This document shows positions 1 to 64,000 of a stretch of 64,000 nucleotides of DNA, piece after piece. The notes below the pieces were generated by a model. The model saw only the letters and a program-made list of their open reading frames with translations. It did not search any database and was not told the DNA's origin. The DNA lies in the NCBI GenBank assembly GCA_019321725.1, contig CM033122.1, positions 15,960,274-16,024,273 on the forward strand, in the 5' to 3' direction. A program made the position numbers and the translations under genes. Numbering within the stretch: the stretch's first letter is position 1; every line of letters starts with the position of its first letter. The stretch comes from Paulownia fortunei (taxonomy: Eukaryota; Streptophyta; Magnoliopsida; Lamiales; Paulowniaceae).

Positions 1-820
1 AGAAGATAAGAGCATCTCGGTCTCCCTTAAAGCTATAATAGGGAAGACCTCATCTCTTTTTCATCAGTACTTTGACGGGGTGAAGTGTAAAGTATTTTTT
101 ACCACTTTGACCAAATCAACTTAGCAGTGGTTCAGTCAGCTTTTGCTGGGTTCTATTTATTTGTTCGAGGAGTTAAGATCAGTGTTTCTGCACCAGTTTT
201 CCAAATCTAGAAGGTATCAGAAAACTACTCTAATGTTGTTCAATCTTAAATAGAAGGAGAATGAGGGCTTAAGGAGTTATATTTGTAGGTTTACCTTAGT
301 AGCGTTGGAGGTCCCTTCAGCCATGCAAGATGTGTTCTCTAATGTATTAGCTCAAGGGCTTCAAGATGGTGAGTTCTTTTGTTCTTGGCTAAGAAGCTTG
401 CTTGGAGTTTTGATGAGCTCTTGGCCAAGGCAGAAAAATACATAAATATGGAGGAAGCCCAAAAAATGAAAAAGAGATGATAGAGGAGACAAGAGAAAAT
501 ATAAGAAGGATAAGGAAAAAGAAGAGCGCACCATAGCTAAGCCAAAAACTTAGCGAAAGGGTGGACTTCAGCTATAGATGACAAGTACACATCTCTGACT
601 ATGCCACAATTGCAAGTCCTTGTAGCGGTTGAGGGCATCTAGAGTTGCAATGGTCGAGGACTTATTTTAAAGTATTGCAAGGCTAAAACTGATAAGTTTT
701 ATCGATTCCACAATAATTATGGTCATTGTATTGATGATTGTAATCATCTCAAGGATGAGATCGAGCGGCTGATCTTAGGTAGATGTTTGAGGTAGTTTGT
801 GTATAAGGATTGTGAGCAGC
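1..820 (+). pseudogene. Retrotransposon gag remnant (Tat-type)
   Basis: Gag packages element RNA into virus-like particles. Translation of 61-450 gives a typical Retrotrans_gag capsid pattern (a WFSQLL-like segment, then a SRRYQKTT segment, then an LRSYICRFTLVALEVP-like segment). Positions 672-775 give the Cys/His-rich C-terminal pattern usual in this lineage (YCK, FHNNYGH, then DCNHLKDEIE). Several frameshifts and stops (for example in the lysine-rich linker at 440-560) interrupt it. The N-terminus is cut by the window edge. Confidence 0.75.
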
Positions 821-1080
821 CTAAACAATATGGAAGTAGGTCCTAGAATAGACCTCCCCTTAGGAAAGATAAGAAGAAGAGACTAAGTCTTAAAAAAATC
901 CAATTCAGCCACCAATGAGAGATATGATCTAGATGATCATGGAGGGACCAACAGATGGGGACTCCTATAGAGCCATTAAAGCCCCTGCTAGGACAACTTG
1001 TTTTTGTCAAGAAAATAAGTATAAGGAGGTGAATCAGGTGGTTTGAAGTCATGTTATTTAGTTCGGTCCACAAGGCTCAC

Positions 1081-1440
1081 ATTCCCCACAATGATGCTCT
1101 GGTCATCACAACCACCATTGTCAATTATAATGTGGCTAGAGTATTAGTTGACATGGGGAACGTTAGTTAATATCTTATTCTACGATGGATATAAGTTAAT
1201 GGATTTGGGGGTAGAACTACGGCTAATAGAAACATCACTCTTGGGCTTTGTTGGTCAAGCATTTCAACTTATGGGCCAGGTAGTTTTACCCCTATCTTTA
1301 GGGGCTGAGCTGAGGAGAAAAACTAGGATGATCAGATTTTTGGTAGTAGATGCATCATTTGCATACAGTGCCATATTGGGCTGATCTACGCTCCATATGT
1401 TCTAAGTTATGATATTCACTTTCCACATGAAGATGAAGTT
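1081..1440 (+). pseudogene. Retropepsin (aspartic protease) remnant of the Tat element
   Basis: The frame reads an RVLVDMGN-like active-site segment around 1138-1165, then NILFYDGYKLMDLG, and ends with a YSAILG segment near 1365-1384. That is the spacing of plant Ty3/gypsy proteases between the catalytic Asp and the flap/ILG end. The usual D-T/S-G triad is D-M-G here and a frameshift follows it at about 1165, so the enzyme is dead. It sits between gag and RT as expected. Confidence 0.6.
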
Positions 1441-1739
1441 TCCAGTGGGATATAAGGTTGGAGAAGTGGAAGGGGACAGCATTAACACGGAAGTGCTATG
1501 TGGATGCAATTAAAAGAGTAGATCGAGTGGATGACATGGAGGTGAACATACCTAAAAAAATAAAAAAAAAAAGAGAAGGTTAAAGAGCTGAATGCTGAAC
1601 TACCCACTCATATCTAGCCAAATAAAAAGTTGATGATTATAGAATTGGATCTAGGATATCCTGATAAGATCACCAAGATAAGGACACAGCTTGAACCGAA
1701 CTTAGCAAAATTGTTGGTAAAGTTCTTGTGGGAAAATAT

Positions 1740-2960
1740 TGATGTGTTTTCAGCCCTTAGGTTGCCATGCATCACCTCAATGTTGAACTAACTTTCAAAC
1801 CTGTTAAATGGAAGAAAAGATACTTTAGCTTGGAGAATGATAAGATCATCTAGGCCGAGGTTGAAAAGTTGTTGGAAATAGGCTATATCAGGGAAATTCA
1901 CTTCCCATAATGGTTATTTAATGCAGTACTTGTTCCAGAAACAGTTGGGAAGTGGAGGATGTGTATTAATTTAAGAGATTTGAACAAGGCCTGCCCAAAT
2001 GATCACTACTCTTATTGTGGATTGACCAATTGGTGCACTCAACCTCGGGGTATGAGCTGCTCGGTATGATGGATGCTTCCTAAGGATACCTTCAGATCAT
2101 GATGGCTCTAGAGGACGAAAAGAGGGTTAGTTTTGTGACCTGAACTGGTACTTATTGTTATGTAGTCATGCATTTTAGTTTGAAAAATATAGGTGCCATA
2201 TATTAGTTATTAGTAGATTACATGTTTAGATATCAACTCGAACACAATATGGAGGTTTACATAAATGATATGTTGGTCAAAAGTGCAAGGGCAAAATCCC
2301 ATATTATTGACTTGGCAAAAACTTTTGAAATGCTGATGAGATACAGCATAAAGTTAATCCAACTATGTGTGTGTTTGGAGTAAGGTCATGAAAGTTCTTG
2401 GGATACATGGTTACTAAGAGAAGACTTGAGGTGAATCCTAAAAAAGTAAAGGTTATTATGGATATGAAACCACCTCAAAATATCAAAGAAATGCTGAAAT
2501 ACAGTGCTTTACAAGTCGGGTTGCCTCGATGATTCATTTTGTATCAAGATCAGCAGAAAGGAGCCTGCATTTCTTCAATGTTGAGAAAGGTGCATGAGTT
2601 TGCATGGAATGATGAGTGCTAGAAAGCCTCCGATGAATTAAAGCCGTACTTAGCTAAGCTGCTCTTGCCCACCAAATCGATTTCAATAGAGCCCTTATAT
2701 GTCTGTTTGTCTATAAGAAAATAGGTAATTAGCTCAGTCTTGTTCAGAAAAGAATGAGCTTCTCAGAAGCCTTTGTATTATATATGTAAATTGTGGCCAA
2801 GTGCTGAGCAAACGTATTTTGAGATAGAGAAATAAGGGTTGTCTCTAATCATCACAACTTAGCGATTTTTATCTTACTTTATTTCACATAAAATCATCAT
2901 CTGTACTAACTTACCATTGTGACAAAGGCTTCAGGTCTAATGATAAAATAGGCCATAGAG
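1740..2960 (+). pseudogene. Reverse transcriptase and first RNase H remnant of the Tat element
   Basis: Readable RT pieces include a KWKKRYFSLENDKI segment (about 1805), a VGKWRMCINLRDLNKACPND segment (about 1945-2000) and a DMLVK-like piece near 2260, in shifting frames. RNase H-like text (an EKGA.EFAWNDE segment near 2590-2620, then a KPLYYICKLWPSAEQTYFEIEK-like stretch near 2765-2830) follows. More than a dozen stops are present. Identity as Ty3/gypsy pol is clear from motif order; no catalytic centre survives intact. Confidence 0.7.
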
Positions 2961-3031
2961 ATGAGTGAATATGACGTGGAGTAACAACCTCGAGTTGCTA
3001 TTAAAGCCTAAACTTTAGTATTATATAAAAA

Positions 3032-3517
3032 ATGATTAAGCCAGTTGATGATCAAAGGGCTTGGATATTATACGTTAATGGCTCAGCCACTATAACGGGT
3101 TGCAAAAAAGGGATTGTGTTGATTAGCCCAAGAGGGGATAAGCTCGAGTTTTTCATGAGATTCAAGTTCAAAGTTTTGAATATTGAGGTGGGATATGAGG
3201 CTCTTATACAAGGTATGAAAATGAAGCTAAATTTGGGAGCTAGACATCTCTTAGTCTACTCAGACTCTAGGTTGGTAACTCGTCAAATGGAAAGAGAATT
3301 TGAGGTAAGAGAAGAAATGATAAGGAGATGCTTGGAGCAGGTCCACATTTTGTGTGCACAATTTGAAGTTGTTCAAGTTTTTCAGATTCATCGAGTTGAG
3401 AATATGCATGCTGATTATCTGTTAAAATTAGGTAGCTCAATGGTAGATTGTAAAACGAGAAAATTCACTTTAGTCATAACTCAAAAAATAGCACAAATAA
3501 TTAGGTCAAATCAGTAG
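3032..3517 (+). pseudogene. Archaeal-type RNase H domain (second RNase H) of the Tat element
   Basis: This is the longest surviving open stretch of the element, about 160 codons. It reads WILYVNGSA (the usual first catalytic Asp of DGS is Asn here), then NIEVGYEALIQGMKMKL with the Glu retained, then LLVYSDSRLVTRQM with the second Asp retained, and ends with a VENMHADYLLKL segment carrying the last Asp. It belongs to the aRNase H domain that Tat elements carry between RT-RNase H and integrase, which fixes the lineage. The Asp-to-Asn change probably abolishes catalysis. Confidence 0.8.
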
Positions 3518-3769
3518 AGAAAAAAAGAAATTGGCGAGCAGCAATTTTGTAATTTCTGAAAGAGGGTACTTTACCAAAAAAATAAAAAAGAGGCAGCTCG
3601 GCTACAAATCCAAGCTGCTCGGTTTTGTATTATTAGGTAGGTACTTTACAATAAGGGATTTACGACACCACTACTCAAGTGTCTATCAACAAATAAAGGG
3701 TCTTATGTCCTTAGAGAAATCCATGAGAGATGTTGTGGAGATCATATAAGCAGCTGAGCACTGATACAA

Positions 3770-4735
3770 AAAGTCTTGAGAGTTGGGTATTTATGGCCTA
3801 TTCTTAAGAATAATCTCACAGTGTTAAAAGAATGCTCAGTTGATACATCGACCAGTCGAGGATTTAATAGTGATGAGTTCTCATTGTACTTTCTCCAAAT
3901 AGAGAATTGATATGGTGGGACCTTTCCCCTGGGAAACGGGGCAAAGGAGTTTTTTGGTGGTAATAGTTGATTATTTTAGTAAGTGGGTGGAAATTGAGTC
4001 CTTAGCTAAAATAACAGAGAATGAGATCATGAGATTCATATGGAGAAACATTGTCTAAAGCCCCAAGGACTTAGTCTCGGATAATAGCACCCAGTTGAAT
4101 GGTGCCAAGATCCAAGTCTGGTGCTTTGAAATGAAGATCAGACATTATTTTACTTTTGTGGCTATTCTTCAAGCAAATGGGGAGGTGGAAGTAATCAATC
4201 ACAAAATTGTACAAAGGATCAAGTTTAGGCTTGATCGAGCTGAAGAAGGATGTATAGATAACTTAAGTTCAGTACTATAAGCTTATAGAAAAAATCCAAA
4301 AACCACTACAAGTGGAACCCCTTACAACTTGGTTTATAGAGCTGAGGTGGTGATCCCTATTGAAATTGGAATAGAAACGTACAAAATTCATAATTATGAT
4401 GAGGATCAAAATCAAAGCTTAGTGAGGGAGGCATTTGATCTGACTAAGGAAAAACGTGATCCAGCTTACCTCACGATAGAAGCATATAAGAGTTGAGTGC
4501 AAGCAGCATATAACCAGAAGGTTTTTTGGAGGAGCTTCTAAGTAGAGGACTTGGTCTTATGTCGAACTAATGCCTTGAAGGTCCTGGTAAATTGGAAGCC
4601 AATTGGAAAAGGCTTTACCATATTATCAAGATCCTAGTAGAGGTGCATATGAGCTTGAGGACCTCCAGGGGCGTAAAATACCTCAATCATAAAATGTTAG
4701 TCATCTAAAGAGATTTTATGTTTAATTACTTTGAT
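3770..4735 (+). pseudogene. Integrase remnant of the Tat element
   Basis: Integrase inserts the cDNA into the genome. Segments visible: a MVGPFPWETG and VVIVDYFSKWVE core start (3908-3985), a DLVSDNSTQLNG segment with the second catalytic Asp (4070-4105), an ILQANGEVEVINHKI segment with the Glu (4165-4205), a PYNLVYRAEVVIPIEIG segment (4320-4365) and a C-terminal AYNQKVF to HLKRFYV tail (4505-4715). Stops at about 4055, 4278 and 4496 break it. The order and the YRAE-type motif are typical of Ty3/gypsy. Confidence 0.8.
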
Positions 4736-4862
4736 AGATATTTCTATTCAATCATTTCATTTTCAGTTCAATTATTTCTATTTTACATTAATGCAATTTT
4801 GAATTTTGAATAAAATGAGGACATATTTCTCCCCATCCAATATAAATAACTATTCAGACAAA

Positions 4863-5225
4863 AGTGCTCAGTCCATTAACCTCCAAAACTTTAATGGGTG
4901 AAAGCCTCTGACAGAAGTGCTCAGTTCGTCGACCTTTGACACTTTGATGGGCAAAAGCCTCTAAAAGGAGTGCTCGATCTGCTAACCTCAAAAATTTTAA
5001 ATGGAAAAAGACTTTAACAGAAGTGCTCGGTCCGCCGACTTGTAATACCTTTCATAGGCAAAAGCCTCTAAATAAAGAGTTCGGTTTGCCAACCTCCAAA
5101 ATCTTTGATGGGTGAAAGCATTTAAATAGAGTGTTTGGTCTATCGACCTTTGAAGCGTTTGACAACCAAAAATCTCTAGTAGGAGATTAGTACACCGATC
5201 TCCAAATAAAGATGTTCTCAAACTA
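4863..5225 (+). repeat. 53-54-bp minisatellite, about 6.5 copies, in the post-pol region
   Basis: Unit starts (AGTGCTCGGT-like) fall at 4863, 4916, 4969, 5022, 5076, 5130 and about 5184. Each unit holds a GTGCTCGG..GCCGACCTC block followed by TTTGATGGGCAAAAGCCTCT. Copies differ by roughly 15-30 percent. Tandem arrays of this kind between pol and the 3' LTR are a known habit of Tat-lineage elements, and such arrays can seed satellite DNA. It follows the integrase by only about 130 bp, so I assign it to the same element. Confidence 0.85.
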
Positions 5226-5534
5226 ATTTAAAATTTATGCAATTACATGGAAGACTCAATTCAATATATATTCTAAGAATATCTTCAGATCTGGGGGGCA
5301 GGAGCCACTCTGGCGTAGCAGCTACCCCCTCATCAACATCTAAGGCCTCTACTACCTCCTGGATAACCTTTTTATCTACAACTGTCTAAGCTGAAGGTTC
5401 ACTTGGAGCAGGCGCGGAATATGGCTATTCAGATGGGCCAGCAAGAGTAGTTGTTTGAATCGTGTGCTTAGCTGGCAACTAAGCGGCGGGGGTTTGCATA
5501 AAATAGAAAGAACACAGAGCAACAATGCTCTGCC

Positions 5535-5830
5535 ATACTTCTCCTGTTACACCCCATTAAACATACCACTAGCTGAAGTCTTTTTGGTGGCCCAACAATA
5601 GGGGATCATCGAAGTCCCTAGAAAGCTAAAGGGTGATCCTAAGTGTAAGAAGTCCAATAAGTATCATTGCTTTCATCGCGATTGTAAACATACTATAGAC
5701 AAATGCTCTCAACTTAAGAAGAAGACTGAAGCATGACAAGGGATGCCACGCCAACTCACTAAGGAGTACACTAGAAGTAGAGGTATTGTGCAACCTCACT
5801 CAGTCTAGCCAAGGTTGGGCAGAGTAATAG
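5535..5830 (+). pseudogene. Second Ty3/gypsy gag C-terminal remnant
   Basis: One frame gives a YTPLNIPLAEVFLVAQQ segment (about 5550-5600), then after one stop a KCKKSNKYHCFHRDCKHTID segment with a KCSQLKKKTEA end and a stop at 5736-5738, then RQLTKEYTRSRG. This is the Cys/His-rich end of a Ty3/gypsy gag, related to but distinct from the one at 672-775. No pol follows it; minisatellites and an LTR-like block do. It may be a gag-only non-autonomous derivative or a deleted second element. Confidence 0.55.
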
Positions 5831-5945
5831 CTCTCCATCCATTCTTCTGGAACAGATGAACTTCCACCTAGAGTGGCAAGGGGTAAGAAGATGAAATGCA
5901 AAAAGCAAGGACCAAACTGATCATTTTGCCTCCACTAGTAGCCGA

Positions 5946-6110
5946 CCTACCTCGATTGGTAATTCTCAATTAGACTAATAGTTCTCGACTAACCCACCTC
6001 TCTCGATCAGAATATATCGATTGGCCTCCTTCCCATGATTGACACACCTTGATCTGCATTCCTTGACTGGTGGCCTCTCCAATTCTATACCTCGATTGGT
6101 ATACCTCAAG
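5946..6110 (+). repeat. Short degenerate CTCGATTGG repeats
   Basis: CTCGATTGG, CTCGACTAA, CTCGATCAG, TCGATTGG, ATGATTGAC, CTTGATCTG, CTTGACTGG and CTCGATTGG follow each other at about 15-30-bp spacing, each with a CCTC/CCAC-rich linker. It looks like an eroded short tandem array next to the 44-bp array. Function unknown. Confidence 0.45.
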
Positions 6111-6199
6111 GAATTGCCCCCACTAACAATATGCTTTTATAGGATGCATCACTCTAAAAGATATTACAGTAACTAGTAAAATGTCAAGTAATATGATCC

Positions 6200-6900
6200 A
6201 TGGCAACCAGTAAGACGATGTGTAACACAGTCTATAGTGAGATCTCCTGGGTGGTCAGTAAGAGTCCATAGAATGCTGTCTATGTTGCATGCCCAACAAA
6301 CAATGGTCGTCTGTAAGAGGCTGCAGAATGCAAACCATGGTGAAAACCCTCAAACAAGACTATCTATAAGAGGTTGCTCTATGCAATTAATGGAAAACAT
6401 CTAAGTTCTATAAGTGGTTGCTCGACACAATCCATGGTAAACATCTAAGTCTTATAAGAGGTTCCTCCGCACAATCCATGGCAGACATCTAATTCCTATA
6501 AGAGCTTGTTCCATATAATCCATGACGACTCTCCGAATTTGTAAGAGGTTATTTCGTGCAATCCATAATGACTTTCCAAGTTTGCAAGAGGTTATTTTGC
6601 ACAATTCATAACGACTCACCAAGTCTATAAAAGTGCAATCCATGACCAATCTCTACGTCCCATAAATGGCAGCTCCACACCGTCTTAGGCTAATTTCCAA
6701 GTTTTGTAAGCAGCGGCTCAGCGCCACCCAGACCAACCTCCAAGTCATGTAAACAGTGGCTCTATGCTATCCCTCGCTAACTACTAAGTTCTGTAAGCAG
6801 TGGATACTCGCCACCTCTGACAAAGCTCTAAAGCTGGTAAGAGACTATTATACATAGCCACAATAAGCATATCCAAGCCTATAAGAGACCACAACCTACG
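6200..6900 (+). repeat. 44-bp minisatellite, about 14 copies
   Basis: A CTATAAGAGGTT-like anchor recurs at about 6208, 6256, 6311, 6364, 6408, 6452, 6496, 6539, 6582, 6625, 6660, 6704, 6747, 6791, 6835 and 6889. Spacing is 43-44 bp in the centre, with longer or shorter units at the edges. Units share a GCACAATCCATGGCAAACATCTAAGT-type body (shortest form seen; copies vary). The array lies downstream of the second gag remnant and upstream of the antisense ORF, again like the post-coding region of a Tat-type element. Confidence 0.8.
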
Positions 6901-7221
6901 GCCTGAGGCACATATCTCTAAATGCAAAACTTGTATAGGGGCATGACATACAACCACAAGGATGCTAACAAAGCATAAGTATATTTGGCAAACATCAAAA
7001 GTGTCATAAAAAAGCTATCTAACATGGGCAATGGCTTATAGCAATATCAGAAACAAGTCAAATCTTATAAATGTATATACGAAAAGAAAGAACATAAACT
7101 AAACAGGTGTTTCGCATCATCCAAAAGACATGAAATGGTAAGCCCAAGAAAAAAAATAGGCAAAAAAATTTGAAAGTCTCGCACAGAGATCTCAACACCA
7201 TTATATCTAACTAGTTGCGTC

Positions 7222-7713
7222 TTAGAAGGCTCCTCCCGCAAATCTATCTCTAACTCTCCTATTAGCTCTATCGTGAGCTATCTCAACAACTCCATCGCTG
7301 GCTACTCTTATCACTATGGCATTCTCCTCAGTATCTGGCATTCTTGGGTCCAGCAGCATGACTATCTCCTCACTGACACGACGTGAGTCTCTTAAGGTAT
7401 GTCGGCATATTTGGATAGTCTTGTCATAGATGGCCTCAGCTCTCTCCTGCCATATCAACTCCTCAGCCTTAAAGAGACTAATACCAATAGCCCTAGTCTT
7501 GAGAGATAACTCACCGATCGCTATCTCCCAATTGAATCTCACAACTAGGATCTCATGCTCCTCGGTCAATGCCTCCACATTCTTCTCTAGATATGTGATC
7601 TCACTCGCACTCTCTCTCTCTCTCTCAATAGTGATATTGCGATTCTCCATCTGACTAAAGTTAGCAGCTTGGCATCCCAGTACCGTCATAAAAGTAATAG
7701 CCCATGCATGCAA
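7222..7713 (-). CDS. Hypothetical antisense ORF with coiled coil in retroelement 3' region
   Basis: This is a 163-codon open frame on the strand opposite to gag-pol. Residues about 20-120 are charged and helical (MENRNITIERERES, YLEKNVEALTEEHEIL, AEELIWQERAEAIYDK) and predict a coiled coil; the C-terminus is Arg-rich (HDRANRRVRDRF). No catalytic motif is seen. Antisense extra ORFs of unknown function are described for Tat-lineage elements, and this position (minisatellite, antisense ORF, LTR) fits. Another open minus-strand stretch of 66 codons lies upstream at 7856-8056 and could be part of the same gene. I do not recognise the protein. Its intactness among heavily broken neighbours is notable. 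Confidence 0.45.
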   Translation of the reverse strand: MHAWAITFMTVLGCQAANFSQMENRNITIERERESASEITYLEKNVEALTEEHEILVVRFNWEIAIGELSLKTRAIGISLFKAEELIWQERAEAIYDKTIQICRHTLRDSRRVSEEIVMLLDPRMPDTEENAIVIRVASDGVVEIAHDRANRRVRDRFAGGAF

Positions 7714-8489
7714 TAAACTTATAAGAACAAGAATAGTAATCTCACTAGTGAAAGTTGGGAAGCTTACTCGAGCTTAATCTCCAGTTGTCAAAGCCTCTAA
7801 GATGGTTGCTGGCATTTGACTGAAGCGAGTGACATACTCCTCATTACCTATACTTCTAGTCTTGGAGAAACCCAAAGTAGCATCTTAAGTGCCTAATATG
7901 ACTAAGTACCCTCCAACTTATTAACACCAAAAGTAAATAAGCTATCACCGAAACTGCATCGTAGAGGAGATATATTCGAGCTCTCTCGAGGCCTTTTTTC
8001 CTTGTGTATAACAGACAGGAGAACATCAATCTGGCTACAAGCATCGGCCTAGCCATGACACCAACCTAGCCATCACCTCTCCTCTCGCCACCTGAAGAGA
8101 ATGATCTCCTCTTATCTCTAGTGTGCCTAGATGGGATACACCTATATCTATCTCTATCAACCCAACCCTACTGGAAGGAGGGCGTGCACTTTAGTGGTGA
8201 GAAGCCTGTGCAAGAAAGCAAGAGGATAATCATAATGAACCTCTGCCAAACCCAACAAATGAGGCACCCCCTTGCTTGCTAGGTGCGCCACCACTAAGCA
8301 CACCGCCGCTCACACCTACTGCGATGACTTCTCCATCGTGACCTTCACTCGCCGACTTCATATATGATATCCTACTACTTTTCCTATGATTTAGACATAT
8401 TTTTCCAAATATTTGTAAATAAAGTTGGAATTATTAAGTGATTAACTCTTAGTTAGACTGTAATTCATACTTTATTGCCCACCTGAGAG
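7714..8489. other. Retroelement-derived stretch with no firm gene
   Basis: GC content is higher than in the surroundings (8040-8350 is C-rich). On the minus strand, short open pieces precede the coiled-coil ORF at 7856-8056. No domain is recognisable on either strand. Confidence 0.4.
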
Positions 8490-8905
8490 TTGAGGGGTTG
8501 TATGATGATGGATAATTTCAAATTAGGCCCAAAAGACATCCAACTTCATCTTAATAAAACATTCAAGTCCAAGAGGCCCACAAGGTCCAAAGACATCAGA
8601 TACTAGCCTAACAAGACATATAGTCCCATGAGACCAAATCACATTAAAGGCTCATACGGCTCATATCCCACTTCAATAGGTATATAATTCCCCCCCTCAT
8701 TCCTTATTTACAAGGTATGTAATTTATTTTCTCAATTGCAGCTTTTAGTTCAGTTATTGTTTGCTCTCTAAAACCAGTGTTGACTTAAGCATTGAAGGGA
8801 TTTCCCTGGAAGAACATCGAATACCCTTTAACAGTCTGTTTGTGTTGTAGGTAGGAATCTAATTAATTACTCGCAGGAGATCTATTCCCATGGCACACCT
8901 AGAAT
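8490..8905 (+). mobile_element. Candidate LTR (3' LTR of the Tat element or solo)
   Basis: A promoter-like TATATAA at about 8682-8688 is followed by a CT-rich start region. Then comes a U5-like block (8760-8880) with TTGACTTAAGCATTGAAGG, the kind of motif seen in U5 of plant Tat/Athila LTRs. The partner LTR is outside the window, so ends and target duplication cannot be tested. Boundaries are approximate. Confidence 0.4.
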
Positions 8906-9175
8906 ATGGTGTCAAAAATCCTAGAGAAGAGCTCGGTAATAATCACCATAACAGTTGAATTTCTGAATTTGATTAGCAAAACAGTACAATTTTTTAGCAA
9001 AAATATTTTTTTCCCATAGAAAACTGACGAAATTGCCAACTTTTTTCCTCAATAACAAAGTCTTTCTTCTTTATGTTTTTTGCATTTTATAAACTTGATT
9101 GAATTTTTGCTCTTACATTTCTAAGGCATGTAGTCTTAGAGATTAGTGTGTTCATAGGTTTTATATCTTGTAGGT

Positions 9176-9238
9176 GGATTTATTAGGGTTTTTTGTCAAA
9201 TTATTATAATTTAATAAAATAATTATTAAAATACCGTA
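9176..9238 (+). repeat. MULE left terminal inverted repeat
   Basis: It starts GGATTTATTAGGGTTTTTTG and runs through TTATAATTTAATAAAAT to ATTATTAAAATACCGTA. It pairs with 17240-17302. Confidence 0.7.
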
Positions 9239-9312
9239 AAATATTTTGGGTTTAGAAATTTATGGCAAAGAGTTATTTTAGATTATGCTTTCATTTTTTT
9301 ATTTTTTTAATT

Positions 9313-9713
9313 TCCAAAGAAAGCATTACTGGGGGTAACGCTTCCAACATAATCTGTGGAAAGCGTTATCCCCAATAACACATTCTTTGTTCAAAAGAAT
9401 GTGCAAACATCAATCAATGTATGGTTGAGCGGATTTACCCATTTGTCAATTCATGCAGACATGCAAAATTTGTCAATTAATGATTTATAATGTTTTCCAT
9501 AATATGCCAAAATAATTTACAAAGAAAGCGTTACCCTCGGTAATGCTTTCTTTGTAAGATTTTTAGAATTTGCCAAAATGATTTCCAAAGAAAACATTAC
9601 TGGGGGTAACGCTTTCTTTGAAAATGTAGAATTTGCCAATTAATGCAGACATCAATCAATGAAACTTTGATCAGATTTGAAAGGAAGGCGTTATACGCGA
9701 TAATGCTTTTCTT
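9313..9713. repeat. Array of GCGTTA hairpins in the MULE left end
   Basis: At least four palindromes occur: 9313-9344 with a related piece at 9358-9388, 9519-9555, 9587-9620 and 9681-9713. The best (9519-9555) has a 17-bp stem, ACAAAGAAAGCGTTACC, with a 3-nt CTC loop and one non-Watson-Crick pair. They are separated by AT-rich DNA containing repeated AATTTGCCAA and GCAGACAT(C)AATCAATG pieces. The matching right-end hairpin is at 17187-17211. Subterminal repeats often bind transposase; that role is an inference here. Confidence 0.8.
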
Positions 9714-10390
9714 GTTGTAAAATAATTTTTTTTTAAATTTTGTTGTATTATGAACTGTTTTAATAGCTTTTTTTTTTCACGCGGTTCATGGGTTTTCTTT
9801 TTCTTCTTCACTTATTCTTCTTCTACTCATTCTTAACTATTTATCTTCTCCCAACTTTCTTTCTTCATCTTCGTCTTCTTCTTATTTCAAACTTTTGTTT
9901 TTATTTTCTTTCTTCACCAACCAAGCATTCCAATAAGGCAGCGGCAATGACGATAGCAGTGATGCGGTGGCGATAACGGCGACGACGATCAAATTAAAAA
10001 GATAATTATTTTTATTTTATTATTATCATTTGTAAATTAGTTATTTAAGTATTAGTTTTTTTAAATTATATAATTGAGTATGCATTATATTTTGAAGTTA
10101 AGATGTTAGAAATTATTTTGTTGTTAATTTAAATTTTAGAGAGATAACAACAGTTTTTTTTGTTAATCCTTATTTTGTTTGATTTGATAATATGTTATAT
10201 TAACAATTTATTCATGTTGGGACTAATTAACACACTAATAACAATTAAAAATAATACTCTGTAGGTACATCAAAAAAATAAAATATACATCAAAAGCTTT
10301 TCTGTTAAAAAATATATATTAAAAATTTAATTTTATTATGAAATATAATATTTTAATTAATTATTAATAATTGTAGATAGTGAATAAAAT

Positions 10391-11514
10391 AAGAAATAGG
10401 GGTTTGAAAATTAATTAATAAATAAATAAATAAAATATATTATTATTTTAAAAATAGATAAATATAATATTTATTCACCAAAATATAGTTGATAAATATG
10501 TTGATAAATTAATTTAAGACAATAATTATTTAAAAATCACAATTACGAATTTAGGTTAGACATTAACGGTATGTAATAATGTTTCAAACCATCTTGATAA
10601 ATTTAAATGGTTTGCTCCCTTTTGAACTCTGGTTAGACTTCGCACAAGAATCAAGATTCAAGTAAGCACGGTAAAATGCAATATCGTTTAGAAACTTTGT
10701 GCATTTTTTCTGAAATTATCTTTTTAGTGGAGGTTGTTGCATTCGCAATTATTTTTCATAGGTTATAAAACTTTCAACTACTTCTATAATGGGAATTTTA
10801 CAAAATTAAATAATTGCATATTTTGCAACAAAAAATTAAGATTGTGCATATCGAAATCTTCTTTTTGACTAATTAAATATAAGATTAATATTTTAATTTG
10901 GTCTAGGGCACAAGAGAACTAAGTTAAAAAAAATTTAGTGATTAAAATAAGAAATGGGGTTTGAAAATTAATAAAAAATAAAATAAATAAATAATATATA
11001 TTAGTATTTTAAAAATAGATAAAATATAATAGTTATATACAATAATATAATTAATAAATATGTTTATTAAATTAATTTTAAAAAATAATTATTTAAAAAT
11101 CACCATTACAAATTTAATAATTATAGATAATGAATAAAATAAGAAATTGGGGTTTGAAAATTAATAAATAAATAAATAAATATAAATAAATAAAAAATAT
11201 ATTATTATTTTAAAAAAATAAATATAATATTTATATACAATAATATAGTTAATAAATATATTTATTAAGTTAATTTAAGAAAATAATATTTGAAAATCAC
11301 CATTACGAAATTAATAATTATATATAATGATTAAAATAAGAAATGGGGTTTGAAAATTAATAAAAAATTAAATAAATATAAATAAATAAATAAAATATAT
11401 TATTATTTTAAAAATAGATAAATATAATATTTATATACAATAATATAATTAATAAATATGTTTATTAAATTAATTTAAGAAAATAATTATTTAAAAATCA
11501 CCATTACGAATTTA
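10391..11514 (+). repeat. About 195-bp direct repeats upstream of the MULE transposase
   Basis: An AAGAAATGGGGTTTGAAAAT anchor occurs at 10391, 10948, 11141 and 11338. The last three are in tandem with a period of about 193-197 bp. Each unit runs through ATATTATTATTTTAAAAATA and AATAATATAATTAATAAATA to a TTAAAAATCACCATTACGAA end. The last unit finishes about 30 bp before the transposase ATG, so the array occupies the promoter. The first unit is separated by about 390 bp of non-repeat AT-rich DNA (10570-10930). Confidence 0.8.
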
Positions 11515-11546
11515 CTAATGAATAATTGCATTTAATTTTTGAAGAT

Positions 11547-14196
11547 ATGGCACCTCAAAGAAAAGTTACAGTTATGGTGTATAAAGGAGGTCAAGTGTCA
11601 CAAGATTATTGGACTATGACATATGACCGTCTTTCAATTGCATATATGAGAATTCCTCGTACAACAACCTTTTCAGAATTATTGTCAAAATTGTATGAAC
11701 GCACCCGCATTGATAGCAATCAATTCTCGTTGAAAGTGTTTGCTAAATTTTCACAAGTCTACATGCAATGGATAAAAGAATCAATTGTGGAGATAACCGA
11801 TGATGACACTCTAGGGTTTTTTTTGGATCCAAATGCTGAAATTAATAATATGGATATTTATGTTGAGAAAGAACAAATTCACCGTAGTGTTGCTCCTCCA
11901 GAAATAATGATGAATCAGGAATGGGGCTCGTATATGTCTTTTTTAGCCCAAGACACTGTTGTGGATCTTTCTATGGTGACACAAGGAATGTCAACTATTG
12001 GAATTGATGATCTATGCATGGGTGCTTCTACATCTGCTTATGCAAATTTTAGTATTGGGCAGTACAATATTAAATCAAATAGCATGAGAGAAGCTAATAA
12101 TGCATATACGGAGTATGTCCCTGATGATGCAAATGATCCAAAAGCATACAGTTGTGGGTCCAACATACCTAGTGATTCTGAACTAGACGAGGTTTAGCAT
12201 CCAATTCCTAATGATAATGAGGATGATGTTGATGTTGATATCATGTTGAATACATTGTCCTCACATGGTCAGGGGACATCATCACAGTCTGAACTCCCAG
12301 TCAGTGCAGCAATACCTTCCAGCTCAAATGAACATATACTTCATCCATCGATCCCATTCATCTCTACTACTTATCCAAAGGTATATGCAGACTCTATTTT
12401 TATTTCAACTGGGGACTGTGGTAAGTTTTATGATTCAAATAGAGGGGTTCTTGATGTGGGTATGATTTTTAAGGATAAGAAACACTTGATATTTGCAGTA
12501 AAAGATTTTTCCATCCACTTTGTGAGATGAGAGTATCGTGTAGTTGAGAGTACGCCAAAACTATGGAAAGTAGAATGCAAACATAGCAGAATAGATATGT
12601 GGTGTAGATGGGAGCTTCGAGCGTCACTAAAAGAAAATCTTGACATGTTTAAAATAACAAGGTATGGAGGGAACCACACATGTATGATTGATAGAATGTC
12701 AGTTGACCACCACAATTTAGACAAAAATTATATTGTTACATTGTTGGTGGAGATTGTTCGGGATGATCCAATGTGCCAGATAAAATATATCATGCAATTT
12801 GCGAAGCAAAAGTTGAGATTTGAGATTTCATATTCGAAAGCATGGTATAGCTTGAAACGCACCCGAGAAAATATGTATGGGAATTAGGAGAGCTCAGTGC
12901 AAAAACTTTCTAAGTTTATGAGAGCTCTACAAAAGTCGAATGAGGAGACTGTTGTTGAGTGGGATCATAAAGACACCAGAAATCCAAGACAAAGGATAAT
13001 CAAATATGTCTTTTGGGTCTTCAAGCCATGTATAGAGGAATTTCATCACTGTCGCAAAGTCATAAATGTCGATGGAACCCATTTATACACAAAATACAAA
13101 CATAAAATATTGATTGCAGTTGCTATGGATGGAATGCATTTGCAATTGTCGATGAAGAAACTATTATGTCTTGAAAGTGGTTTATACAGATGTTGAGCAA
13201 ACATATTATACAAGGGGTTGAAGGTATGTGTCTAATTTCTGATCGACATCCTGGCATCCTTCGAGCAGTTGAGAGTGTACCCGATTTCACACTTCCTCGT
13301 GGTGTGCATCAATTTTTCTTGAGGCACGTGTGTTCAAAATTCAACAATCATTTCAAGAATATATAATTGAGGAACTTATGTTACAGAGCTGGTACTACAC
13401 ATCAAATAAGTAAGTTTGAGAAGGCTCTTGAGGAGATTAAAAATATTAAGCCACAAGCATTTGCATACTTGACAGAGATTGATAAGGATAAATAGGCATT
13501 TGCTCATGATGGAGGGTGGCGAGGTGGACTTTCAACCCCCAACATGTCTAAATGCATCAATGGAATATTAAAAGGTGCTCGTCGCCTTCCACTCACAACT
13601 ATAGTGAATACAACATTTCATCGGTGTGCTTAATTTTTCCATAAACGGGTGTTGAAAGTAGATAGGATAATGCAAAATAATCAAATATGGACTGATTATG
13701 CATATAAGAAATACAAGCATTGGGAGGCACGCTCATTACATCATATTGCAACCATATTTGACCATAAGTAGCAGTCAGCTTCTGTTATCACACAAACGCA
13801 CCATGGAAGTGGACATGGGGGTCATAGACACGTTGTGAATTTAATGTTAAGGGATTGTACCTACGGCAAATGGAAGTTGTTTGGGATTCGTGCTCTCATG
13901 CTCAGAAGGTGTGTGCTCCTTACAAGCTTAACTCTACAGTGTTCGTGAAATCATATTACAACATACAGAGTTATAGACAAACATATATTGTTGTATTTAA
14001 GCCGCACATGGATGAAAAATATTGGGACACACCTAATTTTGAGTTATATCATGATAGCACTTTACGGGTTATTCCTAATCAAGGCAGAAATTGAACTTCT
14101 CACATCCCAAATGAGATGGATTGGGCACAAACTCGTACGAGACAACAAGCTCGTAGAGAACAAGCCCACCACCAACAATGTCCAACACAATCTTAG
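11547..14196 (+). pseudogene. MULE transposase (MURA/MuDR type), inactivated
   Basis: It cut and moved the MULE. The start is ATG 11547 (MAPQRKVTVMVYKGG); an N-terminal domain runs to about 12200. A MuDR DNA-binding domain follows (12450-12880: VGMIFKDKKHL, VECKHSRIDMWCRWELRAS, RYGGNHTCMID). The DDE core comes next: first Asp in VDGTHLYT (13071), second in ISDRHPGILRA (13241). The Glu expected in the NxxE..N segment is Lys (codon AAA at 13550) in NMSKCINGILKGAR. A SWIM zinc finger around 13845-13915 has lost a Cys and is split by a frameshift. Breaks: TGA 12528, TAG 12885, one-base loss near 13133, TGA 13172, TAA 13364, TAG 13493, TAA 13631, TAG 13769. Each stop sits where Trp, Arg or Gln would fit. 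Confidence 0.85.
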
Positions 14197-14522
14197 TCAT
14201 GAACTTTGCTCGATTTTAGGGTTGACTCATTGTACAAGTTAAAATTTGTATTGACATGTTATTATATTGAGGTTTTTAATGCCAAATATTTGTAATGCAC
14301 TTATTTTTATTATTCGTGGTTGGAATGATCATAATACTCACTTTGAAAGTATTTATCATGTAGTTAATTGATGTAATTATTTGTAATTGTGGTTAGAATA
14401 ATCAAAATACTAATTAGTAAACACTTATTCTCATTACATATGTCTTATTTATATTTGAATCATGTTATAAGTTTATTATTACTTTCATGATTTCATTAAT
14501 ATAAAATATTCTAACTTGCAGG

Positions 14523-16910
14523 ATGGATTTGACACAAGTATATGGGCTACATAATCTGAGTTTGTACAACATAGATCTGAGATTGTGATGACAGAGACAA
14601 TTGATGAGATATTACATAGGAGACGGGCTGACGGTCCTCTTTGGCAGCTATTTGATTAGGTACATCCGCATGCACGTGTGCTTACTATATTACATCATAT
14701 GGGATTTTATGGTGTGTATAAATGTGGACGTTTCATTACTAATTTTCACTTGATTACCACTTTGGTGGAAAGATGGCGCCGAAAGACACATACTTTTCAT
14801 TTTCAAGTAGGCAAGGCCACCATTACATTAGAGGATGTTGCAGTTATTTGGGGTCTTCCTATTGATGGTCGTCCAGTTACATGTGTAGATCACGAGATGT
14901 CTATACCACAGTGGGTGCAGTACTGTGAGGTTACTTTAGGATTTCATCCTACGCCCGAGCATTTTAGGGGGCACGTCTATATACCAGCGCCATCGCACAA
15001 CATATGAGACAGCATCCTGTAACTGATGACAGTGATGAGGAGCATGTACACTAGTACACCGTGCATGTGCATTCATGTTGTTTGGTGGTGTTATGTGTCC
15101 TATTCATCAGGAAATTCAATCCCGTTACTTTATCTGCCAAAATTTGAAAATGTTGATAAAGTTAGTGGGTATAGCTGGGGTAGTGCTGTATTGGCTTTTT
15201 TATATCGTGAGTTGTGTACGGCATGCTCCAAAATAAAATACAATATTGGTGATGCATTACAATTATTACAAGTAAAATTAATACATATTTATCTTATAAT
15301 TTAATACATCTTTATCATATTTTGTATTGATGTGAATTTCAATTCTTCCAGATTTGGGTGTGGTCTAGGACAACGCCCATTACACCCGTTGTTCTAAAAC
15401 CACGTGTAGATTTAGAGCTCTGGGAGATTGATTTAGAGCATGTACTTCCTAATCCTCCCTATGAAGCATGGTAAAAAAATTTAATTATTATTTTTTTGTA
15501 TATTTATTTTTTTATTATGTTAATGTAAATAAATAATTACATGTGGAATACGGCGATGACTTATGGTCATACTACTTGATATTCATTGCGCATCTTTCAA
15601 GAGATGTTTGATGCTATGATGCCACACCAGGTCAACAAATTTATAATGAAGTTTTATTTGCCATCACTCGCAATATATTATTAATATCTATTTTTTCTTT
15701 TTTTTTTCAGTTCATTTGGCAACCATATGATATGACTTCCCAATATATTACTGAGTTGTCACCATACTGTAGTCCCCAACTTTGGACGTCCACATGTCCA
15801 TTGATATTCTATGCGCGAGTTGAGATGCACCATCCTGAGAGGGTTCTTCGACAGTTTAGGATGATACAAAATATCCCTCCATTTCCATAGGATCGTGACA
15901 CAGATTTGCATAGATTTGACCATAGGGGGTATATAGGATTTGATTGGGAAGCTCATCACATACAGTACATTAGCGCATAGATTAGAAGATTTGAAACTAT
16001 TGTGCGTAGATCACTTAATAGAGATACAGTCATTAGAGATGATGGATATGATGAGTGGTATGACAGAATTACACGTCGTTTTATATCGCCTGTCAATAGA
16101 GTTCAGACTACAGGCTACCAAATTGGGGATGCATTTTTGATGTAATTTTTGATACGTAAATTGATATTTGATATATTTATATTTTTGAGTTATTTTATAT
16201 TGTGATTTTTTATATTTATTTTAGGCTGATCAGTTGACATCTCTTAGTATAAGTGCTCAGATGACGCCTCTTGAGGATTTGACTGCAGCTAATTCATTAT
16301 TGGAGCGATATATTTCTATTGGTGAGCAGGCCGCAACCCTCCTTGTCAGCCGAGATTTGCCTTCGCAAATGCCCTCGGAACAACCACAACCACCAGATAA
16401 TACACAGACTACAACAAATAGGATAAGGAGAAGTCCTACTGAGAGGTCCAGTAGCTCAGTAGAGTGTGATACCACCAGTCGAACTTAGATACCTCCTTTT
16501 ACCGGCCATGCTTCAACATCATATCACTGTCCTCCAGCAGCAGATGTAGCTGGCCTTTCTACATTGTTTGTCTCTTCTGATGATGTTTATAGGTCAGTCC
16601 CAGTATTAGAGGATTATTTTTCTTTCACTCCTTATGATCCGACAGCATATACGTACTCGCATGTACAACTTAATCTTGGCTTGGGATTGATGCCTGAAAA
16701 TGTATCACGTCCGAAGTTTAATATCTCTCATATTCCATTTCCTCCAATGATACATCTTCATCGAGTTATCATAATACATATGTAGATGATAAGTCGCAAA
16801 CTGATGAGATATCACAGTATTTTGATACTGTTGCACAAAATAGGGGAGAGAGAGTTAGAGAGTATAGGAATAGGCGACCACGTGGTTGTGGTACTGGCGG
16901 ACATTACTAA
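14523..16910 (+). pseudogene. Plant mobile domain (PMD, MAIN/MAIL1-like) gene of the MULE, inactivated
   Basis: PMD proteins occur in plant transposons and in the host genes MAIN and MAIL1. Start ATG 14523. Core segments: HHMGFYGVYKCGRF, LVERWRRKTHTFHFQVG, ITLEDVAVIWGLPIDGRPVT (14690-14880), LLYLPKFENVDKVSGYSWGS (15127-15186), WVWSRTTPITP (from 15353), FIWQPYDM (from 15711) and a CGTGGHY end with TAA 16908-16910. Inferred introns: about 15270-15352, 15471-15545 (its acceptor AG looks lost), 15631-15710 (GT..AG) and about 16140-16224. Breaks include a frameshift near 14555 and stops near 14658, 15007, 15890, 15978 and 16486. It lies about 325 bp after the transposase stop in the same orientation. 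Confidence 0.85.
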
Positions 16911-17302
16911 TTATTGTACATAATATATTTAATTTTATTACTCCATTCATTTATATAATAATTTTTTAAATTGTTGTTTAATTTTTATTTAAAAATCTAA
17001 CTTTTATATTTATATGTATAATATTATAATTACATAAATTCTAAATATACATAATATGAATAAATTACAAATATACACAATTGGCATATCATATATATAT
17101 ATTAGTTCTTATATATATATATAAATTAAAGAAAAAAAATTAAGAATTTGAAAGCGTTACTTAATTAAAAATTAAATAAATTATTAAAAGCGTTATTACA
17201 AATAACGCTTTGTTATAATTCGATGATTTTCTATCATTATATGGTATTTTAATAAATATTTTAATAAATTATAATATTTTACCAAAAAAGTCGGATTTAT
17301 TG
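16911..17302. repeat. MULE right end: hairpin and terminal inverted repeat
   Basis: After an AT-rich 3' region with a short TA run (17091-17122), 17187-17211 forms a perfect hairpin (AAAGCGTTATT, loop ACA, AATAACGCTTT). A single AAAGCGTTAC half-site lies at 17151-17160. The inverted repeat 17240-17302 pairs with 9176-9238. Confidence 0.75.
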
Positions 17303-17442
17303 AGTACTATCTAAATTATGGTTGAGAGATATCTATATTTAAAAATAACATTCTTAATGTGCTTAGCCTATCATTTGCTTTGTATCACTAATCTTCTTTG
17401 TACTTTTATCTGAAACTCTCCATTCTCAATGTTATATACAGC

Positions 17443-17844
17443 ATGGCTCAAAATATGTCAGCATAAGAGGGATTTTTCCAACAGGTAAGATTACAAGAGT
17501 ACAATAAATTCAGAGATACATAGCTGTTCCATGTGAAGTATGTCGGAACGAAAAAGTCTAACTTTTACTCGATTGATCAATCTATCGATGACCCCATAGG
17601 AATCTAAATAGCCCCACAATCTTATTATGAACAATCACAAAACCAATCCCTGTTTCAGGTTATAGTCAATGGTTCAAAATCATTGATCATCGTGGATTGG
17701 ATCCACCAGTTACATGATGAAATTTTAGAAAAGATCACAAGAGAGAACACAACCTACTTATAGTTCAGAGTCAAGAAGACTAGTAAAAGAAAAATAATAG
17801 GTGGAATATATTATTGTATACTGATTATTTATATAAACTATTAA
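17443..17844 (+). pseudogene. Unidentified decayed reading frame
   Basis: A 134-codon frame starts at ATG 17443 and ends at TAA 17842. It is interrupted only by TAA 17464, TAG 17521, TAA 17605 and TAG 17761. Between stops the translation has a balanced protein-like composition (LFHVKYVGTKKSNFYSIDQS; SLIIVDWIHQLHDEILEKI; FRVKKTSKRKIIGG). All four stops fit a C-to-T or G-to-A origin. I do not recognise the family. It lies just outside the MULE right end. AT-rich DNA can give such frames by chance, so this is tentative. Confidence 0.3.
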
Positions 17845-20800
17845 TTATTTAAGAAAGTTTACTACCAGAATTAGTCATAGTCGAAATTTGTCCACGGTAT
17901 AAAAAGAAGAGAAAGAAAAGGAAGTTTTGTCTTTCTTACATTCAATCCAAATAAATAAGAGAACAAAAAAAGCATTCAAAAATGTTCGCTACTTCCTTAT
18001 CTAGATCTATTTTAATTCTTTTATATTTCTTATTAAACAATGTAAATTTATACATCTTACTTATAGGGTTGTTTATTATTATTCAATTTATATTATATAA
18101 CAGAATTCATTAAATCACATGAATATATCAGGAAAAATTAAATGAATACATAAAATTAAACTAGGGTTTAAATGAGCATTTTAATCACTATAAAAAAATT
18201 TAGATGGAGAATTGAATGGAGTCCATCCAATATATACCGATTTTATATTTTTTACAAACTCAAATATCACTTAAAAGTATTTGTAAAAATATATATTAAT
18301 TTGATATTTATGATAAAACTCGAATATCAATTAGAGAATTTTAAAAAATCCATGTATCTGTTTAACATTATTTACAAAACTCAGGTACAAACTGAGTACC
18401 TTATGTGATCCTTTGCTATAACAAAAATGATTAAATCATAGAAGAAAACAAGACTGTAACTTATGGTGATAGCATCTTTGTAGTGCAAATGAAATATATC
18501 GAAATCAAACAATGATTTCTTTTAGTGGAATAACATATTCATGGTTGTATTATGATAAATGTCAATTAAAAATGTAATCAATCTTATAACAACATCTAGA
18601 TCGATATTGAAGAAACTGTCAAATCAATCCAACACTCAAACTTTTAGTGAGAATAGAATTCATAACTTTTTTAATGTAAGATTTTGTGATTTTAAACTTT
18701 GCCACTTGAGTTAAATTTTACTAGCCCAACAAAAAGGGTAAAACGTGTATAAAGTTAATTTGATCAGTTTTTGGCTTTCAAATAATCCGTTCGCCCTAAA
18801 AAAAGTGATCCTTATTTACCTATAGTTGAAAAATGAAATTTTTAAATGATTCTAAAATAATTTTCATTTGACTTTTATACTATTACCATCAAAATAATGA
18901 TTGATAGTTCATGGTGATACATCAATACATCATTACTTTAATTGAAATGATAATTTTAAAAAAATAAATTTCTAAATCAAGAAATGAATTATTATTTTGG
19001 AAAATTAAAAAAAAAATCGGTAAAATTGTAAAGAGTACTAAATAAGAAAATTATTTTGTGAGAATTGAAATCAAATTAAACATTCTTTGTTAATTGGATT
19101 AACAAGATTCAAACCTCTTAATCTTGTTTCCGACTTAGGTAGCTATGAATTTTGTTACAAGTCTTTGATTATTTCTTACAGGGGCATCTAAAAAATTTTG
19201 CATGGTCCCAAAAGTATTGTGGTTTAGGTACATCATAGATATTCCAGAGTAGCCCTATGTGACAAAACTTTTCAATTGCTCAAAAAACTTTGAATTGCTA
19301 AGGGTGGTCCAAGAAAGAAGTTCAAAGAAACAAGCAAAAAAGTCCTCTCCAACTTAGCCTTTGGTACAACTTAAAAGGGGAACCCTTTACATTATCCTTG
19401 AGTTATGGAGAAAATTCCAACCTTCTCCCCGAGTTTTTAAAAGTGTCAAACACCTTATACGATTTTTGTTTTGTTTTGTTTTGTTTTTTTTTTTTTTTTT
19501 GTGGTTGTGGGGGGGGTTTAAAATGCACTTGGTTCTTGAACTATAGTCCGTGTTCCAAAATATCTATTTGAACAATTTGATGTAATACTTGCCCCCTCAA
19601 CAATCTCATGTAATGTATAAGATTACATTGTAATATTTTTTGTCTTGCTTAAATTAAAATTAAAATTATAGATAAATCAAATTTAAACTCATTGGGATTT
19701 ATATTTTTACTATATTATAATTCCTATGTGGCTAGAATTATCTTTAATGACTCATATTTGATGTTGCATAGTTATTTGAAAAGAAAAAAAGAAAAGGAGA
19801 GAGAGATTTTTAAAGAATACAGTATATTCTTTGACATACTATTAAACTTTCTAACTTTTAGGTTTTAAAAGTATGTCATAATGTGTAGTACTTAATAGAT
19901 GTAGCTTTTAAAATATTTTAGCACTGGAGTTTAATTACTAAAATCAAGAAATACTATTCCATTTACATTTTATTAAGAAAGTAGTCTTTTAAACCAGTAC
20001 TTTAGGCATTTTTGTGAAGAGCATGTTAGAGCATTCAAAGCCTCTATGTTTTGTGTCTCAAAATGTTCTAAATAATATGCTTATGTTTTAGATTTACGAA
20101 AAGAAAGTTCTTTTTTTTTTTTCTCATGTTATATATCAAAATTGATGAGGCCGGGCTTATGCATAGCTCCTTGAAGCATACACTTCACTTCAAGACGTGA
20201 AATAAAATAGGAATCTTCGCTTCAAGACATGTGAAATAAAATAGGGAGGTGTATATTTGAGACTTATGAAAACTCAATAATGAGAGGTTGAGAATAACCA
20301 CAAATTTGAAGAAGTTAAACGAAATTCCCCCTAAATCACAAGTAACAATTGGGAAATTTTATACCTATTTGAGTACTTCATATAAGCATTTAATATGTAT
20401 AAATTCGTGAGCCGGCTCATAAGATTTTTATTATTTTTGAAATATTTATTTATATGTATAAATATTTAATTTTAGGTAAAAATACGTTAAAAGTCATAAG
20501 CAACACATTCAAATAATTTTTATAATTCACTTTTTTGAGTCACATAAGTAAAGTAATAGTAATAAATATAGAAAATTATGTAGATTCCCAGTGAGATTCT
20601 GTAATACTCCTATATGTTTCTATATATATGTCCAATTAATGCATGTTTTGAATCTCCCTCTTATATTTTACAAATAATTGTTGAGTATAATACATATAAG
20701 TATCAATTGTCTTATATTATCTATTTTCATGTTCATTCTTTTTTTTTCTTATGTAAATTATCTTGTTAATTTTAATATACAAGTATTAACAGCCTTTTAT

Positions 20801-23000
20801 AGTCCAGTCCAAAATAAAAAAATTCTTCTGCCAAATTAATTTGTGAAAATCATAGATTCTAAGATAACAAAAAAAAATTCATACTTATTTCGTATTTTAA
20901 ATTTATTAAATGTATATTTTTACCAAGATATGCATAGATGTATACATAGTATTTTGTAAATCTCTATTAAGTTTGGTACCATCCATATTAAACTAATGAG
21001 CTAACCAAATTATACAGACACATGTACATGTGTGTGTATGAAAACTACATAATTGTATAAAATATATATGCATGCATGTGTGTGTTTATATAAATATTAT
21101 ATATACATACATGCTTATGTATGTAAGTGATTGTGATAAATAAATGTATAACATATATAAAATTGATAATGTATTGATTTTAGATTTTTATTAAGTGCTA
21201 ATAGTATTAGTTTTCCTATTTAATATGATCGATTTCGCTCCAACTTAAATGTGTAATATTTTTGTGATTACTGAAATTAGATGTCCAAAAGTACAATAAA
21301 ACAATAAGAGAGCCATGCAGCATAGAGAATATATCGAAGACCAATATGTTGTATTCTTACTAAAATTTAACTAATGTTTTTACCGTATTTTACTATTGTA
21401 GATTGGTAAGTTATATAAATGTCTTAGCGCAATCTCTATTATTAAAAACTCATATTATAATTATATAATACATGTACATACAAATAATTTAAAAATACTC
21501 TTATTTCATGTACATATTATTTAAAAATTATATTAATTTTTTCATAAGTATTAATTGAATATTACAATTAAAAAATACAAATTTTAATAACTTATGAAAA
21601 TGTTAATTCATAATTATAAATGAATTACTGTAGTGTGACAGATTCAAATATTTTTTGCTCATTGCAAAGTGAGTAGAAACACATGATATATGGAAACAAT
21701 ATAAAAATAAAATTATATTTTCACTCCTAACAATTCATTTACTTTGTATTTTAGTTCTAGATATACAATTTCTATATTGTTCATTTCATAAAAGATTGTT
21801 ATATATTTGATGGACCATAAGTTCAAAAGGTTTGTCTAAATTATGGATTGGAATAAAGATAAGATTCAATAAATTATGTTCATGTGATCCACAAGATGAC
21901 AGACAAATTGTGTTATAATGTTTAGGTTAAGTCCAATAAAATTATAAAATTCGAAGCCATAAAAACCCTCATATTGATATTATACATTTATTATTAAAAG
22001 GTATATAATTAATTACGCAATTATATTTTCTTAAAATTTTTAACTTTATATCTACTTGTTCTCTAATTAATCTAAACATTAAATAGTATTCTTTGAGTCA
22101 ATCCGGTATCTCTATCGACCTTCTATGACACAACCCATTCAATATCCCCAACTCAGGAAATTAGTGCTAAAAAAAAAGTAATACCAACTTAATAATTTTT
22201 ATTTCATACTTAACGAACTAGGACCAACAACTTTGACTGGAAAAATAAAACGATTATTAAAGAAAGTAGGTGGAGTATTTCTTCCTTATGTTGTGCTTCT
22301 TTGGGCACTCAGTAATTGTTATTGTTCTCGATGTCTGTCCATTTGTGCTCTTTTGTTTTTTTCCCTTCTAATTTAATTCTTTTTATCAATTAAGAGCAAG
22401 TTAGTCCTTTATTGTTGCTGTTAATTTTCTTCACCCCTTATATTTTATAACAGTTTTTCCTTTGATTTTTTAATTTATTTTTTTCTCCTTTCATTCTTTT
22501 AAGGTACATAAAGTAATTTAATTGTTTCTCCACCATTAGGACTTACAAACATTTAACAATCTTTTTATCTTTAAAAAATAGTTATGGCCTATCAAAATTA
22601 AAAAATAAAATAAAAAATTGCTCAAACTCGACATCTTAGCTCAAGCAGGAATGAGCCAATGAGTTGAACCTTAAAAAATAAGCTCGATGCCTTAATTTTT
22701 TTTAGTCAACCTCGAACTCGAATCTACATATTTTTGAAAAATTCGACTTATTTAAATTATTTTAGTAGTTTTCAAATGAGTGGCATATCTTGAGTCACTA
22801 ACATAGTCAACGTTTTCCTCGTAGTAAAAATAAATAAATAAAAATAAAGGGAAAATACAAAGTAAAACGATGAAGTAAGAAAAGGGTTTAAGTAGAGAAA
22901 CATTAGTCCACAATCTACATACACAACAATAACAGCTATTTTTTTTTTTTTTTTTTTAATTCAACCAACATTCATTATATCATTCCCTTTCCTCCTCCTT
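17845..23000. other. AT-rich intergenic spacer
   Basis: No supportable gene. Contents: a T/G homopolymer stretch at 19465-19517 (TTTTG repeats, T run, G8), a direct repeat of TTCAAGAC..GTGAAATAAAATAGG at about 20190-20245, and TGTG/TATA/CATG-rich simple sequence at 21010-21130. A stretch with CTCAAACTCGA / CTCGAACTCGAA-type words at 22620-22750 may be a transposon relic. An 18-T tract at about 22939-22957 sits upstream of the glucanase. Short open frames at 18172-18408 and 19361-19546 are low-complexity and not believed. Confidence 0.6.
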
Positions 23001-23105
23001 TTGGCTTTGTGCCTCACTCACTTTTCATACTTCCTCCCCACCCCCACCCCCTCGCCTAACCCCACCCCCACCACTCCATTTTACCTCTACACACATTCTG
23101 TCTCC

Positions 23106-25964
23106 ATGCCCATGGACTCCACTCTCCTCCACCACTCCTCCACACTTGCACTGCTGCTCTTTTCAGGTAACCCTTTTCATTCCACCTTTCACTTTCAATT
23201 CTAGTTTTATTCACACTATGAATTATGACTGTATTCTTTATATCAATGTAGCTTCATTATTCTTCACGGCGGCGTCCGCCATCGGCATCAACTACGGCCA
23301 GATCGCCAACAACCTCCCCCACCCGGAGGCCGTAAGTCCACTCGTCAAATCCATCGGCGCTACCCGCCTCAAGCTCTATGACGCCGACCCACGCGTCCTC
23401 AGAGCCTTCGCCAACACCGGTGTCGAGTTCATCGTTGGCCTAGGCAACGAAAACTTGGCCAACATGCGAGATCCCAAGCAAGCCCAGGCCTGGGTCAAGA
23501 CCAACGTCCAGTGCTACTTACCCGCCACCAAAATCATCTGCATTGCCGTCGGGAACGAGGTTCTCACGTTCAACGACTCCACTCTTTCTTCTAACCTCCT
23601 CCCCGCCATGGAAAACATCCACGCCGCCCTCGTTTCACTCAACCTCGACAAGCAAGTCACGGTCACCACCGCCCACAATTTGGGCATTTTGGACGTCTCT
23701 TATCCTCCCTCCGCCGGCGTATTCCGCCGGGATCTGACTCAGAAGTTGTCCTGTATCCTCGATTTTCACTGCAAAGTGGGCTCCCCATTTTTGATAAATG
23801 CGTATCCCTACTTCGCCTACAAGGCTAATCCCAAGCAAATACCATTAGATTTCGTGCTGTTCGAGGGCTCGGGGATTGTGGATACGGGTTCGGGCCTGCA
23901 TTACGATAACATGTTCCACGCCCAAATTGACGCGGCGCATTCAGCAATAGAAAAGCTTGGGTACAAAAACGTGTGTTTGCAGATCTCCGAGACGGGGTGG
24001 CCGTCGAAGGGAGACGCCGACGAGGCCGGGGCGACGCCGGAGAACGCCAGAAAGTACAACGGGAACTTGCTCAAGTTGATTGCCGAGAAGAAGGGGACGC
24101 CGATGAGGCCCAATTTGGATTTGAACATTTACGTGTTTGCTTTATTTAACGAGAATCAGAAGCCCGGACCGACTTCGGAGAGAAACTTCGGGCTCTTCAA
24201 GCCCGATGGGACGCCAGTGTATAATCTGGGGTTCAATGTGACGGGCTTGGGGAGTACGAACTCGCCGAGCTCAGGTGGCAGCTCCGACGGTACGACGCCG
24301 TATGTCTCGTCACCAGCGGGCGGGCCTCCGAATGGATACTTGTCCATTACTGCTGATGACGCGGTGAGTCTTCTTTTTCCGTCCTTTTCCGGGCTTAATT
24401 TTGCAACTGCCTTATTTTGCTGCTTTTTAGCTTGCTTTACTGGTGCTTTGCTTATGACCACTGACCCGAGTGTTGGAGTTGAACCGGGGGACGTCCCTCA
24501 ACTTATCTATAATCTTAAATCTTTAAGGGGTTGAATCGGGTAATCATCCGTTATTTTGTCTATAATTATAAATTTAATATGGAAATTTCATAGAATTTAA
24601 AATTTTATTCCTTTAAATTTTGAAATTAATCTCTCTCAAAATATCTATTTCGTCCCTAAATTACAACTTGCTTGTGGCGAGTGGCGTAGGGAGGCGTAGG
24701 ATTAGCATTAGGAGTGCGTAATAAGGAAATTCCCAATTTCTGTAAATTTCTTGGGGAAAGGGAATTTCTTCAATTTGAGTGGAGCAGTGGACAGTGCAAG
24801 TAGATGAATAATTAATGAAAATCAGTAATAATTATTGTCAAAAAAAAAAAAAAAAAAAGCATAAAAAAGACCCCTTGGATTGAGTAAATATGTATGGACT
24901 TAAGATATATTCATTTATGGTTGAGTTGGCTGTCACCTTGAACCAGCACATTTAAGTTATCTTGTTGCCCAACTGCCCCTGTGAAAACTGGTTCAGTATC
25001 CCCATCCAGTGTCTTGTTCTGAATACAATCAAGAATTTCCAGCCGGGTAAGGTTGGCATTACTCCATTGTAAAAGCAGGGTTGTTCTGGCTTCTTGGAGT
25101 ATTGTGGTAAAGCAGAAAGTCACTACTTGGGCAGTGTTCTTGTGCTAAGGGAAGTTGATGGATCTAAGATGAATCAGACATGAGTAGGAGTATAAACGGA
25201 GCTAGAGAAACAGAGGGTGGAGCTGAACACTGTTACTTAGGAGCTTGAGCATCTCCAAACCTTTATCTCAATCTGAAGTTGCATTTGACTGTTCGAATTA
25301 GGCCAAGCTGTACTTTGTTTTTGATTAAATACCAAAACCTAAAATTCTTCAGAATGCCATTACTCCTTCCAATTTCTGTTGCAATAGTATGCCTTTATTG
25401 ATGTCTCTGAATTTTTCTTGCTTCAAAAAATATACTTTTTTTTTTTCCTCATCTGTGTTTGTACCTAGAAATGAGGATATGATAACACTCATCATTTTGC
25501 AACAGACTTTTAAACTTTGATCATTGATACAATTGATTGTTTCTCTTAATTTATAAAAGAACTGGGGTTCTTGCTAAATGATGAGATGATTATGGTAGAG
25601 GGAAGTAACTTTCAGCAACATTCATGACAAGCAAATATGTATGTATAATAGTTATAGTATATTTTGGTATCAATCATAGAGATTGGTTAAATTTTTGACA
25701 GCAAGTGTCTCACTTTCGTGGATAAGAAAAAGGCATCTGGACCACAATTTCACTGGACTGCTTTCTAGATGCCGTCTCGTATGCAATTGCTCCTGCTGCA
25801 TTGCATAGCTGTAATTAGAATGGATGATAGCAACTGGCTTCTTACAATAAAAAATCATTAATTTTTGGTTTCTGCTGTCTGAATTGCAGGAGAGACTTCC
25901 TCTTGGAGGGCCATTAGCCGTTTTGTGCCTGATGGTTTCAACTATTCTTGCATTACAACTCTGA
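23106..25964 (+). CDS. Glucan endo-1,3-beta-glucosidase (GH17), secreted and probably GPI-anchored
   Basis: It hydrolyses beta-1,3-glucan (callose) in the cell wall or at plasmodesmata. Model: exon 1 23106-23166, GT..AG intron, exon 2 23252-24363, intron from GTGAGT, exon 3 25890-25964; 415 aa. Joining exons 1 and 2 gives a clean signal peptide (hydrophobic LALLLFSASLFF, cleavage before IGINYGQ at residue 31). Without splicing, the open frame upstream lacks an ATG-led signal. The GH17 body spans residues 31-350: acid/base Glu123 in VGNEVL, nucleophile Glu267 in ISETGWPSKGD, NIYVFALFNENQKPGPTSER near the end. A Ser/Gly/Pro linker leads to a hydrophobic tail (PLAVLCLMVSTILALQL). There is no X8/CBM43 domain. 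It resembles Arabidopsis glucosidase 11 (At1g32860). Codon use is GC-rich, unlike its surroundings. Exon 3 is inferred; unspliced read-through would stop at 24534. Confidence 0.88.
24364..25889 (+). other. Proposed second intron of the glucanase, with alternative C-terminus
   Basis: The donor GCG|GTGAGT at 24364 and the acceptor TTGCAG at 25884-25889 are good plant consensus sites. If the intron is retained, the frame stays open for 57 more codons to TGA 24532-24534 and adds a different hydrophobic stretch (FATALFCCFLACFTGALL) followed by a hydrophilic end. An A18 tract lies at 24841-24858. No other gene is seen inside; a 70-codon minus-strand frame at 24911-25123 has no recognisable domain. 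Confidence 0.6.
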
Positions 25965-27830
25965 TATCATGTGAGATCTCAAAAAGGGATTCTTTCAAGA
26001 AGAATCATTGGGGCAACGAGAGGAATAACAGAGAGCTTAAAAGTGGCACAAAAGGTGTATTCTGTTCCTTTGCATCTATGCAATAACGTTCTTTTCAGAA
26101 TCATCATCTTCTTTCTTAGCTTAGAGCATTAAAGTTGCATGGACGATGGTTTCCCAATATCCTAAATCATGCATGACTTAAGACCGGTGTCAAGCTATGG
26201 CCAAATGCTTTGACATCCTTTTAGTGCTTTCAACATTGTAATAGTAAGACTCCGGTGAATTATGGAATGGTGGGATGTGACAAAGATGCACGGCGCTGTT
26301 TCTCTTTTAGGCTGGCAATCATGTCTTGCTTTTCCTCTCTGTAATTTTTTTGTCTAGGGGATGAGTTATGAAAGCATTTGTTCAGTTTAGTCATTCCTTA
26401 TGTATTCTACTAGGAAAGGAACCTACATTATCTGCATGGACCCCATTGTTATTCTATGTTTCTGTACTTATTATTCGTTCATGGTATTGGGATCCTAGGA
26501 GTTCTTTATTCATCTATAATTTGGATGATAGTGTTCAATCATCTCATGTATTTGGAAAATTCTTACTGTTTTCATATTGAGGCCATATAATGTCCACAAC
26601 GTGGTCCACATTATACCAACATGACATGATACTTATAGTTTAATGTGGAACACTGTGTACACACAAATGTTGCAAGAGTCTGCTCTCATCACTTGAAGGC
26701 ATCTTTCTTGATTGGGGGGCAACCCAAGTGGTCTTAAAAAATGTTGCTTTCTAGAATTTGCACTGAAGGCATGATGAATTCAAGTGTGAGTGGCACCTAT
26801 TGAATTGGATTACTTATTCAATGAAAATGAACATTTCACCTTCAGGAACTCAACTGTAAACAGCTATGTTAAAAGTTAGTTACTTAGATGCAAATTAGAA
26901 CAAATCACTTGTCATTGTTCTTTTCTATTTTCGCTATAAACTGATCACTTTCGTACATGAAAGGAAGTGAGATATGATATGGTGTCTGTAAAATTATTTA
27001 CGATTTTTGCATCCAATATTTGTCAATGAAAATTGTGCAAAACATAGATATTACATAATTAGAGATGATATGTAATTTTATTAATCTTTTTCCCCATTTC
27101 AAATTCAATAACAAGAGAATATTTTATTATTTAATTGCATATATCTATCCTTTTGGTTCTGTTTTACATGATCATTTCACTTGTTTATTCTTCCAATATC
27201 ATCTATTGCACAAATTTTAATCTATTTTTTTTTCTTTATAAAACTCCACTAATTCTCTCTTTCGTCTTTTTTGATACCCCTCTGTGAATCCATTTTTTTC
27301 GCCTAATTACTCTTTCCATTGACATACAAAATGCGAAAAGATTATTCTCACCATTTCTTTACGTAGTAACACAAAGTATGTCATTTATTTAATGTTATTT
27401 CAATGTTTTTCGAGATAATAAGCAATTCATACATGAGAAATCTCATAAAATGCTGCTTATCAAATTAAATATACCTAGGTATCTAATTTTCACTACGTGT
27501 TTGTATTTTTTTTTTTTAAGAAAAAAGATATATTAGCATACTCTTTCATTATAGTTTGATCCATTCTAAATTTCTCAATGCAATTGATCTTCTATGCATA
27601 TATGATAATTCGTATTTGCAAGCCTATTTTACTTTCAGTTAAATTGTGAACTATGTACTGAAGTATATGTCCATGACTAAGAAACAAGGTTTATATAGGG
27701 TGAAATCTGCTTAGGTCAAAAAATTCATTCATCCATTATGTATTCTCTAAAAACTCACTCCAGTCAGCAGCAGGCCTCGTTGATTGGAGTGCAGCAACAT
27801 TACCCATTGCTGCTCTTGACCCATGCCTTT
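25965..27830. other. Glucanase 3' flank and AT-rich spacer
   Basis: The first few hundred bases (to about 26340) are probably the 3' untranslated region and flank; no single polyadenylation signal stands out. 26340-27830 is AT-rich with T runs and shows no supportable gene on either strand. Confidence 0.5.
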
Positions 27831-28058
27831 CATGACTAATTTAATACTTTATAATAAATTTAAAAATTAATTAATTTTATATTGCATAACGATAAAGTTG
27901 TAAAAATATACGTGAAAACGTATTTGAAGGTTGCGCTTTTGGTTCATGACTAATTTAATATTTTATAATAAATTTAAAAATTAATTAATTTTATATTGCA
28001 TGACGAGAAAGTTGTAAAAATATACGTGACAACGCATTTGAAGGTTGCACTTTCAACC
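27831..28058. repeat. 114-bp tandem duplication, MULE-like end region
   Basis: CATGACTAATTTAATA to TTGAAGGTTGC.CTTT occurs at 27831-27944 and again at 27945-28058, about 95 percent identical. It is followed at 28102-28124 by a hairpin (AAGCGCAACT, GAA, AGTTGTGCTT). The arrangement mirrors the right end of the MULE at 17150-17302, downstream of a PMD gene, and probably marks one end of a second element. Confidence 0.65.
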
Positions 28059-28185
28059 AAAATCGCAACCCTAAAACATGTTTTTTTTTTTTCTTTTTTA
28101 AAAGCGCAACTGAAAGTTGTGCTTGAAATCATAATATGACCAAGCACGACTAATAATTGCACAATTTTATGAAATTATCAAATGT

Positions 28186-28290
28186 GCAATTATATATATA
28201 TAAAATTGTATATATATATATATAAATATATATAACAATATATAGAAAACATAATTATATATATATACACACATAATCAACATAGATAAA
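28186..28290. repeat. TA-rich microsatellite
   Basis: Runs of ATATATATATAT broken by AAAATTG, AAATA and AACAA. Low-complexity DNA next to the hairpin region. Confidence 0.8.
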
Positions 28291-29373
28291 AATTTAAACA
28301 AACACATTTGATTACATAATTATTGTAATAATATTATTTACTTAAGCTATAATAATATTATACAATAAATAACATAAATTTATACTGTTTAATTTTTTTT
28401 ACTTAAGCTATAATATGTATTTAAATTTTTACAATATGTACAATATTGAATAATAATATTATTTTGGATAATAATTACAGTATTAAATATATACATTATA
28501 TAAGTGTTGAAAAATACAAGAATAAAAAAAAATAGCCACTAGTGCCACAAGTACGTCGGTGATGTTGCCGTCTACCTCGACGTCCACCCTCACAAGCAAC
28601 AACAGTAGTGTCATGTGACTGATTATGGGTCGGATCACTAACATATGTACTATAATTTAAATTAAAGATCGACCGACCTGATGAAGTTATGGAGTTCAAC
28701 TCTCTACGATCATGATAATCATTGTCTAGATGTGAAAATGCAACAAGCGAGATAATAAACTCTCCACGTTCAGAATCGTGTCTTGGATGCTGCTGAACAA
28801 ATGGTGTCTGTGCCATACCTAAATCTGAGCTGAGTAGTATAGAGAACGATACCATATATGATGGTATACCTCAATACAGAGTGAATGGGTCATTTGCTTA
28901 TGCTTGTTGAGGTACATAATAGTTAGTGGTGTTATCCAAATCATGTGATACACGATGTGTCGAGGTGGATGGACCGCCTCATCTGCTACACTAGACATAA
29001 ATGGATGAGGAATGTCGTAAGTTGTAGAAGCATGGCTAGTAAATGCAGCACATATCGAAGTAGAGGGACCCACATCATCTACTACTGTACTACGTCTTCT
29101 CGTCCTCCTGCCTGTGTCTTGTAGTAGTGGCATTGATATATTTACATCATCTTGTTGTCTACGAAGTAGGCGTCTGAGATCATCAGTGGCATGTATAGCT
29201 TCACTCCTCAATTACATAAGTAAAGCTATATCTTCCTCGCTCGTGCCATCAACACTGAGTCTAATCCTCTCGGCTGCCATACTCTGAAATATGTATTAAA
29301 AAGAATAATATTAGGATAGACATGGGAAAGATTCCCTAAATAGTTCGACAATTTTTAACTCAAATTTTCAAGT

Positions 29374-29417
29374 CAAATAACAAATAACAAATAACAAATA
29401 ACAAATAACAAATAACA
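29374..29417. repeat. (CAAATAA)6 microsatellite
   Basis: Six perfect 7-bp units, starting at 29374, 29381, 29388, 29395, 29402 and 29409, inside the intron/insert region of the second PMD pseudogene. Confidence 0.95.
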
Positions 29418-29599
29418 ATTGGCTCGTCGAGCACTACTCTAATAACTCTGTCAGTTGCCACATTTAATTGGATATTAAGGAATCCATCTCGTTCTTCATA
29501 GTCAACTCCTACTTAACTGATCCCTTAGCCTACATAGCTCCATCATAGCTTTCGGATTCACCCTTATCAATTAAATTTTATAACATAATAATGGGGAGT

Positions 29600-30340
29600 A
29601 TGTCCGCTTTGATGGTTTTGATAGATCTTTTGACTATAACAACATAGTGGTCTAATTTTCTTCTAGAGCTATATTTTCTTGATCTTCAATTCCTATGTTC
29701 TCAACTTCAAATTTAGGAAGATCCTTCAAGGGGATCACTTTAGGTCTTTTATCTTTGGAACCTTTGCTTTTGGAGTTGTTGCTCTCTCAATCCTTATACA
29801 AGTTTTAGGTGTGCATTTACTTTCACTTACACACATATATATTATTTTACACTTTCATATTTTTTGTTTTCTTGTATGAAGTTGATGAATAATGCTGAAT
29901 TTGTTCAAGTGGAGACCCAACAATATGACGATGGGGGTGCCTAACACCTTTGCATTCATAACTTGGCTTCTAAATCTAGATCTTAGGTAGTAGACTATTT
30001 GTTAGCCCCCTTTGGGTCTGGTACAAGGCCTATATATGTTGCAAGTAATTCTAATTGCATATAGATAATTAATATATATATGAATCAATGTTACCTCAGC
30101 AATAAAAATTTGTTGGATTCATACTTGATGATAGCTCGCCTATAAGCCTCCCAAATGAATAGAACCATGGTCCTTCTTACTCTAGTGAACATTATAAGGG
30201 CATTCACCAATCTTTATCTATACACCTTAAGCCTTCGAAGACTTCTAAGTTTTTGGTGATAAGAGTATATTCTATTAGTTGAGAGTACATCTGATTATAA
30301 TATCTTATAGTCTATGTGAGAGATAATAAAAAGATTATCT
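29600..30340. other. Unassigned insertion inside the PMD pseudogene
   Basis: This stretch interrupts the PMD reading. Its plus strand reads like the end of an LTR (TGGAGACCCAAC, GGGGTGCCTAACACCTTTGC at about 29912-29955), but no pair or target duplication was found. Treated as a possible LTR-derived fragment. Confidence 0.3.
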
Positions 30341-31640
30341 CTAGCCATATCACAGTTGGAGTCTGATGTGCATGATTTGTATTTATTTTATTTATTTATT
30401 TACCTTATTTTTAATTTATCCCAATAGATAATTAACTTAGACCTAAGGAAAAGTTGATAAACCAAGCTCTATAAGAGGCTCAAGTGGCCCAAAGATACAA
30501 AACATCTGCGTGATAAGACAACTACTATATGTGTGAAACCAAAATATTGTGTCTACTTACCAAATGCTAGATACACCAACATAAGTGAGACGAGACTTAT
30601 ATGAGCTAATTTATTTAAGAAACTATTAGAACTTAATATTAAATACTATTGAAAGATACCTTGCACTAAATGGAGGAATTTGACCATCAACTTTGAGTAG
30701 CCCCATATTAACTTGATAACATAGTTTACGCATAAGAGTTTTTTTTCCATAACCATGCTTATATCTGCAACTTGAAAGAGATTAACATGTGAAATTAATA
30801 CAAGATATGACATAACTATTTTTATTTTATTTTAAAGGCTGGATATTAAGTTTACCTATAGAAGATGCATCACTCTACCAATGTTGGATTTTTCACTTTA
30901 GGATACAACACGCAACTCATGGTACATGAATCTCAGGATTGTACTGCCCAGCTGTAACTACGAATAATATCCATATGTTGCAGATATAGCAGAGATATCC
31001 CGTTGCATAAGGAATCAGAACATATAAGAACCCCTAGTAGTATCAATGCACATGTGCGTGTATATCATATTACATCATCAATTGGGTTGTTGTCATTGTC
31101 AAATGGGTGAGCCATCATGTATTCCCTCATGGCAATCTCGAAGAGGAGTGAACCTTTAAATTGATAGGCATCAAGTTGGAATCCCGGATAACGGTAACAA
31201 CAATAATCCTCCCACTGCTTCGTGGTCCTTTTAGTGTCTTGTCCAATAATAAGACGGTCATCTATTAGCAAGCCCAATATAACTGTATCATCCTGTAATG
31301 TGACAATCGTCTCTCCAACTTAAAAATAAAATGTGTGTGTTAGACTGCCATCTCTCTACTAAAGTGGTGGTATGGTGATCAAGTGCACATCAACTTTGAA
31401 TTGCCCACATTTGTATAGACCGTAGAACCCCAATCATGTAGTAAAGTGACTACACATATATGCAATAGAGACTCCTCATTAAGACTCCAAAAAAGATCAT
31501 ATGCACGTCTGACTTCTAGGGAGCTATCAATATGTCCACCATGTACATACTTAGATCGGTTAATCGACTGTAATGATAAACACTCATGTCACATGGGTCA
31601 CATTAACAGCAGCCAAATCCATCTACAAAAATAAAAAAAA

Positions 31641-33553
31641 TTGCATTTAAATAGTCAAACAAATAATTGCATCCAGTAATGTTAAAATTTAAAGTAACAT
31701 ATTATAATTCGAATTAATCATAAACTTAGTCTTAATTAAGAAAAAGAAAACATAGAAAGTTACTTATAATCAAAATTAAGTTACTAGAAAGTTCTTTTTA
31801 GAAACACTGTCTATGCATAGGCATGGATTTTGGCATAGACCACAATCCATTTATTAATCACAAAAAAAATTACAAGTAGTTTTAATTACAAAAGTAAATC
31901 ATATAAAAAAAGGAGTATTACATAACATCAATATTGTTTTGGTTTGACATATCTTAAAACAATAATATTAATTATTCATTGCAACATAACGTATTTATTG
32001 CCATATTTATACTAACAACTTGTTGACAATAACAACAATATGCACGAATACAAGTAAAATACAATTAATAATAAAACATGCAAAAAATTAAACATTCAAA
32101 GATGTAGAAAGTAGTAATTCCAAAAACGTAATAGAACGAACTTTTATTATTGTTCTTTAATAAATTATTTTCAATCTTTATATAACGAATAATTCCCTTC
32201 ACTACTAGAATAAACTACAACAATAGTTATGTACGTATTTAAAAAAAATATTAGTTATGCTAATTGTCTTATGTTTACTTATATATAAGTATTAATACTA
32301 GAAATATTTTGTTACTAATATATATAAAAATATCATTGTCTTATTTATAGTGGGAGTAAAATGCTGACAAACTAAAAATTATTGTTAATGGAAATATAAC
32401 AAACATTTATTTTCTAAGCTGTAATTTTTGTTTTTTGTTATTTATAAATTTATTAATAAATTTATATTTTTTTTTTTGCAATATCATATTTATATACTAA
32501 TTCAGAAGAAATCAATTAATATGCAATATTTATTTATTTCTAAATAGATAATCTGGAACAGAAGTTCATATACTATTCATTTAATTTAAGCATACAGTTG
32601 GAGAAGCCCTAACATGAACTCAAAGTTAGGATTTCTCTTGTTCATATGGGGGATGTGTTAGGGTTCATTTTTTTTAGGCAGTGGCAAAATCATGTTGCTT
32701 AAGAATTAATATAATGTTTATTTTTTATTTTTTTTTGTCTATGAGTTGATTAATGTGAATTATGTAAGTAAATTGTGAGCAATGTAATGATTTGAGAGCA
32801 ATAGTTTTGATATTTTGAACAAATTTGATACAAAGCTTATGTAGCTTATGAAATTTGCTTCTTGTCACCGTTGCATCATATGTCCTTGTACTTTTTTATT
32901 TTTGTTTAATCAAGTGTTGTGATATATGAACTTTTATAAGATATTTTGCATTGTATTATACATAAATCAACCTTCTTAGATTGCATAAGCAAACCTAATT
33001 ACAACACACTTTAGCTTAAATGCCTAATTAAACTTTTTTGTATGTGCAAGCATCCACCCAATTGAAAGGTAAACTTTGAAAAGTCCATCAGTTGAAAAAT
33101 TGAAAACATCACGTTAAACCCCCCCCCCCCCCCCCCCCCCTGTTTGGTTTTCTTAAACCTTCACATGCAAGGCACATGCATGACAGTAACCCCAAAATAG
33201 ATGGTAATAAAATGCAAGTAAACAGTATCAATAAATAATAAAAAATAAGTAGAATATGATAGCTCTAAGGAGTGTATGTGTAAGTACCAAATATAGGTTA
33301 CCTATATTATATTTGATTACATAATTATAGTGGTGATTGAATTAAAATGCGACAACTACTAAATTTAACAAAAACATCTAAAATACAATGAGATTGACAG
33401 ATTGAATTCAATATTAAGGATAATCAAGGCATTGGTTAGTCATTTTATATTATTATGAATCTAACTTAATTGTGATTGAGAATGATGTGAGTTGTGTGAC
33501 GGTGGGTCATCCTAATGTAATTAGTAATTTTTTTTGAATCGGACCAAATCTAC
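31641..33553. other. AT-rich spacer with dispersed repeat copy, hairpin and C tract
   Basis: No gene seen. 32090-32530 matches the AT-rich repeat also found at about 47080-47530 and 53640-53960. A hairpin lies at 32599-32638 (GAGAAGCCCTAAC and GTTAGGATTTCTC, 11 of 13 paired). An uninterrupted run of 22 C occupies 33119-33140. Confidence 0.6.
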
Positions 33554-35165
33554 TGCTACAACTTTAAGGTTGCAAACCCAAGTGCAGGTTGTAGTAAGTA
33601 ATAAATTTCTCGTGAGTCCGAGGTCGATCCACAGGGAAGTTGTTTGAAAAATTCAAGTTTATATTTATAAAAAAATGGAGTTTATGTGAATCAAAAATAT
33701 ATAAACAATTAATGTATGATGTAGCTAAAGAAAAAACCTGAAGTAATAAAAGTACTGAGGATTAGGGATCCACTCTTGAGTTTTGGATAGATAAATGGTT
33801 ATTTATTCTTTTTACCTCTATTAATTGCCACAATTGGAATCCATACATAATGAAGGTTCCAATGGGAAGATATTATCAAGTAACTCATGCAATAAGGTAA
33901 TCATGATATTGTCTTACTATTGCAAATTATCTCTTAACGCCAACACTTATTTATGGGATCAAGCATTTATATACTCTTTCGTCAACAACAAATCAAGGTT
34001 TCACATTAGCAGTCGGTGGGGTAAAACCGTACAATAAGCTAAATGAAGCCAAGTATTGTTGTGCCATTGGAGATACATAAATCAAGAATCACCACAAAAA
34101 TAAGTAGGTTTAGATCAAAAATAATAATAATAATACAACATACTTAAACAATTTCTACCCTTATAACCATTTATCTTCCTCCATCAAGAGATTCACCCTT
34201 TTTCCTCAGCAAAATAAAATTTAGAAAGACATAATAAAAGTAACAAAGACTAAAAATATAAGAGAAACTAGAGAATGCATTTCTATTACTACTAGAAAAC
34301 TTACAATACTAGAAAACATACAAACTAGATAACTTAGCCTAAAGAAACCCTCTACCCCCCTCCTCTTACAAGCTGAATACATGGCCTATTTATAGTACTT
34401 GGAGTAAGCTAGAGGCCAAACAAATAATGGAGGAGTTAATCAAGTGGTATGCTAGTTGCCAAGAGTTGGTAAGTTGTTACACAAATTTCTCAACCACTGA
34501 ATTGAATTATATTTTTCGGTCAGATACAGCCAGAGTTTGAAGATACATAAAGAATAAAAATTGTAGATCTTTCAACGCTGATATATTTTCATATATCTTT
34601 TGTCAAATTTGGCGATCGGATGAAGGAGATATGGTCAAATTACCGAGTCATGTCCAAGAGCCGCCCTGTAACATCTGCAGCAACTTGCAGCCTATGGTTT
34701 TACCATTTCAACACATTTTCACACCATCTTGTCTTCAGCAAACTTGTTTATTTACCTCTTGGTATAACATATCCGAATTTTAGACCAAAATAAATTTGGG
34801 CTCAAGATATATAACCGAATTGGTAAAATAAGTCAATACTGGGCTGAACTTGATCTGAATTTTGGTGATCCATTTTGTGTAATTACTTGGATGAATTTTC
34901 TGCTATCATCAAGACTGAATTGGGCTGAGCCTCCAACATAAAAGTTGTACCTCTATCTCTTGGCTTTCAAATGAAACAAGCTTCAGGTCCATAGAGCTTT
35001 TGATCATGAAGTTATGCTCAAATTACAAAAACTGCACAAGTCTGAAAACATGCTTCCATTTATTCCCTAACACAAAATATTAATAAAACAAGAATATTAA
35101 CAAGAATAAAGCAAGAAAAGTATAAAGGATTTGATATAAAAATATGTCAAAATATGCACTTATCA
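33554..35165 (-). repeat. Athila 3' LTR
   Basis: 1,612 bp, the partner of 44042-45657. The length difference of four bases equals four single-base indels, all at or near short runs. Confidence 0.95.
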
Positions 35166-36932
35166 AATTCCCCCACACTTAACCCTTGCTTGTCCTCGAG
35201 CAAGCTTAAAACAAACATAAACTAATCCACTTTCGTAGGAAAACACGATTGCATTTAGCATATGCAACAAGCCTTTAAACCCCTAGGTGGCCCATAGAGG
35301 ACGAGTTATAGTTTCGTGAAGGTTTCCAGCAGTGATACCTACAAACACCTATAATAACTATCTTCCAACTTTTATTCTCATGAAGCAACAAAGTAATATG
35401 AAAATAAAATCAAACAAGTGTTGAGTTTAACTCTTAGTCATTCAAAAATCAATACATTTCCACAATAATCATACTCAAGTGTGTGTGTGGACAGTTAATG
35501 TCAATAGTGATGAAACTATGCATGTTTCAAATAAGTGAATTCTCATAAAACCTTACAAAACCATCACCCAATCTCTAACAGAAAAGTTAAACATCATAGG
35601 CTCTTCCTTTGGTGCAAATCTCCACTACACTGAAGGCACCACACGAAATCAAAAGGTCTTTAACAAAGGTTGTAATGGGGCCAAAGGGTGGTGATGTAGC
35701 TAAGAAATAAAAGGATAGGATGCAACAAACGTTCTAAAAACTTCATAGAATTAGAGACATAAAATTTATCGATGAAGAATTCTCCAACTCCACAAATTTC
35801 ACACTGGAGTCTATTGTTATTGAATTGGACCCCTCTTATTCATCTTGCAACATCTCATTTTTAGTTGCAACTTGTAGCACTTTGCAACTTTTTTTTAATA
35901 TTGTTTTTTTTTCTTTTTTTTCCTTTTTTTTTCTTTTTTTTTTAAGAGAAACTCCCCCACACTTATCTTCTATCCCAACCTAAATTTCTTTTGTAAGTCC
36001 AAGCTTTCAATTGAATGTCTCTTAAACTCCAATCATTTTTAGAACAAGGGTTGGATAATAGTGTATTTAGGCTAGGTAAAAAGATATGGTTACAAAAAAA
36101 AAAATATTTATTTATTGTAAGGTTCAAAGTGGTTTACTAGGGGGATGTTTTCTTTAAATATCATATAGGGAACAAGCTGATTTGGCAATAGTGCTAGAAA
36201 GCCTAATGCCTTAATATTTTTCTAGTGGTGCACTATCAGTCGTTCGCCTCGACAGACCAAAAGTAAAAGTTCTAATACTTAACCCCTACATGTTGAAGAT
36301 TCAAGTGATGATTAGAGTAAGGGCATAAGAACTATATATTTTGACATGATTGTCTTCACACTAAATAACATAACTATTTGTGCAAAATAAAATTTGAGTA
36401 TAATTATCGCAAAAATATATTAACCAAATAACAACATCAAAGTCCAAAACAACACCCATCATCAATTAAACCATATTATTCATGCTTAATTTTAATCATT
36501 GAAGTTGGAAGAACCTATACGACTCAAAAAAAAATATTGGTAATTCACAAACACTTGTTAAAAACTTTACAAACCTGCCATATTATGCAAAAAATAGGGA
36601 TGCGTCTCAAGAGTGTTACAATTACCCTTTACTCAACCATCTTTTTTTTCATGCTTTCAACGGACCCAGCAAAAAAAAATACGCTTGATTTATATTTATT
36701 TTTTTTTATTTTTTTTTATTATATTTTTTTAAATACTAAAAAAAACACACATTGAATATACAAGTCATGATATCAATTATCCCTCTCCCAACCCAATCGA
36801 GACATTGTCCCCAATGTCAAAAATAGATAGGAAAGTAAAGTTTGAAAGATATCACCTGAAATGCGGCTAATAAAGCTGAAACAACAAAAAAAAAACACAC
36901 ATACTATTAGATAAAATCATTAACAATAAGTA
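35166..36932 (-). other. Athila 3' untranslated region with polypurine tract
   Basis: On the element strand a purine-rich GTGTGGGGGAATT abuts the 3' LTR (plus strand 35166-35180) and is the likely plus-strand primer. A near copy of this block (plus strand CTCCCCCACACTTA) occurs again at 35948-35961. A long pyrimidine tract (plus strand 35888-35944) and T runs at 36690-36735 are present. No gene is seen. Confidence 0.7.
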
Positions 36933-37584
36933 TCACAGACTGAGAGTCAAATTCAATTTGCGTTTTCGACCATTGTTCCTATTGGACCAATCCACATTAG
37001 CCAAGACTGGATCAGGTTTTGGCACATATGCTAGAAGTTGATCAATCAGCTGGTCAGGTGTTGGAGCAGAAATGATGATTCTTCTCGCAGAAGTTGAAAT
37101 AAACCCTTTTTTCGCAGCATGATCTACAAAAGATAGCAAACCATCATAAAAACCATTAACATTAAGAATACCTATAGGTTTTTGGTGAATGTTGAGTTGT
37201 GCCCAAGAGACAATTTGGAATAATTCTTCCAGTGTACCAAAACCGCCAGGTAGAATGATGAATGCATCCGCATTGTTTACCATATTAGGCATTCTGTCCT
37301 GAATATGTGACACTTTCAGCTCATCTCCAATGGTCATACCTGTGATATTCTGTACTGTTAAACATTTTGGATAACTCCCAAACTTTGACACCTCCTACAT
37401 AAGCAGAAATGGCAACACTCCCCATTAACCCCAAACTGCCTCCCCCATACACTAAATGAATTTTTCTTTCTGCTAAAGTTCTACCAAGATTATTGGCTGC
37501 CCCTATAAACTCACCATTTTTTCCTAGATTGGATCCACAAAAAACACAAATGGAATTAAATTTGCGAGTTGAAGAAACTTCCAT
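36933..37584 (-). pseudogene. LOG-like cytokinin riboside 5'-monophosphate phosphoribohydrolase, intronless, one frameshift
   Basis: LOG enzymes release active cytokinin from its nucleotide. Start ATG 37584 (MEVSSTRKF). Family motifs in order: ICVFCGSNLGKN (residues 12-23), HLVYGGGSLGLMG (43-55), a TIGDELKV segment, an Arg in the substrate-binding helix, ADAFIILPGGFGTLEEL (PGG at about residue 112, codons 37242-37250), SWAQLNIHQKPIGILNVNGF and SARRIIISAPTPDQLIDQLL. The length of about 215 codons matches the family. A frameshift at about 37385 splits it; all signature residues remain. Plant LOG genes normally have several introns and this copy has none, which suggests capture through RNA. It lies in the element's sense orientation, before the 3' LTR. 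An A-rich run precedes the ATG. Confidence 0.88.
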
Positions 37585-37736
37585 TTTCTTTTCTTTTTTT
37601 TTTTTTTTTTTTGAAAATAAGTTGTGCAAAAATAGAGTGAGTACGGTGATATTTATTGAGGTGTGAACAGGGAATACATTTATTGCATGTCTTTTTCTTT
37701 TGTCAAAAAGGTTGAAAATAAGGACACATACGAAAT

Positions 37737-37991
37737 TTAAAAATTACCTACTACCACGTGTATGTACATGTAGTTGTGATTGTGGCTCACATCTTCCTCT
37801 GGTTTTACGTCCAGTAACGGCTTAAACGCCCTCTGTGGGTCGAGGATATGCTTCCCATCCAGTTTTCTTATAAACTGGCAAACAGGGTCTTTTAATGTCA
37901 GATTCCCAAGACTAAAACTCATATTCATTTCGAAAACGATCCCATAAATCAAGAATTGCACGTTGTACCAATCCACATGAATGCATCTCAA
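37737..37991 (-). other. Unidentified open segment between the two cargo genes
   Basis: About 84 codons are open, overlapping the end of the cysteine-rich ORF in another frame. The part after the overlap (LTLKDPVCQFIRKLDGKHIL, then FKPLLDVKPEEDVSH) looks like protein, but I cannot assign it. It could be a frameshifted continuation of the upstream ORF or a separate relic. Confidence 0.3.
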
Positions 37992-38388
37992 GAGTCAATA
38001 TAATGTGATCTAAAGACTCCTTACTCAGTCCATCCATAATGAATTTAAGTTTATCTTCTCGATTTTTAGAGACCATTCCTAAAGAACGACACTTTGTGTT
38101 GCAAGTCCATCTAGCACAAATATGACAAACTTTCATTTTTTTCGCCCTTCATTTTTTTGAATATGTGCTTTTACCAAAACCAGACATGTATCTAGTAAGC
38201 AAATCTGGAAACTCATGTGAAAACTCACCTGCCCTTACCTTTGCTTCAATTAACCATCGTATGTCCTCCGGAATGCCCTTGTGCATAAGCATCCTCAATC
38301 TTTCAATCCTGATTTTATAAATTTTCAAAATTGCATTTTTAGGAAGAAAAGGAAATCGCTTCTTGAGAGTTAGAAATATGTCATCCAT
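37912..38388 (-). pseudogene. Cysteine-rich basic ORF resembling betaflexivirus nucleic-acid-binding protein
   Basis: A 158-residue frame starts at ATG 38388 (MDDIFLTLKK) and is interrupted once, by TGA at 38149-38151 (about residue 80). The upstream part is helical and basic. Around the stop lies a Gly-x-Ser-Thr-Tyr plus Lys/Arg cluster, then a C-x2-C-x4-C-x3-C knuckle (CHICARWTCNTKC, about 38127-38089), then a charged helical tail. A Gly/Ser/aromatic plus basic run directly before a Cys cluster is the layout of the small nucleic-acid-binding proteins (silencing suppressors) of carla- and vitiviruses. I infer such an origin from this pattern only; a zinc-knuckle gene of other origin is possible. 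It sits directly after integrase, on the element's strand, in the env-like position. Confidence 0.5.
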
Positions 38389-38589
38389 TTTGAAAATAAT
38401 AAGAAAAGAGAATGAGAAAAACAAAGAAAATTTGTACAAAGATTTCAGTTGTTTGGGAAACTGACAAGTCCGACTTTTATAGCCACGGAGTACCGTTATC
38501 CGCCATTTAACCGAGAAAAGAAAAAATAAAAAATAAAAGAAGAAGAAGAGAAGAAAAAAATAATGTCAGATAAAAAAATATATACAACA

Positions 38590-39770
38590 CTAATCATAAC
38601 AAGGGTTAGAAAGAAAAAGAATTTCCTCTTGTGAAAATTGATTTTCTAGAAATGGTTTAACTCTTTGTCCATTTACTTTGAATATGTTACCATTTCTAGG
38701 ATTCTCAATGTCAATCGCCCCATAAGGATATACTTTTTTTACAACAAAAGGACCACTCCACCTTGATCTCAATTTTCCAGGAAACAAATGCAATCGAGAA
38801 TTATAAAGCAAAACCTTTTGACCAACCTCAAATATTTTTCTTGAAATTTTATTATCATGAAAATCTTTGATTCTTGCTTTATAAATTTTAGAATTCTCAT
38901 ATGCATCATTTCTCAGTTCTTCAAGTTCATTGATTTGCAATTTGCGCAATTTTGAAACTTCATCAAGGTTGAAGTTAAACATTTTGATTGCCCAATAAGC
39001 TTTATGTTCAAGTTCAACAGGTAAATGACAAGGTTTTCCATAAACTATCCTATAAGGAGACATGCCTAATGATGTTTTGAAAGCAGTTCTATATGCCCAA
39101 AGTGTATCGGTAAGTCTAAGAGACCAATCTTTACGGTTTGGGTTAACTGTTTTCTCCAAAATTTGTTTTATCTCCCTATTTGCAAGTTCAACTTGTCCAT
39201 TTGTCTGAGGATGATAAGGGGTTGCAACTTTATGTATGATTCCATATTTCTTCATTAAAGTTTCGAAAACTTTATTACAAAAATATTTTCCCCCATCACT
39301 GATAATAGATCTAGGAATTCCAAATCGACTTAAAATATTTTCTTTCAAAAATTTTATCACTATTTTGTGATCATTGTTTTGACAAGGAATTGCCTCGATC
39401 CATTTTGAAACATAATCTATGGCAACCAATATGTAAAGAAAACCAAATGATAATGGAAATGGCCCCATAAAATCAATACCCCAACAGTCAAAGATTTCAA
39501 TCACTAGGATAGGGTGTAGGGGCATCATATTTCTCTTTGAAAGGGACCCTAACTTTTGACAATTTTCACAACTTTTGCAGAAAGTGAAGTATCTTTGAAA
39601 AGAGTTGGCCAATAAAATCCACATTGCAAGATTTTTGCAGTAGTTTTCTTTACAGAAAAATGACCACCACATGCTTCTGAATGACAAAATTTGACAATAT
39701 TACCTATCTCATTGTCAGGCACACATCTTGAAAGATTTGATGCGGACAATATTTGAATAGGTATGGATCA
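38590..39770 (-). pseudogene. Athila integrase
   Basis: An HHCC zinc-binding part ([14 protein letters not shown], then [11 protein letters not shown]) is split by a frameshift near 39590. The catalytic core is complete: Asp in [12 protein letters not shown], Asp in [11 protein letters not shown], Glu in [19 protein letters not shown]. The C-terminal part has [40 protein letters not shown] and [20 protein letters not shown], which place it in Athila/Calypso. It ends at 38590, about 150 bp before the next frame. Confidence 0.9.
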
Positions 39771-39795
39771 TCCCAATAAAAAATTTTAACCTCAG

Positions 39796-40645
39796 TCAAA
39801 AATTCTTTTTATCTTGAGAGTTCCAATGTGATGGCATCTTTCCTATTACAAGAAAATTAACAATGTCAGCAAACCAAGGTAAAATAGAAACGTTAAATAA
39901 TTGTTCATCAGGGAAAGTGTCATTAATAGGTGTGGTTTGAAATGAGTCATCACAAACAAGTCTCGACAAATGATCAGCCACTACATTCTCTACCCCTTTT
40001 TATCTCGAATAGTAACATTAAATTCCTGAGTAAGAGAATCCACCTAATCAGTCTTGGTTTAGCATCTTTTTTTGACAAAAGATATTTCAAAGCTGCATGA
40101 TCACTGAAAACAACAATTGGTGAGCCAACAAGATAAGATCGAAATTTATCTAATGCAAAAACTACAGCAAGTAATTCTTTTTCAGTTGTTGTATAATTCA
40201 ATTGAGCACCATTTAAAGTTTTACTTGCATAGTAAATAACATATAGTTTTTTATCTTTTCTTTGTCCCAAGACAGCTCCAACAGCATAATCACTAGCATC
40301 ACACATTATTTCAAAAGGTAAAGTCCAATCTGGAGGCTGGATGATTGGAGCAGACGTAAGCATGCTTTTAAGCTTAACAAAAGCATTTTCACAGTTTTCA
40401 TTCCATTCAAAAATAGTGTCTTTTGTTAGAAGATTACACAAAGGTTTAGATATTAAACTAAAATCTTTGATAAATCTTCTATAAAAACCAGCATGTCCTA
40501 AAAATGATCTAATCTCCTTCACAGTCTTTAGTGTTGGCAAATTGACAATTAACTCAATTTTAGATTTATCAACCTCAATACTTCTGATGATATAATGTGT
40601 CCAAGAACAATACCAGTTGTTACCATGAAGTGACATTTCTCCCAA
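39796..40645 (-). pseudogene. Athila RNase H domain
   Basis: It reads EIRSFLGHAGFYRRFIKDFS, then the RNase H core CDASDYAVGAVLGQR (first Asp), TTTEKELLAVVFALDKF (Glu), VVFSDHAALKYLL (second Asp) and ADHLSRL (last Asp). A frameshift near 40000 splits the last motif from the rest. It continues in another frame to about 39796. It degrades RNA in the RNA-DNA hybrid. Confidence 0.85.
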
Positions 40646-42471
40646 TTGAGCACAAGATTCTTTTCTTCACACCTGATCAAAACCTTTTCTAAATTAGATA
40701 AGCAATCATCAAATGAATTACCAAAAACAGAAAAATCATCCATGAAGACTTTAAGAAAACATTCAACCATGTCACTAAAAATACTAAGCATGCATCGTTG
40801 GAATGTAGCTGGTGCATTACATAATCCAAAAGGCATCCTTCGATATGCAAAAGTACCAAAAGGACACGTAAAAGTTGTTTTCTCTTGATCTTCAAGTGCA
40901 ATTGCAATTTGGTTATATTCAGAATATCCATCTAAAAAGCAATAAAATTCGTGTCCTGCAACTCTTTCTAAAATTTGATCCATGAAAGGTAATGGAAAAT
41001 GATCTTTTCTAGTGACTGAGTTGAGTTTTCTATAGTCAATGCACATTCGCCAACCAGTAACAGTCCTAGTTGGAATTAATTCATCATTCTCATTCTTGAC
41101 TACAGTAACTCCAGATTTCTTAGGTACAACTTGAGTCGGACTTACCCATTTGCTATCAGAAATAGAATAAATGATTCCATTATCTAAGAGTTTCATGACT
41201 TCATTTCTTACTACTTCTTTCATATTAGGATTTAGCTTTCGTTGCATTTCTCTAGATGGTTTAGCATTTTCCTCTAGATAGATGTTATGTGTGTAAATGA
41301 AATGATTAATACCTTTAATATCAGCAATGGTCCATCCTAAAGCATTCTTATGCATTTTCAGAGTTTCGATCAACTTACCTTCTTGATATGCATCGAGTTT
41401 GGAAGAAATTATTACTGGAAAAGTTTCATTCTCACCCAAGAAAGAGTATTTCAAATTAACTGGCAAAGGTTTCAATTCAACCACGGGAGCTTTAATACTT
41501 GATGGAATAGATTTTACTGTTGATGATGAAAGTTCTTCGAACCTTGGCTTCCAAAAATATTTTTCTTGTACCTGCAAAAATTCAGAGATAGTATTAGTGT
41601 GTTCCTTTTTATAAATACTTTCACTTTTAAAACAAGTCTCCAAAGAATCTGAAGAGTTAGTAGTAGTAAAGTATTCATGAACAAGTTCTTCAATTGAATC
41701 CACTTCATGTACTTCGACATCTTCTGCAGGTTGCATACAAACATTAAACACATTTAGTTCCAAAGTCATATTTCCAAATGATAACTTCAAAATACCATTT
41801 CTACAATTGATCAAAGCATTTGAAGTTGCAAGAAAAGGACGACCCAAAATGATAGGAATTTGTGTATGTGTTTGTGCAACAGGCTCTGTGTCCAAAACAA
41901 TGAAATCAACTAGAAAGTAAAACTTATCAATTTGTACCAACACATCTTCTACTATTCCCTTTGGAACTTTAATCGAACGGTCAGCTAATTGGAGTACAAC
42001 AGAAGTTGTTTTAAGTTCTCCCAAACCTAACTGTTCATAAACTGAGAAAGGTAGAAGATTTACACTAGCACCAAGATCAAGCAAAGCACGCTCTATTCTA
42101 GTGTTTCCTATGATACATGAAATAGTTGGACAACCTGGATCTTTGTACTTGGGTGGAGTGAATTGTTGAATGATTGAACTAACACTTTCAGTTAAAAATG
42201 CCTTCTTTTGTACATGATGTTTTCTTTTGATTGTACACAAATCTTTTAAAAATTTGGCATAAGGTGGAACTTGCTTGATTGCATCCAATAATGGAATATT
42301 AATCTTGACTTGTTTAAAAATTTCAAAAATTTCAGCATTTGAGTTCAATTTCTGAGTTGCTTGCAATCTTTGAGGAAAGGGTGCTGGAGGTAAATATTTT
42401 TCTTTTTCTTCATTTTCACGCTTACCTTCTTCAAACTTACCTTTATCGTCAAGACTATTTCCATTTTTCAT
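40549..42471 (-). pseudogene. Athila protease and reverse transcriptase
   Basis: This is the longest open pol segment (640 codons). Protease: ALLDLGASVNLLPFSVYEQL near residues 130-150, the D-L-G active site usual in Athila, with an IPIILGRPFL end near 207. RT: SKWVSPTQVVPKKSG, WRMCIDYRKLNSVTRKDHFP, FCFLDGYSEYNQI-type motif A, MPFGLCNAPATFQRCM, catalytic VFMDDFSVFG, NWEKCHFMV. All RT catalytic Asp residues are present. A frameshift between about 40560 and 40640 separates it from RNase H; otherwise it looks intact. Confidence 0.9.
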
Positions 42472-43841
42472 TTCTGGAGGTGGATTAGAAACTTTCTCCT
42501 TGGGATGAATAGTCTTGTCAACAACTTTTCCATTCCGAAGAGTTGTAACTGAATTAGCCTCCTTGACTGCATTTTCACCTGAAGAAGAAACATGACACTA
42601 AGTAGAAGGATTAGGTTGAGGTTGAGCAGGAAATTACCTTTTTCATGAGTACGCAAAGAAGTTGTCAGTGTTGAAAGTGTGCTTCTGATCTCATTGATAG
42701 CTTGTGAAGTCTGATTATTGATGTTTGTTTGTTCATGCATAAATGCTTGCAAAGTCTCCTCAATGGATTTTGTATGTGGAGGTGAATAAGAATGAAAGTT
42801 TTGTGGTTTTTGTGAATGCGGTGGTTGGGCACGGTTATCATCTCGCCAACTGAAATTGGGATGATTTCTCCATTGTGGATTGTAAGTTTCAGAATATGAA
42901 GAATGGAAAGGCTTTTTGAATGTGTTCATAAAATTTGCTTGTACTGGAAGGTTTGGACATTCATTGGTGGAGTGCCCCAAAAGTTCACAATTTCTACAAA
43001 CTTCTTCCTCTTGCACAGATTTGATTTTCTTTACTTTCTTAAGTTCCATGGCTTCAACTTTTCTTGTTAAACTAGCAAGTCTAGCATTTAGATCATCTTC
43101 TTGACTAAGGTAATATTTTCCTTTATTACTATTAGCAAGATTAGATCTAATAGAACCTTCGGAAGAATTAACACTATGCCATGATTGAGAGTTTTCTGCC
43201 AAATGATCTAGGTATTCTAGGGCTTCATCAGGTTCCTTATCAAGAAACTCACCATTACACATTGTTTCAACAAATTATTTTGTTTTAGGAGTTAAACCTT
43301 CATAAAAGAAACTAATTAAGCGCCATTTTTCAAAACCATGATGTGGGCATGAATTCAACAAATCTTTAAATCTTTCCCAACATTGAAAGAAAACTTCATT
43401 CGAATTTTGAGAAAAATTTTGAATTTGTCTTTTCAAAGCATTAGTTTTATGAGTTGGAAAGAATTTTTTCAAGAATTCAGCTTGCATTTCTTGCCAAGTA
43501 CCAATTGACCTAGGTTTTAAAGAATTAAGCCAATTTTTTGCTTTATCTTTTAAAGAAAAAGGAAATAATTTGAGCTTAACAATCTCATTTGTGCAAGTTC
43601 GATCATCAAAAGTGGCACATAATTCATCAAATTCTTTTAAATGCAAGTAAGGACTTTCAGAGTCTAAACCATGGAAATTAGGAAGTAAATGGATCATACC
43701 TGACTTGAATCGAAAATTATTTGCATTTAGAGGAAAAATGAAACAAGAAGGAGAAGAATTTCGAGGAGGTTGCAAGTAATAACGCATGGTACGCACCTGT
43801 TGATTCTTATTTTCATCCTGGACACTTTCATTTTCAGCCAT
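42468..43841 (-). pseudogene. Athila gag, interrupted
   Basis: Start ATG 43841 (MAENESVQDENKN). A Retrotrans_gag capsid domain spans about residues 60-185 (FHGLDSESPYLHLKEFDELC, KDKAKNWLNSL, WQEMQAEFLKKFFP). A TAA at 43275-43277 in an otherwise continuous frame replaces a Gln-compatible codon. The frame then continues (MCNGEFLDKEPDEALEYLDH) through a Lys-rich coiled segment and a zinc knuckle, CRNCELLGHSTNECPN (CX2CX4HX4C intact, about 43005-42955). A frameshift near 42640 and a stop near 42600 separate it from pol. It is broken but recently so. Confidence 0.85.
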
Positions 43842-44018
43842 GGTGGAAGTGTGTGGAGATGATTCAAACAAATTTCCAAACAAAGTTTCGGAATTATTTC
43901 TTACTAAACGTCGAGAATTATGACTACGATACCATATAACCATATATCCATAAAGAAAATAAACAAACTATATTTACAAAGGAAAAATATTAACAAACCT
44001 GAATACTTACCTTGCCTT

Positions 44019-44035
44019 CCCCGGCAACGGCGCCA
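44019..44035 (-). promoter_or_regulatory. Primer binding site (tRNA-Asp)
   Basis: On the element strand TGGCGCCGTTGCCGGGG lies 6 nt inside the 5' LTR. It is the standard tRNA-Asp-complementary site of plant Athila/Tat elements and primes minus-strand synthesis. Confidence 0.9.
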
Positions 44036-44041
44036 AAAACT

Positions 44042-45657
44042 TGCTACAACTTTAAGGTTGCAAACCCAAGTGCAGGTTGTAGTAAGTAATAAATTTCTCG
44101 TGAGTCCGAGGTCGATCCACAGGGAAGTTGTTTGAAGAATTCAAGTTTATATTTATAAAAAGATGGAGTTTATGTGAATCAAAAATATATAAACAATTAA
44201 TGTATGATGTAGCTAAAGAAAAAACCTGAAGTAATAAAAGTACTGAGGATTAGGGATCCACTCTTGAGTTTTGGATAGATAAATGGTTATTTATTCTTTT
44301 TACCTCTATTAATTGCCACAATTGGAATCCATACATAATGAAGGTTTCAATGGGAAGATATTATCAAGTAACTCATGCAATAAGGTAATCATGATATTGT
44401 CTTACTATTGCAAATTATCTCTTAACGCCAACACTTATTTATGGGATTAAGCATTTATATACTCTTTCGTCAACAACAAATCAAGGTTTCACATTAGCAG
44501 TCGGTGGGGTAAAACCGTACAATAAGCTAAATGAAGCCAAGTATTTGTTGTGCCATTGGAGATACATAAATCAAGAATCACCACAAAAATAAGTAGGGTT
44601 TAGATCAAAAATAATAATAATAATACAACATACTTAAACAATTTCTACCCTTATAACCATTTATCTTCCTCCATCAAGAGATTCACCCTTTTTCCTCAGC
44701 AAAATAAAATTTAGAAAGACATAATAAAAGTAACAAAGACTAAAAATATAAGAGAAACTAGAGAATGCATTTCTATTACTACTAGAAAACTTACAATACT
44801 AGAAAACATACAAACTAGATAACTTAGCCTAAAGAAACCCTCTACCCCCCTCCTCTTACAAGCTGAATACATGGCCTATTTATAGTACTTGGAGTAAGCT
44901 AGAGGCCAAACAAATAATGGAGGGGTTAATCAAGTGGTATGCTAGTTGCCAAGAGTTGGTAAGTTGTTACACAAATTTCTCAACCACTGAATTGAATTAT
45001 ATTTTTCGGTTAGATACAGCCAGAGTTTGAAGATACGTAAAGAATAAAAATTGTAGATCTTTCAACGCTGATATATTTTCATATATCTTTTGTCAAATTT
45101 GGCGATCGGATGAAGGAGATATGGTCAAATTACCGAGTCATGTCCAAGAGCCGCCCTGTAACATCAGCAGCAACTTGCAGCCTATGGTTTTACCATTTCA
45201 ACACATTTTCACACCATCTTGTCTTCAGCAAACTTGTTTATTTACCTCTTGGGTATAACATATCCGAATTTCAGACCAAAATAAATTTGGGCTCAAGATA
45301 TATAACCGAATTGGTAAAATAAGTCAATACTGGGCTGAACTTTGATCTGAATTTTGGTGATCCATTTTGTGTAATTACTTGGATGAATTTTCTGCTATCA
45401 TCAAGACTGAATTGGGCTGAGCCTCCAACATAAAAGTTGTACCTCTATCTCTTGGCTTTCAAATGAAACAAGCTTCAGGTCCATAGAGCTTTTGATCATG
45501 AAGTTATGCTCAAATTACAAAAACTGCACAAGTTTGAAAACATGCTTCTATTTATTCCCTAACACAAAATATTAATAAAACAAGAATATTAACAAGAATA
45601 AAGCAAGAAAAGTATAAAGGATTTGATATAAAAATATGTCAAAATATGCACTTATCA
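44042..45657 (-). repeat. Athila 5' LTR
   Basis: 1,616 bp. On the element strand it begins TGATAAGTGCATATTTTGAC and ends GGTTGTAGCA (plus strand TGCTACAACC-like start at 44042). It is 99.3 percent identical to 33554-35165. As 5' LTR it carries the promoter. The terminal TG..CA is intact. Confidence 0.95.
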
Positions 45658-46480
45658 TCTACCCCTAGTAGACCATCTCTAGCTCTGGGTCATCCTACTA
45701 AGAGTGCCTTGAACTTTGTGAATTTTACTAGTTTTTTATTTTCACACTTAAGACTACTGCATGTTGCTATACCTATATCTCTATAGGGGTCGATTTGTGG
45801 TATACACTACCCGATCTATTATTACAACCATACCTCTCGGTCTTAATTGTTACAATTAAAATCAACTTGAAATTTGTCAAGTCAAGAAGCATTAAAAACA
45901 AAGCATATGCTCATCACAATCAAAATTACACTCCAATCACAATATAAACATCAACTCATAACTCAATAAAAATGATTTTCCAAGCCTTGACAATAGTGAT
46001 TTAGTTAATATTGAAATTAAGCAAGCACCAAGTATTTTTCAACATCATGATTCTTATAAATTTCTCAAACTAAACAAAATGAAAAAAGAAATTAAAGTAG
46101 AAAATTATAATATTAAGTGATTCTTCACTTCTCTTTCAAAATCTTCAATGCCCAATGAAGTTCCTCCTCTTCTTGTCTTCAAATCCCAAGCTCCTTGGTA
46201 ATGATTGTATATGTTTTTGGTGTAATGTGTGAAAAAATGTAAAAAAACGTGTGTTTTAGGTGAACAAGAAATGTGTGTGAGAATTTAGGTATAAAGTATC
46301 AGAGGTGTGAATTATGTGATGAAAAGTGTGATGTGAATTATGTATATAATGTATACAAGCATATCAAATGGATGGTGATGTATGTAGTATTTAAAAGGTG
46401 AAAAACAAGAAATATGTCAACATGAGTCTTTTTTCGGCACTTGTCATCATAATCCAAGTGGAGAATATTTTTATGTTATA
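45658..46480. other. Spacer, possibly old LTR DNA
   Basis: No gene. It begins with the Athila target duplication TCTAC. The segment with CTATAGGGGTCGATTTGTGG (about 45782) has the look of an old LTR, but no partner is found in the window. Confidence 0.35.
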
Positions 46481-46489
46481 CACAGTGGA

Positions 46490-46695
46490 GCAGCGGCTTA
46501 AGATTTAGGAGCCACAGCTCGAAACCTTCTAATCTTAGCATTGGGGCCACATATGAAAATTTTAGATCGCAGCTCAAAACACACTGTGCATTTGGGGCCG
46601 CGTCATGGAATTTTTGGGTCGTGGCTCGAAATGCACTCACTTTTCTTCACATTGAGCCGTGACATAGATTTTCTAGGCCGCGGCTCAAACCCTTT
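46490..46695. repeat. About 55-bp tandem repeat with GCCGCGGCTC core, four units
   Basis: GAGCCACAGCTCGAAA (46508), GATCGCAGCTCAAAA (46563), GGTCGTGGCTCGAAA (46616) and GGCCGCGGCTCAAAC (46674) recur. Each is accompanied by a half-site GGGGCCGCG/GGGGCCACA/GAGCCGTGAC about 20-30 bp away. The cores are self-complementary (GAGCCGCGGCTC type). It resembles GC-rich blocks in plant LTRs. Confidence 0.7.
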
Positions 46696-46699
46696 TTTC

Positions 46700-47615
46700 T
46701 AATTTTTTGTATTTTTCATATTTCAACCTCATTTCTTTCAACTTTGTACCTATACAACATATATCATAAGATAAGACATAATTTTATTATTTATGAGATA
46801 AAACATCCAAATTTATATTTTTGAGAGTGGAAATATATCCAATTATGAGTGACTACAAATCTACAACATGATATTCAAAGGGTATTTTTGTCTTCAAATT
46901 TTCAATATAGTGGAGCAAAGACAATAAATGATTTTTTTTCTACTTTTTCTGTTGATAACATAAAGTGAAAATATTATTCATAATATTATATGAAACTATG
47001 ATAAGGTTTTATTTTATGAACTATAGTTTTTATTTTTAGATATTTATTAAATTTATTAATCTACTTTAAGATTTTATTATAATATAAATTTATATACTAA
47101 TTTAGAAAATTTCATTAATATTCTTAATATTTATAGTATTGATATTATCTTTATCAGATAGATAATAAACGTAACAGAACATACTTTACTATTATTTTGT
47201 AATGTATTATTTTTATCTTTATATAATAAAATAATTTTCTTTACTACTAGAATAAGTTACAATGATAATCATCTACATACTTAAAAAATAAAATTGTACT
47301 AATTGGCTTACGTGCCTAATAATAATGATGATTATATTATTATATTTAAATATATTCGTTACTAACATATATTAAAAACATTGTTGTCTTGTTACACAAA
47401 TTGTAACTCGTTGGCAAACTAGAAATTATAAATAATAATAAATGTTTATTTTCTAAAGTATATTTTTTACTTAATTATTAAATTTATAATTTTTTGTCAT
47501 AATATTCTATTCTAATTTAGAAAAATCACGTTGATAAACTCTAATTCAACATAGTTTCGACACACTTAATACCACAATTTAGGATATTTTTGTTACATGA
47601 TTTAGTGATAAGTGC
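46700..47615. repeat. AT-rich stretch with dispersed repeat copy
   Basis: 47080-47530 is the best copy of the AT-rich repeat shared with 32090-32530 and 53640-53960. Shared words include ATCTTTATATAA, TACTAGAATAA..TACAA and TTTATTTTCTAA. The words ATACTAATTTAGAAAA recur about 415 bp apart here, which hints at a tandem unit of that length. No gene. Confidence 0.5.
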
Positions 47616-48270
47616 TCTTAACTCTCGATAAAATTTGTAGGTACTATGATCGAAGACGATTGATGAGAAGAAGAATAAAATGCTGAAAAAAAGGAGAAAA
47701 ACAATCGCCGGCGCCGGAAACTGCAAGGTCGCCACTTCTCGAAGCAAAAGTTGAGGGTTCGGTGCCCCATCGCCAACCTACAGAAGTCGAGGCGCCCAAA
47801 ACTGAGCAGGTCGTACCTCAGCCTCGTCTCAGCGCGCCGTGGTACCCTGCACACTCGACCAAACTGCATGTTTGGCGCGGCACCAGTTCCTTCGCGCCAC
47901 GGCGCCGAGTCACGTAATAAAAATTTTGTTTGTTACTTTGCTGTTAAAAAAACGTGTGAGATCACACTTTTGGCACACTCCATTAGATACACTCACCCAT
48001 CATCTTGGAGAGCCTTGGAGAGGAAGCTAAGAAGGAGGAGGAAACTACAAGGAGCTTGGGAAAATTGAAGATTAATTCAGGAACTCTATCCTTAGTCATC
48101 TTGATTAGGTTGTTGTTTTCTACCTTTAATTTCTCTTGGATTTTGTTTAGTTTGGTGAATTTGTAAAGACCCGTGATATTTTTTAACAAATTGTGGTTGA
48201 ACTCTTTGTTATGAACTAAACTTCAATTAGTCAAGGATTGGGAAGCCAATCTATGGATTTAGGAATTGTT
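47616..48270. other. GC-rich block split by the copia insertion, LTR-like
   Basis: 47700-47920 is much richer in GC than its neighbours and contains GGCGCGGCACC, GCGCGCCGTGG and GCGCCACGGCGCC words. Open frames here on both strands (47618-48189) lack any domain and are composition artefacts. Text continues across the copia element at 53345, so the copia landed in this older sequence, perhaps an LTR. Confidence 0.4.
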
Positions 48271-48656
48271 TGTTGAGAAAAATTTAAAATATATGATTCT
48301 AAATTTTATCTTTTGAAAAAGAAATTCACTTTAAAATTGGAGAAACAATAAATACTTTATTAAACTTTGAGTTATTACAAAAAAAACTTTCAATTTTCAC
48401 AAACACTCAAAACTGATAAGACTACAATCTTATATAAAAGACTACTAGTTTTATTTTTTTCTTCCCTCCTTGATGATTTACAAAGTTAGGAACTTGGGTA
48501 TTCATAGAAGAAGAAATAAAATACACACCACATATTTAATTAAACTAATTAATTTTCTATCACACAAATTATAAAAATCTTATTAATTTGAATACACACA
48601 AATTGCAATACACATAATTTAATAATTTAATTAATGGATGACATTGATCTTCAACA
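48271..48656 (-). repeat. Copia 3' LTR
   Basis: 386 bp. On the element strand a purine tract (GAGGGCGAG) ends at 48657, directly before it. Confidence 0.9.
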
Positions 48657-48797
48657 CTCGCCCTCAATGTCAGCTCCCATTCTCTGCACTATGACGAGCT
48701 ATCGACGAAACAATTCAAACTTACTAGTGCTCAAACCTTTTGTGAACAAATCTGCAACTTGATCATTTGTTTTGATTTGTCTCATCTCAATCTCTTC

Positions 48798-50060
48798 CTA
48801 CAGAACATTTTCTCTGATAAAATGATAGTACACTTCAACATACTTAGTTCTTGCATAAAAGACTGGATTCTCTACCAAACGAATTGCCGACTGGTTGTCA
48901 CAGTACAATGGAATTGGATAATCTATTGACTGGTGTAGATTATTCATCAGTTGTATCAACCATGTACTCTCTTGGCCTGCCATTGCTGCTGCTCGATACT
49001 CAGCTTCAGTAGTTGATAATGATATCGTCGGTTATCTCTTGCTATACCAAGAAATTATTCTGAAACCAAGGTTAAACACATACCCAGTTGTTGATCTCCT
49101 GGTGTCATGATCTCCTGCATAGTCAGCATCGCAGTAACCAACTAACTTGCAACCTTCACCTTTCTTGTACAAAAGACCATAGTCAATTGTACTCTTCACA
49201 TATCTCAATATTCGTCGAACAACTTTTAAGTGGGACTTCTTTGGATTCTACATGTATCGACTTACAATGTCAATTGCAAATGAAATATCTAGTCGAGTCA
49301 AATTTAAATAAATGAGACTACCTACAAGTTGTCGATACATCGTCCCAGCCTCTAAGCATTTGCCTTCATGTGCATACAACTTGGCATTGGCTTCTATTGG
49401 TGTTGAAATTGGTTGGCAATCAAGTATCCTAAATCTCTCTAGCAAGTCTCTCGCATACTTTTGTTGACCGAGAAACAACCCTACTTTTGTACGATCGACC
49501 TCTAATCCCAAAAAGTGCTTGAGTTCTCCAAGTTCCTTCATCTAAAAACAAACTGATAAATTCTCCTTCGTCTGAAGAATTTCTATCTCATTATTACCAG
49601 TTATGATTAAATCATCCATATATACTAGCACGATAGCTAGATTTCCTTCATTGGCTTTGATAAACAAACTGGAATCTGTAGGTGTTACTGAATAACCACT
49701 TTGCATTAGAAATTCAACAATCTTACCATACCATGCCCTGGGTGCTTGTTTCAGTCCGTAGAATGCTTTCCACAGCTTACACACATATTCAGGTTGATCT
49801 TGGTTCTGAAAGCCCTTAGGTTAAATCATGTAGATCTCTCGATCTAGCTCTCTATGAAGAAAAGCATTCTTCATATCCATCTGCCACAAACTCCAGTCTT
49901 TGTAAAACTCGTACAGTTGCAAGTTTTGCCACAGGACTAAATATTTCATCATAGTTTAGTCCATATTGCTAAGAGAAATCATGAGCAACCAATCGAGCTT
50001 TATACCTCTTGATTGACCCATCTAGACGACGCTTTATCTTGTAAACCCACTTGTAGGATA
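48798..50060 (-). pseudogene. Copia reverse transcriptase and RNase H, broken
   Basis: RT text: [19 protein letters not shown], catalytic [14 protein letters not shown] (about 49625), MKELGELKHFLGLEVDRT, QLVGSLIYLNLTRLDISFA. RNase H: a STWLIQLMNNLHQ segment, LYCDNQSAIRLVENPVFYAR. The YMDD motif is intact, but stops and frameshifts separate the pieces (for example near 49541 and 49240). Confidence 0.85.
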
Positions 50061-50299
50061 TAGGTTCACATCTATTGACTTCAGCACCAGATTCCAAGTC
50101 TAATTTTGCTGAAGTACATCGATCTCTTCTTTCATAGTTGTCATCCACTCAAAACTCTGTGATGCTTCTTCGAACGTCTCAAGTTCTATTATAGTTGTTT
50201 TTTCAACTATGACTGCATTGTCGTATTTGGGATTTGGCTTTTGTGTTCTTGTTGACCTTCGGAGTTGAGATTGTGGAGTTGATTCCTCCATTTCACTAG

Positions 50300-51357
50300 G
50301 CCCACCTTCTTCATCTGATTGTTAATACACGCCAGTTTGCTAAGGATTCTGAGTCACACTTTGTTCGACATCATAGCTATCTGGATCTCCTAATTCATCA
50401 AAAATTGGTTGGAGTTGAACAGTGTGCTCCTCTATCTTTTGTTGCACTTTGTCTCCAAATTCTCTAGAGTCTGGCAAAACCTCATTCTCTGAAAACCACC
50501 AAGAAGATGCTTCATCGAACACTACATCTCGTGAAGTGTAACATCTTCCACTTGTTGGATCACAACATTTCTACCCCTTTCTCTGGCTGTCGTATCCCAC
50601 AAAGATACATCTAATAGCTTTCTTATCAAACTTGCTTCGTAAATGATTACGAACAAACATAACATACACATCCAAATACTCAAAAGTAACTAACTGTAGG
50701 TTTTATATTCCATAATTTCTCAAAGGGTGAAATAAGTTCTAACCTCAGTTGAGAAAGTCTGTTGCTCACAAAGGCTACAGTCCTCATTGCTTCAGCCCAA
50801 AACCTTCTAGGTACATTCTTTTCTTATATTATACTACGACAAATTTCTGCAAGATGTCGGTTCTTTCTCTCCGCTACACCATTATGTTGTGGTATGTTGG
50901 CACAAGTGTACTGATGATGTATTCAACATTCCTTTAAGTATTGAGAAAATTCACTTCAATTATATTCTCCCCCGTTGTCTATGCGCAAGCAACATATTTT
51001 CTTTCTCACTTCTCCTTCAGCTGACTCTCTAAACTCTTTAAATTTTGAGAATGTGTCAGATTTTTCTTTCATAAAGAAAACCTACACATACCTTGAGAAG
51101 TCATCAATAAATTTCACCATGTACCGCATGCCACCAATTGACGGTTGCGTAACAGGTTCGAACACATCATAGTGAATTAACTCTAACGGTTCTTTTACTT
51201 TAAACTTTAATTCCTTGTATGGTAATTGGTGAGCTTTACCATACTGGCATCCCACACATATTGTGTCTGTTCGCACGTCAAGTTGAGGAAGCCCCTTAAG
51301 CATTGACTTCTTCACCGTCTCACTTAGCTTAGAATAGCTAACATGGCCCAGCCTCAT
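50300..51357 (-). pseudogene. Copia integrase, broken
   Basis: A GAG_pre-integrase segment ([33 protein letters not shown]) leads into an integrase core start ([29 protein letters not shown]). Downstream to 50300 the frame is lost repeatedly. Open pieces at 50522-50340 and 50291-50100 belong to the integrase/RT linker. Confidence 0.75.
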
Positions 51358-51537
51358 GTGCTATAGATCTGATGTCTCATTTTTTCCTGTCTTGTCTACA
51401 TATGCAGACTCTGTTGATATTACATAAACTGACTCCAATCATCGCCTCTCCATTGTTGGTGTTTTTGAGATTTTAAGGTCACGATACACCTTCACATCTT
51501 GGGGACCGAACAAGACATAGTGGCCTGATGATGTCAA

Positions 51538-52747
51538 TTAAGCCACAGATAACAAGTTTTTCTTCATTCCTGGGATATGGTAAACATTTTGAAGTGGCAC
51601 CTGGTTAGAATTATATCGAGGGGCAACTATTGTCTTACTAATGTGAGCTATTGGTAACCTTGAGTTATCAGTTGTCACCACCACACGACCTCTCTTGTAT
51701 TCAAATAGGTTTTGCAACTTTTGTTTATCACCTGTCATATGATTTGAGCAGCCCAAATCTACGATCCAGTCATTCTTGTAGATAATATGATATGATGTTA
51801 TTACTGTGAGAGTTAATTCTTCTTCTACTATAGCGAATAATGCTTCGGTGTCCCAACCATCTTTTTTATTTTCCTTAGAACTAGAAGTAGCAGTATTACT
51901 TTCAACAGGCTTTTTCTTAGTCCAACAATCTTTCCCCATATAGCTCGGCTTCCCACAGTTGTAACAATCACCATCTAATTTTTTACTATTATCGCGATTC
52001 TTTGAAGCTCCTCCAGGACGAGGGCTTCCATTTCCTTGATGAATTTTCACTTTGTCACCATCCTTTTTAGATCCACTACTAGTGTGCCGCTTGAAACTGC
52101 CTTTGCTTTTGTTGGTGTAGAGCGCTTCCTCTTCACCCTTTAATGAGACTCCTCCCATTTGCTTGGCCATAGCTTGTTGACCTGTAAGTAAATTTTCAAA
52201 TTCAACAAGTGATGGTTGTGTCGGCCATCCTTGTACAGCGGCAACGAACCCTCGATATTCGAGTCTCAAACCATGGATAATTATTTTTTTTATCCTAGTT
52301 TCCCTAATAGGAGCTATTGAATCTAACTCTGAAATGTCACGGCATATCTATTTTACCTTGTGAAAGTACTGGGCAATCATCATGTCACGTTGTGCCATCG
52401 ATAGCAGCTCAATCTCAAGAAGTTGCAGTCTTATACCATTCTTCTCTGAAAAAAGTGTAACAAAAGTGTCACATGCTTCTTTTGGTGTTTTGGCATCCCT
52501 AATATGCTCCAATATTTCTTCTTCAATTGTGGTCTTTAAAGCAAACATTGATTTGCCTGCTTTAATTTTCCATTTTTGCAAGATGCCATTTGCATCTTCT
52601 GTCGCCGGTTGTGTAGCTTCACTACCGTCGACGACCTCCCAAAGATCTTGTCCTTACAAGTAGGACAACATGCACGTAGCCCATGTGTTGTAATTTTGGT
52701 TGTTGAGTTTCTTGATTCCTCCAACTACTTGAAGATCTCCCATCATG
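51538..52747 (-). pseudogene. Copia gag and protease, broken
   Basis: The start is near 52747 (MMGDLQVVGGIKKL). A TAG follows near 52655, then a UBN2-type gag body (GSEATQPATEDANGILQKWK, DAKTPKEACDTFVTLF). A second part carries the zinc knuckle [14 protein letters not shown], where the usual His is Tyr, and the protease segment [15 protein letters not shown], where D-S-G is D-L-G. It ends with [15 protein letters not shown]. Both the Tyr and Leu changes probably disable function. Confidence 0.8.
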
Positions 52748-52958
52748 TCGGCAAAATTTCTATATTACCGAACAAGTTTTGACAATAAACTTGTAGAGCA
52801 CTAAACTACTCACGACTTAAAAAAACTCCCTCAATGACAATCTCAAGAAATCTTTTTTGATATGGAAGTTCAGTCATAGGTGCAACCACAGAGCATACTT
52901 AAAATTTCAAGAGATGCGACATACCTGCGGTCCCATACGATCCCGCTCTGGTACCAAA

Positions 52959-53344
52959 TGTTGAGAAAAATTTAGAATATATGATTCTAATTTTTTTCTT
53001 TCGAAGAAGAAATTCACTCTAAAATTGAAGATACAATAAAGACTTTATTAAATTTTGAGGTATTACAAAGAAAACTCTTAATTTTTGCAAACACTCAAAG
53101 CTAACAAGATTACACTTTTATATATAAGACTACTAGTCTTATTTTCTTCTTCACTCATTGATGATTTACAAGGTTAGGGACTTGGGTATTTATAGAAGAA
53201 GAAATGAAATACACACCACACATTTAATTAAGCTAATTAATTTTCTACCACACAAATTATAAAAATCTAATTAATTTAAATCCACACAAATTGTAATACA
53301 CATAACTTAATAATTTAATTAATGAATGACATTCATCTTCAACA
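52959..53344 (-). repeat. Copia 5' LTR
   Basis: 386 bp. Just inside it (52945-52957) the element strand reads TGGTACCAGAGCG, matching the initiator-Met tRNA primer site usual in copia elements with one change. Confidence 0.9.
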
Positions 53345-54214
53345 TTATTTGTTTGGTTATGGTTGGGATGTTTAAATTGTGATGAGCATGGATCATGATC
53401 TTAATACTTTTTTAAGTTTGGCAAACTTTAAATTGATTTTTGTTGTTGTGATGGATATCGATAGATAGTGTTGCAACAAATACTCTAATAGTAATTGATA
53501 TAGAGATATGCAATAGAAGACTAGTGGTTTTCTTAGATCTTCATGCACTCTTAATTGGTTAAACCCGCGTAGAAATATAGTAGGTTGCTAATTAAGAGTA
53601 GAATCGGAATATCTTGTTAATTCGTGTTGCATATATATCACACACGTCACAATTACTATCATTAATATTTATAATATTAATATATATTTTCAATTAGATA
53701 TGAAAGTATTGGAACATACTTTATTATCATTGTTCAATGAATTATTCTCTATCTTTATATAACAAAATAATTTTCTTTTTTCTAGAATAAATTACAATAA
53801 TAATTATCTACATATTTAAAAAGTTATAGTTATACTAATTGTCTCACATGCCTAATAATAATTATTATATTCAATTATAATTAATTATTGACACTGAAAC
53901 TAGTTTTTACTAATATATAAAAATATTAATTTGTACATAAGAGAGTACAATAAATGAAAGAAATGAAAAAAATAATATCTAGAAATACTGCGTGATTATG
54001 GAACGTTTATTGGTTCTTTTAATTTTATTACTATCTAATAGAGTAGAAAAACACAAATAATTTTTTTGATTCAAATGGTCATTGCTGCTATGGCTCGTCT
54101 CTTTTTTAAAAGCCTTAATTGAGGTTTGGGATAGTAGTTGAGTATGCCTTTTGGAGATATATATATATATATATTTATTTATATATATTTATAAATTAGG
54201 TTTCAAGTTTTGCC
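53345..54214. other. AT-rich spacer with third dispersed repeat copy
   Basis: 53345-53640 continues the sequence interrupted by the copia. 53640-53960 is a copy of the AT-rich repeat. A TA run lies at 54158-54185. No gene. Confidence 0.5.
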
Positions 54215-54480
54215 CAACTAATTGTGGGAGACGACGGTCTTTTCCCTGCTTCGCTCTTCGGTAAATTGGATGCGGTCACAACCTGTACAAAGTTGGAGCA
54301 GGACCTTTGGATTAAGGTCAACCCTCCCAACAGAAACCTCTTTACATGATATAGTAGGGACCCCAGAAGAGTAACACAGGCGCGTCAAGGCCTCTGCATT
54401 CACCTGAATTTGAACTCCAATACTCACTATTATCCTCTAATCATTTTACCGTTTCGCCATGCCCATGGGCGGCTTTTTGA
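54215..54480 (-). mobile_element. tRNA-derived SINE
   Basis: On the minus strand, starting near 54478, an A-box-like TGGCGAAACGG (about 54458) is followed after about 35-40 bp by a B-box-like GAGTTCAAATTC (about 54412). This is the internal Pol III promoter of a tRNA head. A non-tRNA body of about 190 bp follows. It is probably a short non-coding element dependent on LINE machinery. A 69-codon frame across it is incidental. Ends are approximate. Confidence 0.65.
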
Positions 54481-54699
54481 ATAATTTTGATGTTATGAAG
54501 TCACTCACTTAAAAGGTATACATTTGATTAGTATCTCAATAATATACATCTGTTTTTTCTTTTTTCTTTTTTTGCTAAATGTTTGCTTTCGTTGTTTATT
54601 CAACTTTCAACGACTCATGCTGAAAAAATTAAAAACTTATAAATATACACCTATAATCAGGGTGGGTGAGGCTAGCTTATTAATGTCAACCTTGAATTT

Positions 54700-55085
54700 A
54701 ACTATCACTTATGTTTGTCCTATTGCACTATTTCTAACCACATATTTTTTTAGTTAATTGAAGGCATGGCTCGAAACTAGCCTTTACCTTACCAAATTTA
54801 TTTTTTTCTTTCATTTTTTTGGTTAATTTAAGGCGTGTCCTGATGCACCATCCCTAACCTTGATTTTTTTTATAATAATAATGTTTCTCTTTATTCTATT
54901 TATTTATTTATTTTGGTTAAATGAAGGCGTGGTTGAAGCACACCTTCATCTTGCAGAAGGCATGGTCTTAAGCCACCCTTTCTTTTTATTTTTTTATTTT
55001 TTTATTATTTATTTATTTTGGTTAAATTTTTTAATGTATTGAAGGCGTGTCTTGGGAGTGGGTACTAGCCACACCTTATTTTCTT
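54700..55085. repeat. Repeated AAGGCGTG...CACACCTT inverted motifs
   Basis: Blocks GAAGGCATGG..AGCCTTTACC, AAGGCGTGTC..GCACCATCC, GAAGGCGTGG..GCACACCTTC, GAAGGCATGG..GCCACCCTTT and GAAGGCGTGT..GCCACACCTT lie between T-rich TTTATTTATTTTGGTTAA linkers at roughly 60-100-bp spacing. Each block is partly self-complementary. It looks like the hairpin-rich end of a DNA transposon, comparable in style to the MULE ends. Confidence 0.55.
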
Positions 55086-55109
55086 TTCTTTTTTTTATAA
55101 TTTTGATCA

Positions 55110-55620
55110 CCTTCATTTATGCTAAGTGCAACTCTGTAGTAAAGAGGGTACTTTGGGATGAGCTCGTACAGATTGCTGAGGTATCTAATGCTAAGCCATG
55201 GTTTGTTGGAGGAGACTTTAATGTTATCCTAGACCCTCGTGAGACGAAAGGTAGCAGAGTTCTTGAGCTTAAAGCTATGAATGAATTTGGAGATATGATC
55301 ACTAATTATGGCCTTATTGATGCTGAATTTGAAGGAGAATGCTTCACTTGGACTAACAAAAGAGTATGGGAGCGGCTGGATAGAATCCTCTATTATGAAA
55401 CATGGTTACACTCCTTCCACTCCACCACAGTAAAACATTTAGCTAGAACATGGTCAGACCATGCCCATTTACTCATCGATATCAGCCTCTCCACAATTAA
55501 ACAATCTTCATCTTTCAGATTCATGAGATTGTGGACCAGGCATCATCTGTTTTTTGAGGCAGTTAAACACTCTTGGCAAAATCCCACCGGAGCAACATAT
55601 ATGAGTAACTTGTAACAAAA
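55110..55620 (+). pseudogene. LINE endonuclease C-terminal part
   Basis: It reads KPWFVGGDFNVILDPRETKG (the GDFN motif of APE-type endonucleases), then YGLIDAEFEGECFTWTN, RLDRILYYETW and the catalytic-site segment TWSDHAHLLIDI with SDH conserved. Stop TAA at 55613. The N-terminal catalytic motifs are absent. Confidence 0.85.
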
Positions 55621-56029
55621 ACTCATCAGACTTACAAAATTTCTAAAATGGTGGAATTGGAATGTATTTGGAGATATCTTTGATAAAATCAAGAAAGCAC
55701 AAAAAGAGGTGGAAAATTCCGAAAGAGCCTTTGATGATAACTCAAGTGAAGATAACCAGATTGAATTGAATAGATACACAACTGTTCTTACACATGCCCT
55801 GACTCTTGAAGAAGAATTTTGGAGACAAAAAGTAGCATGTAGATAGATTGACCAAGGAGGAAAAAACACCAAATTCTTTCACTCATTGGTTAAGAACAAA
55901 ACACACAGATCCAAAGTCCACTCCATTTCTATTGGGGATAATCTGATAGCTAATCAAGAAGAGATCAAAGCCTCAGCAACTAGTTTTTTTTAGTCCATTT
56001 TCTCCAATGACATTGCTATCATTGATGAT

Positions 56030-57340
56030 GATCTAGATTGTTTGAAAAGCCTCCCCTAAGGTTTAGTCGAGAGACACTTTTCTCCACTCCGAGTATAGCA
56101 GAAGTCTGGCAGACAGTTTTTGACATAGATCCGAATAGTGCTGCTAGTCCTGATGGCTTCTCAATGTTATTCTTCCAATATTGTTGGGACTTTATTCAGG
56201 TTGATGTGAAAGCTGCAGTTGATGATTTCTTCTTAGGCACTCCTATGCCTCGGAGTTTCACAACAACTACACTTGTTCTCATTCCTAAGATTGACAACTC
56301 GAGTACTTGGAGTGACTTTAGACAGATTAGCTTATGCAATGTTACTAAAAAAATCATTACCAAGCTCCTTAGTCTTAGATTGGCTCAGTTTCTTTTGGAC
56401 CTCATTGCTCCATCACAGAGTGGTTTTGTTCAGGGCAAACTCATCAGTGACAATATTCTCCTCGCTCAGGAACTTATCCATTCCATTGATTCCAAACAAA
56501 TTCAGGATAACGTAGTACTGAAGTTGGACATGGCAAAAGCTTATGATAGAGTCTAGTGGGGTTTTCTTTATAGTGTTCTTGAGAAAATAGGATTTCTTAC
56601 GTTCGTAACTACATCAAAAATTACTGGTTTACAGTGTTAATTAATAGGTTCCTATCTAGTTTTTTCAAATCTAGTAAAGGCCTTAGACAATGTGATCCGC
56701 TCTTTCCATCACTTTCCATCATTGCTGCATATTATTTATCTCGGGGCCTTGATGCACTCTTTCTGAAACATGAGGACATGTACTATAGAAACCAAGCTCT
56801 CAGAATCTCTCACTTGTTATATGATGATGATATCATCATTTTCTCTAACAGTAATAAGACAAGCTTGAAAAGATTGATGGACTTCTTTTCTCATTATAGT
56901 AGAGTATCAGGACAGATCATCAATGCCAACAAGAGCTCGTTCTTTGTCAGTAAGAAATGCCCCAATTCCTTGATCTAGAGACTCTATCACATCACAGGCT
57001 TCAATCACAAACCACTTTCTATTACTTACTTATGAGCCTCTCTATATAAAGAACACAAGAAATGTTCTCTTTACCAAGACTTAATTGGCAAAATGAAAGG
57101 CAAGCTACAAAGTTGGGAAAAAAATTCTTTATCACATGGAGGTAGGCTTGCGCTCATAAAAAGCACACTCTCTACCATGCCATTCTACCTCATACAGGTT
57201 CTACAACCCCCCAAGATGGTTATTCACACCATTGAGCAAATCATGGCTAGATTTTTCTGGGGATCTAATGGAATCAAAGAAGGATGCATTGGACTTCTTG
57301 GGATGTCATATGTTCTCCCATGGAGGAAGGTGGCCTAGGG
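56030..57340 (+). pseudogene. LINE reverse transcriptase
   Basis: Motifs: SAASPDGFSMLFFQYCWDFI, LVLIPKIDNSSTWSDFRQIS, VLKLDMAKAYDRV (motif A Asp present), then a TAG at 56554. A CDPLFPSLSIIAAYYLSRGL segment follows, then the catalytic box LLYDDDIIIFSN, where the usual YADD is YDDD (about 56817). The 3' part GGRLALIKSTLSTMPFYLIQ belongs to the thumb/connection. Several frameshifts. Confidence 0.88.
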
Positions 57341-58380
57341 ATAAGCAAAATTGAACATGTTATCAAGGCATTCTCCTTCAAACTCTAGTGGAGGTTCAAA
57401 ACCACTACATCCCTATGGGCTAACTACTTGAACAAAAAATATTATCGTGGGCCTTTTCTCGAGTTAGTTAAAGTTTCAGTTCATGATAACCCTATTTGGA
57501 AGAGACTTTTCAAAGTTAGAAATGAGGTTCAGGATAATATTTTTTCGAATACTGGGTGAGGGAGAGGTCTCTTTCTGGTATGATCATTGGTTTGGGAATA
57601 GTCCACTCGCCTCTCTCATAAAAGAGGCACGACACGGGCATAAAATAGTTAACTTCTACTAGGTTGATAGAAAATGGGATGTGCAGCGACTCTTAAAAGT
57701 CCTACCGTGTCATTAGATAGATTTGATTTGTGGCATTCTCGTTTGCTTAGATTAGACTGATAGAGCTAGATAGAAACTTTCACCTCATGGTGAATTCTCC
57801 ATTGTTTCAACCTGGGATCACATTAGATAGAGAAAGGTGTGACGAATGTTATTAGGAGATTTTTGGGAACCACATCTCACACCTACTATGTCTATATTTC
57901 TCTGGAGACTTGCTTATGATTGGATTCCTGTGGACCTTAGATTGCAAAAGAAGGGTTTCCAGCTTGCTTTCAGATATTAGTGTTGCACAAGTCAAGAGTC
58001 ACTTCAACATCTCTTTATCTCTGGTGGTCGAGCCAGAGAGGTTTGGGATTATTTTGTCACCTTATTCAATATCCGACTTCGAAGCACCCCTCGACCCTTA
58101 TCCAATTTTGGAAATTTTCCACTCCATTTTCTCATCCTACACATATTCAATCCATCATCCCACACCTCGTTCTTTGGTTTCTTTGGACAGAGAGAAATAA
58201 CTCTAAACACAGACATACAGGTTTTTATACATCTAGGATTATTTGGTGAGTATATAATCACCTATCTCTTCTCTTTAATTGCAGGAAACTAACTTCAAAA
58301 CTTTGGCGAGGAGATCTTAAAATTGCAGCTCAAATGGGATTCCATTTCACTCCAGCAAAACCAAAGAAGATCATCCAGAT
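57340..58380 (+). pseudogene. LINE zf-RVT region, degenerate
   Basis: Fragments such as FLWRLAYDWIPVDLRLQKKG (about 57898) match the zinc-binding reverse-transcriptase-associated region of plant L1 elements. Many stops; the Cys/His pattern is not intact. Confidence 0.6.
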
Positions 58381-58390
58381 TCACTAGGCT

Positions 58391-58876
58391 AAACCACAAC
58401 CGGGGTGGTTTAAGCTCAATACTGATGGAGCATCCAGATTCACTAATGGGAGAGTTGGAGCCGAAGGCATTATACGAGATCACCTAGGCAATCCTATTAT
58501 TGCCTTCCAGGACTTCATTGGGACATCATCTAGCATCTTCGCAGAGGTTTATGCATTCAATAGAGGACTACAGCTTGCTTTAATTAGAGGCATCACAAAT
58601 CTATGGATTGAGATTAATGCACTTGTAGTGATCCACATCCTTCACTCTTCCGCACTAGGTCATTAGACTTTGCAACAGCCACTAGTGGAAATTAGATACA
58701 TGCTAGATCACATGACTACATGCATCATAGAGAGGATAATAGAGCTAATTTTTTTGGCAAATGAAGCTTGTGACACTCTCTCTTCCAGAACCTTCACGGC
58801 ACAACAGCTTTTAGGAGAAACTTTAAGTATTATCAGACTTGATCAACTAGGACTTACCTCTTTTAGACACACATGA
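58391..58876 (+). pseudogene. LINE RNase H domain
   Basis: It reads GWFKLNTDGASRFTNGRVGA (first Asp in DGA), then SIFAEVYAFNRGLQLALIRG with the Glu, then LWIEINALVVIHILHS, where the second catalytic Asp is Asn. A TAG at about 58665 interrupts it; the tail runs on to TGA 58874-58876. Plant L1 elements carry this domain at the end of ORF2. Confidence 0.8.
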
Positions 58877-59184
58877 TTCACTTTTTATATAGTTTAAGTT
58901 TAAACTTTACATTTGTAAATGAGTAGTACTCTTGTTCTATTCGAGCTCTCACTTAAGCTCCCGTTGTAAAATATCATATACTATTTCGCTCTTGATATAT
59001 TTACAGGTTGGGGATCATGGCATTAATCCCCCACCCTTTTATGGGTGTTTTCCATTAAAAAAAATCCACAACTTCTATATGTAAAAATAGCTCGGTTGTT
59101 ATATTTTTAACACTCTAATAATGGACAAATAAATAAAAATAAAATATAATTAATAATAAAATATATAAAAATAAAATATTTAAA

Positions 59185-59896
59185 TAGAGATGATAATAGG
59201 ACGAGTTCAACTTCGGACCCGTAATTAATCCACCCAACTCGGGATAGGTCCAAAACTAGTTAAATAGGTCTTTGAGCGGGTAATAAATTTGAATTTTTTA
59301 AACTCTGCAAATTCAGTGTAGGTATTGGACCCTCTCCGAACCCGTCCCATTATAATATATATAAATAATCATTAGGGTTATTCTTTAATTCATTACACAC
59401 TTCTTGTCAACTCTGCCTCCTTCCTCTAATTCTTTCTCTTCTCTTTGTCTGATTCTTCTCTTCACCAGAATGGTTAAAGGTTCCAATGTGACTTGGTCAC
59501 CACTTCAAGGGTTGTTGGTGAGTCAGTATTTACAAATTGTCAATGATTATCTAAGGACGATTTCAATTTAGAATATTACATGTGCCAAGCTTTTTATCTT
59601 TTGGTCTTTCTTTTTCTCTTTTGTGCCTGAATAACTGCTTTGTTTTGCATTTCTACCAACTCTATTGTTCAGAAATCTAATGATTATTTAAGCACTATTA
59701 TTTTTATTTTTTAATCATGTCGGCCTTAATTTTTCCAAGTGTTTGATTTATCAAGGTTCTTAAAGGGGTACTTTTTTTCAGATAGGTCCAAGTCAGGTTT
59801 CTAGTCTAGGGCAGATAGTGAGTTTATTTTTTTCTTGAAGGTGCAGATCCTAAATTAAGCCAAATCCATCTTAGATCGACTTCGACGCCATCCCTA
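59185..59896. mobile_element. Non-autonomous hAT-like DNA element with possible captured exon
   Basis: 712 bp. The left end TAGAGATGATAATAGGACG and the right end (reverse complement) TAGGGATGGCGTCGAAG form short imperfect inverted repeats of the TAGGGATG type known from plant hAT elements. Flanking 8-mers TATTTAAA (59177-59184) and CATTTAAA (59897-59904) match at 7 of 8, as expected for a hAT target duplication. Inside, 59400-59520 reads like a CT-rich leader, an ATG at 59470 with 16 codons, then a GTGAGT splice donor. No transposase. Confidence 0.65.
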
Positions 59897-61374
59897 CATT
59901 TAAAGCTGTGGACAATAATTTTATTAACAAAGAAATTAATTTCTTCACAAGTATTAGTAATTAAGTCAAAGTGTACCTATTTACTCAAGTGAGAAAATCC
60001 ACAGCTTCATCATTTGAGTGAAATCAATGAAACGAACTACACAAATGAAATTGATTTTGTTAGATAAAAAATAAAAATAAAAATTTATAAAGAAAGATAA
60101 AATTTTAACAAAATAATCTTACTAGTTTAAACTTTCAAAATTGACTGGTACAGTTGAGGACAAATTACGAACTAAAAAAAAATTGAATAAATAAAATAAA
60201 AGAAAGGATAGAAAAAAGGTAAAAAAAAATAAGTGTATGTCAAATTTGTAGGTATGATAGAAGAGAAGACTGTGTGTATGTCAATTGTGTGTGTATGAGA
60301 GGAGAGAGGATGAGCTAAATTGCAACTGTGTATGTGTGAGCTCCTCCTCATCTTCCACTTTTATGCTTAATTTTTTCTTTTTTTCCTCTCAAACGGGAAG
60401 TTAGCCCCTCAATTACAACCCCTCAATTATAGCAACGGCTAATCGCCTTATGTCAGCGAGGGGTCACCCTCACCCCTATTTGATAGCCTTGTTGTTAGCG
60501 ATGGCACGATCTTTATGATCGTTTTGAAATCTTTTTAATTTTTTCAGAATTTTTTGAATGGTATGGATTCACTCTACACCTTTCAATTTTATATTCTTTT
60601 TAGTGTAATCGCCACCCCTTATGCATTTATAAAAATAATTTATATGAAGGCGTAGAATCTACACTTAATCATAAATTGGCAATACCCCATTATCTTCATG
60701 GTAGATTGCTAATTTCTTTTTTATTTTGCATTAAAGTTTTAAAAAAGTCGTACTCATTCTTATGATAGAGAGATAGAGAATTTATGTACGGACTCTTTTT
60801 TTCTTTCTTAGTTAATTATTCTTATAGTTATTAAACAATAACATTTGATAAATGCAATAAAATTTAAGTAAGGATATATAAGTCTTTTCACAATGAAAAC
60901 AAACACGCAAGAAAATCACACTTATATATAGTATAAATACAGAAATAAATTAACTATCTTGTGTATGCCTTATTTACACACTCTATTCTTTATCATAAGA
61001 CTTTAAGCTAATAATTCGTTATATATGGAGTAATGCTTCGTATCTTAATAAATTTTGGGTATTTCATTATTTTAAGTTCTTACACGTTTCAAAGAAGAGC
61101 ATGTAAAATTAAATCCGAAACTTAAAGCCATGTATTGAAACAAATTTCGTTGAAATTTTTTGTGTGCAGAATGATACAACCCCCATACTACGGGATATAT
61201 CCATGCGAAAGATCTTTTTATCATGCGTCTGTTGATGAACTCACTATTGCCTAAAATCCAAATTCAAGTTATGACACTATATTTAGATTATATTCTCACT
61301 GGCACATATTATGTTTACTTTAAAAAATTCAAGGGTATATGAGTAATATTTACTATTAAGTCTAAAATTGTCAT
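59897..61374. other. AT-rich spacer
   Basis: No gene on either strand. 60395-60500 is a GC-richer patch (GCAACGGCTAATCGCC, GTTAGCGATGGC) that may be the end of a DNA transposon, but no partner was found. Confidence 0.5.
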
Positions 61375-62194
61375 TGTTGGAATCCCCAAGTTTATTTCAC
61401 AATTTAGAATTGCAAGTTTTGGAAAGTTATTGGCTTACCACAACTGCAATCTTATAGCTGCTAATTTTATTAATAATGTATCTAACAACTTTTATTGGTT
61501 ATGTGCATATTTGATAAGCATGGAAAGATATTTCCAAAATATTGATTGAAGATATTTAAAAAGATATCTTGTGGGATTTAGATTAATACAATGAAGATAA
61601 GGAAAGATCTTCTTGATATGGAAATGATCTTTGAAGATCATGAAAGTCCAAATACAGCGTATCTAGACACTTTGAAGTGGAGAATGACTCTAATTGATGT
61701 TTATAAAATAAAGACTTGAAGCAAGAAGATTTGGCTAGGCAATTCACGTGTAGTCAAGATTCGAAGCTTTAAGCAAAGTGCAATTCTGCACAATTCACTC
61801 TTCGAGATAAAAAAGAGAGCCTTTAGAGAGATTGGCGTAATTCTTTAGGAGAAAAATTTGAAGATAATTAGGAGAAAGTCAATCTTCCTCTTAAGGGAGT
61901 TCAGCGTTGAAAAGAGTTCAACAGTGCAAACTTAAAAGTCGAGGGGATCTCGCTGGACATTCACTAGTTGATTAAGTTCAAGAACGTGTTATTTGTAAAG
62001 ATGGAGTCTTTATATTATGAATAAGTTTTATTATTGTAACTACACAATTTCAATTAGTGAATTATTCATTACAAGTGCTGGTCTCTTGCATGTAGAGAAC
62101 ATTATACTTGAAGCAAGTAAAAAATCCCTTGTCTTGATATTTTACTTTCTGTTATTTTGTTCACTGTTCAATAATTATTCACATTGTTACAACA
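61375..62194 (+). repeat. Candidate 5' LTR of the right-edge copia element
   Basis: It begins TGTTGGAATCCCCAAG and ends GTTACAACA (TGTTG/CAACA), about 820 bp. The partner LTR is outside the window, so ends rest on these termini and on the gag start that follows. Confidence 0.65.
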
Positions 62195-62218
62195 ATCAAA
62201 TCTGATTAATTAAATAAA

Positions 62219-62408
62219 ATGGATAATAGCACTAAAACAAGTCTATCAATTAGCATCAAGAGTTGGTCACTAGATATACATAGCGTGATTTGGGGAATTG
62301 ATTTGTTTGACATGCAGGAATGGACCATCTTTGTGAAGGAGAATCAACCACTCGACCTCCACTATTGGAAAGATCGAATTACTCATACTGGAAGGCAAAG
62401 ATGTGATT
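62219..62408 (+). pseudogene. Copia gag N-terminal fragment
   Basis: The frame through about 62344-62404 reads ESTTRPPLLERSNYSYWKAK followed by a stop. This is the N-terminal YWK signature of copia gag. It breaks off there. Confidence 0.7.
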
Positions 62409-62439
62409 GATAATTATTAACTGATAGGTGTATGTTAAT

Positions 62440-63224
62440 TAGTTCTCACTCGATTGATAATTGTTATATGTTGCTACAACCCCATATATGTTACAATATA
62501 AAAGTTAATAAAACTAATTTATGGCACCAAAAATTAGGGCATTTAAACTTCAAGAACCTGACTAAGTTTATGAATACATGAGTTGTGCTAGAAGTATTGT
62601 CTATCAACTTGAAAAATAAAAGAATGGTACACATAAAGTGTTGCAATATATCAGTACATCACATACTCTTGAACTTCTTCACATGTATTTCATGGACCCA
62701 TGTAGGTCAAAAGTTTAGGAGGAAAGAGGTATGTGTTTGTGTGTGCTGATAATTTTTCTAGATTTAGTTGGGTAGATTTTATTAGAGAAACGTTAGATGC
62801 CTTTCAAGTGTTTAAAAAATTATGCAAAAAATTGGTTAATGAAAAGAATAACACTATTGGTAAGATGGTTAGAATTCAAAGCGATCATGGTAAGGAGTTT
62901 GAAAATGCTGTCTTCACCAATTTTTGTAAAAAATATAGAATTGCATATGAATTTTTAGCTGCAAAAACACCACAACAAAATGGTGTTGTGGAAATGAAGA
63001 ACAGGACTCTTCAGGAAATGGCTAAAGTAATGTTAAAATCCAAAGAAGTAGCCATCTATTTTTGGGCAGAAGCTGTCAGTACTGCATATTACACCATTAA
63101 TAGGGTGTATTTGAGGCCAGGTACCAAGAAAATCCCAAATGAGATTTGGATAGGTAAAAAACATAATCTTAACTATTTTCACATTTTTGGCTGCTCATGC
63201 TATGTACTAAATGATCGTCAATAG
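62440..63224 (+). pseudogene. Copia pre-integrase and integrase
   Basis: LWHQKLGHLNFKNLTKFMNT (about 62522) is the GAG_pre-integrase motif. After several stops a 163-codon open stretch (62733-63224) carries the integrase core: FVCADNFSRFSWVDF (Asp), VRIQSDHGKEFEN (Asp), TPQQNGVVEMKNRTLQEM (Glu), FWAEAVSTAYYTINRV and a FHIFGCSCYVLN end. The catalytic triad is intact although the gene is not. Confidence 0.88.
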
Positions 63225-64000
63225 TTAAAAAATTTAATGCTAAAAGTGATGAGGGATTTTTCTTGGTTATTTCCTGAACAGTAAGGCATATCGTGTTTTT
63301 AATATGAGAATCCAAACTGTCATAGAATCTTCAAATATTATAATTGATGATTATAATATTTTTGTAAGACAACAGACTGAAGAGAAAAATCTCAGGATCA
63401 GTAATGAGATTGGAGCTTAATAGAATACAGTGCAAGTTACTACTGAAATGGATGTTGTAACGACAAAGTCGAATGTTGCAACAAATGAAACTGATCATGA
63501 AACAGATTATAGTGGCTGCAATGAAACAACATAGAAAGTTTCTTCAGTCAGAGTTCAAAAGAACCATCCTACTAATCAAGTGATTGGATCACTTACTGAA
63601 GGTAGGCGAACTAAGGACAAGACAAAGGTAAGTTACTAAGATATGGTAAGGTTTGTGTGCTTTACCTCTTTGATTGAACCCAAAAATGTAAACGAAGTTT
63701 TACTTGATGAATTTTAGGTCAGAGCCATGCAAAAAGGGTTAGAACAATATCTAAGAATAATGTGTGGAAACTTGTACCTAGGCCTGAAAATGCTAATGTA
63801 ATAGGAACTATATGTATTTTCAAGAATAAAACTGATGAATTTAGTAATATTACTAGAAATAAAGCTAGGTTGGTACCTCAAGGCTATACTCAAGTAGAAG
63901 ATATTGACTTTGATAAAACATTTGCACCAGTAGCTAGGCTAGAGTCAATTTATTTACTTTTAGACATAACATGTCTATTGAATTTCAAATTATTTTCAAA
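63225..64000 (+). pseudogene. Copia integrase C-terminus and start of reverse transcriptase, partial
   Basis: NAKSDEGFFLGY and KAYRVFNMRIQTVIES continue the integrase tail. Stops follow near 63418 and 63532. RT starts near 63715 (RAMQKGLEQ) and reads [29 protein letters not shown] up to the edge, in two frames. Confidence 0.8.

What the first reader, a model, noticed from the sequence alone, without database searches (positions are those of the whole stretch)
37912..38388. Virus-like cysteine-rich (silencing-suppressor type) gene carried by an Athila retrotransposon
Directly after integrase, on the element's strand, lies a small frame combining a Gly-Ser-Thr-Tyr/basic run with a C-x2-C-x4-C-x3-C knuckle and a charged tail, broken by one TGA at 38149-38151. 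That layout is known from the nucleic-acid-binding proteins of carla- and vitiviruses (Betaflexiviridae), several of which suppress RNA silencing. If homologous, a retrotransposon has taken a plant RNA virus gene whose product would counter the host pathway that silences transposons. I see the motif layout; homology and function are inferred.
Basis: partly seen in the sequence, partly recalled or inferred. Interest (0 to 1): 0.92.

Follow-up and report, generated by a model that had tools for sequence, protein, structure and literature searches.

The report
Virus-type RNA-binding gene in plant retrotransposon
A plant jumping gene of the Athila type carries, just after its integrase, a broken copy of a small zinc-finger gene whose intact relatives in other plant genomes match the nucleic-acid-binding proteins of filamentous plant RNA viruses, some of which block RNA silencing.

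Summary
The two open pieces at 37912-38388 (minus), searched apart, belong to a conserved ~182-aa protein family labelled from nine eudicot species (best E 1.4e-37 and 1.4e-27). The window pieces alone match no Pfam family; of 84 near-intact relatives, 77 match Viral_NABP and 74 Carla_C4 at E<=0.01, reversed/shuffled controls 0 of 7. The gene belongs to the retrotransposon: one independent plant contig (L001) has integrase, a 204-nt gap and an intact 182-aa copy in the same order, 76% identical over 2454 columns. Finger spacing differs from a carlavirus, so it is a divergent branch. Capture from a betaflexivirus-like virus is the likeliest origin; the reverse is not excluded. Silencing suppression is untested. 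The element also carries a broken, captured LONELY GUY gene. The own-genome search did not complete, so copy number is unknown.

The parts
44042..45657 (-). 5' LTR
   Evidence: 99.07% identical to 33554-35165 over 1616 columns, 11 mismatches, 4 gap openings
33554..35165 (-). 3' LTR
33549..33553 (.). target-site duplication TCTAC, 3' side of the element
   Evidence: flanks printed
45658..45662 (.). target-site duplication TCTAC, 5' side of the element
   Evidence: flanks printed
44018..44035 (-). primer binding site, TGGCGCCGTTGCCGGGGA; resembles the complement of a tRNA-Asp 3' end (recalled)
   Evidence: print
43275..43967 (-). gag frame
   Evidence: PF03732 Retrotrans_gag E 6.1e-26
40549..42597 (-). 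protease/reverse transcriptase frame
   Evidence: PF00078 E 1e-27, PF13650 E 4.3e-5
39974..40666 (-). RNase H frame
   Evidence: PF17917 E 1.4e-36
38590..39699 (-). integrase frame
   Evidence: PF00665 rve E 1.2e-16
38484..38504 (-). 21-nt block in the spacer between integrase and the NABP-like gene, identical in L001
38152..38388 (-). NABP-like gene, N-terminal open piece (79 codons, ends in the Gly-Ser-Thr-Tyr/basic run)
38149..38151 (-). in-frame TGA that breaks the gene
37912..38148 (-). NABP-like gene, basic + C-x2-C-x4-C-x3-C + tail piece (78 codons)
37836..37916 (-). conserved C-terminus of the NABP-like gene, in another frame
37767..37832 (-). highly conserved block after the position of the stop codon of L001's copy
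   Evidence: 93.9% identical to L001 2348-2413
37321..37590 (-). LONELY GUY-like gene, N-terminal piece
   Evidence: TIGR00730 E 2.1e-15, 56.9 bits, below its cutoff of 96.35 as a fragment
36933..37394 (-). LONELY GUY-like gene, C-terminal piece in another frame
   Evidence: PF03641 E 4.5e-34; PDB relative At2g37210 E 1.5e-39

Best explanation
The feature is a decayed copy of a 3' accessory gene of an Athila-like Ty3/gypsy retrotransposon lineage. Shown: in its intact form the gene encodes a ~182-aa basic protein with a G-x-G-K/R-S...KKRRAK basic run, a compact four-cysteine cluster and a strongly conserved C-terminus; copies are recorded from nine labelled eudicot species and many unlabelled contigs; intact relatives match the profiles of nucleic-acid-binding proteins of filamentous plant RNA viruses; it sits behind integrase in two independent elements. 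Inferred: an ancestor of this lineage gained the gene once, long ago, most likely by copying a betaflexivirus-like RNA into the element, and kept it under purifying selection. Inferred mechanism, most likely: the protein binds nucleic acid through the basic run and cysteine cluster and helps the element past host RNA silencing or transcriptional control, as several viral relatives do; an RNA-chaperone, export or packaging role is about as likely. The window copy is dead, so any benefit would come from intact copies elsewhere.
For: Family: pieces searched apart find 38 proteins (41 candidates) and 32 proteins (32 candidates) at E<=10; a profile of 14 relatives finds 927 at E<=10 among 4081 candidates, of which the best 120 are listed, all E<=3.1e-80. 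Organism labels, present on 10 of the listed proteins: Paulownia, Striga, Parasponia, Hibiscus, Populus (two species), Xanthoceras, Acer, Rhamnella, and one Clostridioides difficile entry on a 293-base contig that I take for contamination. Profile homology: of 10 relatives scanned, 7 pass Pfam's cutoff for Viral_NABP and 9 for Carla_C4; of 84 rows (L001 plus 83 of the 180 proteins seen, chosen as the best-scoring near-full-length ones), 77 and 74 match at E<=0.01; L001's copy has 34.2 bits against the Viral_NABP cutoff of 23; reversed/shuffled controls match neither family, 0 of 7. Fold search with a weak model: 14 of the first 16 BFVD rows are named proteins of filamentous plant viruses (virus types recalled), 13 of them called nucleic-acid/RNA-binding or silencing suppressor, the other two rows unnamed; the PDB gave 0 rows at E<=10. 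Carriage: L001 is collinear with the window through integrase, spacer and gene. Selection, window versus L001: dN/dS 0.08 (piece 1, dS saturated), 0.41 (piece 2), 0.18 (C-terminus), 0.11 for the integrase stretch. Function of viral relatives: the potato virus H protein suppressed local silencing and PVM's is cited as a suppressor (PMC3689765, passages); the grapevine virus A protein is cited as a suppressor (PMC4472227, passages).
Against: The window pieces alone hit no Pfam family, even at E 10, the break falling inside the motif. Finger spacing differs from the carlavirus spacing read (0 of 84 fit it). L001's copy is just under the Carla_C4 cutoff (19.8 against 20.9). Four of the seven control sequences hit other Pfam families below cutoff, best E 0.0036, so E<=0.01 alone is a lenient bar. 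No viral sequence was aligned or put in a tree; the best BFVD match has E 0.069 and none reaches 0.001, TM-scores of the viral rows are at most 0.31, and the model is poor (pLDDT 66, pTM 0.31). Only one other element was seen with its context. The related CVB p12 was unable to suppress locally induced silencing (PMC3689765 passage). dN/dS came from one pair with one broken member. Silencing suppression was not tested.
Confidence: 0.62

Rival explanations
1. Direction reversed: the gene arose in plant Ty3/gypsy elements (or in a plant gene that they took) and betaflexiviruses gained their nucleic-acid-binding protein from plants or their retrotransposons.
For: The plant family is large and uniform (60-79% identity to L001's copy in 82 of the 83 other rows chosen, one 100%; the rows were chosen among the best hits) and labelled from rosids and asterids (groups recalled), so it is old; the named viral rows of the fold search are only 15-27% identical. 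The gene is patchy in Betaflexiviridae: present in carla- and vitiviruses and some trichoviruses (PMC4472227 passage).
Confidence: 0.22
2. An endogenous viral fragment or host gene that merely happens to lie in this element, with no role for the element.
For: The window copy is broken twice; the element also carries a broken LOG gene, showing that other sequence does get trapped here.
Against: Same gene at nearly the same spacing (201 and 204 nt after integrase) in an independent element with an intact frame; a large conserved family.
Confidence: 0.06
3. The product is a retrotransposon RNA chaperone, export or packaging factor without anti-silencing activity.
For: A basic run next to a small cysteine cluster is what a nucleocapsid-like helper needs (inference); a strongly conserved C-terminus lies outside the Viral_NABP match (residues 36-123 of 182 in L001), so an element-specific job is plausible.
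Against: The element's gag region already has a weak CCHC-like stretch (E 0.16, below cutoff); no direct test.
Confidence: 0.35
4. A gag knuckle, env-like ORF or ordinary host zinc-finger gene misread as viral.
For: Short cysteine clusters are common.
Against: Viral_NABP and Carla_C4 match 77 and 74 of 84 relatives; the only other families at E<=0.01 matched 1 of 84 each; no PDB relative by sequence at E<=1 or by fold at E<=10.
Confidence: 0.03

Closest known systems
Viral_NABP (PF05515) and Carla_C4 (PF01623): nucleic-acid-binding / cysteine-rich proteins of carlaviruses, vitiviruses and relatives
   Same: Basic run followed directly by a four-cysteine cluster; profile scores above the curated cutoffs in 7 and 9 of 10 relatives scanned
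   Different: About 182 aa; finger spacing C-x2-C-x4-C-x3-C in 72 of 84 against C-X2-C-X9-C-X4-C in potato virus H (PMC3689765 passage); extra conserved C-terminus; encoded by an LTR retrotransposon
AlkB-type RNA demethylase in Phalaenopsis Ty3/gypsy elements (PMC9289625: abstract, outline and section 12 read)
   Same: A plant Ty3/gypsy lineage that fixed an RNA-directed accessory domain, proposed to bear on host control
   Different: An enzyme, related by that paper to plant demethylases and found in two orchids only. A viral NABP domain is not among those named in section 12, and 'nucleic acid binding', 'NABP' and 'carla' gave 0 hits in its main text; its supplement was not seen
RNA-virus SF1 helicase domains in insect retrotransposons (PMC6338049, parts 1-2 of 4 read)
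   Same: A plus-strand RNA virus domain taken by retrotransposons, with weak silencing suppression reported
   Different: Insects; a helicase in LINEs or fused to LTR-element proteins; here a separate small gene in a plant LTR element
Extra 3' ORFs of Athila elements, including LOG/YgdH-like ones (PMC9289625 section 12, which cites Steinbauerova et al. 2011; that paper could not be opened)
   Same: Position after pol, sense strand; the window element carries a LOG-like gene too
   Different: No viral-NABP-like extra ORF appears in what I read
Additional ORFs of active sunflower elements, one set proposed to modulate RNA silencing (PMC11728184, abstract and passages)
   Same: Accessory retrotransposon proteins suspected of acting on silencing
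   Different: Tekay 5' ORF likened to DRBM proteins by structure; its Athila ORFs matched Transposase_32 or nothing, not a viral NABP

Membership tests
Viral_NABP / Carla_C4 (betaflexivirus nucleic-acid-binding protein) | Profile score above the curated cutoff | tested here: met
   For relatives: 7 of 10 (PF05515) and 9 of 10 (PF01623); L001's copy 34.2 against 23 for PF05515 but 19.8 against 20.9 for PF01623. Not met by the window's two open pieces.
Viral_NABP / Carla_C4 | Basic motif next to the cysteine cluster | tested here: met
   Alignment A1; a strict pattern for the basic run fits 56 of 84
Carlavirus CRP in the narrow sense | Finger spacing C-x2-C-x9-C-x4-C (as read for potato virus H) | tested here: not met
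   0 of 84; 72 of 84 have C-x2-C-x4-C-x3-C
Carlavirus CRP in the narrow sense | Encoded in the 3' part of a plus-strand RNA virus genome | tested here: not met
   Encoded in an LTR element, after integrase
Viral suppressor of RNA silencing | Suppresses silencing in a reporter assay | not testable with these tools
   Needs a bench test
Athila lineage (Ty3/gypsy) | RT-RH-IN order with IN last and a long 3' region with an extra ORF (criterion partly recalled) | tested here: met
Athila lineage (Ty3/gypsy) | tRNA-Asp-type primer binding site (recalled) | tested here: inconclusive
   TGGCGCCGTTGCCGGGGA after the 5' LTR; the tRNA match is recalled, not computed
Athila lineage (Ty3/gypsy) | Position in a reverse-transcriptase tree; ATHILA ORF-1 domain (PF03078, found in 16% of Athila elements per PMC6317226 passage) | tested here: inconclusive
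No PF03078 match in the 10 window frames or the 4, which its rarity makes uninformative
LONELY GUY (cytokinin riboside 5'-monophosphate phosphoribohydrolase) | Lysine_decarbox / TIGR00730 profile | tested here: met
   C-terminal piece PF03641 117.9 bits (cutoff 27) and TIGR00730 104.8 (cutoff 96.35); the stricter bacterial equivalog NF058542 is not met (67.5 against 300). The gene is broken by a frame change

The most novel reading that the evidence does not exclude
A whole branch of plant Athila retrotransposons, spread over rosids and asterids, has carried for a very long time a functional nucleic-acid-binding gene shared with betaflexiviruses, and uses it to counter the RNA silencing that controls transposons; the same arms-race tool passed between an RNA virus and a retroelement, in one direction or the other.
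Probability: 0.35. Interest if true: 0.93.

Novelty: new variant of a known kind. Interest (0 to 1): 0.78.

Why it matters
Plant retrotransposons are held down mainly by small-RNA silencing and DNA methylation. Anti-silencing genes are known in VANDAL DNA transposons (cited in PMC11728184, passage) but hardly, to my knowledge, in plant LTR elements. A conserved viral-type nucleic-acid-binding gene in a retrotransposon lineage makes that idea directly testable, gives the origin of the betaflexivirus silencing suppressor a concrete place to look, and offers a possible function for one set of the 3' extra ORFs of Athila elements.

Tried and rejected
Gag knuckle, env-like ORF and host zinc-finger readings were tested by Pfam and rejected. 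A conserved RNA structure around the gene was tried: four folds (two regions, two elements) are not clearly better than shuffles (z -1.40, -1.24, -0.15, 0.56), and Rfam gave nothing on L001 (the window was not scanned). IMG/VR was scanned five times, for the protein family (two patterns sets), for L001's integrase and for two DNA blocks: no relative. PDB by sequence (E<=1) and by fold (E<=10): none. A pattern of mine for the C-terminus was mis-written (0 of 84) and is not used. In one search the first ~25 codons of the integrase comparison are out of register because the window's pol changes frame there, so the integrase dN/dS is rough. NCBIfam gave nothing for L001's copy. Literature for novelty: some searches answered; in their listings, and in the abstracts or passages that I opened of six retrotransposon papers (PMC9289625, PMC6338049, PMC7264820, PMC11728184, PMC6317226, PMC11963269), I saw no viral NABP-like gene in a plant retrotransposon. 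Preprints and most subscription papers are not held, and no supplement was seen.

Full report
What was claimed.

The sequence. One search confirms the frame and the TGA at 38149-38151. The surrounding element is clear: LTRs at 33554-35165 and 44042-45657, 99.07% identical, a 5-bp duplication TCTAC on both sides, gag, protease/RT, RNase H and integrase on the minus strand. The pol frames are displaced several times, so the copy is defective although its LTRs are nearly identical. The NABP-like gene is longer than reported: full-length homologues continue with SLGNLTxKDPVCQFIRKLDGKxIxDP or close to it, which in the window lies in another frame at 37836-37916. The gene is therefore broken twice. 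Intact copies exist in relatives.

Homologues. I searched the two open pieces apart. The N-terminal piece finds 38 proteins at E<=10 among 41 candidates; the best is 97% identical over 89% of the piece (Paulownia fortunei, partial, E 1.4e-37), then a 70% identical 182-aa protein at E 3.4e-26. The cysteine piece finds 32 of 32 candidates, best E 1.4e-27. A profile of 14 relatives finds 927 proteins at E<=10 among 4081 candidates; only the best 120 are listed, all E<=3.1e-80. Ten listed proteins carry an organism label: nine eudicots (Paulownia, Striga, Parasponia, Hibiscus, Populus x canadensis, Populus alba, Xanthoceras, Acer, Rhamnella) and one Clostridioides difficile entry on a 293-base contig, probably plant contamination. 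The others are unlabelled. The Paulownia hit suggests, but does not prove, that the window is from Paulownia or a near relative. A protein tree of 87 rows (midpoint root) pairs Acer with Xanthoceras, both Sapindaceae (recalled), as vertical descent would; since most rows have no name I do not lean on it.

Relation to viruses. The window pieces alone match no Pfam family, even at E 10. Relatives do: of 10 scanned, 7 pass Pfam's cutoff for Viral_NABP and 9 for Carla_C4. I then took L001's copy and 83 of the 180 proteins seen, choosing the best-scoring near-full-length ones and leaving out fragments and lower ranks; of these 84, 77 and 74 match at E<=0.01, while four other families match one member each. 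Reversed and shuffled controls match neither family, 0 of 7, though four of them hit other families below cutoff, best E 0.0036, so the matches above the curated cutoffs (E to 1.1e-8) carry the weight. The match covers residues 36-123 in L001's copy, so it includes part of the N-terminal half as well as the basic run and cysteines. An AlphaFold2 model is weak (pLDDT 66, pTM 0.31). Its Foldseek search of viral models has no match at E<=0.001 (best 0.069), yet 14 of the first 16 of 29 rows are named proteins of filamentous plant viruses, 13 of them called NABP, NBP, RNA-binding or silencing suppressor, at 15-27% identity; the other two of the 16 are unnamed. The same model finds nothing in the PDB at E<=10. 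I read this as support for relationship, not as proof of a shared fold.

Differences. The four cysteines are spaced C-x2-C-x4-C-x3-C in 72 of 84 members, and the longer viral spacing fits none; potato virus H has C-X2-C-X9-C-X4-C (PMC3689765, passages seen). The C-terminus is strongly conserved (many of its positions are nearly invariant in 84 rows) and lies outside the Viral_NABP match. I therefore call it a divergent branch related to the viral NABPs and not a carlavirus protein.

Part of the element. A scan of genome contigs gave one locus, L001, a 3330-base contig filed in a bacterial MAG that by its content is plant retrotransposon DNA. It carries an integrase frame at 104-1594 (PF00665 and PF17921) whose start aligns with the end of the window's RNase H frame, and after 204 bases an intact 182-aa copy at 1799-2344. 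It is collinear with the window over 2454 columns at 76% identity. The corresponding gap in the window is 201 bases. So the gene has the same place after integrase in two independent elements. That is the strongest evidence that it belongs to the retrotransposon; more contexts are needed, and the own-genome search did not complete (17 tries).

Selection. Between L001 and the window, by a simple counting method and with the pieces apart, dN/dS is 0.08 for the N-terminal piece (dS saturated), 0.41 for the cysteine piece, 0.18 for the C-terminus and about 0.11 for the integrase stretch. All are below 1, but this is one pair with one broken member. Protein-level conservation of the 84 chosen members (mean column identity 57%) agrees, with the reservation that they were chosen among the best hits.

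How it probably works. For viral relatives: the potato virus H protein suppresses local silencing, while chrysanthemum virus B p12 did not suppress locally induced silencing and is described as acting as a plant transcription factor that causes hyperplasia (PMC3689765 passages); the grapevine virus A protein is cited as a suppressor (PMC4472227 passages). From that I infer nucleic-acid binding by the basic run and cysteines (likely), then help against silencing or transcriptional control (about one in three), or RNA chaperoning, export or packaging (about one in three). I have no functional test.

Origin. Because the family is uniform in plants and only distantly similar to viral proteins, this does not look like a recent endogenous viral fragment. 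One ancient transfer fits best. Virus to retrotransposon is favoured by precedents (viral helicases in insect retrotransposons, PMC6338049; and, for gain of an RNA-directed domain as such, an AlkB demethylase in orchid Ty3/gypsy elements, PMC9289625). The reverse cannot be excluded.

The LOG gene. Between the NABP-like gene and the 3' LTR lies a LONELY GUY-like gene in two frames without an evident intron (PF03641 117.9 bits; TIGR00730; PDB relative At2g37210 1.5e-39). LOG-type (YgdH) domains in Citrus and Populus LTR elements are already published (PMC9289625 section 12). The 983 bases of L001 after its gene show no translated match to it.

Novelty. In the searches that answered I saw no report of this gene in a plant retrotransposon; databases do label some copies 'Viral nucleic acid binding' or 'Carlavirus putative nucleic acid binding protein'. 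Preprints and most subscription papers are outside what I could search. Retrotransposon capture of accessory and even viral genes is known, so I rate this a new variant of a known kind.

Noticed in passing
window 36933-37590 (-): LONELY GUY-like gene without an evident intron, broken by a frame change, carried between the NABP-like gene and the 3' LTR; LOG-type domains in such elements are published for Citrus and Populus (PMC9289625).
   Followed up: partly
window 37767-37916 (-); L001 2261-2413: The best-conserved DNA of the 2.4-kb comparison is the end of the NABP-like gene and 66 bases past L001's stop (92-94% against 75% for the integrase frame); unexplained, no clear RNA fold, no Rfam match in L001.
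   Followed up: partly
window 38484-38504 (-); L001 about 1679-1699: A 21-nt block identical in both elements, 95-99 nt before the start of the NABP-like gene, in a spacer otherwise 55-57% identical; could be a splice, promoter or translation signal.
   Followed up: partly
L001 1-3330 (DAIEQH010000041.1): Plant retrotransposon DNA filed in a Candidatus Nomurabacteria MAG: contamination of a public bacterial genome.
   Followed up: no
window 10363-11519 and 27829-28053: Direct repeats, copies 86-95% identical and close together.
   Followed up: no
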